From: Bacteroidaceae bacterium
GTDB taxonomy: Bacteria > Bacteroidota > Bacteroidia > Bacteroidales > Bacteroidaceae
DNA length: 53,452 nucleotides
Direction of reading: 5' to 3'
Assembly (NCBI GenBank): GCA_024398495.1
Contig: JAKSJA010000011.1
Span: 1 to 53,452, forward strand
This document shows, in pieces, positions 1-53,452 of this stretch. The position numbers and the translations under genes are program-made. Below the pieces are notes generated by a model that was given only the letters and a program-made list of their open reading frames with translations, was not told the origin of the DNA and searched no databases. Each line of letters opens with the position of its first letter. Position 1 is the first letter of the stretch.

Positions 1-650
1 ACATTTGGCTGTGGCGACTCAACATCTGTCTGGATATAGCCATAGCCGCGTTCCGGTCGTGTTGGCTTGACGCCTATCGTAAGAAGTTTCTTTTCCTTGC
101 CTACGAATGTCAGCGCATCCTGCATATTCTCAACGAAAATGTCTTCATTGAGAATCATAAGGTCCGCAGGTGTGGCGATGATGGCGGCGTCTGCGTTTCG
201 CCGACAGATGTTGTCGGCTGCCAACATCAGTGCGGGTGCGGTGCCTCTTACTATCGGCTCGGCGATGATATTGCCCTCAGGGAGTTCCGGCAACTGTTCC
301 CTTACGATAGGAACGAAATCTGCCAATGTGCTGACGATGATGTTCTCTGCTGGGAGGAACTTGGAAAACCTGTCGAAGGTCTGCTGCAGTGAGGTGCGTC
401 CCACTCCGAACAAATCGACAAACTGCTTTGGCTTGTCTATCTTTGACAGTGGCCATAACCGTCTGCCCTTGCCTCCTGCAAGGATGACACAATAGTGGTC
501 TTTCTTCTGCACCAGTTCACTTTCTGCCACAGATGGCAGGTTGTTGCGGCGGTCAACATAGAACTCGCCTATGCTTGCTGTCGCCTTTGCATTGACTGTA
601 TTCTCCATTTCAAGAGAATGGTCAGATTTCTTCCTTATAACAATAGACAT
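1..650 (-). CDS. mannose-1-phosphate guanylyltransferase, 3' end outside window
   Basis: The enzyme makes GDP-mannose from mannose-1-phosphate and GTP for surface glycans. About 216 N-terminal residues are inside the window and the frame runs open off its left edge. The nucleotidyltransferase signature GGKGRRLWP lies at residues 59-67 and PKQF at 74-77. Further on are an EPIVRGTAPA stretch and RPERGYGYIQ, both typical of the GMP/ManC family. The catalytic FVEKP region would fall outside the window. The ATG at 650 gives a 50-residue extension before the usual fold start. A downstream ATG at 608 is possible, but the promoter -7 box at 678-685 suits 650. It is divergent from greA. Confidence 0.88.
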   Translation of the reverse strand, partial: MSIVIRKKSDHSLEMENTVNAKATASIGEFYVDRRNNLPSVAESELVQKKDHYCVILAGGKGRRLWPLSKIDKPKQFVDLFGVGRTSLQQTFDRFSKFLPAENIIVSTLADFVPIVREQLPELPEGNIIAEPIVRGTAPALMLAADNICRRNADAAIIATPADLMILNEDIFVENMQDALTFVGKEKKLLTIGVKPTRPERGYGYIQTDVESPQPN

Positions 651-677
651 TTTCCGTCAGGTTAGTAATATGGACGG

Positions 678-685
678 CAAAGATA
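678..685 (-). promoter_or_regulatory. -7 element of the mannose-1-phosphate guanylyltransferase gene
   Basis: On the minus strand this reads TATCTTTG, a match to the Bacteroidota TAnnTTTG box, 27 bases before the ATG at 650. No clean TTTG -33 partner was found. It sits back to back with the greA promoter. Confidence 0.5.
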
Positions 686-710
686 AACAAAAATATAATA
701 TCTTGAAAAT

Positions 711-741
711 TTTGGTAATTTCTTTTTTTTGCCTACTTTTG
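711..741 (+). promoter_or_regulatory. greA-HIT promoter
   Basis: A TTTG at 711-714 and TACTTTTG at 734-741 are separated by 19 bases, a full Bacteroidota sigma-ABfr promoter. Transcription would begin near 747, giving a leader of about 78 bases before the greA ATG at 825. Confidence 0.7.
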
Positions 742-824
742 CAGGCGGTTAGAAGATTGTCAGGGTTCCAGTGTTAAGACTGGGGCTCTCTCTTTTTTCT
801 GTTGATATTAAAACAAGGAACATT

Positions 825-1289
825 ATGTCACATATGTCACAAGAAGGCTACGATGAGCTCGTTGCCAAACTACACAAACTGGAAACCATTGACCGTCCTG
901 CTGCATCACAGGCGATAGCAGAGGCACGCGACAAGGGTGACCTTAGCGAGAATTACGAATATCATTCTGCCAAAGAGGCTCAGGCAAAACTGGAAGCGAG
1001 AATTAACAAGCTGAAGGCTGAACTGCTGGAGGCAAAGATTGTGGACAAGTCACGCCTGAAGGGTGATGTCGTGCAGATTCTGTCGAAGGTAGAGATGACA
1101 AACCTTAAGACGAATGCTCGTATGACCTATACCATCGTGAGCGAAAGTGAGGCAAACATCCGAGAGGGAAAGATCTCCATCAAGACTCCTATCGCACAGG
1201 GATTGCTGGACAAAAAGGTTGGCGACATTGCTACCATCCAGATTCCGCAGGGTACAATAGAACTGAGGATAGAATCGATAACATTATAA
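825..1289 (+). CDS. greA: transcription elongation factor GreA
   Basis: GreA binds RNA polymerase through its secondary channel and stimulates transcript cleavage in backtracked complexes. From the ATG at 825 the product is 154 residues, the normal family length. It has the N-terminal coiled-coil hairpin with the acidic tip (ARDKGDLSENYEY) and a C-terminal FKBP-like domain (VGDIATIQIPQG). The frame is open upstream to 771, but that segment overlaps the leader and looks non-coding, so the MSHMSQEGY start is preferred. An ATG at 834 is a second option. The HIT gene follows after 7 bases, so the two are probably cotranscribed. Confidence 0.95.
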   Translation: MSHMSQEGYDELVAKLHKLETIDRPAASQAIAEARDKGDLSENYEYHSAKEAQAKLEARINKLKAELLEAKIVDKSRLKGDVVQILSKVEMTNLKTNARMTYTIVSESEANIREGKISIKTPIAQGLLDKKVGDIATIQIPQGTIELRIESITL

Positions 1290-1296
1290 TATCATT

Positions 1297-1716
1297 ATGG
1301 CTTCTATTTTTTCCAAGATCATCGCTGGTGAGATTCCAAGTTATAAATGTGCCGAAGACGAAAGGTTTTATGCTTTTCTCGACATAAACCCTTTGATGAA
1401 GGGACATACACTCGTGGTGCCAAAACGTGAGGAGGACTATATCTTCGACCTCTCAGATGAGGAACTGGCTGCGATGATGGCTTTCACAAAGAAGGTGGCA
1501 AAGGCAATAAAGGCTGTGTTCCCTTGTGAAAAGGTGGGAATGTGCGTTTTAGGACTTGACGTGCCACACGCTCATATCCATCTCGGACCTCTTACGGATG
1601 GGGAACAATCCATGAACTTCAGCAAGACAGACCGTCCGAAACTGTCGGCGGAAGAAATGCAGGCTATAGCGGATGCGATCTTAGATAAGTTTCAAACTGC
1701 TCTGCGTGAGAAGTAA
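1297..1716 (+). CDS. HIT family nucleotide hydrolase/transferase
   Basis: A small histidine-triad protein of 139 residues. The active-site motif HAHIH is at residues 91-95, and the N-terminal half (FSKIIAGEIPSYK, INPLMKGHTLVVPKR) is typical of the HINT branch, whose members cleave purine nucleoside phosphoramidates or related adenylylated compounds. The true substrate is unknown. It lies 7 bases after greA on the same strand. Its last 53 bases overlap, in the opposite direction, the 3' end of the PD-(D/E)XK nuclease gene. Confidence 0.9.
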   Translation: MASIFSKIIAGEIPSYKCAEDERFYAFLDINPLMKGHTLVVPKREEDYIFDLSDEELAAMMAFTKKVAKAIKAVFPCEKVGMCVLGLDVPHAHIHLGPLTDGEQSMNFSKTDRPKLSAEEMQAIADAILDKFQTALREK

Positions 1717-2515
1717 GTCTTATCTCCTTGTACCCTCCTTCCGGGTTCAACCAGATAAGACGCAAATCTTTTATATCCAATCCAATATGCTCCAAAGCCA
1801 ACTGATAAAGGCTTAACTGCAGAGTGTACAGGGATTCGTCGTTTTCGTCCATATCATTGAACGGTGTGAGCATTTTCCTTCCGTAGGAGTGCTTATGCAA
1901 ATCTTTGTTTGTCTTGTAATCAGCAATTATGAACTTGCCTTCGTGGTACAGAAGGAGATCGAAGGTGCCGGCATATCCTAAATCTTCGCGGCAAATCTTG
2001 TTTTCACACAATATGGGCATCACATCTGCCGGCAGACTGTCCCAAAACTGTGCAACAGCAATCTCCTGCGTATCGCAAGCCCTGAAACCGCCATCGGAGG
2101 TGAGACGGTCACGGTAATGGGAAGATATCTTGTCTTCATTGCCGGTCATGAACCAGAAACAGGACTCTCCGAAATCATGATGTTCCTTGCCATTTTCACA
2201 AGCAGACATATTGTTTTTATCCCACATTGCCTTTATCTCCTCAACGGTCTTTTTATAATAAGGTGAACGTGGATTGTCATAATATTTGTTAAAAGTGCGT
2301 GTGGCAACAAGGTCTTTGTCAAACGGTGTCTTGAAACGATGGGCCACGTTGGAAACGGACATCAGTTCCTTGCCATGAAGATAGTACTTATGAGGCTCTG
2401 GAAAAAACTCTAACTCCTTGAATGCGTTGACGATACGCTCCCTTATCTCCGTAAGTTCGGCATCCGACCAAGACTCCGAATATTTATCTTTTTTGTATAA
2501 TGTAAAAGTATCCAT
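1664..2515 (-). CDS. PD-(D/E)XK nuclease-fold protein
   Basis: 283 residues with a RecB/Cas4-like nuclease core: ENGKEHHDFGE at 107-117, an acidic residue near E171, GTFD at 183-186, DYKT at 199-202 (D199, K201) and the helix QLSLYQLA at 233-240 (the QxxxY motif). These residues bind metal and phosphate in the superfamily. The N-terminal 100 residues resemble the substrate-side domain of phage-type PD-(D/E)XK exonucleases. No helicase or CRISPR gene is nearby, so it looks like a solitary DNA-processing enzyme. It ends inside the HIT gene (53-base tail-to-tail overlap). A TACTTTTG -7 box is at 2536-2543. Confidence 0.75.
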   Translation of the reverse strand: MDTFTLYKKDKYSESWSDAELTEIRERIVNAFKELEFFPEPHKYYLHGKELMSVSNVAHRFKTPFDKDLVATRTFNKYYDNPRSPYYKKTVEEIKAMWDKNNMSACENGKEHHDFGESCFWFMTGNEDKISSHYRDRLTSDGGFRACDTQEIAVAQFWDSLPADVMPILCENKICREDLGYAGTFDLLLYHEGKFIIADYKTNKDLHKHSYGRKMLTPFNDMDENDESLYTLQLSLYQLALEHIGLDIKDLRLIWLNPEGGYKEIRLTSHAEQFETYLRSHPL

Positions 2516-2535
2516 ATCCTTGTAAAAAACCGGTG

Positions 2536-2543
2536 CAAAAGTA
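2536..2543 (-). promoter_or_regulatory. -7 element of the PD-(D/E)XK nuclease gene
   Basis: TACTTTTG on the minus strand, 20 bases upstream of the ATG at 2515. No clear -33 element was seen. Confidence 0.45.
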
Positions 2544-2582
2544 GTGAAAATAAACTTAAAAAAATTCCTATCGTAAAAAAAA

Positions 2583-2614
2583 TTTGGTCATTTCAAGAAA
2601 TTTGCATATCTTTG
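2583..2614 (+). promoter_or_regulatory. promoter of the M23/LysM endopeptidase gene
   Basis: TTTG at 2583-2586 and TATCTTTG at 2607-2614 with a 20-base spacer. The leader to the ATG at 2723 is about 100 bases. Confidence 0.7.
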
Positions 2615-2722
2615 CACCACAACTAACGAAGGTAAAGGCAACCTTTTGTGGCAATTTGTCAGTTTTCCGCCTACGCCTCGAATCCTCTGAGATTCCAAAG
2701 ATGTTGAACGAAAAAAGACGTA

Positions 2723-3724
2723 ATGAGAGTACTAAAAATTCTATTTATTATAACTTTTATGATGTTGGCGACGGCTTCTGTCAGTGCTCAGGATTTGTTG
2801 GCACGTCAGGCTCCCGTGGATAGAAAGATGAACACGATAGACCCTCTGGAATTGAAGGAGGTGATGTCAATCGAGGACTATTTCAATCCTAATGCCAACG
2901 GATTATACAACGACTGGAATAACGACAAGGCTCATGCTTCCGGCGTTCTGCCAGATACATTCCGCATTGACCTTCGTGGATTCCACATGCCGACACCAAG
3001 CCGAAAGATAACATCGAACTTCGGTCCGCGTTGGGGACGTCAGCACAAAGGACTGGACATAAAGGTGTATATCGGCGACACGATACGTTCTGCATTTGCC
3101 GGAAAGGTTCGTGTGGTACGCACAGACCCGAGAGGTTACGGAAAGTTCATCGTCATCCGTCATAACAACGGACTTGAGACAGTATATGGACACCTCAGCA
3201 AGCAGTTGGTAAGAGAAAATCAGACTGTACATGCCGGCGACATCATCGGACTCGGTGGAAATACAGGACGCTCAACGGGTTCACACCTGCATTTCGAAAC
3301 CCGTCTGTGCGGTGTTGCCCTGAACCCTGCAATAATGTTTGATTTCTATCATCAGGACGTGACGGGCGATTTCTACGTATATACGAAACGTAACTATCAA
3401 AGAGACCATAACGAGGCTGTACGCCGTGTCATGGCTCACGTGAATACCGGTGACGTAAATTCAAGCAGGAATGCTTATGCCCGCAGCAAGAATGTTGATG
3501 ACGACAGAGACATTGCACAGAAAGCACCGGATGTACAGAACATAGAGACTGTCAACAGACAGATGGATGAATCTGAACAGGTTGCAAACTTCCACAAGGT
3601 ATCTAAGGGAGAATCACTATATTCTATCGCAAGACTGCGCGGAACAACCGTTCAGGAACTGTGTAAGAAAAATCATATAGGAAAGAATTTTAAGGTTGTC
3701 GTGGGACAAATCCTTAAATATTAA
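2723..3724 (+). CDS. secreted M23 family metallopeptidase with LysM domain
   Basis: A 333-residue envelope peptidoglycan hydrolase of the NlpD/DipM type. A signal peptide covers about residues 1-22 (cleavage near VSAQ). The M23 domain covers about 95-205, with zinc and catalytic residues H108 and D112 (HKGLD), H157 (YGH) and H188/H190 (HLHFE), so it appears catalytically intact. A basic, poorly conserved linker leads to a single LysM motif at about 288-333 (SKGESLYSIARLRG...). Such proteins cut peptide cross-links during growth and cell separation. It is a single-gene unit with its own promoter and a strong terminator at 3772-3807. Confidence 0.92.
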   Translation: MRVLKILFIITFMMLATASVSAQDLLARQAPVDRKMNTIDPLELKEVMSIEDYFNPNANGLYNDWNNDKAHASGVLPDTFRIDLRGFHMPTPSRKITSNFGPRWGRQHKGLDIKVYIGDTIRSAFAGKVRVVRTDPRGYGKFIVIRHNNGLETVYGHLSKQLVRENQTVHAGDIIGLGGNTGRSTGSHLHFETRLCGVALNPAIMFDFYHQDVTGDFYVYTKRNYQRDHNEAVRRVMAHVNTGDVNSSRNAYARSKNVDDDRDIAQKAPDVQNIETVNRQMDESEQVANFHKVSKGESLYSIARLRGTTVQELCKKNHIGKNFKVVVGQILKY

Positions 3725-3771
3725 TTTTTTTAATACTTCTCAATTTTCACTAATCTTTTAAACACATTTTG

Positions 3772-3807
3772 CCTTGTTCTGCAGTGATGCACGACAAGGT
3801 TTTTTTT
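3772..3807 (+). terminator. intrinsic terminator after the M23 peptidase gene
   Basis: The stem CCTTGT/ACAAGG encloses an inner TGC/GCA pair and is followed by eight Ts (3800-3807). Confidence 0.8.
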
Positions 3808-3837
3808 ATGCTTTATCGTGGTTACAAAAAATAACAC

Positions 3838-3845
3838 TATCTTTG
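3838..3845 (+). promoter_or_regulatory. -7 element of the glycosyltransferase gene
   Basis: TATCTTTG, 27 bases before the ATG at 3873. It supports that internal ATG rather than an upstream in-frame one at 3774, which would lie inside the preceding terminator. Confidence 0.5.
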
Positions 3846-3872
3846 CAACAATTACACAAACCCGTTGGAATA

Positions 3873-4655
3873 ATGTTGAAAATAACATATATCACCGTTA
3901 CCTACAATGCAGCACAGACTATCCCTGCAACAATAGGAAGCGTGCTGACACAGTCATACACGGAAATAGAACATATCATCGTGGACGGAAAATCTGCTGA
4001 TGATACCATTCGCATTGCATCAGAATACAAGGAGAAAACAAGCAAGAGCGGCAGCAACCATATTGTCAGAATAATCAGCGAACAGGACAAAGGAATCTAT
4101 GATGCCATGAACAAAGGAATAAAGATGGCTACCGGTGACTATATATGTTTCCTCAATGCTGGTGACTGGCTGCCGGACAGCAATACGACACAAGAAATCG
4201 CGGATGCAATAAACAACGCCACAAAAGGAAGCACGATGCCGGCGGTGGTATATGGCGATACAGACATTGTCGATGAACAGGGAAATCATCTGTGCAGACG
4301 AACAAAACGACCACCAGTAGTTCTGAATTGGCAAAGTTTCAAAGACGGGATGACCGTCTGCCATCAAGCATTCTATGCACGTACTGACATTGCACAACAG
4401 ACACCTTTCAATATGCAATACAAATACTCCGCAGATTTTGACTGGTGCATTCGCATAATGGAACATGCAGAGGAACATTCGTTGTCTTTGATAAATACAG
4501 ACAGAGTCCTTGTCAATTATCTCAACGAGGGAACAACAACAAGAAACCGCATCGCTTCACTCAAGGAACGGTACCGTATAATGCAAAAGTATTATGGAAT
4601 ATGGGCAACCGCTTTCAGCCATATCAAATTCCTCGCAAAGAATGTGACAAAATGA
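3873..4655 (+). CDS. glycosyltransferase family 2
   Basis: 260 residues with a GT-A fold. The start MLKITYITVTYNAAQTI is the usual first beta strand, IIVDGKSADDT is the nucleotide-binding region, DKGIYDAMNKGIKMATGDY is the WcaA/WcaE-like block, and LNAGDWL stands where the metal-binding DxD normally sits. Members build polysaccharide repeat units or decorate LPS in the cytoplasm. No neighbouring glycan cluster exists, so donor and acceptor cannot be inferred. The open frame extends upstream to 3774, but that part overlaps the M23 terminator, so the start is set at 3873. Confidence 0.85.
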   Translation: MLKITYITVTYNAAQTIPATIGSVLTQSYTEIEHIIVDGKSADDTIRIASEYKEKTSKSGSNHIVRIISEQDKGIYDAMNKGIKMATGDYICFLNAGDWLPDSNTTQEIADAINNATKGSTMPAVVYGDTDIVDEQGNHLCRRTKRPPVVLNWQSFKDGMTVCHQAFYARTDIAQQTPFNMQYKYSADFDWCIRIMEHAEEHSLSLINTDRVLVNYLNEGTTTRNRIASLKERYRIMQKYYGIWATAFSHIKFLAKNVTK

Positions 4656-4738
4656 AACCTATATTCACAAAATAGTTTCATTTTTACAACGTGTGTCCGA
4701 ACACACAATATAAAATAACGGTCTTATTATTGCCCACC

Positions 4739-4754
4739 CTTGACATAGGTCAAG
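4739..4754. repeat. perfect dyad CTTGAC-ATAG-GTCAAG
   Basis: A 6-4-6 inverted repeat lies 37 bases upstream of the -33 box of the ncRNA promoter. It could be an operator. A second dyad GTGTGT/ACACAC lies at 4691-4706. Confidence 0.3.
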
Positions 4755-4790
4755 AAAACGCCCATTTATCAGGTTATTTTGTAAAAATTG

Positions 4791-4821
4791 TTTGCGTGAA
4801 CACAAAATCGCACTACCTTTG
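4791..4821 (+). promoter_or_regulatory. promoter of the structured RNA at 4828-5069
   Basis: TTTG at 4791-4794 and TACCTTTG at 4814-4821 with a 19-base spacer form a consensus Bacteroidota promoter, but no plausible protein gene follows. Confidence 0.7.
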
Positions 4822-4827
4822 CATTGT

Positions 4828-5069
4828 CAAAAGGTTAATAGATTGTTTTAGGTTAGTAGTAATTTTGTTAATAGGTAAGTTTTTTATTTAGGGTATAAAG
4901 AAATTGTTTCAAGGATAGCAAACGGCAACTGTGAAGTCCCCGTTTATTATTCTCCCCTAATGGGAACTTCTGGAGGAGGAAAACCAATTCCAGTTTTAAA
5001 ATTTAAAAAATTAGTTAGTTATTACGTTGGTGCTTGCGAAAGTATCAACGTATTTTTTTACGTAATAAC
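4828..5069 (+). ncRNA. candidate stand-alone structured RNA
   Basis: A consensus promoter (4791-4821) is followed by about 230 bases without a convincing reading frame and then by hairpins typical of termination. Inside, a GAAGT(C)CCC segment near 4935 pairs with GGG(A)ACTTC near 4962, with one mismatch, and a short CTGGA/TCCAG hairpin follows. This is the architecture of an independent small RNA of roughly 230 nt. Its size and setting would suit a 6S-like RNA or one of the Bacteroidales-specific motifs such as Bacteroidales-1. I cannot assign a family without covariance-model comparison. It is not a leader, because the next gene downstream lies on the other strand. Confidence 0.5.
5018..5069 (+). 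terminator. terminator region of the ncRNA with two overlapping hairpins
   Basis: The inner hairpin ACGTTG...CAACGT (5024-5029 with 5046-5051) is followed by a T-run at 5053-5059. An outer 10-bp pair, GTTATTACGT (5018-5027) with ACGTAATAAC (5060-5069), shares the bases ACGT and so competes with the inner stem. Confidence 0.6.
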
Positions 5070-5092
5070 AAAAAAACAGCCGTCCGGCTGTC
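5070..5092 (-). terminator. terminator after tRNA-Arg
   Basis: On the minus strand, directly after the tRNA, ACAGCC/GGCTGT forms a GC-rich hairpin followed by seven Ts. Confidence 0.75.
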
Positions 5093-5094
5093 AG

Positions 5095-5166
5095 TACTCC
5101 CACCCAGAATCGAACTGGGATCTAATCTTTAGGAGAGATTTGTTCTATCCATTGAACTATGAGAGC
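5095..5166 (-). tRNA. tRNA-Arg (anticodon CCT, codon AGG)
   Basis: The cloverleaf can be traced: acceptor GCTCTCA with TGGGAGT (one internal and one terminal G-T wobble), D arm GTTC/GAAC, anticodon stem AATCT/AGATT with loop CTCCTAA, T arm CCCAG-TTCGATT-CTGGG, and discriminator A. The 3' CCA is not encoded. It has its own terminator. Confidence 0.93.
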
Positions 5167-5182
5167 GGAAGAAATACTAAAT

Positions 5183-5217
5183 AAAAAAGGTGAGCCATGA
5201 GTTGCGGCTCACCTTTT
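5183..5217 (-). terminator. terminator after secDF
   Basis: AAGGTGAGCC pairs with GGCTCACCTT, flanked by A/T runs, between the secDF stop and the tRNA-Arg gene. Confidence 0.8.
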
Positions 5218-5225
5218 GATTTGGT

Positions 5226-8213
5226 CTATGCCTTCTTCGTATTCTTTCCCATTACCTTATAGGCAGTAGGAGATGCGATGAAGATTGATGACAATGTACC
5301 GAATATCACACCAAGTATCATGGCGAAGGCGAAGGAGCGTATGCTCTGACCTCCGATGAAGAAGATACACAACAATACGAGGAGTGTTGTGAGTGATGTA
5401 TTTATGGTACGTGCCAAAGTCTGATTCAATGACTCGTTGAACAGCTGATAGCGATCACGGTTAGGATACAGCTTCAGGTTCTCACGCATACGGTCGAAGA
5501 CTACCACCTTGTCGTTGATAGAATAACCTACTACGGTAAGGATGGCACCGATGAACGTCTGGTCTATTTCCAGTGAGAATGGCATCCATCCCCAGCAGAG
5601 TGAATAAAGACCGAGTACGAAGAGTGTATCGAAGAACAATGCTACCGTTGAGCCTACTGAGAACGCTACGTTGCGGAAACGCAGGAGGATATACAGGAAG
5701 ATTGCTATCAAGGCGATGATGACGCTGATGATGGCTCCGTATGTGATATCCTTTGCTATTGAAGGACCGACCTTAGTAGAAGATATGATACTACCGCCCT
5801 GACGGAGATCTGGATTCTTGAATGTCTCAAAGTCTTTCTGCGTAGTAAGTCCTGATTTGAAGAGTGCATTGAAGAGTTTTTCTTCTACCTGTCCGTCTAT
5901 CGTAGGATCGTTTTCATCAATTTTATAGTTTGTTGATACACGGATGGTCTTATGGTCAGTACCGAGTGCAATAGCAGAGACGTTTGCTCCTTCAAATTCC
6001 GGAGTAAGTGCTTCGTTTACCTGTTCTGGCTCTACGGCATTTTCAAATACAACTACGTAGTTGCGACCACCTGTGAAATCAATACTCTTGCTCAATCCAC
6101 GTACTGCAAAACTTGCAATGCATACTATTGAGAAGATTGTAATGACAACAGACATCTTCTTGCCCATACCCATAAAGTTGAAATGGGTGTTCTGTGCAAA
6201 GTTCTTTGACATCGGTGTTACGAATGACAGATGCAGCCACTTGTCGTGTTTCATCTGACGTTCATATACAAGACGTGTAAGGAACACTGCTGTGAAGAAT
6301 GAACAAACGATACCGATGATGAGGGTTGTTGCGAATCCGCGAATAGGACCTGTACCGAACATATACAGGATTATACCTGTGATAATAGAGGTAAGGTTAG
6401 AGTCGAAGATTGCAGAGAATGCATTGCTGTAACCTGCACCGAGTGCCTGACGTACATCCTTACCGGAACGGAGTTCTTCTTTTGTACGTTCATAGATAAG
6501 CACGTTGGCATCGACTGCCATACCCAACGTGAGCACGATACCGGCGATACCCGGCATTGTCAATGCTGCCTGGAATGATGTGAGGATACCTAATGTGAAG
6601 AAGAGGTTGAGCAACAATGCTGTATTTGCCACCATACCCGGAATGAATCCATAGAGGCAAATCATGAAGATCATCAACAGTACAAATGCTATGATGAACG
6701 ACCATATACCCTGAATGATGGAAGCCTGACCGAGTGATGGGCCGACAACTTCTTCCTGTACGATGCGTGCAGGAGCAGGCATCTTACCTGACTGCAATGT
6801 GTTGGCAAGGTCTTTTGTTGTTTCTACCGTGAAGTTACCTGTAATCTGTGAGTTACCACCGTCAATCTCACTGTTTACACGTGGAGCACTGTAAACAGCA
6901 TCATCAAGTACGATTGCAACTGCCTTTCCTATGTTAGCCTTGGTGAGTTGTGCCCAACGACGAGCACCGTCTGAGTTCATGCTCATTGATACAGAAGGAT
7001 GACCGAAGTTATCAAACTCATCGCGTGCTGATGTGATGACATCACCTTCCAGAGGAGCGCGGCCGTTAGATTGTGTTACCTTCAGAGCATGAAGTTCAAA
7101 AATCTCTACCGTTGTCTGGAAATCAGCAGGAGTAGCACTCCAGAGCAGTTTTACATCTGACGGCAATATCTTCTTTGCAATATCACTGTATATTACCTTG
7201 TTTACATCTGCAGTATCACGATAACTTGCATATCCTACAACAGAAAGACTTTGTCCCTGTGCTGGCTGTAATACTGACAGCAATGGGTGCTCCTTCTTGG
7301 CCTTTTCAGCATCTGCTGCATTTGCCTTTGATTTTGCAGCGGCAGCCTTTGCACCATTGTCCTTGCTGAGTGCTGCGGCAAGATTCTGTTTTGTAGTTTC
7401 AACAGCCGTCGTATCTTTGACAGCCTCTGTTGCTGCAGTATCATTCTTTTCTACACTCCCAACATTGGCAAACTGTTGGTCTATCTGAGTAAGATAAGGA
7501 ATGATTTCATTTGCATTGAATGTCTCCCAGAACTCAAGGTTTGCACTACCCTGCAAGAGTTTACGCATACGCTCAGGCTCTTTGATACCCGGCATTTCCA
7601 CCATGATACGTCCCTGCTGTCCTTCAAGTTTCTGGATATTAGGCTGTACAACACCGAACTTGTCGATACGACTGCGTACCACATTGTAAGAATTGGCGAT
7701 TGCAGCTTCAACTTCCTTGTTGAGTACGGCAATGACTTCCTTGTCTGTACTCTGTGTATTCACTTCGCCTTTCAGTTGCTGTGTGGCAAAGATTTCTGCC
7801 AGATGTCCAGTAGGTTTTACTTGTTTGTAAGCATTGGCAAACAGAGTGATAAAATCTGTCTGAGATGTCTTTGCTTCTTCTTTTGCCATTGAGAAGGCTT
7901 TGAGATACTCTGGGTCTTTCTTGTGGTCAGCCAAGATATCAACAACATCAGGTACAGACACTTCAAGAATGACGTTCATACCGCCCTTCAGGTCAAGACC
8001 AAGACCGATACCAGTTTCACGGCACTGCTTAAACGTGTATCCCAACCAAACCTTTTCGTTTGCAATGGAATCAAGATACTCTCTGCCTTCCTCTTCACCC
8101 ATGGCAGCAGCCTTATTCTCATAATGACTTGTCACGAATGTGAATGAAAGGTAGAAAATACATACTAACGCTAAAGCGATTGCTATGAACTTTACAATTC
8201 CTTTGTTTTGCAT
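5226..8213 (-). CDS. secDF: protein translocase subunit SecDF (fused)
   Basis: A 995-residue inner-membrane protein that uses the proton gradient to help Sec-dependent export. The SecD half carries TM1 (residues 10-28), the GLDLKGGMNVILE motif, a periplasmic P1 region with an Ala/Lys-rich insertion near residues 265-300, and a membrane block with GMAVDANVLIYER. The SecF half begins near residue 670, with GLSKSIDFTGGRNYVV and VGYSINDKVVVFDRMREN. The two conserved membrane acidic residues in the AVDAN and INDKV motifs are present. Fusion into one chain is usual in Bacteroidota. It is a single-gene unit with its own terminator. Confidence 0.97.
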   Translation of the reverse strand: MQNKGIVKFIAIALALVCIFYLSFTFVTSHYENKAAAMGEEEGREYLDSIANEKVWLGYTFKQCRETGIGLGLDLKGGMNVILEVSVPDVVDILADHKKDPEYLKAFSMAKEEAKTSQTDFITLFANAYKQVKPTGHLAEIFATQQLKGEVNTQSTDKEVIAVLNKEVEAAIANSYNVVRSRIDKFGVVQPNIQKLEGQQGRIMVEMPGIKEPERMRKLLQGSANLEFWETFNANEIIPYLTQIDQQFANVGSVEKNDTAATEAVKDTTAVETTKQNLAAALSKDNGAKAAAAKSKANAADAEKAKKEHPLLSVLQPAQGQSLSVVGYASYRDTADVNKVIYSDIAKKILPSDVKLLWSATPADFQTTVEIFELHALKVTQSNGRAPLEGDVITSARDEFDNFGHPSVSMSMNSDGARRWAQLTKANIGKAVAIVLDDAVYSAPRVNSEIDGGNSQITGNFTVETTKDLANTLQSGKMPAPARIVQEEVVGPSLGQASIIQGIWSFIIAFVLLMIFMICLYGFIPGMVANTALLLNLFFTLGILTSFQAALTMPGIAGIVLTLGMAVDANVLIYERTKEELRSGKDVRQALGAGYSNAFSAIFDSNLTSIITGIILYMFGTGPIRGFATTLIIGIVCSFFTAVFLTRLVYERQMKHDKWLHLSFVTPMSKNFAQNTHFNFMGMGKKMSVVITIFSIVCIASFAVRGLSKSIDFTGGRNYVVVFENAVEPEQVNEALTPEFEGANVSAIALGTDHKTIRVSTNYKIDENDPTIDGQVEEKLFNALFKSGLTTQKDFETFKNPDLRQGGSIISSTKVGPSIAKDITYGAIISVIIALIAIFLYILLRFRNVAFSVGSTVALFFDTLFVLGLYSLCWGWMPFSLEIDQTFIGAILTVVGYSINDKVVVFDRMRENLKLYPNRDRYQLFNESLNQTLARTINTSLTTLLVLLCIFFIGGQSIRSFAFAMILGVIFGTLSSIFIASPTAYKVMGKNTKKA

Positions 8214-8266
8214 GATTTTTAATTTTATTTATTAGTTGTTTTGTTTACCGATTGTATTTAAGCGTG

Positions 8267-8274
8267 CAAATATA
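8267..8274 (-). promoter_or_regulatory. -7 element of secDF
   Basis: TATATTTG on the minus strand, 53 bases before the secDF ATG. The -33 element is not evident. Confidence 0.45.
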
Positions 8275-8324
8275 CGACATTTTTTTATATTTCGTGGCAT
8301 CAAACATCAAAATAATATATAATA

Positions 8325-9428
8325 TTATTGTTTTTGCTTCTTTTTCAACCAACAATACAATGGATAATGGTCGCTGCCTTCTGCCTTGTTATCCACTTTA
8401 GCTCCATACGCCCGCCAGTCTTTTGAGCAGTATATATTGTCTATTCTAAAATTAAATCCCTTTTCGTTGAAAGACCACCCGGGCCCATTGCCTGATGACA
8501 CGTAACAATCTGTAAGTTCTTCTCCTACAAGATAGTTTGTATATGATAGAGGACTGTCATTAAAGTCGCCACACAATATAATGCTTGTATCTTTATTTTT
8601 CTTGATGAAATCGAGTAAAACCTGTGCTTGTTTAGCACGCACAGCATTTACTGCTGCCAATTTACGTGACAGAAACAATGATTCGCTCTTAATGGAGTCT
8701 CTATCGATGTTGCTGTCTTTAATGTCTTTCAGCATCTCGACATACCCTTCCTTGTCTTCCTCTGACAGATTGTAACTTTCAAGATGTACGTTGATGAGGA
8801 TAACCTCTTCTCCGTTGATATCAAGCCAGAATGCACAAGCCGCATTTCCTTTCGATTCTATCGGTATAGTATATTTCTTTTTTATAGGGTATTTACTGAA
8901 TACTATCAGGTCGTTATCTGCAGTTTCTCCATCGTCAAGAGTTCCCACAAAATCGTACTGACTAAGGGTGCTTTTCACACTGTCTATCGACATACAAGGC
9001 TTGGCACTTTCCTGCAAGCAGACAATGTCCGCATTACTATTTTTAATGTATTCAAGTGTTGGGATGTCGGGGAGAGCATCATCTGTCAGATGTCCGAACC
9101 CCAACGTATTGTAAGTCAGTATCTTTATTGCATCATCCGGTGCAGATTTTGGTATGTTAAGCGGACAATAGGAACGTATCGGTCCTACACACAGGAGGAA
9201 ACCTGCTAAAGGAAGGATAATCATCTTCTTCTTTATAAACAACCACAGCGGAATGAGGACAACATTAGCCAAAAGAAAAAATGGGAACACCAAACCCCAT
9301 GTTGACACAGAAGGAAATGATTCCGGATTGATATGTCCGCTGTATCCAGTGATAATCATAAAGAGGATTATAACTGAATTAACTACAGCGATGATATTCA
9401 GAATTATTTTTCTCAGTTTGATAATCAT
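8325..9428 (-). CDS. membrane-anchored endonuclease/exonuclease/phosphatase (EEP) family protein
   Basis: 367 residues: three N-terminal membrane segments (about 8-28, 45-65, 68-88), then an EEP catalytic domain. Its signature parts are present: TYNTLGFG, ADIVCLQES (metal-binding Glu), NVHLES, CGDFNDSP, RIDNIY and the final GSDHYPL with the catalytic His. Family members cut phosphodiester bonds in DNA or in phospholipids and sphingolipids. Membrane anchoring favours a lipid or extracellular substrate, which is an inference. The start overlaps the rhomboid stop by 4 bases (ATGA), indicating translational coupling. Confidence 0.88.
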   Translation of the reverse strand: MIIKLRKIILNIIAVVNSVIILFMIITGYSGHINPESFPSVSTWGLVFPFFLLANVVLIPLWLFIKKKMIILPLAGFLLCVGPIRSYCPLNIPKSAPDDAIKILTYNTLGFGHLTDDALPDIPTLEYIKNSNADIVCLQESAKPCMSIDSVKSTLSQYDFVGTLDDGETADNDLIVFSKYPIKKKYTIPIESKGNAACAFWLDINGEEVILINVHLESYNLSEEDKEGYVEMLKDIKDSNIDRDSIKSESLFLSRKLAAVNAVRAKQAQVLLDFIKKNKDTSIILCGDFNDSPLSYTNYLVGEELTDCYVSSGNGPGWSFNEKGFNFRIDNIYCSKDWRAYGAKVDNKAEGSDHYPLYCWLKKKQKQ

Positions 9429-10138
9429 CTGAAAAATCGTCCTATGGGACCCATATCGTCATAATAGTTCCTACGACCTCGTCCCCTTTGCCAATAACGT
9501 ATGAGAAGATAGCCGAACAACATACCGCCAAGATGAGCAAAATGCGCAACATTATCATTACCGTAGCTCGCTATACCTGACACCAATTCCAAGACAACAT
9601 AAAAAGTTATAAACCATTTTGCTTTAATCGGTATCGGAAGTGGAAAGATGAAGATTCTTTCATTTGGAAATATCATACCGAATGCCAGCAATATGCCATA
9701 TATAGCCCCGGAAGCACCTACTGTTGTCCATGAATTCAAAAATTGGCTCATGGCTATTACGGTATGGCCATCAATGTTAACTGTCTGGTATGCAGCCAAC
9801 CCCTGAACATAGAATGAAATCAACTGCACCAACTCCTGTATGAGTCCTGCACCTATACCACATACGAGATAATAGGTGAGGAAGCGTTTTTCTCCCATTA
9901 CACGTTCTATTGTCATACCAAACATCCACAAGGCAAACATATTGAACAATATATGCGAGAAGTTGGCATGCATGAACATATAAGTCACCAGTTGGTAAAC
10001 ATGAAAATCTGGCGCTTTGAAGAAGTGCAGACCTAAAATGCCATTTAGGTCCACACCTCTCATTTGGAAAACATACATGGCAAAGAACGCTATTGCATTA
10101 ATTATCAACAGGTTCTTTGTTACTGTAGGAATACGCAT
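9425..10138 (-). CDS. rhomboid family intramembrane serine protease
   Basis: 237 residues with about six membrane helices. Catalytic features are present: the oxyanion motif HANFSHILFN in TM2, the nucleophile serine in GASGAIYG, and the catalytic histidine in AHLGGMLFGYL. It cleaves membrane proteins within or near the bilayer. A short basic C-terminal tail (RGRGRRNYYDD) follows. It starts 6 bases after kduD and overlaps the EEP gene by 4 bases, so it belongs to the metG-kduI-kduD transcript. In Bacteroidota rhomboids often sit beside EEP genes, but no common pathway is known to me. Confidence 0.92.
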   Translation of the reverse strand: MRIPTVTKNLLIINAIAFFAMYVFQMRGVDLNGILGLHFFKAPDFHVYQLVTYMFMHANFSHILFNMFALWMFGMTIERVMGEKRFLTYYLVCGIGAGLIQELVQLISFYVQGLAAYQTVNIDGHTVIAMSQFLNSWTTVGASGAIYGILLAFGMIFPNERIFIFPLPIPIKAKWFITFYVVLELVSGIASYGNDNVAHFAHLGGMLFGYLLIRYWQRGRGRRNYYDDMGPIGRFFR

Positions 10139-10144
10139 AGTCTA

Positions 10145-10945
10145 TTATGGTTGTTTGCCAATATATGCCAGGATACCACCATCGACATACAGTACATGAC
10201 CATTTACTGCATCAGATGCATGTGATGCCAGGAACACGGCAGGTCCACCCAATTCCGATGGGTCGAGCCAACGTCCTGCAGGTGTCTTTGCACAGATGAA
10301 TGAATCAAATGGATGACGGCTGCCGTCAGGCTGTTTCTCACGGAGAGGAGCCGTCTGCGGAGTAGCGATATAACCAGGGCCGATTCCGTTACACTGGATA
10401 TTATACTCCCCATATTCAGAGCATATATTACGGGTGAGCATCTTCAGACCACCTTTTGCTGCTGCGTATGCAGAAACCGTTTCACGACCGAGTTCTGACA
10501 TCATCGAACAGATGTTTATAATCTTTCCTTCTCTTCTTTCCATCATCTCTGGGATAACAGCAGAACTTACGATGTATGGTGCCACGAGGTCCACATCAAT
10601 AACTTGCTGGAATTCAGCGCGTTTCATCTCATGCATAGGTATGCGTTTGATGATGCCCGCATTATTTACAAGAATGTCAATCTGACCTACCTCCTTATGT
10701 ATTGTCTCTACAAGAGCCTTTACATCATCTTCTTTTGTGACATCGCATACATAGCCTTTCACATTGCTTATACCAGCCTCCTTATAGTTGTTCAAACCAC
10801 GCTCAAGAGCAGCCTCATTGATGTCATTAAAAATGATATTCTTTATACCGGCAGCAACAAAAGCTTTTGCAATGTTAAAACCAATTCCATAAGATGCGCC
10901 TGTTATCCACGCATTCTTACCTTCAAGTGAAAATAAATTAGCCAT
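10145..10945 (-). CDS. kduD: 2-deoxy-D-gluconate 3-dehydrogenase / DKII reductase (SDR family)
   Basis: KduD reduces 2,5-diketo-3-deoxygluconate (DKII) to 2-keto-3-deoxygluconate in the breakdown of unsaturated uronates from pectin or glycosaminoglycans. The 266-residue protein has the SDR cofactor motif TGASYGIG (15-22), NNAG (94-97), and the catalytic S147, Y160 and K164. The opening LFSLEGKNAWITGASYGIG is typical of KduD and gluconate-5-dehydrogenases. Its position 39 bases after kduI makes KduD the better choice over a generic gluconate dehydrogenase. Confidence 0.87.
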   Translation of the reverse strand: MANLFSLEGKNAWITGASYGIGFNIAKAFVAAGIKNIIFNDINEAALERGLNNYKEAGISNVKGYVCDVTKEDDVKALVETIHKEVGQIDILVNNAGIIKRIPMHEMKRAEFQQVIDVDLVAPYIVSSAVIPEMMERREGKIINICSMMSELGRETVSAYAAAKGGLKMLTRNICSEYGEYNIQCNGIGPGYIATPQTAPLREKQPDGSRHPFDSFICAKTPAGRWLDPSELGGPAVFLASHASDAVNGHVLYVDGGILAYIGKQP

Positions 10946-10984
10946 AATTATTTGATTTTCTGTTTATTCTTTATAAAAACAATC

Positions 10985-11827
10985 TTACCTGAGATCTGTG
11001 ATCTTTGAAAAGTCCTGATCTCCATAATCGAGATTTTCGCCACCCATACCCCAGATGAATGTATAGTTATGAGTTGCGGCAGCAGAGTGAATACTCCATT
11101 CTGGTGACAATACAGCCTGATCACCTTTCATCCAGATGTGGCGTGTTTCGTCTATTTCACCCATGAAATGACATACAGCCTGATCTTCCGGTACTTCAAA
11201 ATAGAAATAAGCCTCCATTCTGCGTGAGTGTACATGTGCCGGCATAGTATTCCAAACACTACCTGTTGCCAGTTCTGTCATACCCATCTGCAACTGGCAT
11301 GTAGGAAGAACTTGATTTACAATCATCTTGTTTATATCACGTTCATTACTCATCTCGAGGCTACCCATGTGAGCAACAACAGCCTCTTTCTTTGTTATCT
11401 TCTTACAAGGATAATTCTTGTGGGCTGTCGTTGAGTTGAAATAGAATTTGGCAGGTGTCTTTGCATCTTTGCTGATAAAGATAACATCCCTGTCGCCACT
11501 ACCAATATATAATGCTTCCTTATAGCCAAGTTCAAAAGTCTCATTACCAACCTTTACTGTTCCTTCACCACCTACATTGAAGATACCTACTTCGCGGCGT
11601 GTAGTGAAAAACGGTGCTTTCAACGGATCAATGGCCTCAAGTTTCAGTTCTTCTTTCACTGGCATTGCACCTCCGACAACCATACGGTCATACATAGAAT
11701 AAACCATATTGACCTCATCGCTGACGAATAATGTCTCTATTAAAAAATCACGACGAATACGTTTGGTGTCATAATTCTTTGCATCTTCTGGATGAGATGC
11801 ATAACGAATTTCATAATTTGTCTTCAT
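10985..11827 (-). CDS. kduI: 5-dehydro-4-deoxy-D-glucuronate isomerase
   Basis: KduI isomerises 5-keto-4-deoxyuronate (DKI) to DKII, just before KduD. From the ATG at 11827 it is 280 residues. The zinc ligands H198, H200, E205 and H247 (in PAHVHSRRMEAY and WSIHSAAATHN) align with the E. coli set with an offset of two. The final GGENLDYGDQD is also typical. An in-frame ATG at 11857, directly after the metG stop (TAAATG), would add ten residues. I prefer MKTNYEIRYA because homologues begin there, but coupling to metG is possible from either. Confidence 0.92.
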   Translation of the reverse strand: MKTNYEIRYASHPEDAKNYDTKRIRRDFLIETLFVSDEVNMVYSMYDRMVVGGAMPVKEELKLEAIDPLKAPFFTTRREVGIFNVGGEGTVKVGNETFELGYKEALYIGSGDRDVIFISKDAKTPAKFYFNSTTAHKNYPCKKITKKEAVVAHMGSLEMSNERDINKMIVNQVLPTCQLQMGMTELATGSVWNTMPAHVHSRRMEAYFYFEVPEDQAVCHFMGEIDETRHIWMKGDQAVLSPEWSIHSAAATHNYTFIWGMGGENLDYGDQDFSKITDLR

Positions 11828-11857
11828 ATCGTTTTGTATTTTGTCTGTTAACTTCAT

Positions 11858-13921
11858 TTATCCAACCACACTTCCTGGTTTTACGTTTCTTGATACAGTC
11901 GAAAGTACAAGACTTTCGTCCGCATCTACTGCCGACAGTATCATACCATTGCTTACCAAACCATTCTTGAACTCTTTTGGAGCAAAGTTTGCAATGAACA
12001 GTACTTGCTTGCCTACAAGTTTTTCGGGTTCTGTATAATATTTGGCTATACCGCTGACAATAGTTCTTTTTTCCATTCCATCATCAATAAGGAAACGAAG
12101 GAGTTTGTTCATTTTCGGAACTTTCTCGCACTCCAGTACTGTACCCACACGAATATCCAGTTTTTCAAAGTCATCAAATGAGCAGACTGGTTTTACAGGC
12201 TCAACAGGAGTAGCTTCTGCCTCTTTCTGTTTCTTTATGGCCTCCAGTTTATCTATCTGCACCTGAATGACATCGTCTTCTATCTTTTCAAACAACAGAG
12301 ACGGCTCGCCGAGTTTCTTTCCAACAGGCAGGATATCCATTTTCCCCAACTGTTCCCAACTGAAATCACAGAGATTCAACATCTCACGCAATTTCTTGCT
12401 GCTCATCGGCAGGAATGGTTCAAAGGCAATAGACAGGTTTGCTGTCAGTTGCAGAGAAACGAAAATTATTGTCTTTACCCTTTCCGGATCTGTCTTCACA
12501 ACTTTCCATGGTTCAGAGTCAGCAATGTATTTATTTCCGATTCGTGCAAGGTTCATCGCTTCCTTCTGTGCGTCACGGAACTTGTACTGGTCAAGTAATG
12601 ATTCCATTCTATCCTTGATGTCACGGAATTCGGCTATCGTCTGTTTATCGTAATCAGTAAGTTCGCCACACTCCGGGACAATGCTGTCGTAATATTTCTT
12701 CGTCAACTGCAAAGCACGGTTTACGAAATTTCCATATACAGCAACCAGTTCATTGTTGTTGCGTGCCTGATAATCTTTCCACGTAAAATCATTATCTTTC
12801 GTTTCAGGAGCATTGGCTGTCAGCACGTAACGCAGTACATCCTGTTTGCCCGGCAACTCCTCAAGATATTCATTGAGCCACACTGCCCAATTTTTTGAGG
12901 TACTTATCTTGTCACCTTCAAGGTTTAAGAACTCGTTTGACGGGACATTCTCTGGTAATATATAATCACCGTGTGCCTTCAACATTGATGGGAAGACGAT
13001 GCAATGAAAAACGATGTTGTCTTTTCCTATGAAACAAACCATCTTCGTTTCTTCATCCTGCCACCATTGTTCCCATTTTCCATATTTCTCAGGCTGTGCA
13101 TCACACAATTCCTTTGTATTGCTTATATAGCCGATAGGCGCATCAAACCATACATACAGCACCTTACCTTCAGCACCTTCCACAGGAACAGGGATTCCCC
13201 AACTGAGGTCACGTGTCACCGCACGAGGACGTAATCCGCTGTCAAGCCAACTCTTACACTGGCCATATACATTCGGACGCCATTCCTTGTGACCATCCAA
13301 TATCCATTCTTCCAACCATTGCTGATACTTATCCAAAGGAAGATACCAGTGTTTAGTCGCTTTCTTTACAAGTGGATTGCCTGTTACAGCATTATAAGGA
13401 TTTTTCAGTTCTTCAGGAGAAAGATCACGACCACACTTCTCGCACTGGTCACCATAAGCACCTTCATTACCACAATGAGGACATGTGCCACGGATATTAC
13501 GGTCAGTAAGGAACTCTCCTTCTTTTTCGTCGTAATACTGCTCACTTTCCATCTGGATGAACTTACCGTCATCATATAGTTTGCGGAAAAAGTCTGCTGC
13601 AAACTTATGATGGATGTCCGATGTGGTGCGTGAATACACATCAAAAGAGATACCGAAATCGGCAAAACTCTTCTTTATGATAGAATGATAACGATCCACT
13701 ACATCCTGTGGAGTGCATCCTTCCTGTCGAGCACGAATAGTAACCGGAACTCCATGTTCATCACTGCCACCAACAAAAAGTACATCTTCACCTTTCAAAC
13801 GGAGATAACGGCTGTATATATCTGCAGGTATATACACTCCAGCCATGTGACCTATATGGACAGGTCCGTTGGCATAAGGTAATGCAGACGTTATAAGTGT
13901 TCTCTTAAATTTCTTTTCCAT
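11858..13921 (-). CDS. metG: methionyl-tRNA synthetase
   Basis: 687 residues charging tRNA-Met. The class I signatures are HIGH (22-25) and a KISTSK form of KMSKS near residue 337. A zinc knuckle ([17 protein letters not shown]) lies around 138-154, and a C-terminal OB-fold tRNA-binding domain ([17 protein letters not shown]) covers about the last 105 residues. The family length is 670-690. An upstream TTG at 13939 is in frame, but the ATG fits the family N-terminus [19 protein letters not shown]. It is the first gene of a run that continues into kduI, kduD, the rhomboid and the EEP gene with gaps of 39 bases or less. Confidence 0.97.
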
Positions 13922-14017
13922 ATAAATTCTTTCTAACAATCAACGGCCTACAGTATACGGATATTCTTCTTCCGCTGACCATAGACCGCAGACTTTTTTC
14001 TGCTTTATTACTATTTA

Positions 14018-16006
<1,989 letters not shown>

Positions 16007-16022
16007 TCACTTATATTTTCTG

Positions 16023-16030
16023 CAAAGATA
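16023..16030 (-). promoter_or_regulatory. -7 element of gyrB
   Basis: TATCTTTG on the minus strand, 40 bases upstream of the gyrB ATG. The expected -33 position is occupied by the dyad at 16044-16060. Confidence 0.55.
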
Positions 16031-16043
16031 GCAAAAAAAAATT

Positions 16044-16060
16044 ATTAGCAGAATGCTAAT
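16044..16060. repeat. dyad ATTAGCA-GAA-TGCTAAT at the gyrB promoter
   Basis: A perfect 7-3-7 inverted repeat. On the minus strand it is followed by AATTTTTTTT, so it can act as a second rpsT terminator. Its position over the gyrB -33 region also allows an operator role. Confidence 0.55.
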
Positions 16061-16080
16061 AAACGTTTTTTCATAAAAAA

Positions 16081-16112
16081 ACAAAAAAAGTCACTGCTCC
16101 CACAATGACTTT
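16081..16112 (-). terminator. terminator after rpsT
   Basis: On the minus strand AAAGTCA (16106-16112) pairs with TGACTTT (16088-16094), followed by a T-run. Confidence 0.65.
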
Positions 16113-16184
16113 ACATATTTAATCAGTTTAAGGTTGTCCCATATCTGGATTTTCAACCCAAAACATTCAAATCCTTAAACCGAA

Positions 16185-16442
16185 TTACTTCTTAAGAGAA
16201 TTCAAATGCTGAGCAAGACCTGACTTGAGGTTTGCAGCTTTATTTTTATGGATGATATTGGTCTTTGCCAACTTATCCAGCATCTTCTGCATCTTCGGAT
16301 ATAACTCTGTTGCTTCCTTAACGTCAGTAAGAGCACGGAACTTACGAACTGCATTACGCATAGTCTTTGCATAGTACTTGTTGTGCAAAGTTTTTGTCTT
16401 GGTCTGACGGATTCTCTTTACAGATGATTTGTGATTTGCCAT
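16185..16442 (-). CDS. rpsT: 30S ribosomal protein S20
   Basis: 85 residues, very basic, binding 16S rRNA early in 30S assembly. [24 protein letters not shown] and the C-terminal [22 protein letters not shown] are family hallmarks. It lies directly downstream of tRNA-Glu on the same strand, so both are probably read from the promoter at 16566-16597. Confidence 0.97.
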
Positions 16443-16475
16443 TTTATTTCTTCTTATTTTTTTATTTATCTTATG

Positions 16476-16547
16476 TAGTCCCTAGGAGAGTCGAACTCCT
16501 CTTTAGAGAATGAAAATCTCTCGTCCTAGCCGATAGACGAAGGGACC
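16476..16547 (-). tRNA. tRNA-Glu (anticodon TTC)
   Basis: Acceptor GGTCCCT/AGGGACT, anticodon stem AGAGA/TCTCT with loop TTTTCAT, T arm AGGAG-TTCGACT-CTCCT, discriminator A. CCA is not encoded. It precedes rpsT by 33 bases. Confidence 0.94.
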
Positions 16548-16565
16548 ATCGCCAAAAAGCGGGTG

Positions 16566-16597
16566 CAAAAATACAACCTTTTTTCTAAATTACCAAA
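16566..16597 (-). promoter_or_regulatory. promoter of tRNA-Glu and rpsT
   Basis: On the minus strand TTTG (16594-16597) and TATTTTTG (16566-16573) are 20 bases apart, a consensus Bacteroidota promoter ending 18 bases before the tRNA. Confidence 0.75.
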
Positions 16598-16627
16598 TTT
16601 TTCCGTTTTTTTCTTATCCGTGTGCCA

Positions 16628-17065
16628 CTAATGAGTCATTTTATCACTATTGGCACCATTCAATTTGAAATGAACAGGCAATGTATACCAAACACGCACA
16701 GGCTTACCGTTTTGTTTGCCAGGAATCCATTTCGGCATTGATTTCACAACGCGCATCGCCTCCTGGTCAAGCCAAGGATCTACAGACCTTGCTAACTGTA
16801 TTTCACCAATAGAGCCATCTTTCTCAACAATGAAACGGACAAATACACGACCTTCAATTTTACGAAACTCTGCAATTTTAGGATAATTGATATGCTCATT
16901 CAGCCAAGCGACCATCACAGAATCACCACCCTCAAATTGTGGCATCTTTTCCACTACGTCATATACCTTGACATCCTCATCTTGTGTCTGCGCATAAGAA
17001 GACATCGCACAACACATCAACAAACCAAATAAAAAAACAAATTTCTTCATCATATTCATATTCAT
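16628..17065 (-). CDS. secreted TonB C-terminal-domain protein
   Basis: 145 residues: a signal peptide (about 1-25, cleavage near SYAQT) and one TonB-C domain (about 50-138, with INYPKIAEFRKIEGRVFVRFIVEKDGS and KWIPGKQNGKPVRVWYTLPVHF). It lacks the cytoplasmic and membrane anchor and the proline-rich spacer of a working TonB. It is therefore a stand-alone periplasmic TonB-C protein, common in Bacteroidota and of unclear role. A TonB-accessory function is only a guess. It follows the polysaccharide deacetylase by 21 bases on the same strand. Confidence 0.85.
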   Translation of the reverse strand: MNMNMMKKFVFLFGLLMCCAMSSYAQTQDEDVKVYDVVEKMPQFEGGDSVMVAWLNEHINYPKIAEFRKIEGRVFVRFIVEKDGSIGEIQLARSVDPWLDQEAMRVVKSMPKWIPGKQNGKPVRVWYTLPVHFKLNGANSDKMTH

Positions 17066-17086
17066 TTATAAAAAGGTAAGTTTACT

Positions 17087-17896
17087 TTATGCTGAGGTGC
17101 CACCAACAGTGCGGAAAGAATTTCCGAAGTGTTGGGCAAAGTCGTAATAGGTGACAAACTGTTCGCCTCGTGACTTGAGGGTTTTGATGAGACGGTCTAA
17201 TCTCTCTTGCATCTGCTTGCCACTATGGTTGCGGATGATGAACGGCATGCGGAACTCTGGATGCTCCTTAAGTTCATAAAACTCCCATGGATGGAAATAG
17301 GTGTTGAAATATCCGTCTTTCTTCAGCGTGCGAAGGACAAGCCAATGATAGAACTTCTCGGGGAAGTTGTGCAAGGAGAGCCAGAAGAGCGGTATGCGCA
17401 ACAATGGTGTTACGGAGGCAGGTATCTGCAGGACACCGTCTTTCATGAAGGCAGTGCGTGGGGCTGTGAGATGCATGTAACGTCCAGGGATAAATGCCGG
17501 ATTCAAAGAGGAGTTATATACATAGCCATTCTTCTGCAGTTCGTCATCACTGACGGGAAACATTCGCGGCTGTCGGTAGCCGTGGCAGACGATGTTCATC
17601 TGCTTCTCTATATACTGTTTCGACTCCCGTACGTCAGTGGCTTTCGGTTGCCAATGATCACAGCCGTGACATGCTATCTCATGTCCTTCGGCTTGTATGC
17701 GCTGCATAGTGGCAGGAGCATAACGGACAAAGTTTGCTGTACAATAGAATGTTGCCTTTACATCGTTGTCTTTCAGAATGTTGAGAATCTTCTCGGTGCC
17801 GTATATAGATACTGCCATTCCTTGTTCAAGTGAGAAGTCCACACCGTGCTCGCGTGGTACGTCAAATTCTTCTGTGTCGAAACTTAATAATATCAT
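17087..17896 (-). CDS. NodB-type polysaccharide deacetylase family protein (NaxD/ArnD-like role suggested)
   Basis: 269 residues with the CE4/NodB fold. Motif 1 is FDTEE (6-10, catalytic base D7), motif 2 GHEIACHGCDH (metal ligands H77 and H81), motif 3 GYRQPRM (R108), and a late FHPWE. There is no signal peptide, so it works in the cytoplasm, which fits deacetylation of a lipid-linked sugar more than of exported polymer. It diverges from a polyprenyl-phosphate glycosyltransferase and GtrA gene and lies near a GT39 gene. That set resembles ArnD/ArnC/ArnT and Francisella NaxD/FlmF2/FlmK, where such an enzyme deacetylates undecaprenyl-phosphate-GalNAc. The link is by context only. Confidence 0.8.
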   Translation of the reverse strand: MILLSFDTEEFDVPREHGVDFSLEQGMAVSIYGTEKILNILKDNDVKATFYCTANFVRYAPATMQRIQAEGHEIACHGCDHWQPKATDVRESKQYIEKQMNIVCHGYRQPRMFPVSDDELQKNGYVYNSSLNPAFIPGRYMHLTAPRTAFMKDGVLQIPASVTPLLRIPLFWLSLHNFPEKFYHWLVLRTLKKDGYFNTYFHPWEFYELKEHPEFRMPFIIRNHSGKQMQERLDRLIKTLKSRGEQFVTYYDFAQHFGNSFRTVGGTSA

Positions 17897-17915
17897 TTTG
17901 TGTATTTGTTTTATG

Positions 17916-17944
17916 CAAAGGTAAGAAAGTTTTTAGTATTTTTG
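17916..17944. promoter_or_regulatory. divergent -7 elements between deacetylase and glycosyltransferase
   Basis: Minus strand TACCTTTG at 17916-17923 serves the deacetylase. Plus strand TATTTTTG at 17937-17944 serves the GT2-gtrA pair. The two boxes are only 13 bases apart, so the promoters overlap and may be mutually exclusive. Confidence 0.5.
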
Positions 17945-17983
17945 CAGAAATCTTAAATTTTAACTCATAAACTTCACAACGAT

Positions 17984-18925
17984 ATGATACGACTGGCATT
18001 GGTATTACCATGTTATAACGAGGAGGAAATTCTTCCTCTGTCTGCAAAGAAACTGGATGCACTGTTCAAGGACCTCTTGGAAAGGGAGAAGATAAGTAAA
18101 GACAGTTTTGTCCTGTTTGTCAATGATGGCAGTAAGGATGCAACGTGGGATGTCATTGCACAACTGCACAATGAATATCCGTTTGTGAAGGGACTGAACC
18201 TCGCACACAACGTGGGGCACCAGTCGGCTATCTTCGCCGGCATGATGAAGGCGAAGGATATGTGTGATGCTCTCATAACCATAGACGCTGACCTGCAGGA
18301 CGACCTGCTGTGTATAGAGCAGATGGTGGATGCCCATGCACAGGGTTATGACGTAGTATATGGAGTGAAAGCAGAGAGAAAGGCTGATTCGTGGATGAAG
18401 AGGATGTCGGCACAGATGTTCTACAAACTGCAGAAGAAGATGGGGGTTGATATGGTGTATAACCATGCTGACTTCCGGCTTATCAGCAAGAGGGTGGTGG
18501 AAGCCCTGTCACGATATCCGGAGCGCAACCTGTACCTAAGAGGACTCATACCACAGATTGGATTCTCTTCCACTACGGTGGAGGACAGGCTCAGCGAGCG
18601 TGAGGCTGGCAGATCGAAATATACGCTGAACAAGATGCTGAACCTTGCCCTTGACGGGATAACATCGTTTTCATCAAAACCTCTCTACTATGTGGTATAT
18701 ACCGGTGTAACGTTTATCCTTATCAGCATCCTCATCGCCATATACGTTTTCATCTCTCTCCTCAATGGCAACGCTGTTCATGGATGGGCTTCCCTAATCC
18801 TGTCGGTATGGTTCGTGGGGGGCGTCATCCTTATTGCTCTTGGGTGTGTGGGCGCGTATGTGGGAAAGATATACCAAGAAGTGAAACGACGTCCGCTGTA
18901 TAACGAAAAGGATTTCCTTGACTGA
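17984..18925 (+). CDS. polyprenyl-phosphate glycosyltransferase (GT2, ArnC/GtrB/DPM1-like)
   Basis: 313 residues. The GT-A domain begins LALVLPCYNEEEILP, has LFVNDGSKDATWDVI, and the metal-binding stretch TIDADLQDD (near residues 100-108), all typical of enzymes that load a sugar onto undecaprenyl phosphate. Residues LSEREAGRSKYTLNKML, just before the membrane part, are conserved in this branch. Two C-terminal membrane helices lie at about 230-260 and 268-292. It overlaps gtrA by one base and diverges from the deacetylase. The sugar is unknown. Confidence 0.9.
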   Translation: MIRLALVLPCYNEEEILPLSAKKLDALFKDLLEREKISKDSFVLFVNDGSKDATWDVIAQLHNEYPFVKGLNLAHNVGHQSAIFAGMMKAKDMCDALITIDADLQDDLLCIEQMVDAHAQGYDVVYGVKAERKADSWMKRMSAQMFYKLQKKMGVDMVYNHADFRLISKRVVEALSRYPERNLYLRGLIPQIGFSSTTVEDRLSEREAGRSKYTLNKMLNLALDGITSFSSKPLYYVVYTGVTFILISILIAIYVFISLLNGNAVHGWASLILSVWFVGGVILIALGCVGAYVGKIYQEVKRRPLYNEKDFLD

Positions 18926-19305
18926 TGAAGATTTCGAAGGGGGAGTTATACAGGATAATGCGTTTCGGCATTATCGGTGTTCTTGCCACAGGAATACACT
19001 ATGGTACGTATCTCATACTATTGCGATGGCTGTCGCCAAGTATCTCCTATACGGGAGGGTATGCTGTGGGCTTCTGCGTAAACTATGTGCTTACAACTTA
19101 TTTCACCTTCCGTACCAAGTCATCAGTGAGAAATGCTGCAGGGTTTACCGTAAGCCATGTAATAAACTACCTGCTCGAATTGGGTGTGCTGAACGTCTTC
19201 TTGTACTTCGGTATGGGTAAACAACTGGCGGGAATAGTGACTCTTGTCGCCGTGACTCCAGTAAACTATCTCATACTACGCCTTGTCTATCTGTGGAAAC
19301 GATAG
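18925..19305 (+). CDS. GtrA family membrane protein
   Basis: 126 residues with four membrane helices and the GtrA pattern RFGIIGVLATGIHYGTYLIL and CVNYVLTTYFTFRTK. GtrA-type proteins are thought to flip polyprenyl-phosphate sugars across the inner membrane, which fits the preceding glycosyltransferase. Its start overlaps that gene's stop (ATGA), so the two are translationally coupled. Its last 19 bases overlap the convergent GT39 gene, leaving no space for a terminator. Confidence 0.9.
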   Translation: MKISKGELYRIMRFGIIGVLATGIHYGTYLILLRWLSPSISYTGGYAVGFCVNYVLTTYFTFRTKSSVRNAAGFTVSHVINYLLELGVLNVFLYFGMGKQLAGIVTLVAVTPVNYLILRLVYLWKR

Positions 19306-21020
19306 ACATGGAGTACCTGCCCAGCTACCCTGCGAGGGGAAATATATGACGGACTATCGAAATGATACCCCTGACTTTCAAACTCTGACCGACGCAATGC
19401 CATGTCATCTTCGCCAATGAGAAGAAAACCATGTGACGGACGTGACTTACGGAAATTCTCTATTTTGTTTCCAAGATAGAAATTAAGTTCAAAATAATGT
19501 ACGGGGTCGCCAAGGGCTTTCTCGCCAACTTCGATATATTCGTACATATTTCCTTCTGACTCCAGACATACCTTCTGTAATTCTGCTATTACATACTTAC
19601 TCGATTTGGCATTAAGGGCTGCCGGTTTGTAGGCTCCACTGACGGCAAGATAAACAGCCAAGACGATAAACATGGAATAGAAAACATACCGTACATTATC
19701 AGTAGTATGACGGCGGTAATGCCACCAGTAAGCACATACTATTGTCGGGGTGAGGATGCAGATCCATTCATACCATGTGCCGAGAGAGGCAAGATTGTGA
19801 AGCATGAGAATGTTCTCTGGTGCATGTTTACCATGGAAGATGGTATCTGGTACAAGTCCTGCTTTTATAACGATGAATACGATAAAAAGCAACAATCCCA
19901 AAACAGCAAGAAGATCGGTATATATCGTCAGCGACTTCTTCTTTTTCTTTGCCAACCACAGCATAAACATGGCGATGAAATAAGCAAGGAAAGGATACAT
20001 CGGCATAAGATATACGCTACGCTTGCTCTGTGGTATGCAGTAGAAAACGATGACTATTACTGCTCCTGCAAAGGAGAAGAGGGTTACATCGTCAAGAGCA
20101 AAAAGCCATTTACAGAAGCGTCTCCACCAGTTATCATTACATGATGACTTGAAAGACACACCTTTGAGACTGAACAAGCCGAAAAGGAGTATGAGCGTAA
20201 ACGGTATTAGCCCGTAGGTAAGAGTGAGGAAGTTGTACCACCATGGTTCAACGCATGATTCATATGCCATGGTGCTTGTCATCCTACCTATGTTTTCCTC
20301 CATCATGAGGTCCACAAACTCCTGTCCTCCCTGCTGCCATGCTGCATAATACCACAGAGCAGGAATGATGAGCGACAGTATGCCACAGGCAAACAACTTG
20401 CCGAAGACTATCAGAAATGGTTTCTTCTTCAACAGCAGAAAACCACCGATGACACAACATGGTACTATAACCCCAACAGGACCTTTGGTGAGAGTAGCAA
20501 GACTCATGACGATGACTGTCCATAACGGCAGTCGGTGACAACCTTGCTCATACCACCGATAGAAAAGGAAAAATGCTCCTACGGTAAATGCTGTGAGTAC
20601 CATATCAACACGACAGTTGCCACCAGCACGATGGAGTTCCATACACAGCAGACAGATGAGAGCGGAGGTAGCACCTACAACAGCACCCTTACGTCTTGAG
20701 AAGAATACAAAAGTAGTCATAACGAGAACGGTAAGGGCGATGGCTGACGGAATACGTGACGTTGGCTCCGTAACCTCATTACCTATCAGCGATGTGGCTG
20801 CTACTGACCAATGAAAGAATGGTGGTTTATATGCCATCTCACCGCCATTATTGCGTGGTAGCACCCAATTGTCCGTAGCAAGCATACTCTGCGATACTAT
20901 AGCCTCACGCGGCTCTCCTTTCGTATTGTACTCGTACATTCCCAAAAAAGGGAAAAGGGTGATTATGCACACGAGCAACAACAACCAAAAAACTTTGCTG
21001 TTTTTACAAGATGATACCAT
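19287..21020 (-). CDS. GT39-family membrane glycosyltransferase (ArnT/FlmK-like)
   Basis: 577 residues, about 11-12 membrane segments. The N-terminus has the catalytic loop of the PMT/ArnT superfamily: YEYNTKGEPREAIVSQSML followed by NNGGEMAYKPPFFHWSVA, where the acidic and the Y/KPP segments match lipid A aminosugar transferases (DEARY and KPP-W in ArnT). The C-terminal third is a soluble periplasmic domain. Such enzymes move a sugar from undecaprenyl phosphate to lipid A or glycan. It sits 38 bases after the LpxL-like gene and tail to tail with gtrA. Confidence 0.88.
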   Translation of the reverse strand: MVSSCKNSKVFWLLLLVCIITLFPFLGMYEYNTKGEPREAIVSQSMLATDNWVLPRNNGGEMAYKPPFFHWSVAATSLIGNEVTEPTSRIPSAIALTVLVMTTFVFFSRRKGAVVGATSALICLLCMELHRAGGNCRVDMVLTAFTVGAFFLFYRWYEQGCHRLPLWTVIVMSLATLTKGPVGVIVPCCVIGGFLLLKKKPFLIVFGKLFACGILSLIIPALWYYAAWQQGGQEFVDLMMEENIGRMTSTMAYESCVEPWWYNFLTLTYGLIPFTLILLFGLFSLKGVSFKSSCNDNWWRRFCKWLFALDDVTLFSFAGAVIVIVFYCIPQSKRSVYLMPMYPFLAYFIAMFMLWLAKKKKKSLTIYTDLLAVLGLLLFIVFIVIKAGLVPDTIFHGKHAPENILMLHNLASLGTWYEWICILTPTIVCAYWWHYRRHTTDNVRYVFYSMFIVLAVYLAVSGAYKPAALNAKSSKYVIAELQKVCLESEGNMYEYIEVGEKALGDPVHYFELNFYLGNKIENFRKSRPSHGFLLIGEDDMALRRSEFESQGYHFDSPSYISPRRVAGQVLHVYRFHR

Positions 21021-21058
21021 TGATTCCCAAATTTATTTTTATAAACTATCTGCCAAAA

Positions 21059-21949
21059 CTACAAGCCCTGTGCCTTTCGGCGCAGCCATTCTTCTTTGGT
21101 ACGGCTCCACCGTTTATGTGTCCACAACCACAGTTCAGGACAACGCCTGATATCTTCTTCAAACATCTCCATGAAACGGTCGGTAACCTTGAAGTCTTCC
21201 ACTTTCTTTGAATCGTGGAACATAGGTATGAACTCCACCTCATAGTAACCACGTTTCGGGCGGAGAACTCTCATATAATACATCATGGCATCAAACTTCT
21301 TTCCCATCTGCTCGCCACCTGTGAAGACAGCTGTATCATGATTGAGAAATGGCGTGAAGTGATGGATGTTTTCCCATTTCGGCTGTTGGTCGCTGATAAG
21401 TCCCAACCAAATCTTTGAGCCTTTGTTACGTTCATTGATGAGAATACGAAGTGCCGATTTCATCGGAATACTCAGCCCACCATATCTATTGCGGAGATTG
21501 AGAAACAACCTATCCATAACCTTGTTATACAATGGATGATAAATCTGCGCACACTGATAACCTGGCGCCCAATATTGCAACGAAGCTATCCATTCCCAAT
21601 TGCCATAATGACCAAGATAACAGAACGCATCATCCTTGCCACTATCAAAACCTTTCTTTATAGGCTCCATGCCCTTGAAGATGAGATGACGCATCATCTC
21701 CTCCTTTGACATTGAGAATTGCTTTATGGTCTCAAGCCATAGGTCGCAGAAGAAACGGTAGAACTTGCGTTCTATCATCTTTATCTCCTTAAGGGATTTC
21801 TCTGGGAAAGATGTTACAAGATTCTCACGGACAACCTTTCTTCTATATACAAGCCTCACTATGGGGCTTATACAATCGCTCAATATGTACAGACACCGAA
21901 ACGGTAGAAGTGAGATTGCCCAGAGAATGAATGTAACAATCTTATACAT
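21059..21949 (-). CDS. LpxL/HtrB-like lysophospholipid acyltransferase
   Basis: 296 residues with an N-terminal membrane helix (about 5-25) and the acyltransferase HX4(D/E) motif as HYGNWEW near residue 115. The downstream blocks IWLGLISDQQP, FFTGGEQ-like FTGGEQMGKK and the final WLWTHKRWSR are diagnostic of lipid A secondary acyltransferases. It adds an acyl chain to a lipid A precursor at the inner membrane. It lies between the acetyl-CoA hydrolase/transferase (18-base gap) and the GT39 gene (38-base gap), so all three are probably one transcript. Confidence 0.9.
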   Translation of the reverse strand: MYKIVTFILWAISLLPFRCLYILSDCISPIVRLVYRRKVVRENLVTSFPEKSLKEIKMIERKFYRFFCDLWLETIKQFSMSKEEMMRHLIFKGMEPIKKGFDSGKDDAFCYLGHYGNWEWIASLQYWAPGYQCAQIYHPLYNKVMDRLFLNLRNRYGGLSIPMKSALRILINERNKGSKIWLGLISDQQPKWENIHHFTPFLNHDTAVFTGGEQMGKKFDAMMYYMRVLRPKRGYYEVEFIPMFHDSKKVEDFKVTDRFMEMFEEDIRRCPELWLWTHKRWSRTKEEWLRRKAQGL

Positions 21950-21967
21950 AATTTTTTAGTCAACGGC

Positions 21968-23467
21968 TTAATCCTTCACGTACTCGCTGAAGTCAGTAAG
22001 GTGCATATCACCCTTTCTGTTCAGTGTGTCGTGCATTGCAAATGCTGCCGGCAGATAATGAGGAGTCTGACCACCTTTCGTGAGTTTGAGGTAATCCCAC
22101 AACAACTGCTTGTAGTCAGGGTGAGCACAGTTCTCAATGATGAGTTGTGCACGTTCTCTCGGACTCTTTCCACGCAAGTCAGCAACACCCTGTTCAGTAA
22201 CGATGACATTTACATCGTGCTCTGAATGGTCAGAATGACTCACAAACGGTACTATTGAAGATATAAGACCGTTCTTTGCAGTACTTGGACAGGTAAAGAT
22301 GCTTATATATGCATTTCTCTCAAAGTCACCACTGCCACCTATACCGTTCATCATCCTCGTACCACCGATATGAGTAGAGTTTGCATTACCATAAATATCT
22401 ACTTCGATGGCTGTGTTGATGGCGATGACACCAAGACGGCGGATGACCTCAGGAGAGTTAGACAACTCACTAGGACGGAGTACCAGATGGTCCTTGAAAT
22501 AATCTATGTTGTCATAAATCTTATACAGACATTCGTTGGATACGGTAAGTGAACATGTACTTGCATTGACAACACGTCCTTTTTCCATAAGTCCTACGAC
22601 AGCATCCTGCAAGACTTCCGTATATACATTGAAGTTAGGGACATGCTTGTCTTCACCCAGAGCACCAAGGATGGCGTTTGCAGTACTGCCTACACCACTC
22701 TGCAACGGCAGGAATGTGTTAGGAATGATACCTCTATGCATATCTGCTACGAGGAACTCTGCCACATTATAACCTATGGTATCAGTAATCTCTGATGCAT
22801 CAGAGAAAGCACGTGCCTCGTCAGGGATGTTACACTCTACAACACCTACGATCTTCTTAGGGTCTATCTGCACATAAGGTGTACCTATCTTGTCGCCTGG
22901 ATGTACGATAGGAATAGGCTGGCGATAAGGAGGGTCCTGCAGTTCATAGACATCATGCAACTGCATGGCACTCTTCGTATGGAATGAGTTTAGTTCGATG
23001 ATAATCTTCTTTGCTACGCGAGCTACAGTAGGAGCAATACCGCCTGCTGCAGTGAGATACGCCTTGCCATCATCTGTTATCTCGCACACCTCAAGGATAC
23101 CCCAGTCGCATTGTCCCATAAAACCATAACGTAGTTCCTGTGCCATCTGGCTGAGATGAATATCGTTGTATGACAGTTCTCCAGCATTGACATGCTTGCG
23201 AAAATCTGGATTTGTAGTATAAGGTGCACGATAACGGATAGCCTGCACATTGCTCAACACACCATCAGTACTCTGTCCTGTTGATGCACCAGTAAATATG
23301 CCAACCTTGAATGGACGGCCTGCAGCATGTTCTGCTTCTGCTATTTTTGCCAACTCACGAGTGACAGCCTTCGCTGTTCCAGCTGGCGTGAAACCACTCA
23401 AACCAATGTTTTCTCCATCCTTAATCATTGCAGCAGCCTCTGCTGCAGTAAGTCTTGTAAATGCCAT
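21968..23467 (-). CDS. acetyl-CoA hydrolase/CoA-transferase family protein
   Basis: 499 residues of the Cat1/AarC type, moving CoA between succinate, acetate or propionate. The start LTAAEAAAMIKDGENIGLSGFTPAGT, the central VYTEVLQDA stretch near residue 285 (the region of the active-site Glu in AarC), the glycine-rich GGSGDFERNAY, and IVTEQGVADLRGKSPRERA are all present. In Prevotella-like fermenters succinyl-CoA:acetate or propionate exchange is the expected role. Exact acyl specificity cannot be read. A TAATTTTG -7 box is at 23501-23508. Confidence 0.9.
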   Translation of the reverse strand: MAFTRLTAAEAAAMIKDGENIGLSGFTPAGTAKAVTRELAKIAEAEHAAGRPFKVGIFTGASTGQSTDGVLSNVQAIRYRAPYTTNPDFRKHVNAGELSYNDIHLSQMAQELRYGFMGQCDWGILEVCEITDDGKAYLTAAGGIAPTVARVAKKIIIELNSFHTKSAMQLHDVYELQDPPYRQPIPIVHPGDKIGTPYVQIDPKKIVGVVECNIPDEARAFSDASEITDTIGYNVAEFLVADMHRGIIPNTFLPLQSGVGSTANAILGALGEDKHVPNFNVYTEVLQDAVVGLMEKGRVVNASTCSLTVSNECLYKIYDNIDYFKDHLVLRPSELSNSPEVIRRLGVIAINTAIEVDIYGNANSTHIGGTRMMNGIGGSGDFERNAYISIFTCPSTAKNGLISSIVPFVSHSDHSEHDVNVIVTEQGVADLRGKSPRERAQLIIENCAHPDYKQLLWDYLKLTKGGQTPHYLPAAFAMHDTLNRKGDMHLTDFSEYVKD

Positions 23468-23500
23468 TTTTATATTTTTTGTTTTTTGTTATCTATTGTG

Positions 23501-23508
23501 CAAAATTA
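23501..23508 (-). promoter_or_regulatory. -7 element of the CoA-transferase gene
   Basis: TAATTTTG on the minus strand, 33 bases before the ATG. Confidence 0.45.
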
Positions 23509-23519
23509 GTAAAAATAAT

Positions 23520-24764
23520 CTAATCCTGGATTATTAGTTTATAAAGTTTGTCGGAAGGACGTATCTTGCTCTCAATAGGTATGGATACGGACTGTCCTTT
23601 CATAGCCTCATCCACAACTTTCAAATCGACACGTATCTCGTCGGCAGTATAATAGATGACGCCTGTTGTAGGTCCTGTGATGAGCAAACGGTCACCTTTA
23701 CAGAAACCTCCTGCCTCTAATTTGAACTCTGCCACTCCAATATTACTGAAATAACGTACTCCCTTTCCTATATACACTTTTTTCTCCGTAGCGTTAGAGC
23801 CGTAGTTGCTGTTCCATTCACCCAATTTCTGACCGAGATAGTAACCGTCCCAAAAACCACGGTTGAAAACTGTTGCCAACCTCTTATCCCATTCATCACA
23901 ACGTTCCTTCCAGTTGTCCGGCTTACCGTCAGCAACAAGATCTATAGCCTCACGGTAACAGGATACGACAGTATATACATATTCGGCAGAACGTGCACGA
24001 CCTTCAATCTTAAACACCCTCACGCCAGCTTTCATCATCCTGTCGATGAAACGGATTGTTTTAAGGTCTTTCGGTGACATTATGTACTTGTTATCCACCT
24101 CAAGTTCGCTTCCCGTCTCACGGTCGGTAAGGATATATCCCCTACGACAAATCTGCATGCACTCTCCACGGTTGGCACTGCGTCCTGTATTGTCAAGCGA
24201 CATGTAACACTTGCCGCTGACAGCCATACAAAGAGCACCATGGCAGAACATCTCTATACGTATGCGTTCACCCGAAGGGCCACATATATCCTGCTCCTCT
24301 ATCTGACGGTATATCTCTGCCACCTGCTCCAGATTGAGTTCACGTGCCAAGACGACGACATCAGCAAACTGTGCATAGAATTTCAACGACTCAATGTTCG
24401 AAATATTCAGTTGTGTGGATAGATGCACCTCCATACCTTTCTGTTGACAATATTGCATAACGGCAATGTCGCATGCAATAACAGCAGAAATGCCTGCCTC
24501 AACAGCAGCATCTATAATCTCATGCATGGTGACAATATCTTCACCATAGATAATAGTGTTGACAGTAAGATATGACTTAATACTCTTTTCTCGACATACC
24601 GCAGCAATGTCGCGTAAGTCATCAATAGAAAAATGATTTGCGCTGTGCGAGCGCATATTCAAAACACCGATGCCAAAGTAAACACTGTTGGCACCGGCTT
24701 GTATTGCAGCCTGCAGGCTCTCCAAGGAGCCTACAGGAGCCATTATCTCATAATTATTCTTCAC
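23520..24764 (-). CDS. U32 peptidase family protein (TrhP/YegQ-like)
   Basis: About 414 residues. The N-terminal TIM barrel has [27 protein letters not shown], and the cysteine set [16 protein letters not shown]...CMQICR matches the family's probable iron-sulfur ligands. The C-terminal part is a beta-barrel RNA-binding-like domain. Homologues act in prephenate-dependent tRNA uridine 5-hydroxylation (TrhP) rather than proteolysis. The first plausible start is the GTG at 24764, which overlaps the end of pnp by 11 bases. An ATG at 24743 (MAPVGS) would cut into the first strand. Longer upstream readings lie inside pnp and are not credible. Confidence 0.87.
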
Positions 24765-26979
24765 TGCGTTCTGGTCTTGGACCTTTATTTTCACGACGGT
24801 TTCCACGTTCAGGACGAGGACGACGCTCACGCTCCACATATCCTTCTGGTTTCGGTGTCAGCACACGGTGAGAAAGCTTGAACTTACCAGTCTTCTTATC
24901 TACGTCAACAAGCTTGACGGTAATCTTGTCACCTTCCTTAAGACCTGCCTCTTCAACTGTCTCCAGACGGTTCCAACTGATTTCGCTGATATGCAGCAAA
25001 CCATCTTTACCTGGCATAAACTCAACAAACACACCATAAGGCATCAAAGAACGGATAACACCTTCATACACCTCACCAATCTCTGGTACAGCGATGATAG
25101 CACGTATCTTAGCCAAAGCAGCTGTTATGCTTTCCTTACCAGGACCGCTGACAATACACTGGCCTGTACCATCTTCCAGTTCCTCAATAGTGATAGTTGT
25201 TCCTGTCTCTTCCTGTATGCCCTGTATTACCTTTCCGCCAGGACCTATGACAGCACCTATCATCTCTTTCTTGAGTATTATCATCTCCATACGCGGCACC
25301 TGAGGTTTGAACTCTGCACGTGGTTCAGAGATAACTTTCATCATCTCGCCCATGATATGCTCACGTCCAGCCTTTGCCTGCATGAGAGCCTTTTCAAGAA
25401 TTTCGAAAGACAAACCATCACATTTGATATCCATCTGCGTAGCAGTAAGACCATTCTTTGTTCCTGTAGTCTTAAAGTCCATATCTCCGAGATGGTCTTC
25501 GTCACCGAGGATATCACTGAGGATAGCATATTTGTCTTCACCAGGATTCTTAATGAGTCCCATAGCGATACCAGATACAGGGTTTTTCAAAGGGACACCG
25601 GCATCCATAAGTGCAAGTGTACCTGCACACGTTGTCGCCATAGATGAAGAACCGTTTGATTCAAGGATATCGGAAACTACACGTACTGTGTAAGGGAAGT
25701 CTTCTGGAATCTGTCCCTTGATACCACGCCATGCCAGATGACCATGACCAATTTCACGACGTCCTACACTTCTCTGAGCCTTTGCCTCACCAGTAGAGAA
25801 AGGAGGGAAGTTATAGTGAAGGAGGAAACGGTTGTAATAGCGTTCCAATGCTCCATCTACAAGTTTTTCATCCAGTTTTGTTCCCAATGTTGCTGTTGCT
25901 AAAGCCTGTGTTTCACCACGAGTGAAGATAGCACTTCCGTGAGGGTAAGGCAAAGCCGGAACCTCGCACCATATAGGGCGGATGTCCGTTGTCTTACGAC
26001 CATCAAGACGTGTTCCTTCGTCAAGGATGCAACGACGCATTGCATCACGCTCTACGTCATGATAATAACGTTCAATGAGCGTCGCCTTCTCTTCCTGTTC
26101 ATCTTCCGTAAGTTCTGGATGAGTAGCAAGATAAGCCTCTTTATAATCTTCGCATATCTTCTCGAAGGCAGCAGCACGTTCATGCTTTTCCAAGCCTTGC
26201 TTTGTAACGTCATAGGCTGGCTGATAGCACACCTTCTTCACATCTTCGCGCAAATCTTCATCATTAATTTCGTGGTTGTACTCACGTTTAACATCTGTAC
26301 CCAATTCCTTCATCAATACTTTCTGCAACTGGCACTGTGGTTTGATTGCATCGTGTGCAGCCTTGAGGGCACCGAGCAAATCCTGCTCAGATACTTCCTT
26401 CATCTCGCCTTCGACCATCATGATGTTCTCTTCCGTTGCACCTACCATGAGGTCCATATCGGCAGACTTCAACTGTTCGAAAGTTGGGTTGATGACAAAC
26501 TCACCGTTGATGCGTGCTACACGTACTTCTGATATCGGTCCTTCAAAAGGTATATCTGAACATGCAAGGGCTGCTGATGCAGCAAATCCTGCAAGTGCAT
26601 CTGGCATATCTACTCCGTCAGCAGAAAATACTATCACATTTACATATACTTCTGCATGATAATTTGAAGGGAACAACGGACGGAGTGCGCGGTCCACAAG
26701 ACGACATGTGAGAATTTCTTCATCACTCGGCTTGCCTTCACGCTTTGTAAAACCTCCAGGAAATCGGCCTGCTGCCGAATACTTTTCACGATATTCAACC
26801 TGAAGAGGCATAAAATCTGTTCCCGGTACAGCATCCTGTGCTCCACAGACAGTTGCAATAAGTACGGTGTTATTCATCTTCAACATCACGGCACCGTCTG
26901 CCTGCTTTGCTAAACGTCCTGTTTCAATGCTGATTTCTCTTCCGTCAGGCAATGAAACTTTCTTTGTAATTACATTCAT
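24754..26979 (-). CDS. pnp: polyribonucleotide nucleotidyltransferase (PNPase)
   Basis: 741 residues, phosphorolytic 3'-5' exoribonuclease. Two RNase PH-like domains (about 1-230 and 310-545) flank an all-alpha linker. A KH domain ([19 protein letters not shown], about 560-615) and an S1 domain ([19 protein letters not shown], about 625-700) follow. The tail of about 35 residues is rich in Arg, Pro and Glu ([19 protein letters not shown]), a low-complexity extension suited to RNA or protein contacts. A TAACTTCG box at 27045-27052 may be its -7 element. The U32 gene follows with overlap. Confidence 0.97.
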
Positions 26980-27097
26980 AACTTTTTCTTAAACATCTAA
27001 AAAATTTAACATCTGCATTATACACATCTTGTATAAATCGGTCGCGAAGTTACTATAAAATAAGGAGTAAGCCAAAAAAAGGAGTAAAAAATTATGG

Positions 27098-29755
27098 CTA
27101 CTTCTGCCCTTGAGCATTGTAGATGACAACCTTGTCAGGGTATCTGTCTTTGTATTCCTTTATCGCCTTCTCCACGCAGGACTTATCTGTCTTCCCCTTT
27201 TTGGTAATGCGCATCCACTGGCGTGGTGCAAGGTTTTTACCTTCAGTCGGAGCCCATAGACCATCTTGCGTATAATGCCAGTAACGGATATCTATCACAT
27301 CGACTATCTTCGACAAACGAGGATCGGCAAGTATAGCGTCAGTAGCATCTTTTGTACAACTTATCGCCACATGAGGATGTTTACCTGTCTCTGCTTCCCA
27401 TTCGGCAATTGTCTCAAGCCAGAAACGGGTAAAATGCAGAGGACCCGTATATTCAGCACTGAGAAAATGCACTACATTCGGTTCGTCTGCCAACTGCTCC
27501 AGACACATCCTTATATACTGGCGATGCAATGGACGCAAAACAAAGTCGTTTATATCGTAGAACTGGTTTGCCATAAATATGCGCTTATCGCCGGCAAACG
27601 GTACAGGTTCTGGAAAATCAGTACCATTGATATTGTTTACCGTACGCCACGGGCAGTCAACCCAATGAGCGCCAGCCTCCAGAATGTTATGCTGGAAATA
27701 CATATTGTTATAGAGCAGGATGTTTTCTTTTGCAGCTTTATGTGCAAACTTACGCAGACGCATCCAGTACCATTTGTTCGGCTTTGTCAAGTCATAAAGA
27801 CTCAGGCCATCCCATGCCGTACCCTCACCGGAACGTGCAAAGGCCTGTTCGTAGAAAGGAGCTTCCACATTACCATCAGCCCTTCTTATACGCTCATGAT
27901 CTATACGGCGCAGGTCATACCAAAGACCATAGTGATTTTCCCATGCCTTGAAATGGAATTTCTTGAGAAATGCCACAACCTCATCAATATCATCCGTCCA
28001 GCCAGTACCATGTCTTCCCGGAACAAAACGGGTGATGGCAGGACGACCGCTCTTCTTCACCCAGTTGTCTTTTGTACGACCGTTCCACCAAGGAATGGAG
28101 TAGCATATACCATCTTCAACATCTACTTTTGTTATCTCGTCGGTGACTTTCTGTATCTTTTTATTATACGGTTTTAACGATGTTTTCATACCAGACAGTA
28201 CATTCTTGCCATATATGCTGTCTATCATCATCTCTATGGTAAACCTCGGTTTATGTAAAGACTCCTGAGCCATACGATATGCCTGTTCAAGAGAAGGACT
28301 TGTAGTACCGTCATGACTGAAGACTGGTATAAGGTAAGGGTCTATTTCCTGTTTCTTACCCTTTGCTTCCATGCGTTGCTCCAGTTGGCTATAGAAAAGA
28401 GAACGTGGATTTACATGCTCGTTACTCTTTGTCCATTCTCCGTCACCCCACAGACATCCCCAACAACCATTGGCACTGTTCTTATTGTCCTCGTCAGGCG
28501 AATAACAGCGTATATTTGCTGCCGTACACTGCCAGAACATTGAGTTTGCTGTATTCCAACCTGTACCCGTACGAAATTGTTCCAGATTACTGAATGTCAA
28601 GTCGTTACCATCAATGTTTACTATGTCAAACAGAAGTCCCGGAGCCCATGCGCCGATACTGCCACTGAAGCCATGTGAATGCTCTGCCTCACATTGTACG
28701 AAGGCATTAGGTCCTGCGGCACAATAATCAGCAACAAAATCATGGATACCTTCACGGGAGATACACCGTTGAAACAATGTCTGTTCTCCACGAGTGAGGA
28801 ACACATCACGCCTCCATCCTCCTATCTCTGATATAGGTTCATAGGCAATACAATCCTCCACAGTGATACGACTGCAACCTCTCTGTAAATTGACAGCAGA
28901 ACCAGCCATATGGCAAAAGTTTACCATTCTAACCCAGCAATCTCTGGCATTATCCATATAAACACCGTCCCAAGAATGGTCTTCATCTTTCAAATTATTA
29001 GATGTAACATCCGATTTTATCGTCATATTTTCAACACCACACTCCATTATCTCATTAGAGTAGTCATATCTTTCAATCTTTATCTGCGGCAATGTCTTGT
29101 CTATCTTCTTCCCATTACCAAACATTGTTATCGGAGCATCAAGAGTAATCTCATTTCCATTGATTTCAACGACATTTCTATGCCAACACATATTTATGTC
29201 ACCTTCTTTCCATCCGGTATAATCAAGTCCACCACCAAAGTCATCACATTTATGATTCTTTATCCATTCTTTATCACCAACCCATGAGATAGAGATACGA
29301 GACCCCTTTGAATCTCCCTCTAAAAGCGGAGACTTATCTATTTCCTTTGCTTCCTGTGGAGAGGTTGTTCCCTCTATATACACAACTGCACCTCTGTCAA
29401 CGCCTTTCTTCAACAATATGGTCTTGTCGCGTCCCATACCACGAAGAACAATACCGGAAGCCTTGATACGAATAGGTTCATCTATTGCGAATACGCCTTC
29501 ACCCAAGAGAACAGCACCTCGAAATCCTTTCTTGTTGCATTTTCTTTTCGCCAGTTCATCAACAGCTGGTTGAATCATCTGTGCATCAGTCACATACAGC
29601 ACATTTTCAACAAACGGAATAGCCATCTCAGAAGCATGATACCCACAATAAGAATAATCCATTGGAATAAATACCTGCTTAACAGGTTTTGCAGGACACA
29701 CAACAACAGCCAGCATCAACCAACCAATTACTGACAATACCTTTTTCTTCACCAT
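27098..29755 (-). CDS. large secreted two-part protein of a glycan-use locus: beta-helix plus barrel-like C-terminal half
   Basis: 885 residues with a signal peptide (about 1-22). Residues of roughly 50-420 look like a right-handed beta-helix of the pectate-lyase type: repeated short strands such as GIVLRGMGRDKTIL, GVENMTIKS, ITVEDCIAYEP, FVQCEAEHSHGFSG and FWQCTAANIRCYSP. From about 500 on, Trp/His/Asp-rich segments (HYGLWYDLRRIDHERIRR, LSAEYTGPLHFTRFWLETIAEWE, VIDIRYWHYTQDGLW) suggest a TIM-barrel glycoside-hydrolase-like domain. I recall such proteins as DUF6298, but have not verified that. It diverges from a SusC/SusD operon, so it likely acts on the same polysaccharide. No catalytic residues can be assigned. 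Confidence 0.7.
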   Translation of the reverse strand: MVKKKVLSVIGWLMLAVVVCPAKPVKQVFIPMDYSYCGYHASEMAIPFVENVLYVTDAQMIQPAVDELAKRKCNKKGFRGAVLLGEGVFAIDEPIRIKASGIVLRGMGRDKTILLKKGVDRGAVVYIEGTTSPQEAKEIDKSPLLEGDSKGSRISISWVGDKEWIKNHKCDDFGGGLDYTGWKEGDINMCWHRNVVEINGNEITLDAPITMFGNGKKIDKTLPQIKIERYDYSNEIMECGVENMTIKSDVTSNNLKDEDHSWDGVYMDNARDCWVRMVNFCHMAGSAVNLQRGCSRITVEDCIAYEPISEIGGWRRDVFLTRGEQTLFQRCISREGIHDFVADYCAAGPNAFVQCEAEHSHGFSGSIGAWAPGLLFDIVNIDGNDLTFSNLEQFRTGTGWNTANSMFWQCTAANIRCYSPDEDNKNSANGCWGCLWGDGEWTKSNEHVNPRSLFYSQLEQRMEAKGKKQEIDPYLIPVFSHDGTTSPSLEQAYRMAQESLHKPRFTIEMMIDSIYGKNVLSGMKTSLKPYNKKIQKVTDEITKVDVEDGICYSIPWWNGRTKDNWVKKSGRPAITRFVPGRHGTGWTDDIDEVVAFLKKFHFKAWENHYGLWYDLRRIDHERIRRADGNVEAPFYEQAFARSGEGTAWDGLSLYDLTKPNKWYWMRLRKFAHKAAKENILLYNNMYFQHNILEAGAHWVDCPWRTVNNINGTDFPEPVPFAGDKRIFMANQFYDINDFVLRPLHRQYIRMCLEQLADEPNVVHFLSAEYTGPLHFTRFWLETIAEWEAETGKHPHVAISCTKDATDAILADPRLSKIVDVIDIRYWHYTQDGLWAPTEGKNLAPRQWMRITKKGKTDKSCVEKAIKEYKDRYPDKVVIYNAQGQK

Positions 29756-30073
29756 ATTTTATTATTTTAGTTATTTGATAGTTACAAAAAATGAATCTCT
29801 ACTTATAAGTCCCTTATAACCATATCATTACATAGATGTCGGACAGATCTAAAATCGAATCTTTATTTTGAACACCACAAAGATGCCCCTTTTTTCTGAT
29901 ATGTGCAACTTTTATACAATTTTTATGTATTCATACATCAAATAAACAACTTTTTCATATTTTTTATAAAAAATATTTGCCCATATATAAAAGAATACAT
30001 ATTTTTGCAAGGAAATAACATAACATTGACTTACTTTTTATAAAACTTTATTATTAACACAACTTATTTTTTT
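29756..30073. promoter_or_regulatory. divergent regulatory spacer of the PUL
   Basis: 318 bases of AT-rich DNA between the secreted beta-helix protein and the lipoprotein-SusC-SusD operon. It holds the operon promoter (29976-30007), a weak minus-strand box CATCTTTG at 29878-29885, and two perfect dyads: TTATAAG-TCC-CTTATAA at 29803-29819 near the minus gene, and ATGTAT-TC-ATACAT at 29925-29938, 38 bases upstream of the operon's -33 box. No gene is seen. Confidence 0.55.
29976..30007 (+). promoter_or_regulatory. promoter of the lipoprotein-susC-susD operon
   Basis: TTTG at 29976-29979 and TATTTTTG at 30000-30007 with a 20-base spacer, about 60 bases before the lipoprotein start. Confidence 0.7.
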
Positions 30074-31516
30074 ATGATGAAAACAGTAAAATTTTTTGCA
30101 GGGTTACTCATATGTATCTCTGTAATGGTTCTGTCTTCGTGTGCTGAAGGTTGTGATGATAGTGAACGTTTCTCAAGCGATGTTCAGAATGCTCAGTTGA
30201 GTTCTCCTGAAATCGACAAGAGTTGTTTTACTACCGTTACATCTGCCAGTGGTGCAGAACTCGTGAAATTTACCTGGCCGTTAGTGAAGGGTGCTGGTGG
30301 ATATTATTGTAGAGTATCCAGTCTTGACAATCCTGAAGAGCCAGAGGTATTAGTTGACACTCTTATTGACGGACTTACCGTTCTGTTCGATAAGGCTGAG
30401 GACACAAATTATCTCTGTGAGGTGACGACACTCGGTAATGAAAAACTGAATAATGCTGGTGCTGACGCTCCGTCAGTATTCACTTATTCAACATTGGTAG
30501 AGGCTATCAAGATTCCTGAAGGTAATGACATTTCAGAATTTATCGGAAAGTACATTACTGAAAACAAGGAGGAGTTAGATCAGAAGTATCAGGAAGACCC
30601 TAACAACTACAAGTTGGCTTTCGAACTTGAAGGAGGAAAGACTTACACGATGAATGATTCTGTAGATTTCCTAGGTTATCCTGCTGTATTGCGTGGTGAC
30701 AAACAGGCTCATGCTATCGTGGAGATGGGCGAAAAGGCTTTCTTCTCTTGCTGGAGATCAATGAAGATTCAGTGGCTCACTCTCAATGCCGCAAAGATTA
30801 CAAATGGTGTGCTGACGATGCCTGCTACTCCTGAGCCAAGTATCCTATCTTCTACGGGACAGTATATCGTTAAGTCTGTTATCTTCCAAGAATGTGAAAT
30901 CAACGACTTGACAAAATATATTGCATACGACAACAAGCAGAAATATTGTATCGAAGACCTCGAATACATCGGTTGTAACATTAAAGTAGATCATCAGAAT
31001 ACATTATTCTACTTCAGTTTGGGCAGTTATATCAAATTCGGTCTCACTAACTGTACATTATGGAGTACTACACAAACTAATAAATTGTTTGTAAACTTCG
31101 GTGGTAATGCTGGTAAGAAGATTAAAAATCTTGATGATGTTCTGTACAATACATCTTTATTCAAATTCAATAACTGTACGGTGTACAACATAGGATATAG
31201 TGTTAAATGGGCTAGTTGGGGACAGTATTCTGGAAAACCAGATGTCACTATGGATATTCAAAATGTTATTTTTGTTAACTGTGGTCTCAAGAAAATCCTT
31301 GAAAGTACTACTGCTAATGGTAACAACACACTTATCTATAGTAATAATACTTATTGGTATGATGGCGAAGAGGTAATCGAAGATGAACGCTTTACAAAAG
31401 GTGTTCCTACTTTGAAGACAGACCCTGGATTTGCTGACCCGGACAATGGTGATTTCACCATAAGCGGTGCAGACCAGTTGAAGTTCAAGACCGGTGACCC
31501 TCGTTGGATAAAGTAA
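30074..31516 (+). CDS. surface lipoprotein with beta-helix-like C-terminal region (PUL glycan-binding or lyase-like)
   Basis: 480 residues. A lipoprotein signal ends at SSC (Cys23), followed by the acidic AEGCDDSERF, a possible surface-export signal. A fibronectin-like domain (about 45-135, with FTWPLVKGAGGYYCRV) leads into repeated beta-strand motifs with Asn/Cys ladders (FQECEIND, YIGCNIKV, LTNCTLWS, FNNCTVYN, VIFVNCG), the look of a parallel beta-helix. It resembles DUF4957/DUF5123-type PUL lipoproteins. It comes first in the operon, ahead of susC by 16 bases, an uncommon order because binding proteins usually follow susD. Whether it binds or cleaves is open. Confidence 0.72.
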   Translation: MMKTVKFFAGLLICISVMVLSSCAEGCDDSERFSSDVQNAQLSSPEIDKSCFTTVTSASGAELVKFTWPLVKGAGGYYCRVSSLDNPEEPEVLVDTLIDGLTVLFDKAEDTNYLCEVTTLGNEKLNNAGADAPSVFTYSTLVEAIKIPEGNDISEFIGKYITENKEELDQKYQEDPNNYKLAFELEGGKTYTMNDSVDFLGYPAVLRGDKQAHAIVEMGEKAFFSCWRSMKIQWLTLNAAKITNGVLTMPATPEPSILSSTGQYIVKSVIFQECEINDLTKYIAYDNKQKYCIEDLEYIGCNIKVDHQNTLFYFSLGSYIKFGLTNCTLWSTTQTNKLFVNFGGNAGKKIKNLDDVLYNTSLFKFNNCTVYNIGYSVKWASWGQYSGKPDVTMDIQNVIFVNCGLKKILESTTANGNNTLIYSNNTYWYDGEEVIEDERFTKGVPTLKTDPGFADPDNGDFTISGADQLKFKTGDPRWIK

Positions 31517-31532
31517 TGTAAGATGTACAATA

Positions 31533-34500
31533 ATGAATAATAATATGAAAAGAATAGTATTATCAATCATCGCCTTGATGTGCATTTCATTATCTACATT
31601 TGCACAAAACAAGGTAACTGGAACTGTTGTTGATGAAACGGGCGAACCTATCATCGGTGCAACAGTAAAGATTGTAGGTCAGACAACAGGTGGTACTGTT
31701 ACAGACCTCAATGGTAATTATTCTATTGCCGCACCTAAAGGCAGTAAGGTTTCTATCTCTTATATTGGTTACACTACTCAGACTGTCGTTCCTGGCGGGG
31801 AGGTAAAGATGAAACCAGACGCACAGAACCTTGACGAGGTAGTGGTAGTAGGTTATGGTACGCAGAAGAAAGCTCATTTGACCGGTTCTATTGCAACTGT
31901 GCCGATGGATGAGATTACAGACCTGTCATCAGGTGGTCTGGCAAGTACTTTGTCAGGTCTCATCAATGGTGTTAGTGTAAGCGGTGGTCAGGGTCGTCCT
32001 GGCGAAAATGCAACAATACGTATCCGTGATACTAATGACCTTGGTGAGGTAGGTGTAACATCACAGTCTCCTCTCTACGTCATTGACGGATATATCTATC
32101 CTAATGACATGAAGGTTGGTAACGGTTATCAAAATCTCGGCGAAGAAGCTTTCAACAACCTTGACCCTAATGAAGTAGAAAACATCTCAGTATTGAAAGA
32201 TGCTGCAGCAGCCGTTTATGGTGCACGTGCAGCAAACGGTGTCGTCCTCGTTACCACAAAGAAAGGTAAGGTTGGCGCTCCTCGCATCTCTTATTCTGGA
32301 CAGTATGGTTTCACAGGTGCCGTGTCAACTCCTAAGATGCTGGATTCTTACCAGTGGGGACGTCTGTACAATGCAGTTGCTGCAGCAGACCCTAAGAACA
32401 CTACTCTGAACCATCTTACAGGACTCTATCAGGCAGACGAACTTGAGGCAATGAAAGACCTCAATTATGACTTGTTAGACAAGAACTGGAAGACAGGTGC
32501 AACATACAAGCATGGTATCAACATCAGTGGTGGTACAGACAACGTAAACTACTTTGGTAACGTTTCTTACTTTACACAGGACGGTAATCTCGGCAAGTTG
32601 GATTACAGCCGCTGGAACTACCGTGCAGGTATTGATGTGAAGATAAACAAATGGATTAAGGCAAACCTTACTGTTTCCGGTGACTACGGTGAGAAAAACA
32701 AACCTCTCGTAAAGGTTGGTAGTGAGAACATTGAAAACGAATATCGTTATCTCCTTGCCCGTCCACGTTATATTCCAGAATATGTTAACGGTTATCCTAT
32801 AGCATCTTACGGTATCAACAACTCTGAGACATCAAAGGCTGACAATTATCATTACGATGTTCTGCAGAACAATGGTGACTATAGTGAAACTAAGACGAAC
32901 AATACTACTATCAATACTGGCATCGATCTCGACATGGGCTTCTGGAAACCTTTGAAGGGTCTGAACCTCAAATTCACTTACTCAAAGAGTATCAACAACT
33001 CAAAGGGCAACCAGTATGGATCTGCTTACACTCTCTATCAGATGGTTAACCGTACAGGTAGCGGTGCTCACCTCTATACTCCAGTCAATGGAGAGATTGA
33101 CTTGAGCGAAGATAATTTCAAACCTATCCTGCTGAACAATGGTGATTTCCTCAGCCGTGACATGACGCGTGCAGACAGTTATCAGATGAACTTCACAGCT
33201 GCTTACAACCGTGAATTCGGAAAACACACTGTAGGTGCTCTGTTCTCAGTAGAAAAGTCTGAAAGCGAAAGTGAATATCTGATGGGTAAGGTTGGTCAGC
33301 CATACGAATTCACAACTGGTCAGTCTAATTCTGCATCAGGTGAACAGACAACAGACTTCAAACGTGCTGAAGCAGGTACATTGTCATATATCGGTCGTAT
33401 CAACTATGCATACGCCAACAAATATCTCTTCGAGTTCCTCTTCCGTGCTGATGCTTCCACAAAGTTTGCACCAGAAAACTTCTGGGGTTACTTCCCTTCA
33501 GTATCTGCAGGTTGGGTAATGTCTGAAGAAAAATGGTTCCAGAAAGGTCTTCCTTGGGTTGACTTCCTGAAACTCCGTGCATCTTACGGTCTTACTGGTC
33601 GTGATAATACTGCAGCATGGCAGTGGATGCAGGTATATGCACAGGATGCTGACCGCGGTGTTATCTTCGGCGAAGGTACCAATATCGCAACAGGAAACCG
33701 TATTACTATCAATAAGGTGAACTCTGCTGTAAACCGTGACGTTCACTGGGACAAATCTTATAAGTTCAATGCAGGTATCGATTTAAGCGTACTGCAGAAA
33801 CGTTTAGGTTTCACTATCGACTACTACTATGTACGTAACCGTGAGATGTTGATGAACATTGCACAGAACGTAGCAGGTACAATAGGTACACAATCTGCAG
33901 CCATCAACCTCGGTGAAATGGATAACTGGGGATGGGAGTTTGGTATCAACTGGAAAGACAAAGTTGGCGAGCATTTCAAATATCACGTTGGTGTTAACAC
34001 TGGTTATACAGACAATGAAGTACTCGTTATGGACTGGAAAACAGATTATCTCTATCGTCAAGTTAGACCGGGTAGCCGTTCAGATGTTGGTACATGGGGT
34101 CTGCAATGTCTGGGAATGTTCCGCAGTTTCCAAGATATCGAAGAATATTTCGACAAATATCAGATTACCTCTTATATGGGTATGTCAAAAGACGAAGTAC
34201 GTCCTGGTATGTTGATTTACAAGGATGTACGTGGTCCACAGCAACCAGATGGAAGTGCAGCAGGTCCTGATGGAATTGTTGATGCAGAAAATGACCTTGT
34301 AAGACTTTCTGACCGTGCAAATCCTTATGGCTTCACTTTGAACTTCGGATGTGAATACAAGAGATTTTCACTCACAGGCCAGCTGTCAGCAAGTTGGGGT
34401 GGTTACAAAACAATACCTACATTTGCTCTCAAGACTTCTATGATTTCTGGCAGTTCTATTGAAAATACCAACATGCCTTCATTCTGGAATGCTGACAATA

Positions 34501-34844
34501 TGTATTCATATCAGGATATCGTTGACGGCAGCGGAAATGTTGTCGTTGAGGCAAACAGAGATGCACAATATCCAAACTTGGCATACGGTATTAACTCACA
34601 GGCTTCTACATTCTGGCGTATCAACGACGCAAGAGTAACCCTCAGCCGTCTGACCCTCGCTTATTCTCTTCCTACAAAATGGATTAAGAACATTGGTGTC
34701 CAGAGCTGTCGTTTCAATGTTACAGGACAGAACCTCCTGAGTCTCTACAATGACTACCCTGATAAGTTCATTGATCCGATGATGAGCTATGGAAGTTACC
34801 CTACACTTAGAAAATTCACTCTTGGTGTAAACATTTCATTCTAA
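31533..34844 (+). CDS. SusC/RagA family TonB-linked outer membrane transporter
   Basis: 1103 residues. A signal peptide (about 1-24) precedes a carboxypeptidase-D-like regulatory domain (25-105, TGTVVDETGEPIIGATVKI), the SusC signature LDEVVVVGYGTQKK (about 110-124), a plug domain and a 22-strand barrel ending in the C-terminal Phe (LGVNISF). It imports oligosaccharides across the outer membrane with its SusD partner, powered by TonB. An ATG four codons downstream (31545) is an alternative start. It lacks the extra N-terminal domain that receives anti-sigma signals, so control is likely by another type of regulator outside the window. Confidence 0.95.
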   Translation: MNNNMKRIVLSIIALMCISLSTFAQNKVTGTVVDETGEPIIGATVKIVGQTTGGTVTDLNGNYSIAAPKGSKVSISYIGYTTQTVVPGGEVKMKPDAQNLDEVVVVGYGTQKKAHLTGSIATVPMDEITDLSSGGLASTLSGLINGVSVSGGQGRPGENATIRIRDTNDLGEVGVTSQSPLYVIDGYIYPNDMKVGNGYQNLGEEAFNNLDPNEVENISVLKDAAAAVYGARAANGVVLVTTKKGKVGAPRISYSGQYGFTGAVSTPKMLDSYQWGRLYNAVAAADPKNTTLNHLTGLYQADELEAMKDLNYDLLDKNWKTGATYKHGINISGGTDNVNYFGNVSYFTQDGNLGKLDYSRWNYRAGIDVKINKWIKANLTVSGDYGEKNKPLVKVGSENIENEYRYLLARPRYIPEYVNGYPIASYGINNSETSKADNYHYDVLQNNGDYSETKTNNTTINTGIDLDMGFWKPLKGLNLKFTYSKSINNSKGNQYGSAYTLYQMVNRTGSGAHLYTPVNGEIDLSEDNFKPILLNNGDFLSRDMTRADSYQMNFTAAYNREFGKHTVGALFSVEKSESESEYLMGKVGQPYEFTTGQSNSASGEQTTDFKRAEAGTLSYIGRINYAYANKYLFEFLFRADASTKFAPENFWGYFPSVSAGWVMSEEKWFQKGLPWVDFLKLRASYGLTGRDNTAAWQWMQVYAQDADRGVIFGEGTNIATGNRITINKVNSAVNRDVHWDKSYKFNAGIDLSVLQKRLGFTIDYYYVRNREMLMNIAQNVAGTIGTQSAAINLGEMDNWGWEFGINWKDKVGEHFKYHVGVNTGYTDNEVLVMDWKTDYLYRQVRPGSRSDVGTWGLQCLGMFRSFQDIEEYFDKYQITSYMGMSKDEVRPGMLIYKDVRGPQQPDGSAAGPDGIVDAENDLVRLSDRANPYGFTLNFGCEYKRFSLTGQLSASWGGYKTIPTFALKTSMISGSSIENTNMPSFWNADNMYSYQDIVDGSGNVVVEANRDAQYPNLAYGINSQASTFWRINDARVTLSRLTLAYSLPTKWIKNIGVQSCRFNVTGQNLLSLYNDYPDKFIDPMMSYGSYPTLRKFTLGVNISF

Positions 34845-34863
34845 TAAATAGGAGATTTGCAAT

Positions 34864-37056
34864 ATGAAAAAAATAAATATTTTTAGTATCAGTTCTTTGC
34901 TGTTAACCTTAGTGTTTTTAGCATCTTGTTCTGACAGTTTTCTCGAAGACAAAAGGAACTATGATAATGTAAATACCGGTATTTATGATTACTATAGTGG
35001 ATGTGAAGGACGTCTCAATGACCTCTATTCATGGTGTCTGCCAAATACTAACAGCAGCCTTACATGGAGAAATCCTTCTGTAGGTGATGCTGACGATGCC
35101 GGTAAATCAACAGAAGAATATTCTGGTTTCAGTGCTTTCGTAAATCCTGAAAATCCTCTTACATCTATGAGTGGAACTATTGTTCCTGATTATTTCCAGA
35201 ATCAGTTGAATAACATCCAGGAATCTGTATGGGGACGTATCCGTAACATCAACGATTTCATGAAAGGTGTTAATGGAGGTTCTCTCTCTCAGGATGAAAA
35301 AGATGAGTTTATAGGACAGGCATTGTTCTTCCGTGCTTGGTGCTATTTCAACCTCGTTAAATGGTATGGTGGTGTACCTATCGTAACAGAAGTTCTTGAA
35401 CCTGTTGAAGGTAACTATACTCCACGTTCTTCTGTAAAGAGTTGCATCGAATTTATTGTTAATGACCTCAATGAGGCTGCAAAACGTCTTGAGAAGGCTA
35501 CTTGCAATGGTGGATGGCCAAGCAATAAATGGGGACATGTAACATCAGGTACTGCATTGGCTCTCAAGGGTCGTGTATTGTTGTGGTGGTGTTCTCCTAT
35601 CTTCAACCGTAGTAATGATGTAAATCGCTGGAAAGAGGCTTACGAAGAGATGGCAAAAGATCTTATCACAATTCAAGCTTGCGGATATGGTTTGTATCAA
35701 ACTGCAAACAACATAAATGGATCTGATTTTGCTGCTATGTTCTGCCAGCCTGGTAAAAATCCTGAAGCAGTATTCGTTACATTATATAATAACATTACAA
35801 CTTCGGGACTTACTCAGAAAAATAATCCTTGGGAGCGTGGTGTTCGTCCAGGAAATACTACTGGTAGCGGTAAGAATCCATCTGCTATGTTAGTAGATAT
35901 GTTCCCTATGAAAGATGGTAAGTGTCCTGGCACACTACTTGATAATTATACAAAATTAGAAAAATCATCTATAGAATATAAAGCAGAATATCCTTTCGTT
36001 GGACGTGATCCACGTTTCTATCGTACATTTGCTTTCCCTGGCGTACGCTGGGCTTATAATGGTGATGCTTCTGAAAAAGATCCATACAATCCAAATGATG
36101 GTGCAAACTATGCTCTTTGGAACTATGTATGGTACACAGAGGAAAGTGCACTTGATAATCCAGAAAGTAGTGAATGTTATGGTGCAGACAACCTTCTTAA
36201 GAATGCAAAGGGTATGTATGTACGCAAACGTTCTGATGACCTCGACGTAAACAGCCCACTCTATTCTTGGGATGTACTCCAAAGTGGAGGTGGCTTTGCA
36301 TGTTCTGCAGCACCTTATATAGAATTGCGTTATGCAGAGGTTCTTCTTAACCTTGCAGAGGTAGCATGTGGTGCTGGTCAGACAGAAGTTGCAATACAGT
36401 TCCTGCGTCAGATACGTCAGAGAGTAGGTTATACCGGTGATTGTGGCATTCCTGACGGAATGAAACAAGATGTATGTATGAGTGCTGTTCTCTATGAACG
36501 TCAGATAGAACTTGCGTATGAAGGAAAGCGTTTTGATGATATGCGCCGTTGGATGTTGTTTGATGGAGGTGCAGAGAAAGTAGAGGGCGCTCCTGAATCA
36601 TGGACTCTCACAGGATGGGATGGCAACACTTGTACTTGGTTAGGCTTCAAACCTTTCAATGGACAGCGTCGTGAAAATATTGAATTCCGTACTGCTGGAG
36701 AGGGTGACGATTATGCTATAGGTGGAACAACATACGATTCTGATCCACTTGTAGTTTCTGGTGAAAATCGTTGTGCTCCTATTGACCTCAGAAAGGAACT
36801 TGACGCACAGACAGCGAATTTACAATCATGGTATGAAGATTATCTGAAACGTAAGACCAAGAAAGGTGACTCTTATGACCAAAATCATATTCCTCTGTAT
36901 ATCAAATTCCTTCCAAGATATTATTTCCTTGGACTCTCTAAGGGAGCACAGAGTAATAATAAGCAAATAGGTCAGACTATTGGATGGGAAGATAACAACA
37001 ATGGTGGAGCAATGGGAACATTTGATCCATTCGTTGGGGAAAATGAAAATAATTAA
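34864..37056 (+). CDS. SusD/RagB family glycan-binding lipoprotein
   Basis: 730 residues, long for the family (usually 500-650). The lipoprotein signal ends in ASC, then DSFLEDKRNYDN. TPR-like helical blocks (GQALFFRAWCYFNLVKWYGGVPIVTE, GTALALKGRVLLW) and the C-terminal block (YIELRYAEVLLNLAEVACGAGQ, VLYERQIELAYEGKRFDDMRRW) are diagnostic. It sits on the outer face and caps the SusC barrel. It lies 19 bases after susC and is followed by a strong terminator. Extra loops rich in Trp and Tyr may define the glycan site. Confidence 0.95.
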   Translation: MKKINIFSISSLLLTLVFLASCSDSFLEDKRNYDNVNTGIYDYYSGCEGRLNDLYSWCLPNTNSSLTWRNPSVGDADDAGKSTEEYSGFSAFVNPENPLTSMSGTIVPDYFQNQLNNIQESVWGRIRNINDFMKGVNGGSLSQDEKDEFIGQALFFRAWCYFNLVKWYGGVPIVTEVLEPVEGNYTPRSSVKSCIEFIVNDLNEAAKRLEKATCNGGWPSNKWGHVTSGTALALKGRVLLWWCSPIFNRSNDVNRWKEAYEEMAKDLITIQACGYGLYQTANNINGSDFAAMFCQPGKNPEAVFVTLYNNITTSGLTQKNNPWERGVRPGNTTGSGKNPSAMLVDMFPMKDGKCPGTLLDNYTKLEKSSIEYKAEYPFVGRDPRFYRTFAFPGVRWAYNGDASEKDPYNPNDGANYALWNYVWYTEESALDNPESSECYGADNLLKNAKGMYVRKRSDDLDVNSPLYSWDVLQSGGGFACSAAPYIELRYAEVLLNLAEVACGAGQTEVAIQFLRQIRQRVGYTGDCGIPDGMKQDVCMSAVLYERQIELAYEGKRFDDMRRWMLFDGGAEKVEGAPESWTLTGWDGNTCTWLGFKPFNGQRRENIEFRTAGEGDDYAIGGTTYDSDPLVVSGENRCAPIDLRKELDAQTANLQSWYEDYLKRKTKKGDSYDQNHIPLYIKFLPRYYFLGLSKGAQSNNKQIGQTIGWEDNNNGGAMGTFDPFVGENENN

Positions 37057-37073
37057 TAATTAATCTTTTCCAT

Positions 37074-37111
37074 AAAAAAGGGGTTCGATTTTTTGTCGAA
37101 CCCTTTTTTTA
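37074..37111. terminator. bidirectional terminator between susD and nadA
   Basis: A perfect stem GGGTTCGA/TCGAACCC (37081-37088 with 37096-37103) with A-run before and T-run after serves both convergent genes. Confidence 0.85.
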
Positions 37112-37112
37112 T

Positions 37113-38021
37113 TTAACTCCTTTCAAGCATTCTCTCAATAGGAATTATAGCTTGTTGTCGCAATGTTTCATCAATTTCTATCGCTGGTGTTTCTGTTTTC
37201 AAGGCTGTATATAAATTTTCAAGTGTATTCATTTTCATATACTCACAATTATTTATATCTAATGCAGAAATAAATTTCTTTTCAGGATAAAGTCTTTTTA
37301 ATTCATAAAATATTCCAGGTTCTGTAACAATGATAAATTCATTTGTTACCGCACCAAAATTTTCTATTTCTTTTATTATCTGTGCCGTACTTCCTATTAT
37401 ATCCGCTAATTGCAATATATCTTCTTTACATTCAGGATGAGCAAGAACTTTTGCATTGGGATGCTTTTCTTTTAGTTCAATGATTTTTTCCCTTGAATAG
37501 CGTCCGTGTACATGACATCCACCATCCCATAATATCATATTACGTCCTGTTACCTTATTTATATAAGAACCGAGATTTTTATCAGGGCAGAAAAGTAATT
37601 TTTCATCTTTTGGAAAACTGTCTATAATCTTTTTTGCATTCCCTGATGTAACACATATATACGATAAAGCCTTTACCTCAGCCGTAGTATTGACATAACT
37701 TACTACTTTAATATCCTTATTATTTTCTAAAAATCTTTTTAAATCAGAAGCATTACAACTGTCTGCAAGACTGCAACCTGCATTAAGGTCAGGAATAAGT
37801 ACTTTTTTGTCTGGACATAATATCTTACATGTTTCAGCCATAAAGTTTACACCACACATCACTAATATACTTGCATCTGTAGTAGTAGCATACCGAGCAA
37901 GAGCAAGACTGTCACCTATATAATCAGCAACTTCCTGTATTTCATCTTTTGTGTAATAGTGTGCTAATATTATAGCATTTTTAGTTTTGCACAATTGTTT
38001 AATTTCTTCTTTAATATTCAT
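37113..38021 (-). CDS. nadA: quinolinate synthase
   Basis: 302 residues. It condenses iminoaspartate with dihydroxyacetone phosphate to quinolinate in NAD synthesis. The three [4Fe-4S] cysteines are visible as C83 (AGCSLAD), C169 (DGGCH) and C259 (INNCEY), the spacing of the short-form family. AHYYTKDEIQEVADYIGDSLAL is the typical start. nadB and nadC are not adjacent, although they often are in bacteria. A TATCTTTG box at 38132-38139 would give a leader near 100 bases. Confidence 0.95.
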   Translation of the reverse strand: MNIKEEIKQLCKTKNAIILAHYYTKDEIQEVADYIGDSLALARYATTTDASILVMCGVNFMAETCKILCPDKKVLIPDLNAGCSLADSCNASDLKRFLENNKDIKVVSYVNTTAEVKALSYICVTSGNAKKIIDSFPKDEKLLFCPDKNLGSYINKVTGRNMILWDGGCHVHGRYSREKIIELKEKHPNAKVLAHPECKEDILQLADIIGSTAQIIKEIENFGAVTNEFIIVTEPGIFYELKRLYPEKKFISALDINNCEYMKMNTLENLYTALKTETPAIEIDETLRQQAIIPIERMLERS

Positions 38022-38131
38022 ATTTTTTTTATTTAAAATATAAGAATGATAAGTATGATAGTAGTGTTAATAAGTGGAAAAGTATTTATTACACCTTTAT
38101 ATATTTATATACGTGGCACTTTTTTGTATTG

Positions 38132-38139
38132 CAAAGATA
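38132..38139 (-). promoter_or_regulatory. -7 element of nadA
   Basis: TATCTTTG on the minus strand, about 110 bases upstream of the nadA ATG. It borders the DnaA-box region. Confidence 0.5.
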
Positions 38140-38300
38140 AAAAACAAAAGTGAATAATTTTGTATAAAAATTGAATAAATATAGAGTTATCCACAATCTT
38201 TATTGGAAATGGCTTATTTGTGTATATTAACATAGTTATTATAAGTGTTATCCACACTTTTTACACAATAATGGTTAATAACTATATTTTTATTTTATAA
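38140..38300. other. candidate chromosomal origin (DnaA-box cluster in AT-rich spacer)
   Basis: The 316-base spacer between nadA and the URO-D/RhaM gene has two perfect DnaA boxes TTATCCACA (38187-38195 and 38248-38256, same strand, 61 bases apart). Single-mismatch boxes lie at 38259-38267 (TTTTACACA) and, on the minus strand, 38219-38227. An inverted repeat ATAGTTATT/AATAACTAT (38232-38240, 38277-38285) brackets the second and third boxes. Flanking DNA is very AT-rich. Most housekeeping genes to the left (secDF, metG, gyrB, rpsT, pnp) point away from it. A DnaA-controlled promoter is the alternative reading. Confidence 0.5.
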
Positions 38301-38307
38301 GTTTTAT

Positions 38308-38315
38308 TATATTTG
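38308..38315 (+). promoter_or_regulatory. -7 element of the URO-D/RhaM fusion gene
   Basis: TATATTTG, 22 bases before the ATG at 38338. No -33 TTTG was seen. Confidence 0.45.
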
Positions 38316-38337
38316 CAGAAAGATAAATTGTTACCTT

Positions 38338-39723
38338 ATGACACACAGAGAAAGATTTTTTGCAACAGTGCAGCGCAAACCTGTTGACCGTCCTGCATCA
38401 TGGCTGGGACTTCCTGTCCCTGATGCTATTCCTAATCTATTAAAACATTTCAAAGTAAACACAATAGATGAACTGAAAAAGATTATTGATGATGATGTCT
38501 ATCCTATCTGTGTTCCTTATAATAATCCACCTACAAATGATATAGGCTGTTCCCTTGCGTTTGCAAAAAGTGGTGCAGACGGACGACAGGATGAACGGAC
38601 ACTTACTGCTCCGGGATTTTTCGAGGATATGACAGACCCTTCACTTGTTGAGACGTTTCCTTGGCCAAATCCAGAGGAGCATATAGATTTTAATAAATGT
38701 AGGGAACTAGCAAAAAATGCTCCGGATGATATGGCACGTATGGGTATCATGTGGGCAGCACATTTTCAAGATTCATGCTCTGCTTTTGGAATGGAGAATG
38801 CACTTATTACAATGATGGCATATCCGGAAATGTATAAAGCCGTCATTGATAGGATTACAAAATTTTATCTTGATTGTGGTGAAATTTTTTATGAGGCTAC
38901 AAAAGGATATTTGGATGCAGTGCTTATAGGTAATGATTTCGGTTCACAGAGTGGACTGATGGTTGATCCAGACAGCATACGAAAATATGTATTTCCTGGT
39001 ACAAAGGCACTTGTTGACCAAGCAAAGAGTTATGGACTTGTTGTTGTTCATCATTCTTGTGGGAGTATTTATCCAATCATAGATGATTTGTTTGATTTAG
39101 GCATAGATACCATTCATCCTATTCAGGCAAAAGCAAAAGATATGCAGGCAGAAAAGTTATCTGCAGACTTTGGAGACCATGGCAGTTTCTTTGGTGGTGT
39201 GGATGCACAGTATCTTCTTGTAAACGGTACTCCTGATGATGTGAAGGAAGATGTCCGTCGTCTAAAGCAGATATTCCCTACAGGACTTGTTATATCACCT
39301 TCTCATGAGGCTGTATTACCAGATATAAAACCAGAGAATATTGAAGCACTTTTCCAGGCTGTAAAAGAAGACAATAACCCCAAAATAGAAAAGAATATGA
39401 AAAGACGTTATGGACAGGTGATAGGTGTTGCACCTGGTAAATTGGAAGAGTACAAAAAACTTCATTCAGCAGTGTGGCCTAAGGTATTGGAGATGATAAA
39501 GGAATGTCATCTTGAAAATTACAGTATATATTATAAGGATGGTTATTTGTTCAGTTATTATGAATATACTGGCGACAACTACGAAGCAGACATGGCAAAG
39601 ATGGCCGCAGATCCTGAAACACAGCGTTGGTGGGATGTATGTATGCCTTGCCAGCAGCCTGTCCCTAATCGCGCCGAAGGCGAATGGTGGGCAGACATGG
39701 AAGAAGTCTTCCATCTGGATTGA
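38338..39723 (+). CDS. URO-D family protein fused to L-rhamnose mutarotase
   Basis: 461 residues with two domains. Residues 1-350 are a uroporphyrinogen-decarboxylase-like TIM barrel (MTHRERFFATVQRKPVDRP, GNDFGSQSGLMVDPDSIRKYVFPGTKALVDQAKSYGLVVVHHSCGSI), closer to the methyltransferase-like side of the family than to HemE. Residues of about 354-461 are a complete RhaM: EYKKLHSAVWPKV holds the catalytic Tyr and His, QRWWDVC the catalytic Trp, and the end EEVFHLD matches. RhaM interconverts the anomers of L-rhamnose. The fusion suggests that the barrel acts on rhamnose or a rhamnose-containing product. No rhamnose kinase or isomerase is nearby. Confidence 0.87.
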   Translation: MTHRERFFATVQRKPVDRPASWLGLPVPDAIPNLLKHFKVNTIDELKKIIDDDVYPICVPYNNPPTNDIGCSLAFAKSGADGRQDERTLTAPGFFEDMTDPSLVETFPWPNPEEHIDFNKCRELAKNAPDDMARMGIMWAAHFQDSCSAFGMENALITMMAYPEMYKAVIDRITKFYLDCGEIFYEATKGYLDAVLIGNDFGSQSGLMVDPDSIRKYVFPGTKALVDQAKSYGLVVVHHSCGSIYPIIDDLFDLGIDTIHPIQAKAKDMQAEKLSADFGDHGSFFGGVDAQYLLVNGTPDDVKEDVRRLKQIFPTGLVISPSHEAVLPDIKPENIEALFQAVKEDNNPKIEKNMKRRYGQVIGVAPGKLEEYKKLHSAVWPKVLEMIKECHLENYSIYYKDGYLFSYYEYTGDNYEADMAKMAADPETQRWWDVCMPCQQPVPNRAEGEWWADMEEVFHLD

Positions 39724-39738
39724 TAATTGAAAATTTTT

Positions 39739-39763
39739 CCCTTTCAGGATGATTTAGAAAGGG
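39739..39763. terminator. hairpin between convergent genes
   Basis: CCCTTTC (39739-39745) pairs with GAAAGGG (39757-39763). It lacks a clean T-run, so termination is uncertain. Confidence 0.4.
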
Positions 39764-39766
39764 TAT

Positions 39767-40675
39767 CTAATTCTTATTTACCAGCCATACTCCTGCGAAT
39801 ATGAGGAGTGTGGCTAGTAAGTTTTGTCCCGTTATCGCTGCAACTCCTATTATTACACTTACGATAGTTGCTGTAATAGGTTGTATGTAGTTGCAAATAG
39901 CAATGGAAGTAGGACTTATTGTTCTCTGTGCTATTGGCAGTAACAGATAAGAGAAACAAGAACCAAGGATTATGATATACAGTATATCAGCCCATCCTTC
40001 TACCCCCAATGCTGCCCAATGTATGGTAAAGATGTCACTTGCCGTAAATGGCAAGATGCAAACACCAGAAATAGTGAATAGCCATTTCATCAATGTAAGT
40101 GCATTGTATTTCTTTATTATGTTTGTAAAGAATATCAGATATGTCGCTCCAAACACCTGTGACAGGATACATAAGACATTTCCTATCAATGGATTACTGG
40201 CGTTCATATTATTGTCCTCCTGTCCATAAGTGACGAACATAAACAGCCCGATAAAACCTATTATTACTCCTGCAATATGGAAAAATTTCGGTTTCTGACG
40301 CAGAAATAAAGCACTCAATAATAGGGTAAAGAAAGGTGTCGTAGAGCACAATACCGACACATCGATAGGATATGTATATTTCATGGCAACCGTTGTCACC
40401 ACTTGTGTTCCTATGATTATCAGCAGTGATGCAATGATAAGTTTCCAGATATCTTTTGCATCTATTCTTGTGTAATTATAGTTATGATTTATATATGGAG
40501 TGATGATATCTACAATCCAGAAAAGTATTGCTCCTCCTACCATTCTTAGTGCAGATAATGTCATAGGGTCAATGACACCCATATTCAAGAATGATTTCAA
40601 CATAGGAGCCATTACACCCCAGATGATATTTGCTGCAAATATCGCTGTCAAACCATATATGAATCCTTTTTTCAT
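39767..40675 (-). CDS. EamA/DMT family transporter
   Basis: 302 residues with ten predicted membrane helices in two EamA repeats (first repeat FAANIIWGVMAPMLKSFL to about residue 150; second from about 160 to the end, with the ISPTSIAICNYIQPITATIVSVI block). Members export amino acids, metabolites or nucleotide sugars. The substrate cannot be read. It starts 4 bases after the trkH stop and is probably the last gene of the dxs-trkA-trkH transcript. Confidence 0.88.
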   Translation of the reverse strand: MKKGFIYGLTAIFAANIIWGVMAPMLKSFLNMGVIDPMTLSALRMVGGAILFWIVDIITPYINHNYNYTRIDAKDIWKLIIASLLIIIGTQVVTTVAMKYTYPIDVSVLCSTTPFFTLLLSALFLRQKPKFFHIAGVIIGFIGLFMFVTYGQEDNNMNASNPLIGNVLCILSQVFGATYLIFFTNIIKKYNALTLMKWLFTISGVCILPFTASDIFTIHWAALGVEGWADILYIIILGSCFSYLLLPIAQRTISPTSIAICNYIQPITATIVSVIIGVAAITGQNLLATLLIFAGVWLVNKN

Positions 40676-40679
40676 GAAA

Positions 40680-42131
40680 TCAGTTGTCTTTCCAGAATGC
40701 CTTGGTAAAAATTATCAATACGGAGAATATCTCAAGACGGCCGACGAGCATCAGTATGCTGCAGAACCATTTTAGTGCATCTGGGAGTGCCGACCATGCC
40801 AACATTCCGTCTATACTCTGCCCGAAAGCAGGGCCGCAGTTGGATAGGCAACTGATGACTATGGTAAACGATTTCTGCATAGGAATGTCGCATGCTATGA
40901 ACACAGCACTTGAAATCATCACTATTATTATATAGACAGTAAGGAATGCTGTCAGTGTGGCCTTGTTTCCGCGTGTCATCATGTGTCCGTTCAGTCGTGC
41001 CGGCAAGATAGCATTAGGATGTAATATATGCTTGAATTCGTTGCGTGCCAATTTCAGAAGCATCAGCACACGTACACTCTTTATTCCGCCACTGGTACTG
41101 CCGGCACATGCTCCCATAATCATACAGAATGCCAGTATAAACCATGTAAAGGCAGGCCATGTTCCCGTATCTTCACTGCATAGTCCTGTTGAAGAAATTA
41201 TTGATGTCACCTCAAACAACGAGGCACGGAAGGCATGTTCCACATCCCAGCCACGTTTTGTCAACAGCATAATAAATACGATTATTGTTGCTGTTATCAG
41301 TACCCCAACAAAGAACCGTATCTCATTATCTTTGAAAAAAGTCTTTATCTTGAAACGGAACAGGAGAGTATATAGTAATGTGAAGTTTATACCTGCGAGG
41401 AACATAAAGACAATCTCAATATATTCTATTGTTGCAGAATTAAACATTGCAATGCCCCCGCCATACGGAGTATTACCACCAGAAGCAGTAGTGACCATAG
41501 CATAGTTTATACTGTCAAAAACGTCCATACCGGCCAACCATAGACATATTATACATGCAGCAGTAACAGAAAGATATGTAGCCCATATCCATCGTGCATT
41601 TGTTGTGATACGTGGATGTACTCTTGATTTCGAAATGCCAGTAGCCTCTGCGGCAAATATCTTTATGTCACCGTCAGTAAAAGACGGTATGATGGCTATG
41701 GTAAAGAATACTATTCCTAAACCTCCTATCCATTGTGTTAATGATTGCCAGAAAATCAATCCGTGTGATTTCTGTAAATCTGAAACAGATATACCAGTAG
41801 TGGTAAAGCAAGATATAGCCTCAAAAAATGCATCTGTAAAGTTATCTATATATCCGCTCAACAGATACGGCATCGTACCGGCAAGAGAGAAGACCAGCCA
41901 TGAGGCTGTCACTACAAGATAAGAATCTCTCCGTGTAAGATAGTCATCTGCACCTCGTCCATATCTCATAAATAGAAAACTGCCAATGGCGGTGACTACA
42001 AAGGAAACAAGGAATGGCAACATGTCATCTTCTCCGTAGCATACGGAGATTATGCCGCAGAGAAGCATCATTACTGTTTCAAAATAGAGTAGTATGCCTA
42101 TGATTTTGGAAACGAGTTTTAAGTTTCTCAT
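40680..42131 (-). CDS. trkH: Trk-type potassium uptake membrane subunit TrkH
   Basis: 483 residues forming the K+ channel of the Trk system. Filter-like repeats are visible: CFTTTGIS (first), VTTASGGNT (second), ISSTGLC (third) and SCLSNCGPAFG (fourth), each carrying the key Gly. Regulation is through the TrkA subunit encoded 15 bases upstream. Confidence 0.95.
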   Translation of the reverse strand: MRNLKLVSKIIGILLYFETVMMLLCGIISVCYGEDDMLPFLVSFVVTAIGSFLFMRYGRGADDYLTRRDSYLVVTASWLVFSLAGTMPYLLSGYIDNFTDAFFEAISCFTTTGISVSDLQKSHGLIFWQSLTQWIGGLGIVFFTIAIIPSFTDGDIKIFAAEATGISKSRVHPRITTNARWIWATYLSVTAACIICLWLAGMDVFDSINYAMVTTASGGNTPYGGGIAMFNSATIEYIEIVFMFLAGINFTLLYTLLFRFKIKTFFKDNEIRFFVGVLITATIIVFIMLLTKRGWDVEHAFRASLFEVTSIISSTGLCSEDTGTWPAFTWFILAFCMIMGACAGSTSGGIKSVRVLMLLKLARNEFKHILHPNAILPARLNGHMMTRGNKATLTAFLTVYIIIVMISSAVFIACDIPMQKSFTIVISCLSNCGPAFGQSIDGMLAWSALPDALKWFCSILMLVGRLEIFSVLIIFTKAFWKDN

Positions 42132-42146
42132 CTTTGTCAGTGATGA

Positions 42147-43490
42147 TTAGTGGAATAATTTTTCTATTTTTCTTATCATCGTCTCGTAGCAGAATACCAC
42201 CACGCGGTCACCCGGCAATATCTGTGTGTTACCGTTTACCAGAGTTCCTACATTGTCGCGTACCAGTCCGCCAATGGTCATCTCTGGCGGGAGTTTGAGG
42301 TCTTTTACGAGTTTCTTCGTTATCTTTGCTCCTTCATGTACGATAAATTCGGCAACATCCGCATGGGCAGTCATCATGAACTTGACATTTCGCACTTCTC
42401 CCTGCAGCATCATCTGATAAATATGTCCTGCTGATATTGTGCGTTTGTTGACAAGAGTGCCGATGTCAAGGCTTTCCGCCATGCTTACATAATCGATGTT
42501 ATCCACCATCGCTACCGTCTTTCTCACACCGAAACGCTTGGCAGCCAGGCACGACAATATGTTTGTTTCCGTATTATTCGTCAGCGCGATGAAGGCCTGA
42601 GTATTCTTTATCCCTTCTTCGGACAATAGTGAAAGATCACGTCCGTCACCGTTGATGACGAGTACGTTTTCCCTGTCTATGAGTTCATTGAGTTTTTCAC
42701 AGCGGTGTTCATCCTTTTCGATTATCTTGACATTCATATTGTCGGGTATCAGTTTTGCCGTTCTCACGGCAGTCTTGCCTCCACCCATGATAATGACATT
42801 TTTCACATCCTCATATCCGTCTTTCCCGACAAGTTTTTTGATATAAGGTATTTTTTCTTTCACCGTCATGAAATATGCTATGTCACCCAGCATAAGTTGG
42901 TCACCGCCTTTCGGTATCAGTGTATGCCCTTTACGTTTGATGGCGACGATATGGAAAGGTTCCTCATGCCGTGCCAGTTCCATGAGAGTCTGGTTTAATA
43001 TCTCGCAGCCCTCACGCAATTTAATACCGAGCATGATGAGCTCGCCATTATATACATCCCATCTCAGACGTGCCCAACTGAATTTCAGACTTTTTACGAT
43101 GTCATTGGCAGCCAGCAGTTCCGGATAGATAAGGTCATCAATACCAATGTCCGTGAATACCTTTTGTACTTCCGGTGACATGTATTCCGGATTGTCTATC
43201 CTGGCAATGGTCTTCTTTGCTCCCAATGCCTTGGCAATGCTGCAACTGGCAGTGTTGACATTTTCATCCGCCTGTACAGCAACAAAGAGGTCTGCGTTTG
43301 CTATCCCCGCTTCCTTCAATGTCTGTATGCTTGTAGGCGAGGCGTTGACGGTCATCAGGTCAAGGTCATTCGACATCCCCGACAGCGTTTCTTCGTCCTC
43401 ATCAATGAGAACGATGTCCTCTCTGTCTCTGCTGAGCAGTTTGGACAGATGTATCCCTATACTGTTTGCACCGGAAATAATGATTTTCAT
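42147..43490 (-). CDS. trkA: Trk system potassium transport regulatory subunit TrkA
   Basis: 447 residues with two RCK (KTN plus TrkA-C) units. The first NAD(H)-binding fold opens [20 protein letters not shown]; the second is [17 protein letters not shown] (about residue 230), each followed by a TrkA-C domain with [13 protein letters not shown] and [13 protein letters not shown]. It is a cytoplasmic ring that gates TrkH in response to nucleotides. It overlaps the dxs stop by 4 bases (ATGA). Confidence 0.95.
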
Positions 43491-45355
43491 ATCAGTCTGT
43501 TTATTTGTTCGGCTATGGATTCTTCATCCAGACCTACAAGTTTCATCAGTTCACTTACACATCCGTGTTCCACAAATTCATCAGGCAGTCCCATACGCAC
43601 CACATGCGTTTCATACCCATTGTCCTGCAGCCATTCCGTTACGGCAGAGCCCATGCCGCCGTTTCTCACGCCGTTTTCCACCGTTATGATTGTCTTGTAT
43701 CTTTCTCCTATTTCCCGCAGCAACTCTTCGTCAAGCGGTTTTACAAAACGCATGTCATAATGTGCCACGTCAGGTATGGTCTGCAGTACCTTCCGTACCT
43801 TGTATCCTATCGGACCTATTGACAGCACGGCAGTCTTGTTGCCATCCCGCAGTTTTCTTCCTTTTCCCACAGGAATCTCCTCAAATGGGCATTGCCAGTC
43901 TAAAAGTTCTCCTTTCCCTCGTGGATAGCGTATCACGAAAGTACCCTTCCCCGGCAGTTGTGCCGTGTACATCATCTTCCGCAGTTCCGTCTCGTCCATC
44001 GGTGAGCAGATGGTGATGTTAGGTATCGGCCGCAGATAAGCCATGTCGAAAGCACCATGATGAGTCGCACCGTCTTCGCCCACGATGCCGGCTCTGTCAA
44101 GGCATATCACCACAGGCAGGTCAAGCATTGCCGCGTCGTGGATGATATTATCGTATGCACGCTGGGCAAAAGAACTGTATATGTTACAGAAAGGGATTAG
44201 CCCGTTTATCGCCATTCCACCGGAGAATGTCACCGCATGACCCTCTGCTATGCCTACATCAAAAGTCCTTTCCGGCATCTCCTTCATCAGGATGTTCATG
44301 CTGCATCCCGAAGGCATGGCAGGGGTGACGCCTATTATTTTTTCATTCTGTTGTGCCAGTTCAAGAAGCGTCCGTCCGAACACCTCTTGGTATTTCAGTG
44401 GCTGTTCAGTATTATTTTCCGTGATGCGTTCTCCCGTATCAGGGTCGAACATTCCGGGTGCATGGAAGATGGTCGGATTCTCCTCCGCCGGTTTGTATCC
44501 CTTGCCTTTCACGGTGTGAATATGAAGTATTTTCGGCCCCGTCATATCCTTTATCTCTTTCAGCACACGCACCATCTCGATGACGTTATGTCCGTCAATA
44601 GGACCGAAGTAGCGTATGTCCATGCCCTCAAAGATATTCTGCTGCTGCGACAGCAGCGACTTTATGGCATTGTTGAAACGTATTATGGATTTCTTCCTCT
44701 GCTCATCCAGCATACCGCGGTTATGCAGCCAGTTGGAAATCTTGAAACGTACCCTGTTGTAGTTTTTATTCGTGTTGAGATGCAGCAGATAGTCCTTCAT
44801 CCCCCCGACACTCCTGTCGATGCTCATGTTGTTGTCATTGAGGATGATGAGCATGTCGTTAGGATATTGTGATGCATTGTTGAGCCCCTCATACGCCAGA
44901 CCGCCGCTCATGGCACCGTCACCGATAATCGCAACGACGTGTTCCGGTTTCTCTTTCAGTTTCTTTGCCGCCACCGCCATGCCAAGTGCGGCAGAGATGG
45001 AGTTGCTGGCATGACCGCACACGAAGGTATCGTATTCGCTTTCCGCAGGAGTAGGAAACGGACGCAGTCCGCCGAACTTCCTGTTGGTGGAAAAAATCTT
45101 CCGTCTGCCAGTGAGAATCTTATGCCCGTAAGCCTGATGCCCCACGTCCCACACCAACTTGTCCTTTGGCGTGTCGTACACGTAGTGCAGAGCCACCGTC
45201 ATCTCCACCGTGCCCAGCGAAGAACCCAGATGCCCCGGATTGTTCGCCAGTTCCTCAATGAGAAACTGTCTCAACTCGTCGCACACCTGAGGTAATTGGT
45301 TCACGTTAAGCCTACGCAGGTCACATGGTATTTCTATCTTATCTAATAGTCTCAA
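43487..45355 (-). CDS. dxs: 1-deoxy-D-xylulose-5-phosphate synthase
   Basis: 622 residues. It makes DXP from pyruvate and glyceraldehyde-3-phosphate, the first step of MEP isoprenoid synthesis. The thiamine diphosphate site [17 protein letters not shown], the substrate-site histidines in [10 protein letters not shown] and [18 protein letters not shown], and [21 protein letters not shown] are all present. The operon dxs-trkA-trkH-EamA is tightly packed. Its promoter at 45384-45415 lies in the end of a palindromic element. Confidence 0.96.
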
Positions 45356-45383
45356 AATTCTTATAGAATTTAATTCGCGGGGT

Positions 45384-45415
45384 CAAAATTAGTGCAAATC
45401 AAGGACAATGCCAAA
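45384..45415 (-). promoter_or_regulatory. dxs operon promoter
   Basis: On the minus strand TTTG (45412-45415) and TAATTTTG (45384-45391) are 20 bases apart. The leader would be about 20 bases. The promoter coincides with the left end of the palindromic element at 45386-45532. Confidence 0.7.
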
Positions 45416-45532
45416 ATAAATTTTATTTATTTCTTTATTGTGTTGAAAAGTCGCGAAATGCATTTCAGGGATTTTTCAACACAATAAAAAAGGAAACATT
45501 GTTTCTGGCATTGTCTTGATGTAGCCTAATTT
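45386..45532. repeat. 147-bp palindromic (MITE-like) element upstream of dxs
   Basis: The ends are imperfect inverted repeats of about 26 bp (45386-45412 with 45507-45532), both running from AAATTAG to ACAATGCC. Inside is a perfect 16-bp inverted repeat (45434-45449 with 45473-45488), and at the centre the palindrome GAAATGCATTTC (45455-45466). All three layers share one axis near 45460. It has no coding capacity. Confidence 0.65.
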
Positions 45533-45551
45533 CAACGAAGTTAAAGTTAGT

Positions 45552-45576
45552 GCATTGTCTTGATGTAGCCTAATTT
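45552..45576. repeat. extra copy of the right end of the palindromic element
   Basis: An exact 25-bp direct repeat of 45508-45532, 44 bases further right. A 13-bp copy of the left end (TTAGTGCAAATCA, 45389-45401) recurs at 45693-45705. Confidence 0.8.
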
Positions 45577-45743
45577 AAGGATGTTCATCCTTTTCTTCCT
45601 CCTCAATTCGGCAAACTATAAACGAGTTTATCTCTGCTCTCATTTCGTCGTCAGTTCACCGCAGTCAAAATTACAACAAACCGCAGATAAAGTTAGTGCA
45701 AATCATTTCCCACCCTGTTCCTCACTCCACCGCAAGATATGGT
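45577..45743. other. non-coding spacer
   Basis: Pyrimidine-rich DNA with the 13-bp element at 45693-45705 but no credible gene. A 65-codon frame (45581-45778) is low-complexity and runs into the repeat array, so it is not called. Confidence 0.5.
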
Positions 45744-46271
45744 CAATTATTTACGACGAGGTGTACAATTCTTCATGATGTTATGACCTGTCATTTGTGA
45801 TGCGTCGCCCTATTCTATGTGATGCGCGTTGGTGTCTGACGTGGAGTTCGCTGTCTCCTTTTTTGTACTTCGTTGTGTGTTGATGTGAAGTTCGGTGTGT
45901 AGGTGCTAGCAGTTACGGCCGTAGGTGCTAGGTCTTACGCTCGTAGGTGCTAGGTCTTATGCCCGTAACTGCTAGCACCTACACACCGCTCGTCACAAAG
46001 GGTGACACCGCTCGTGCGAAAGGAGGGCAACGCTCGTCACAAAGGAGGACAACGAACTTTATGTCAACAAGGTCATAACGTCATAAATGATAGGCCACAG
46101 CTTCAGGTATAATTGCTTATAACTTCAAGTATGGCAGGCCACATCTTCAAGTAAGGTAGACCGTAAGATGAGGAATGGTGTTTTGTAAGATGCGGTCTGG
46201 TAGGTAGTAAGATAGAGTACGTTGTTTTGCAAGGTAAGGTATGGATTGATGTAAGATTGAATCCAGGTACG
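45744..46271. repeat. array of about 24 consecutive 22-bp units in exact register
   Basis: Cutting the sequence every 22 bases from 45744 gives related neighbours with no slip over 528 bp. Examples: TGTGATGCG at 45796 and 45818; units ending CG(T/C/G)TG at 45831, 45853, 45875 and 45897; AGGTGCTAG at 45901, 45923 and 45945; CGCTCGT three times from 45987; CTTCA at 46101, 46123 and 46145; G(T/C)AAG(A/G)T at 46163, 46185, 46207, 46229 and 46251. Families change orientation along the array. The period is not a multiple of three and no frame stays open, so it is non-coding. Confidence 0.75.
45893..45988. repeat. 26-bp perfect inverted repeat inside the 22-bp array
   Basis: Arms 45893-45918 and 45963-45988 are exact reverse complements. 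The 44-base loop holds two near-identical 22-bp units (45920-45941 and 45942-45963). Weaker complementarity continues outward to about 45766 and 46095, making an imperfect palindrome of roughly 330 bp. Confidence 0.85.
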
Positions 46272-46290
46272 ACAGAGTTAAGTAAGATAC

Positions 46291-46361
46291 AAAAAGAAAT
46301 GCTTAAACCGTAGATACCTCCAATAAAGAAGGTACTCCAGCTACTGTCATTCAAGCATTTC
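46291..46361 (-). ncRNA. candidate small RNA (about 70 nt) reading toward the 22-bp array
   Basis: On the minus strand the -7 box TACCTTTG (46367-46374, with a TTG 18 bases further up) is followed by a nested stem. The outer pair is GAAATGCTT/AAGCATTTC (46353-46361 with 46296-46304), the next CTAC/GTAG (46341-46344 with 46310-46313), and the inner AGGTA/TACCT (46330-46334 with 46315-46319). Five Ts follow the outer stem. This is a compact promoter-structured RNA-terminator unit. It could be a small RNA or a terminated leader of a longer transcript through the array. Confidence 0.5.
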
Positions 46362-46366
46362 TGGTG

Positions 46367-46374
46367 CAAAGGTA
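46367..46374 (-). promoter_or_regulatory. -7 element of the candidate small RNA
   Basis: TACCTTTG on the minus strand. The -33 candidate is a TTG at 46393-46395 with an 18-base spacer, slightly short. Confidence 0.45.
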
Positions 46375-46599
46375 CGAAAAAAATTGAAAATACAATATTA
46401 TTAAAATTGCACTTTTTTGTTTTTGTTTTTGTTTCGGGAAATTATTTGTAACTTCGCAACAAGTAAAATAAGTCTAAAAGTTTATGTCTATTAGATAATA
46501 GATAGCTATGATATTACATACAGGCAAGCTTGTTAATGTACTTAGAAACAAGTGTGCCTATGCAGAGAATGTATTTGGATAAATCCTTAAGTTCAAAAA

Positions 46600-46854
46600 A
46601 TGGTAGAGAAACTCGGAAACAAGTCTATTTTCGAAAAGTGTATCAACATTCGTACATCCAACTTCCGCTTTGGGGACAAGATGAAGTATTACAATGACTA
46701 TCCAACATCTAAAGGTGATGGCAAGAAAGCTACCTACGTTGAGGAGTTGAAGCAGTTGTCAAAGACCAATACTGACTTTACCGAAGCAGACATCAAGGAA
46801 AGAACTAACACCATCCTCGAAGCTTTTGGAATGTTCCAGTCTAGCAAAGTGTGA
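46600..46854 (+). pseudogene. C-terminal remnant of a DUF262/DUF1524 (GmrSD-like) restriction enzyme
   Basis: 84 codons. The sequence LGNKSIFEKCINIRTSNFRFGDKMKYY followed by FTEADIKERTNTILEAF resembles the last 80 residues of DUF1524 domains in type IV, GmrSD-like enzymes that restrict modified phage DNA. The whole DUF262 ParB-like nuclease part and the HNH core are missing. A stop codon lies three codons before the ATG. A TAACTTCG box at 46449-46456 could still drive it, so a short expressed protein is not excluded. The family call is from memory of motif shape. Confidence 0.5.
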
Positions 46855-46932
46855 TTCCGCATTCGCCGTACATACGGATGAAACAAACGACTGAGCCGGA
46901 GCCTGTCAAAGAGTTTGCAGTCTCTTCATGTC

Positions 46933-47529
46933 TTAGTTACGGGACAATATTGTTTCCACAGTCTGTTTTACATTCGCCCAGACTTCATCGCTTGTAAGCA
47001 CACCCGATTCACGTATGGCGTTGTTCAAGAAGGCATCCACACTCAGGTTGTCACTGACGATTTTCACCGATGCAACCAGTTCGAGGTGGGGTGAGAAGGA
47101 TGCTATATAGTTGAGCTCCATATCATAGAGTGTGGGTTCTGCTCTATCGGATTCAGTAAAAAAACTGTTTCCCGTATAACACGGAAGTCCTTCGTCCGAG
47201 AGGTGGAGAGGGTTCGCGTGGTCATCGAACTTATAATTCCCATCAGTGTACCTGAACGAGTCGCTCACCAGAGATACCGTTCCAATAGCGACGTTGTTGC
47301 TCCCGGCATAGCCGATGTTGATGATGCGGGTTCCTTTGGGAAGAGTGCAACAGGCCTTGATGACATTGCCGGCACCGACTCCAGTCCTTATGCATTCTAT
47401 ATCGGGAAAAATCTCCCTACATCTGTTGTACTCGGCTTCTTCAGCTGCAAGTATAACGAGTTTGCTTCCGTTGCTGCATGAGCATAGGCTTGCAACTATC
47501 ACGGCCATTATAATAAAAAACTTCTTCAT
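46933..47529 (-). CDS. lipoprotein with nucleoside phosphorylase/nucleosidase fold
   Basis: 198 residues. The lipoprotein signal ends LCSC (Cys18). The mature part follows the MTA/SAH-nucleosidase plan: LVILAAEEAEYNRC, IRTGVGAGNVIKAC, INIGYAGSNNVAIGTVSLVSD, and the substrate-site stretch DMELNYIASF with the key Met-Glu pair, then LVASVKIVSDNLS. Cytosolic relatives cleave adenosine derivatives or futalosine. A lipid-anchored periplasmic form is unusual and suggests salvage of external nucleosides, which is an inference. A TACCTTTG -7 box is at 47540-47547. Confidence 0.72.
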   Translation of the reverse strand: MKKFFIIMAVIVASLCSCSNGSKLVILAAEEAEYNRCREIFPDIECIRTGVGAGNVIKACCTLPKGTRIINIGYAGSNNVAIGTVSLVSDSFRYTDGNYKFDDHANPLHLSDEGLPCYTGNSFFTESDRAEPTLYDMELNYIASFSPHLELVASVKIVSDNLSVDAFLNNAIRESGVLTSDEVWANVKQTVETILSRN

Positions 47530-47539
47530 AATTCTCTGA

Positions 47540-47547
47540 CAAAGGTA
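47540..47547 (-). promoter_or_regulatory. -7 element of the nucleosidase-like lipoprotein gene
   Basis: TACCTTTG on the minus strand, 10 bases before the ATG, giving a very short leader. Confidence 0.45.
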
Positions 47548-47591
47548 GTGATTATTTTCTAAAAATTAAAATCTAAAAAAAATCCAAATTT

Positions 47592-47623
47592 TTTGTTTCT
47601 GTTTTCGGTTTGTTGTAATTTTG
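47592..47623 (+). promoter_or_regulatory. promoter of the small lipoprotein gene
   Basis: TTTG (47592-47595) and TAATTTTG (47616-47623) with a 20-base spacer. It rules out the ATG at 47621 as start, since that lies within the -7 box. Confidence 0.7.
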
Positions 47624-47641
47624 GCATTTGAATCAATAATA

Positions 47642-48181
47642 ATGACAATGAAAGTATTGAAAGTTGTTTTGTTGGCTGTGGTGTGTATTGCCTTTACTGG
47701 TTGTAAGGAATACTATTCTACGGGTGAAAAGGTGGGCAACCTTATTGAGTTTACCAAGAAAGGAGTGGTATGGGACTCGTGGGAAGGTCGTCTGAACCTG
47801 ACACAGACGGGAATGAACACCAGCGGAGAACCTTTTTCTTTTTCGTTCGATAACGACAGGACAGACCAAGATTCCCTTATCCAGTTGCTGTATTCAGCAC
47901 AGGTGGAAGGTTGGAAGATAAAGATAAAATACCACGAGGTGTGGGGATGGAAAAACGTGTTCCAAAATCGTGGTGAAACCGATTATTTTGTAGATGATGT
48001 AACAGTATTAGACAAGGACTTTGCCAATGTGTCAAAGCGTTTTGCCAATGATGAAAGAGGCAGGGTTGTTGATACTGTTTACGTAGTTGTGGAAAATGAA
48101 GGTCAACAGCTGAATGTCAACGGTCAACGAAAAAAAACGTATACTGTAGACAATAACAAAGCCGTAGACTGTAGACCGTAG
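47642..48181 (+). CDS. small lipoprotein of unknown function
   Basis: 179 residues from the ATG at 47642 (a second ATG at 47648 is equally good). The signal ends FTGC, with Cys at residue 21. The mature part has the block GEKVGNLIEFTKKGVVWDSWEGRLNL, which recurs in small Bacteroidota proteins of unknown role, and a Trp-rich middle. The last 20 or so codons (KKTYTVDNNKAVDCRP) are written by short repeats of the GTAGAC type that continue past the stop, so the C-terminus has probably been extended by repeat expansion. I do not recognise a function. Confidence 0.7.
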   Translation: MTMKVLKVVLLAVVCIAFTGCKEYYSTGEKVGNLIEFTKKGVVWDSWEGRLNLTQTGMNTSGEPFSFSFDNDRTDQDSLIQLLYSAQVEGWKIKIKYHEVWGWKNVFQNRGETDYFVDDVTVLDKDFANVSKRFANDERGRVVDTVYVVVENEGQQLNVNGQRKKTYTVDNNKAVDCRP

Positions 48182-48190
48182 ACTTTAGAC
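48163..48190. repeat. short tandem repeat of GTAGAC type at the lipoprotein 3' end
   Basis: GTAGACT-GTAGACC-GTAGACT-TTAGACT run across the stop codon. A similar run (CCATAGACCGCAGACTT) lies in the metG-gyrB spacer at 13980-13996. Confidence 0.7.
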
Positions 48191-48211
48191 TTTTTAAAAA
48201 CATAAATAGAC

Positions 48212-49420
48212 ATGACAAATATAAATCGTACCCTAATAGAACAGTTTTACTCAGACCTTGACGACCGTTCACGTGAGTCTCTTGATGCTTCTGTAGAGAA
48301 GGTTGTTAAGGCAAAAGAACATGGTGGAAAGGTTGCAATAGTGACAGGAAGTGGACCTAATATCCACGAGGGTGTCACCACGCTCATCGCAGAACTTATA
48401 TCAAAAGGTGTCGTGGATGGTGTTACCACAAGTTCTGCCGTTGTCAGTCATGAGATGGGTGGTACTCTGGACAGAGTGAAGATGTGTCCTGCTGCACAGT
48501 TCGGATTGCCGGAAGAGAAGATGCCGCGTGGAAACGTGTTCGAGTTTACCGACCTCACCGACGAACAACTGGATGAACTGTCGAAGGAGATGATTCTGGA
48601 CAGGAGTCTTCTGGCTAAACGCAAGGACGCAGAAGGACATTATCTCATTAAGGCTGCTGCCAACATGGCATATCCTATGGGGCTGCGCACGGAGTTGATA
48701 GCGGAGGAGATACACTCCATTTGTCGTCAGACAGGACAGCCTTTCGAGGTTGTTGCCGGTTGGGGATGTGATGAACGTACCATGCTTGGTGCTGGTGCAA
48801 AGAAGGGTGTCCCTGTTCTTGTCACCATCCCGCAGTTGGTAGGTGGTGGACATGTGGGACTTGCTGTCGGTGACAGTATCCCTATCGCTGAACGTTCACG
48901 TAGAATTGCCGAACTCATCGGACAGTCTGATGTAGTGATAGAGTCTGCCGTAGCACTCACACAAGAGATTCATGACGGACCATTTGAGACCTATACGGGA
49001 CATGGTATCTGGTCGTGGTGGCAGAACTTGCCGACATATAATCTCAAAGAGAAATCACTCATACGTTTTGACCTCGATGAGAACCTTCGCAAAGCACAGG
49101 ATCTGCAGAAGCAGAGTGCCATGATACAGGAGGCCATCAACAAAGGGTTGCCGAAGACGAAACTGTCGAAGATACCTTTCCGCATGGAGATGTCAGCATT
49201 TGCACGTCATGAAGGAAGTATCCCTGTCATTGGCGATATTGGTATGATATGGCCTGTCTTTGCGTTGCGTATTGCTGACAGTCTTGGCATCTCCCTTGAT
49301 TTTATGAGTTACAAACAGGAAACGCAGGAGGGCAAGGATATGCGCCAGTGGATTGTGGATAACATCAAGCCATTCTGCAAAGCCAAGATGCAGGCACGTT
49401 TGGCAGAGTATAAACACTAA
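48212..49420 (+). CDS. unrecognised 402-residue conserved-looking protein
   Basis: Soluble, with no signal peptide or membrane segment. A Rossmann-like start (GGKVAIVTGSGPNIHEGVTTLIAELISKGVVDGVTTSSAVVSHEMGG, near residues 38-84) recalls the NAD-binding core of deoxyhypusine synthase or LOR/SDH-type proteins, but only in pattern. Other marked blocks are GWGCDERTMLGAGAKKGVPVLV, QLVGGGHVGLAVGDSIPIAERSRRI, and ETYTGHGIWSWWQNLPTY. These Gly/His/Trp-rich stretches suggest an enzyme. kdgF lies 99 bases downstream on the same strand with short repeats between, so a sugar-acid role is possible. No function is assigned. Confidence 0.75.
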   Translation: MTNINRTLIEQFYSDLDDRSRESLDASVEKVVKAKEHGGKVAIVTGSGPNIHEGVTTLIAELISKGVVDGVTTSSAVVSHEMGGTLDRVKMCPAAQFGLPEEKMPRGNVFEFTDLTDEQLDELSKEMILDRSLLAKRKDAEGHYLIKAAANMAYPMGLRTELIAEEIHSICRQTGQPFEVVAGWGCDERTMLGAGAKKGVPVLVTIPQLVGGGHVGLAVGDSIPIAERSRRIAELIGQSDVVIESAVALTQEIHDGPFETYTGHGIWSWWQNLPTYNLKEKSLIRFDLDENLRKAQDLQKQSAMIQEAINKGLPKTKLSKIPFRMEMSAFARHEGSIPVIGDIGMIWPVFALRIADSLGISLDFMSYKQETQEGKDMRQWIVDNIKPFCKAKMQARLAEYKH

Positions 49421-49472
49421 TTAAGGTCAACGGACTCATAGGCTCTGCCACTTCGCTAGTCGAAGAACAGTC

Positions 49473-49504
49473 AACCGTACAACCGTATAACCGTATAACC
49501 GCAA
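49473..49504. repeat. 8-bp tandem repeat AACCGTAT x4
   Basis: AACCGTAC, AACCGTAT, AACCGTAT and AACCGCAA in a row between the 402-residue gene and kdgF. It is preceded by GGTCAACG at 49426-49433. Confidence 0.8.
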
Positions 49505-49519
49505 AAATTAGATAGTAAT

Positions 49520-49852
49520 ATGAATTCATCAAAGTTTATTTTTGAAAAGGAAACAGAATGGCAGAATGCTGGTGTCAATGTAGTGCGTCAGATAATGGGG
49601 TATAATGACGATATCATGCTGGTGAAGGTTAAATTTGAGACGGGAGCAATAGGAACTCCTCACACTCATCATCATACCCAGACCACTTTTGTTGCTTCAG
49701 GTAAGTTTGAGTTTACTATTGGAGATGAGACGAAAATCGTTTCTGCCGGTGACGGATTGTATATGGAACCAGATATCCTCCATGGATGCAAGTGCCTTGA
49801 AGCAGGTGTACTCATCGACACGTTTGCACCGATGAGGAAGGATTTTCTTTGA
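49520..49852 (+). CDS. kdgF: cupin KdgF, unsaturated uronate linearisation
   Basis: 110 residues, a single cupin barrel. KdgF turns unsaturated 4,5-uronates released by lyases and hydrolases into the open-chain keto form (DKI), the substrate of KduI. Metal ligands H48 and H50 (PHTHHHTQTT), Q54 and H88 (DILHGC) are in place, and the closing LIDTFAPMRKDFL is typical of KdgF. KduI and KduD are encoded 38 kb away in this window, so the three-step route is split over the chromosome. Confidence 0.88.
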   Translation: MNSSKFIFEKETEWQNAGVNVVRQIMGYNDDIMLVKVKFETGAIGTPHTHHHTQTTFVASGKFEFTIGDETKIVSAGDGLYMEPDILHGCKCLEAGVLIDTFAPMRKDFL

Positions 49853-49877
49853 TGAAAAAAATCTTTTAGGTTTTTTG

Positions 49878-49934
49878 ATGCTTATGTCAATGTGTATGTT
49901 AGTCAATTCGACTAACGTAAAGGACATAAAGCAT
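49878..49934. repeat. nested hairpin after kdgF
   Basis: The outer pair ATGCTTATGTC/GACATAAAGCAT (one bulged A) encloses GTTAGTC/GACTAAC around AATTC. There is no T-run on either strand, so it is not a simple terminator. mRNA stabilisation or a protein site are options. Confidence 0.5.
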
Positions 49935-49942
49935 ACAATGAA

Positions 49943-50059
49943 ATGTGCTACACATTTTATGATACATCTCCATTTTCACCTACTACACAGGTAATGGGAA
50001 TATCAACAGCAGTATATATATCTAATATGAAACAACTTATAGAGTCTTTGAAAAAATAG
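49943..50059 (+). other. 38-codon small open frame
   Basis: MCYTFYDTSPFSPTTQVMGI and so on, ending NMKQLIESLKK. The C-terminal half has a protein-like amphipathic pattern. It may be a small protein or the tail of a lost gene. There is no promoter of its own. Confidence 0.2.
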
Positions 50060-50070
50060 GATTCTTTTCG

Positions 50071-50796
50071 TTAGAATAGTTTCTTCAATTTGTTTGTAAA
50101 CCGTTTGCGCCGATACCAATTGCGGTCGTGAACGGTTTTTATTTTTAAGCCTGTATCAACCGTGCTTTCAATGTCAAGATTACGTTCTTTGGCATATTGT
50201 TCTACAACATATTGAAAAAGGTCCATTCTACCGGTGAAACGGGTAAGATTGTCCAGACATTTTTTTAATGGAATATCCTTCCCCCACGGATAGAATTGCA
50301 TCCTGTTAATGTCAATAAGTGAAAAAGAAAACCGGCCCTCTTCATCCTTATTGTATAGCACGTTTGTATCGTTGAGGTCGTGATGCAGAATACCTTTTGA
50401 ATGCAGTTTGGCAACGAAGACAGCGAAATCTGCTGCAAGTTCTCTGTTCCAGTCGTCACGGTCGGTAAGGTCTTCTATTGGAGGATTATTGTCAATGCCA
50501 CAGACATAGTAGCAATAGTCGATGAAACCGTATTTTTTTGTTTCAATATAAGTTATCGGTTGTGGGGTAGAAAATCCTCTCTGTATCAGTTCGTTTCCAT
50601 TTCTGTATGCTCTGAATGCCTTTGTCTTACGAAAGAAAGTATAGATAATCTTTTGAAGAAAATCAGGTTTTCGAAATCGTTTTACCACGACTTTTCCTTC
50701 GTCGGTATCGATGAGTTTGATGACATTTCTGCCAGCATGTATGGTGGTGCCTGTCTCCTCGAAATGGTTTATAATAACAGAGTGTTGTATTTTCAT
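50071..50796 (-). CDS. Kdo/WaaP-family lipopolysaccharide kinase
   Basis: 241 residues with a small protein-kinase-like fold. The ATP lysine is K39 (VVVKRF), the catalytic loop LHSKGILHHDLNDTNVL has D140 and N145, and LIDINRMQF supplies the metal Asp162. The pattern GFSTPQPITYIE is typical of KdkA-like enzymes that phosphorylate Kdo or heptose of the LPS inner core. The basic C-terminus (WYRRKRFTNKLKKLF) may contact the membrane. The -7 box TATTTTTG at 50801-50808 ends only four bases before the ATG, which implies a leaderless mRNA or a chance match. Confidence 0.88.
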   Translation of the reverse strand: MKIQHSVIINHFEETGTTIHAGRNVIKLIDTDEGKVVVKRFRKPDFLQKIIYTFFRKTKAFRAYRNGNELIQRGFSTPQPITYIETKKYGFIDYCYYVCGIDNNPPIEDLTDRDDWNRELAADFAVFVAKLHSKGILHHDLNDTNVLYNKDEEGRFSFSLIDINRMQFYPWGKDIPLKKCLDNLTRFTGRMDLFQYVVEQYAKERNLDIESTVDTGLKIKTVHDRNWYRRKRFTNKLKKLF

Positions 50797-50800
50797 GACA

Positions 50801-50808
50801 CAAAAATA
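50801..50808 (-). promoter_or_regulatory. possible -7 element very close to the LPS kinase start
   Basis: TATTTTTG on the minus strand with four bases to the ATG at 50796. No -33 box was seen. Confidence 0.35.
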
Positions 50809-50828
50809 AAGAAATATTATAAATTATT

Positions 50829-50842
50829 GTTACTTTTGTAAC
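50829..50842 (+). promoter_or_regulatory. polA -7 element inside a GTTAC-TTTT-GTAAC dyad
   Basis: TACTTTTG (50831-50838) is embedded in a perfect 5-4-5 inverted repeat, 18 bases before the polA ATG. A protein bound to the dyad would block the promoter. Confidence 0.4.
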
Positions 50843-50856
50843 AAAATCTTTCGGAA

Positions 50857-53301
50857 ATGAAAAAACTTATACTCATTGATGCCTATGCTATGATATACAG
50901 GGCTTATTATGCTTTTATAAAAAGTCCGAGGATAAACAGTAAGGGTATCAACACGTCTGCTATATTTGGTTTTGTAAATACTCTTGTAGATGTGATAAAT
51001 AAAGAAAATCCCGACTATCTTGGTGTGGCATTTGACCCTAAAGGAGGAAGTTTCCGTACACAGTTGGACGAGAACTATAAAGCACAGCGTGAGAAGACTC
51101 CGGAAGACATCAGCATAGCCGTACCGATAATAAAAGACATCCTCAAAGCATTCAACATACCTATCTTTGAGGTTGTCGGTTATGAAGCCGACGACGTGAT
51201 AGGTACTTTGGCATTGCAGGCTTCCTTACATGACGATTTGGAAACATTCATGATGACTCTTGACAAAGATTATGGTCAGTTGGTACGTGATAATGTCAGA
51301 ATGCTTCGTCCAAAACATTTGGGGACAGGTTTTGACAAGTTGGGACCAAAAGAGATTTGCGAAAAGCATGGCATCGACACTCCTCTGCAAGTTATAGACC
51401 TTCTCGGTCTTATGGGAGACGCTTCAGATAATGTTCCGGGATGTCCGGGTGTAGGTCCTAAGACGGCAGCACAACTGATAAGAGATTATGGTAGCATTGA
51501 GGGACTATTGGAGCATTCCAGCGAACTGAAAGGAACATTGAAAGATAAGGTGGAAAGCAATGCCGACAGCATACGTCTGTCGAAAGAACTTGTCACCATA
51601 GTCACGGATGTTCCTGTGACTCTTAATCTTGATGAACTTAAATATGTAGAACCTAATAATGATGAGGTGCAGAGGTTGTTCCATGAGCTGGAGTTTCGGG
51701 GGTTGACGGAAAGAGTTCTCAAGATAAATAATACTGAGGCAAGTCTGTTCTCACAGGCTGCTCCTCAACCTGTCAGACGCCAAAAACCTCAGGATAGTGG
51801 TGAGTTGGATTTGTTCTCTTCTCCCGAAGATAATGTTGTAAACAATACCCAACCAAACGAGGCTACGAAATATGGCAATCGTATCGGTGATACTCTTGTG
51901 GGGTACGATTTGAAAAAAGCCATCCTTGAAGAATGGAAGAAGGGTAATGAACTTGAAGGGCCATTCTTCGATATTATGTTGGCTCGTTATCTGCTTCATC
52001 CGGATATCCGCATATATGACGATGGCAACTATAGTGCGGAAATCAAGGCAGAGCTTGAAGAAGACCTTAAACGTGATGGTCTCTACAGATTGTTCACAAA
52101 GGTAGAGATGCCTCTTATGGTTGTCCTTGCACGTATGGAACGCAATGGTGTTCTCATTGATAAAAACTCTTTACGTGAGACATCAAAAGAGTTTACATTG
52201 AAAATCAATGAGATAGAAAAAGACATATACCGTTTGGCAGGGATGCAATTTAATATCTCATCGCCAAAGCAGGTGGGAGAAGTCCTGTTTGACAACTTAA
52301 AACTCTCCCGACATGCCAAGAAAACGAAAAGTGGGCATTATGTCACATCGGAAGAGGTGTTGCAGGAATTGAAAGAACATGAGATAGTGGCACGTATCCT
52401 TGATTATCGCGGATACAAAAAACTCCTTTCTACCTACATAGATGCTCTACCGAAGATGACCGATGAAAACGGTTATCTTCATACCTCATTCAATCAGGCA
52501 GTGACGGTAACAGGCCGTCTGTCATCGAGTACTCCGAATTTGCAGAATATCCCTATCCGTGATGAGAATGGCAAGGAGGTGCGCAAGGCTTTCATCCCTG
52601 ATAAGAATTGTATGTTTTTCGGTGCCGACTATTCGCAGATAGAGTTGCGTATAATGGCTCATCTCAGTGGTGATAAAAATATGATTGATGCCTTTAACAG
52701 TGGGCAGGACATTCATGCTGCCACTGCTGCAAAGGTATTCAAGAAGCCGATAGAAGAAGTCACTCCGGATGAACGTAGAAAGGCAAAGGTGGCAAACTTC
52801 GGTATTATCTATGGAATCTCGACATTTGGTCTTGCAGAACGTATGCAGGTAAGCCGTACGGAGGCAAAGGCATTGATAGATGAATACTTCCAGACATATC
52901 CGGACGTGCAGGCATATATGGAGAAATCGAAAGATATGGTACGTGAAAAAGGCTATGCTGAAACATTATTCGGCAGACGCTGTTATCTGCCTGACATCAA
53001 TTCCCAGAACTCAGTAGTTCGTGGGTATGCAGAACGTAATGCCATCAATGCTCCGATACAGGGATCTGCTGCTGACATCATCAAGATTGCAATGGTAAAT
53101 ATAGACCGTAGGATGCAGTCAGCAAAGATGAAGTCAAAGATGATTTTGCAGGTACATGATGAACTTGACTTTACTGTCGTTCCGGGAGAAGAAGAAACCC
53201 TTGAAAAACTTGTCATCGAAGAGATGCAGAATGTTGTAAAACTCAAGGTACCTCTCATTGCAGATGCAGGATGGGGATTGAATTGGCTGGAAGCACATTG
53301 A
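50857..53301 (+). CDS. polA: DNA polymerase I with a shortened 3'-5' exonuclease region
   Basis: 814 residues; Bacteroidota PolA is usually about 910-950. Residues 1-290 are the 5' nuclease (LILIDAYAMIYRAYYAF, EADDVIGTL, LMGDASDNVPG). Residues of about 415-814 are the polymerase with motif A DYSQIELRIMAHLSG, motif B RRKAKVANFGIIYG and motif C QVHDELDF. Between them only a fragment of the proofreading domain remains (about 336-407: GNRIGDTLVGYDLKKAI, FFDIMLARYLLHPD). The DTET exo I motif and the tyrosine-containing exo III motif are absent, so proofreading is predicted lost while repair synthesis and nick translation stay. Confidence 0.94.
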   Translation: MKKLILIDAYAMIYRAYYAFIKSPRINSKGINTSAIFGFVNTLVDVINKENPDYLGVAFDPKGGSFRTQLDENYKAQREKTPEDISIAVPIIKDILKAFNIPIFEVVGYEADDVIGTLALQASLHDDLETFMMTLDKDYGQLVRDNVRMLRPKHLGTGFDKLGPKEICEKHGIDTPLQVIDLLGLMGDASDNVPGCPGVGPKTAAQLIRDYGSIEGLLEHSSELKGTLKDKVESNADSIRLSKELVTIVTDVPVTLNLDELKYVEPNNDEVQRLFHELEFRGLTERVLKINNTEASLFSQAAPQPVRRQKPQDSGELDLFSSPEDNVVNNTQPNEATKYGNRIGDTLVGYDLKKAILEEWKKGNELEGPFFDIMLARYLLHPDIRIYDDGNYSAEIKAELEEDLKRDGLYRLFTKVEMPLMVVLARMERNGVLIDKNSLRETSKEFTLKINEIEKDIYRLAGMQFNISSPKQVGEVLFDNLKLSRHAKKTKSGHYVTSEEVLQELKEHEIVARILDYRGYKKLLSTYIDALPKMTDENGYLHTSFNQAVTVTGRLSSSTPNLQNIPIRDENGKEVRKAFIPDKNCMFFGADYSQIELRIMAHLSGDKNMIDAFNSGQDIHAATAAKVFKKPIEEVTPDERRKAKVANFGIIYGISTFGLAERMQVSRTEAKALIDEYFQTYPDVQAYMEKSKDMVREKGYAETLFGRRCYLPDINSQNSVVRGYAERNAINAPIQGSAADIIKIAMVNIDRRMQSAKMKSKMILQVHDELDFTVVPGEEETLEKLVIEEMQNVVKLKVPLIADAGWGLNWLEAH

Positions 53302-53323
53302 TGATTGATGAAATGGAAGGTCA

Positions 53324-53396
53324 ACGATACGCTTCGCTACGATACGCTTCGCTACGATACGCTGACGCTACGATAACGATAACAATAACAATAAAA
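53324..53396. repeat. 15-bp tandem repeat followed by 6-bp repeats after polA
   Basis: ACGATACGCTTCGCT occurs twice exactly (53324-53338, 53339-53353) and once as a 16-bp variant (53354-53369), then ACGATA/ACAATA units. It is preceded by GGTCAACG at 53319-53326, as at the other repeat sites. Confidence 0.85.
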
Positions 53397-53452
53397 ACGC
53401 AAATGAAAATAAGCCTCTCGCAGAGAAAATCTTGCCTCTTACGAGGTTATGT

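Follow-up and report, generated by a model that had tools for sequence, protein, structure and literature searches.

The intergenic stretch from 45722 to 46282 of the window (the whole 53,452-nucleotide stretch of DNA that was analysed) is an array of about 25 units in a strict 22-bp phase, copies of which are dispersed in the genome and keep their register although their sequences have diverged. The explanation preferred here, in which we place about as much trust as doubt, is that the array is a tandem row of sites for a putative dimeric protein, two helical turns apart, carried on a dispersed BrickBuilt-like repeat. It would then be one copy of a non-autonomous, intergenic repeat element in which degenerate 22-bp units form two facing wings around a palindromic core. 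Each unit would be a candidate double-stranded DNA-binding site for the dimer, and as neighbouring sites are two helical turns apart, bound dimers would share nearly the same face of the DNA, where they could bind cooperatively, with strong sites in the core and weaker in-register sites in the wings. Copies would spread within a species while their sequence turns over, possibly with homogenisation of the units; insertions and deletions that break the register would be removed, and mostly whole 22-bp units would be gained or lost. The array might serve the cell in a structural or insulating way, or might simply be selfish. Helical phasing for a protein, as proposed in the initial annotation, is the reading that fits best.

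Architecture of the array

The exact 22-bp phasing that had been described for 45744-46271 is real. Cuts every 22 bp yield 24 units with the reported motifs in place, and identity at lag 22 is 0.557 against a mean of 0.256 for dinucleotide-shuffled sequence (z 15.6; 0 of 1000 shuffles as high). Echoes of this lag occur at lag 44 (0.490) and lag 66 (0.394), identity at lags 21 and 23 lies below the shuffle mean, and lag 22 is kept in all four sub-blocks tested (z 5.1-10.9), with neighbouring units differing at about 45% of their positions. The outer limits of the array, which enclose 45744-46271, follow from a lag-22 identity of at least 0.5 in 110-bp windows. As only mechanical ORFs cross the array it looks non-coding, in line with the first description, and a coding repeat was rejected. 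CRISPR was rejected as well, again in agreement with that description, the units being contiguous, related to each other and without spacers. Promoter predictions (5 found versus 3.5 expected) and terminator predictions (0 versus 1.0 expected) were also obtained, and phage and plasmid records gave no match to the array.

A strong inverted symmetry, which is absent from the earlier description, is centred at 45940.5, where 113 of 197 opposed positions are complementary; in a second element of this kind (C12) these are 159 of 260. The centre is occupied by a palindromic core (45884..45997), an inverted repeat with 56-nt arms that are 80% complementary and 2 nt apart. In an alignment of six copies (five from the genome that contains the window, hereafter the own genome, and one from its sister genome) the core has 5 variable columns out of 114 and the remainder 85 out of 192, without gap. 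Units beginning with GTAGGTGCTAG.... stand within the core as direct repeats at 45899, 45921 and 45943, spaced by 22 and 22 bp, together with an inverted copy at 45964 (span 45899..45982). TRF, which found just two pieces of the array, reports one of them here (45899-45975) and the other (45983-46051) at three CGCTCGT units right of the core (45984..46054), which are likewise direct repeats spaced by 22 and 22 bp.

Further outward, four units of the left wing (45734..45821) match the degenerate consensus of other arrays on the plus strand. With a profile from five other arrays they score 3.6, 4.9, 8.9 and -0.2 versus -13.3 +/- 6.0 for random 22-mers, which is modest evidence, and the best plus-strand phase over the whole array barely leads the second one (-7.8 versus -8.5). 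The nine units of the right wing (46060..46257) match the consensus on the minus strand, scoring -0.3 to 20.7 against the same random background, and here the phase is clear (-1.5 versus -8.0 for the second). Since the left outer units match on the plus strand and the right wing on the minus strand, the two wings point towards one another. Most of the core gives no match to this consensus.

A consensus close to CATGAAGATACGACCAACCATA is common to nine arrays of the own and sister genomes that were aligned by phase and strand alone (leave-one-out total 49.2 versus 7.7-15.0 in 12 column-permuted controls). These nine arrays are not independent, and because some of them are related by detectable homology, part of the consensus reflects descent. 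The unit sequence in the own genome is degenerate, but not free. The annotation of a fixed spacing with free sequence was therefore right in one part: spacing is kept better than sequence, both in diverged copies and in species with other units. Within the genome the sequence is not free, as a recurring element and a degenerate wing consensus exist. The consensus of the own genome has no clear palindrome, and a dyad phase is weak in its arrays (window: best phase 0.33 versus mean 0.24) and clear in three arrays of G016, a complete genome of the same genus (0.51-0.62 versus 0.25-0.27). The lack of a clear palindrome in the own-genome consensus and the mostly unmatched core count against the preferred explanation.

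The array is located between divergent ORFs. Its left neighbour is dxs (1-deoxy-D-xylulose-5-phosphate synthase; 43487..45355, minus strand; PF13292, E 4.7e-109), and its right neighbour is an 84-aa ORF without Pfam match (46600..46854, plus strand). An inverted repeat, AGAAATGCTT...AAGCATTTCT, was seen by eye at 46294-46361, immediately right of the array. Near the contig end, a 15-bp tandem repeat (53324-53375) stands directly 3′ of an 814-aa ORF that ends at 53301 and that we take to be polA-like.

Dispersed copies and the keeping of the register

The own genome, a 1.43-Mb draft of 62.7% completeness, contains six further long copies of the array, which are 74-90% identical to it. Five of them match at equal length (C23, 463 bp, 83%; C1, 334 bp, 88%; C17, 338 bp, 86%; C5, 399 bp, 81%; C34, 208 bp reaching a contig end, 90%), and the sixth (C4, 560 bp versus 516, 74%) differs in length by 44 bp, which is 2 x 22. 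The unit order of the element is preserved at these other loci. One copy (89% over 366 bp) was found in the sister genome, Candidatus Equicola stercoris (G150). An assembly artefact, which the initial annotation had still allowed for, is unlikely as source of the register, as the same register is found in copies at other loci as well as in a different assembly. When the 528-bp array was used as query against 150 genus genomes, the own genome was the sole match; the core as query matched three of 398 genus genomes, namely the own genome, G300, which is taken as the same genome as G150 because its contig coordinates agree, and one with a weak 27-bp match. The genus itself is probably Prevotella as GTDB defines it. 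The nearest named carrier besides the own genome is therefore Candidatus Equicola stercoris (NCBI family Bacteroidaceae). The exact core pattern occurs in 14 genome-contig stretches. A single stretch among them is matched three times and is a real copy; the remaining 13 have one match each and were, like 11 viral stretches, taken as chance.

Among 11 own-genome arrays (one gap counted twice; heuristic gene calls) six lie between divergent, three between co-directional and two between convergent genes; five more arrays at stretch edges stand outside this count. Seven of 13 inspected contig ends in the own genome fall in arrays, several of these ends having been fetched because of a match. A contig of the sister genome (G150:C57) has about 6.5 kb extra at a point matching window positions 1281-1293, and a 63-bp piece at the edge of this insert matches window positions 46121-46183 (97%).

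How well the register is kept was assessed on 115 array pairs with 4565 substitutions (pairs of more than 97% identity, shorter than 100 bp or from L016 excluded). Net displacement is 0 in 75 pairs and 22, 44 or 66 bp in 18, so that 93 of 115 are in register, and 21 of the 22 off-register pairs miss a multiple of 22 by 1-2 bp. The control was another dispersed repeat, MITE-like and distinct from the array, at 45384-45690; it has many copies in the sister genome and, by eye, the terminal inverted repeats ATCAAGGACAATGCCA / TGGCATTGTCTTGAT. Its net displacement is 0 in 5 of 18 distinct matches (those above 99.5% identity or shorter than 100 bp excluded), and the difference to the arrays is significant by Fisher's test at p ~1e-5 by pairs and 2e-6 by events per substitution, the pairs not being independent. 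Counted raw, gap openings come to 137 per 4565 substitutions in the arrays, where many compensate each other, and to 67 per 437 in the control repeat. For orthologous DNA of the own and sister genomes the corresponding values are 55 per 620 (intergenic) and 39 per 6273 (coding).

These numbers bear on a functionless minisatellite-type element, whose 22-bp period would go back to one fixation in an ancestor and be merely inherited, as arrays change in length by whole units, while sequences drift and recombination homogenises them. This alternative appears doubtful, if far from negligible. Units that differ at about 45% of their positions should under such drift show many small indels, yet off-register displacements amount to 22 per 4565 substitutions versus the 55 gap openings per 620 in orthologous intergenic DNA, two measures that differ in kind. 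The decay of similarity along the array from lag 22 over lag 44 to lag 66 is, on the other hand, what would be seen after local duplication, and a few central bases of the G016 units resemble the next unit beyond chance (z up to 4.7).

A comparison of orthologous loci in the own and sister genomes also speaks in part for the minisatellite-type history. The arrays diverge more than their flanks at two loci, C5 versus G150 C93 (about 72-79% in the array, 90-91% in the flanks) and C34 versus G150 C2 (80% versus 97%), and at one gene end the two genomes seem by eye to bear arrays of different families. Another orthologous array locus is 97% identical throughout, and in blocks of at least 85% identity divergence is 0.072 in arrays versus 0.076 in intergenic DNA. 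As faster divergence is seen at two loci and not at others, fast turnover is a tendency at some loci and not a rule. Well-aligned orthologous array columns contain 4 gaps per 77 substitutions (two of 1 bp and two of 22 bp), which are too few to decide and give no clear gap deficit, again as the minisatellite-type history would have it. No clean empty site was obtained; next to dxs, the right flank in the sister genome is a different one and contains no array. Against the preferred explanation, that of phased dimer sites, it counts that orthologous arrays which can be aligned show no greater divergence and no clear shortage of gaps, and the same holds for the off-register pairs, for the 23-bp step that some arrays contain and for the single sites of G016 described below.

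The 22-bp period in other genomes

All lags from 10 to 60 were surveyed in sampled stretches of own, sister, genus and order genomes. Lag-22 arrays number 16 in 453 kb of the own genome and 17 in 332 kb of the sister genome, both samples being partly chosen by known hits (the own-genome stretches were contigs already known to carry copies, those of the sister genome partly so). The evenly spaced stretches of G016 contain 26 in 391.5 kb, with 4 arrays at the next lag (44 aside), which by extrapolation gives about 200 arrays in this genome. G010 has 5 in 140 kb and one more in a further 40 kb, G003 has 4 in 80 kb, and G001, G004, G006, G007 and G015 have one each. The last three of these ten additional genomes of the genus, G009, G013 and G019, gave no lag-22 array in the sampled stretches, and this absence has to be counted against the preferred explanation as well. 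When these ten genomes are pooled, lag 22 accounts for 14 arrays, lag 21 for 10 and lag 14 for 9. Thirteen other genomes of the order (one of them of the same family) have 2 lag-22 arrays in 359 kb and up to 3 at other lags, and block-shuffled sequence gave zero arrays at every lag. Nine fetched genus-genome stretches (340-4327 bp, four masked) are not part of this census; three of the nine stretches outside the census (11 kb in total) had no lag-22 array. The solid cases of period 22 are the own genome (G000), G150, G016, G010 and G003, single arrays per genome being weak evidence.

Arrays of the same period with a different sequence, which the initial annotation had suggested looking for in related genomes, do exist in G016, G010, G003 and G346. 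The unit of G016 consists of GTAATTTGnnnCAAATTAC, a 19-bp palindrome, plus 3 bp, and that of G010 of GTAAAAG...CTTTTAC plus 3 bp. Two arrays of G003 have, by eye, TAGATACGTATCTA-like units, and a palindrome search in this genome returned a weak motif unlike the by-eye unit. A G016 array as query matched six of 398 genus genomes, G016 itself and five weakly. One of the latter, G346, whose stretches were picked by match, has four-unit arrays of a G016-like palindrome at both fetched places. The repeat period may differ by lineage. In 20 kb of G168, which belongs to another family of the order, two arrays of 23-bp period were noticed (L168, from 8166).

The fine structure of the period is seen best in G016, where 151 palindromic sites score at least 9 in 400 kb. 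Gaps between neighbouring sites, considered up to 70 bp, are exactly 22 bp in 83 of 90 cases. Single sites make up 29 of 61 site clusters, which is close to the chance rate, since with this profile 400 kb of the own genome yield 31 sites and 361 kb of the order yield 26. Four units is the size of 19 of the 32 clusters that have at least two sites, and of 20 of 35 contiguous clusters once the Y1 loci are added. Half-sites switch direction every 11 bp, and scores past the four units fall gradually, still in register. That palindromic units most often come in fours is not what neutral decay of a minisatellite would lead one to expect. Homology to the flank of another array was found for 30 of 66 flanks (33 arrays), so that many G016 arrays are part of larger repeats. 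The 26 G016 arrays stand in convergent (11), co-directional (13) and divergent (2) context by heuristic gene calls, the gaps longer than 150 bp being 20 convergent, 48 co-directional and 30 divergent. This context differs from that in the own genome, which counts against phased dimer sites, and such inconsistency fits the minisatellite-type history.

In a more far-reaching version of the dimer-site explanation, binding arrays would form a lattice across the whole chromosome in this gut Bacteroidales lineage and would all serve a single DNA-binding protein that evolves fast. Each species would have exchanged the recognition sequence at a great number of loci but retained the step of 22 bp, with half-sites inverted every 11 bp, about four dimers in the core and weaker wings, similar to centromere-like co-evolution, in which the geometry stays and the sequence changes. 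We regard this as a tentative and rather unlikely idea.

Folding, and comparison with known repeat systems

The initial annotation had also suggested RNA duplexes with 11 bp per turn. Indeed, the array folds well as RNA (z -6.6 on the plus and -9.2 on the minus strand; -11.7 for the C12 element), and folding as well as the complementarity around the centre at 45940.5 and in the C12 element would suit an RNA or single-stranded DNA hairpin in which the inverted wings pair into a long stem with 22 bp, i.e., two A-form turns, per repeat. Such a hairpin is nonetheless improbable, as the pairs do not covary. The six aligned copies have 69.6% paired cells versus 70.1% in shuffled alignments, hence no compensatory excess, and 5 pairs changed on both sides versus 5.9. 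Summed over 150 G016 units, complementarity is 4.69 versus 4.75 expected within units and 3.88 versus 3.88 between units; one of eight inner pairs, the outermost, is in excess (5 of 2000 permutations as high). Rfam has no family matching over the array at gathering score either. A structured RNA was therefore rejected in spite of the strong folding, and without covariation foldability is best seen as a by-product of the inverted wings and the palindromic units. A lack of summed covariation between the halves of a dyad is expected for protein sites rather than for hairpins, which favours the reading as protein sites. Non-functional decay would lack covariation as well, so this test opposes pairing without proving protein binding.

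Palindromic units in intergenic DNA bring to mind REP/BIME repeats, which excerpts of the literature describe as short palindromes that are intergenic, often downstream of genes, and species-specific (PMC3733652). The arrays resemble them, as far as these excerpts go, in being intergenic, often downstream of genes, species-specific and, in G016, numerous and composed of short palindromes. Mobilisation of a REP/BIME-type repeat by an IS200-like (Y1, possibly RAYT) transposase would agree with arrays in five of the six 1.5-kb flanks that border the three Y1_Tnp matches of G016, one of which has an in-frame stop, and with the placement of G016 arrays, which is similar to that of REPs in the excerpted source (PMC3733652). 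However, the Y1 islands of G016 have palindromes of their own, different from those of the arrays, and 11 G016 arrays occur amid 20 convergent gaps longer than 150 bp. As arrays are common in such gaps, the flanking of Y1 genes may be positional, and both points weaken the case for RAYT mobilisation. The fetched flanks of the Y1 genes in the own genome, G006 and G010 contain no lag-22 array, that of the own genome ending at a contig end. The Y1 protein of the own genome is IS200-like, passing the IS200 cut-off and failing that of RAYT, and the G016 Y1 fails both. REP spacing is moreover variable according to the same excerpts (PMC3733652), unlike the fixed 22 bp of the arrays, which also differ in having no stem covariation and no dependable RAYT link. 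The GTAG tag (REP/BIME palindromes carry GTAG or CGTC) begins the core units and is absent from the listed wing units. Taken together, mobilisation of this type appears very improbable. The three Y1 islands of G016 (L192, L195 and L196) include tandem 68-bp repeats, in L192, and the REP-like palindromes AACTCGGTACGAGTT and AACTGCTACGCAGTT.

Iterons of plasmid origins are tandem protein-binding sites about two helical turns apart as well. They are near-identical and confined to one origin beside a rep gene. Unlike iterons, the arrays are dispersed over many intergenic regions and diverged, and they have no plasmid match.

The array belongs to no named family, the nearest one being BrickBuilt, a MITE/minisatellite of Porphyromonas gingivalis. 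In the excerpts of its description (PMC4596501), BrickBuilt comprises dispersed intergenic elements of 84-991 nt whose imperfect units follow each other head to tail with no spacers in between, and which have a leader, a tail and predicted long stem-loops. Its unit is 23 nt long, an element may contain as much as 11% mismatches and 6% indels, and its terminal inverted repeats are IS5-like (PMC4596501). The same excerpts place it just in P. gingivalis and the near relative P. gulae and mention 22-nt repeats reported earlier in P. gingivalis strain W83 (PMC4596501). As far as these excerpts allow a comparison, the array shares with BrickBuilt the occurrence in Bacteroidales, dispersed intergenic copies, imperfect tandem units and a predicted long stem-loop. 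It differs in its period, which is 22 and not 23 (lag 23 lies below the shuffle mean), in units that are far more diverged within the element, in wings opposed around a core, and in a period that recurs in several species with different units. The IS5-like terminal inverted repeat, GAGACCTTTGCA, has 8 matches in the window with at most 2 mismatches (4.6 expected), none of them between 39185 and 49816. Short end segments are shared among other array families of the own genome, and the family of the window shares little past its ends (by eye).

The titles listed as matches in the open-licence PMC literature include none that describes 22-bp arrays from Prevotella or its relatives. As far as this literature was searched, two features are new: a period that persists in species whose units differ, and the layout of a core with wings. 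To our knowledge, nucleoid organisation in Bacteroidales has been little studied; if the explanation by phased dimer sites is true, this order would gain a candidate for a chromosome-wide architectural or partition-like system, and if the arrays are merely a selfish repeat, they may at least account for the points at which drafts of this lineage break. The usual grouping of dispersed repeats in bacteria is by sequence. What is constant here is a length, 22 bp, across species with differing units, and such elements can therefore be found by autocorrelation and predict a protein with spacing-dependent binding.
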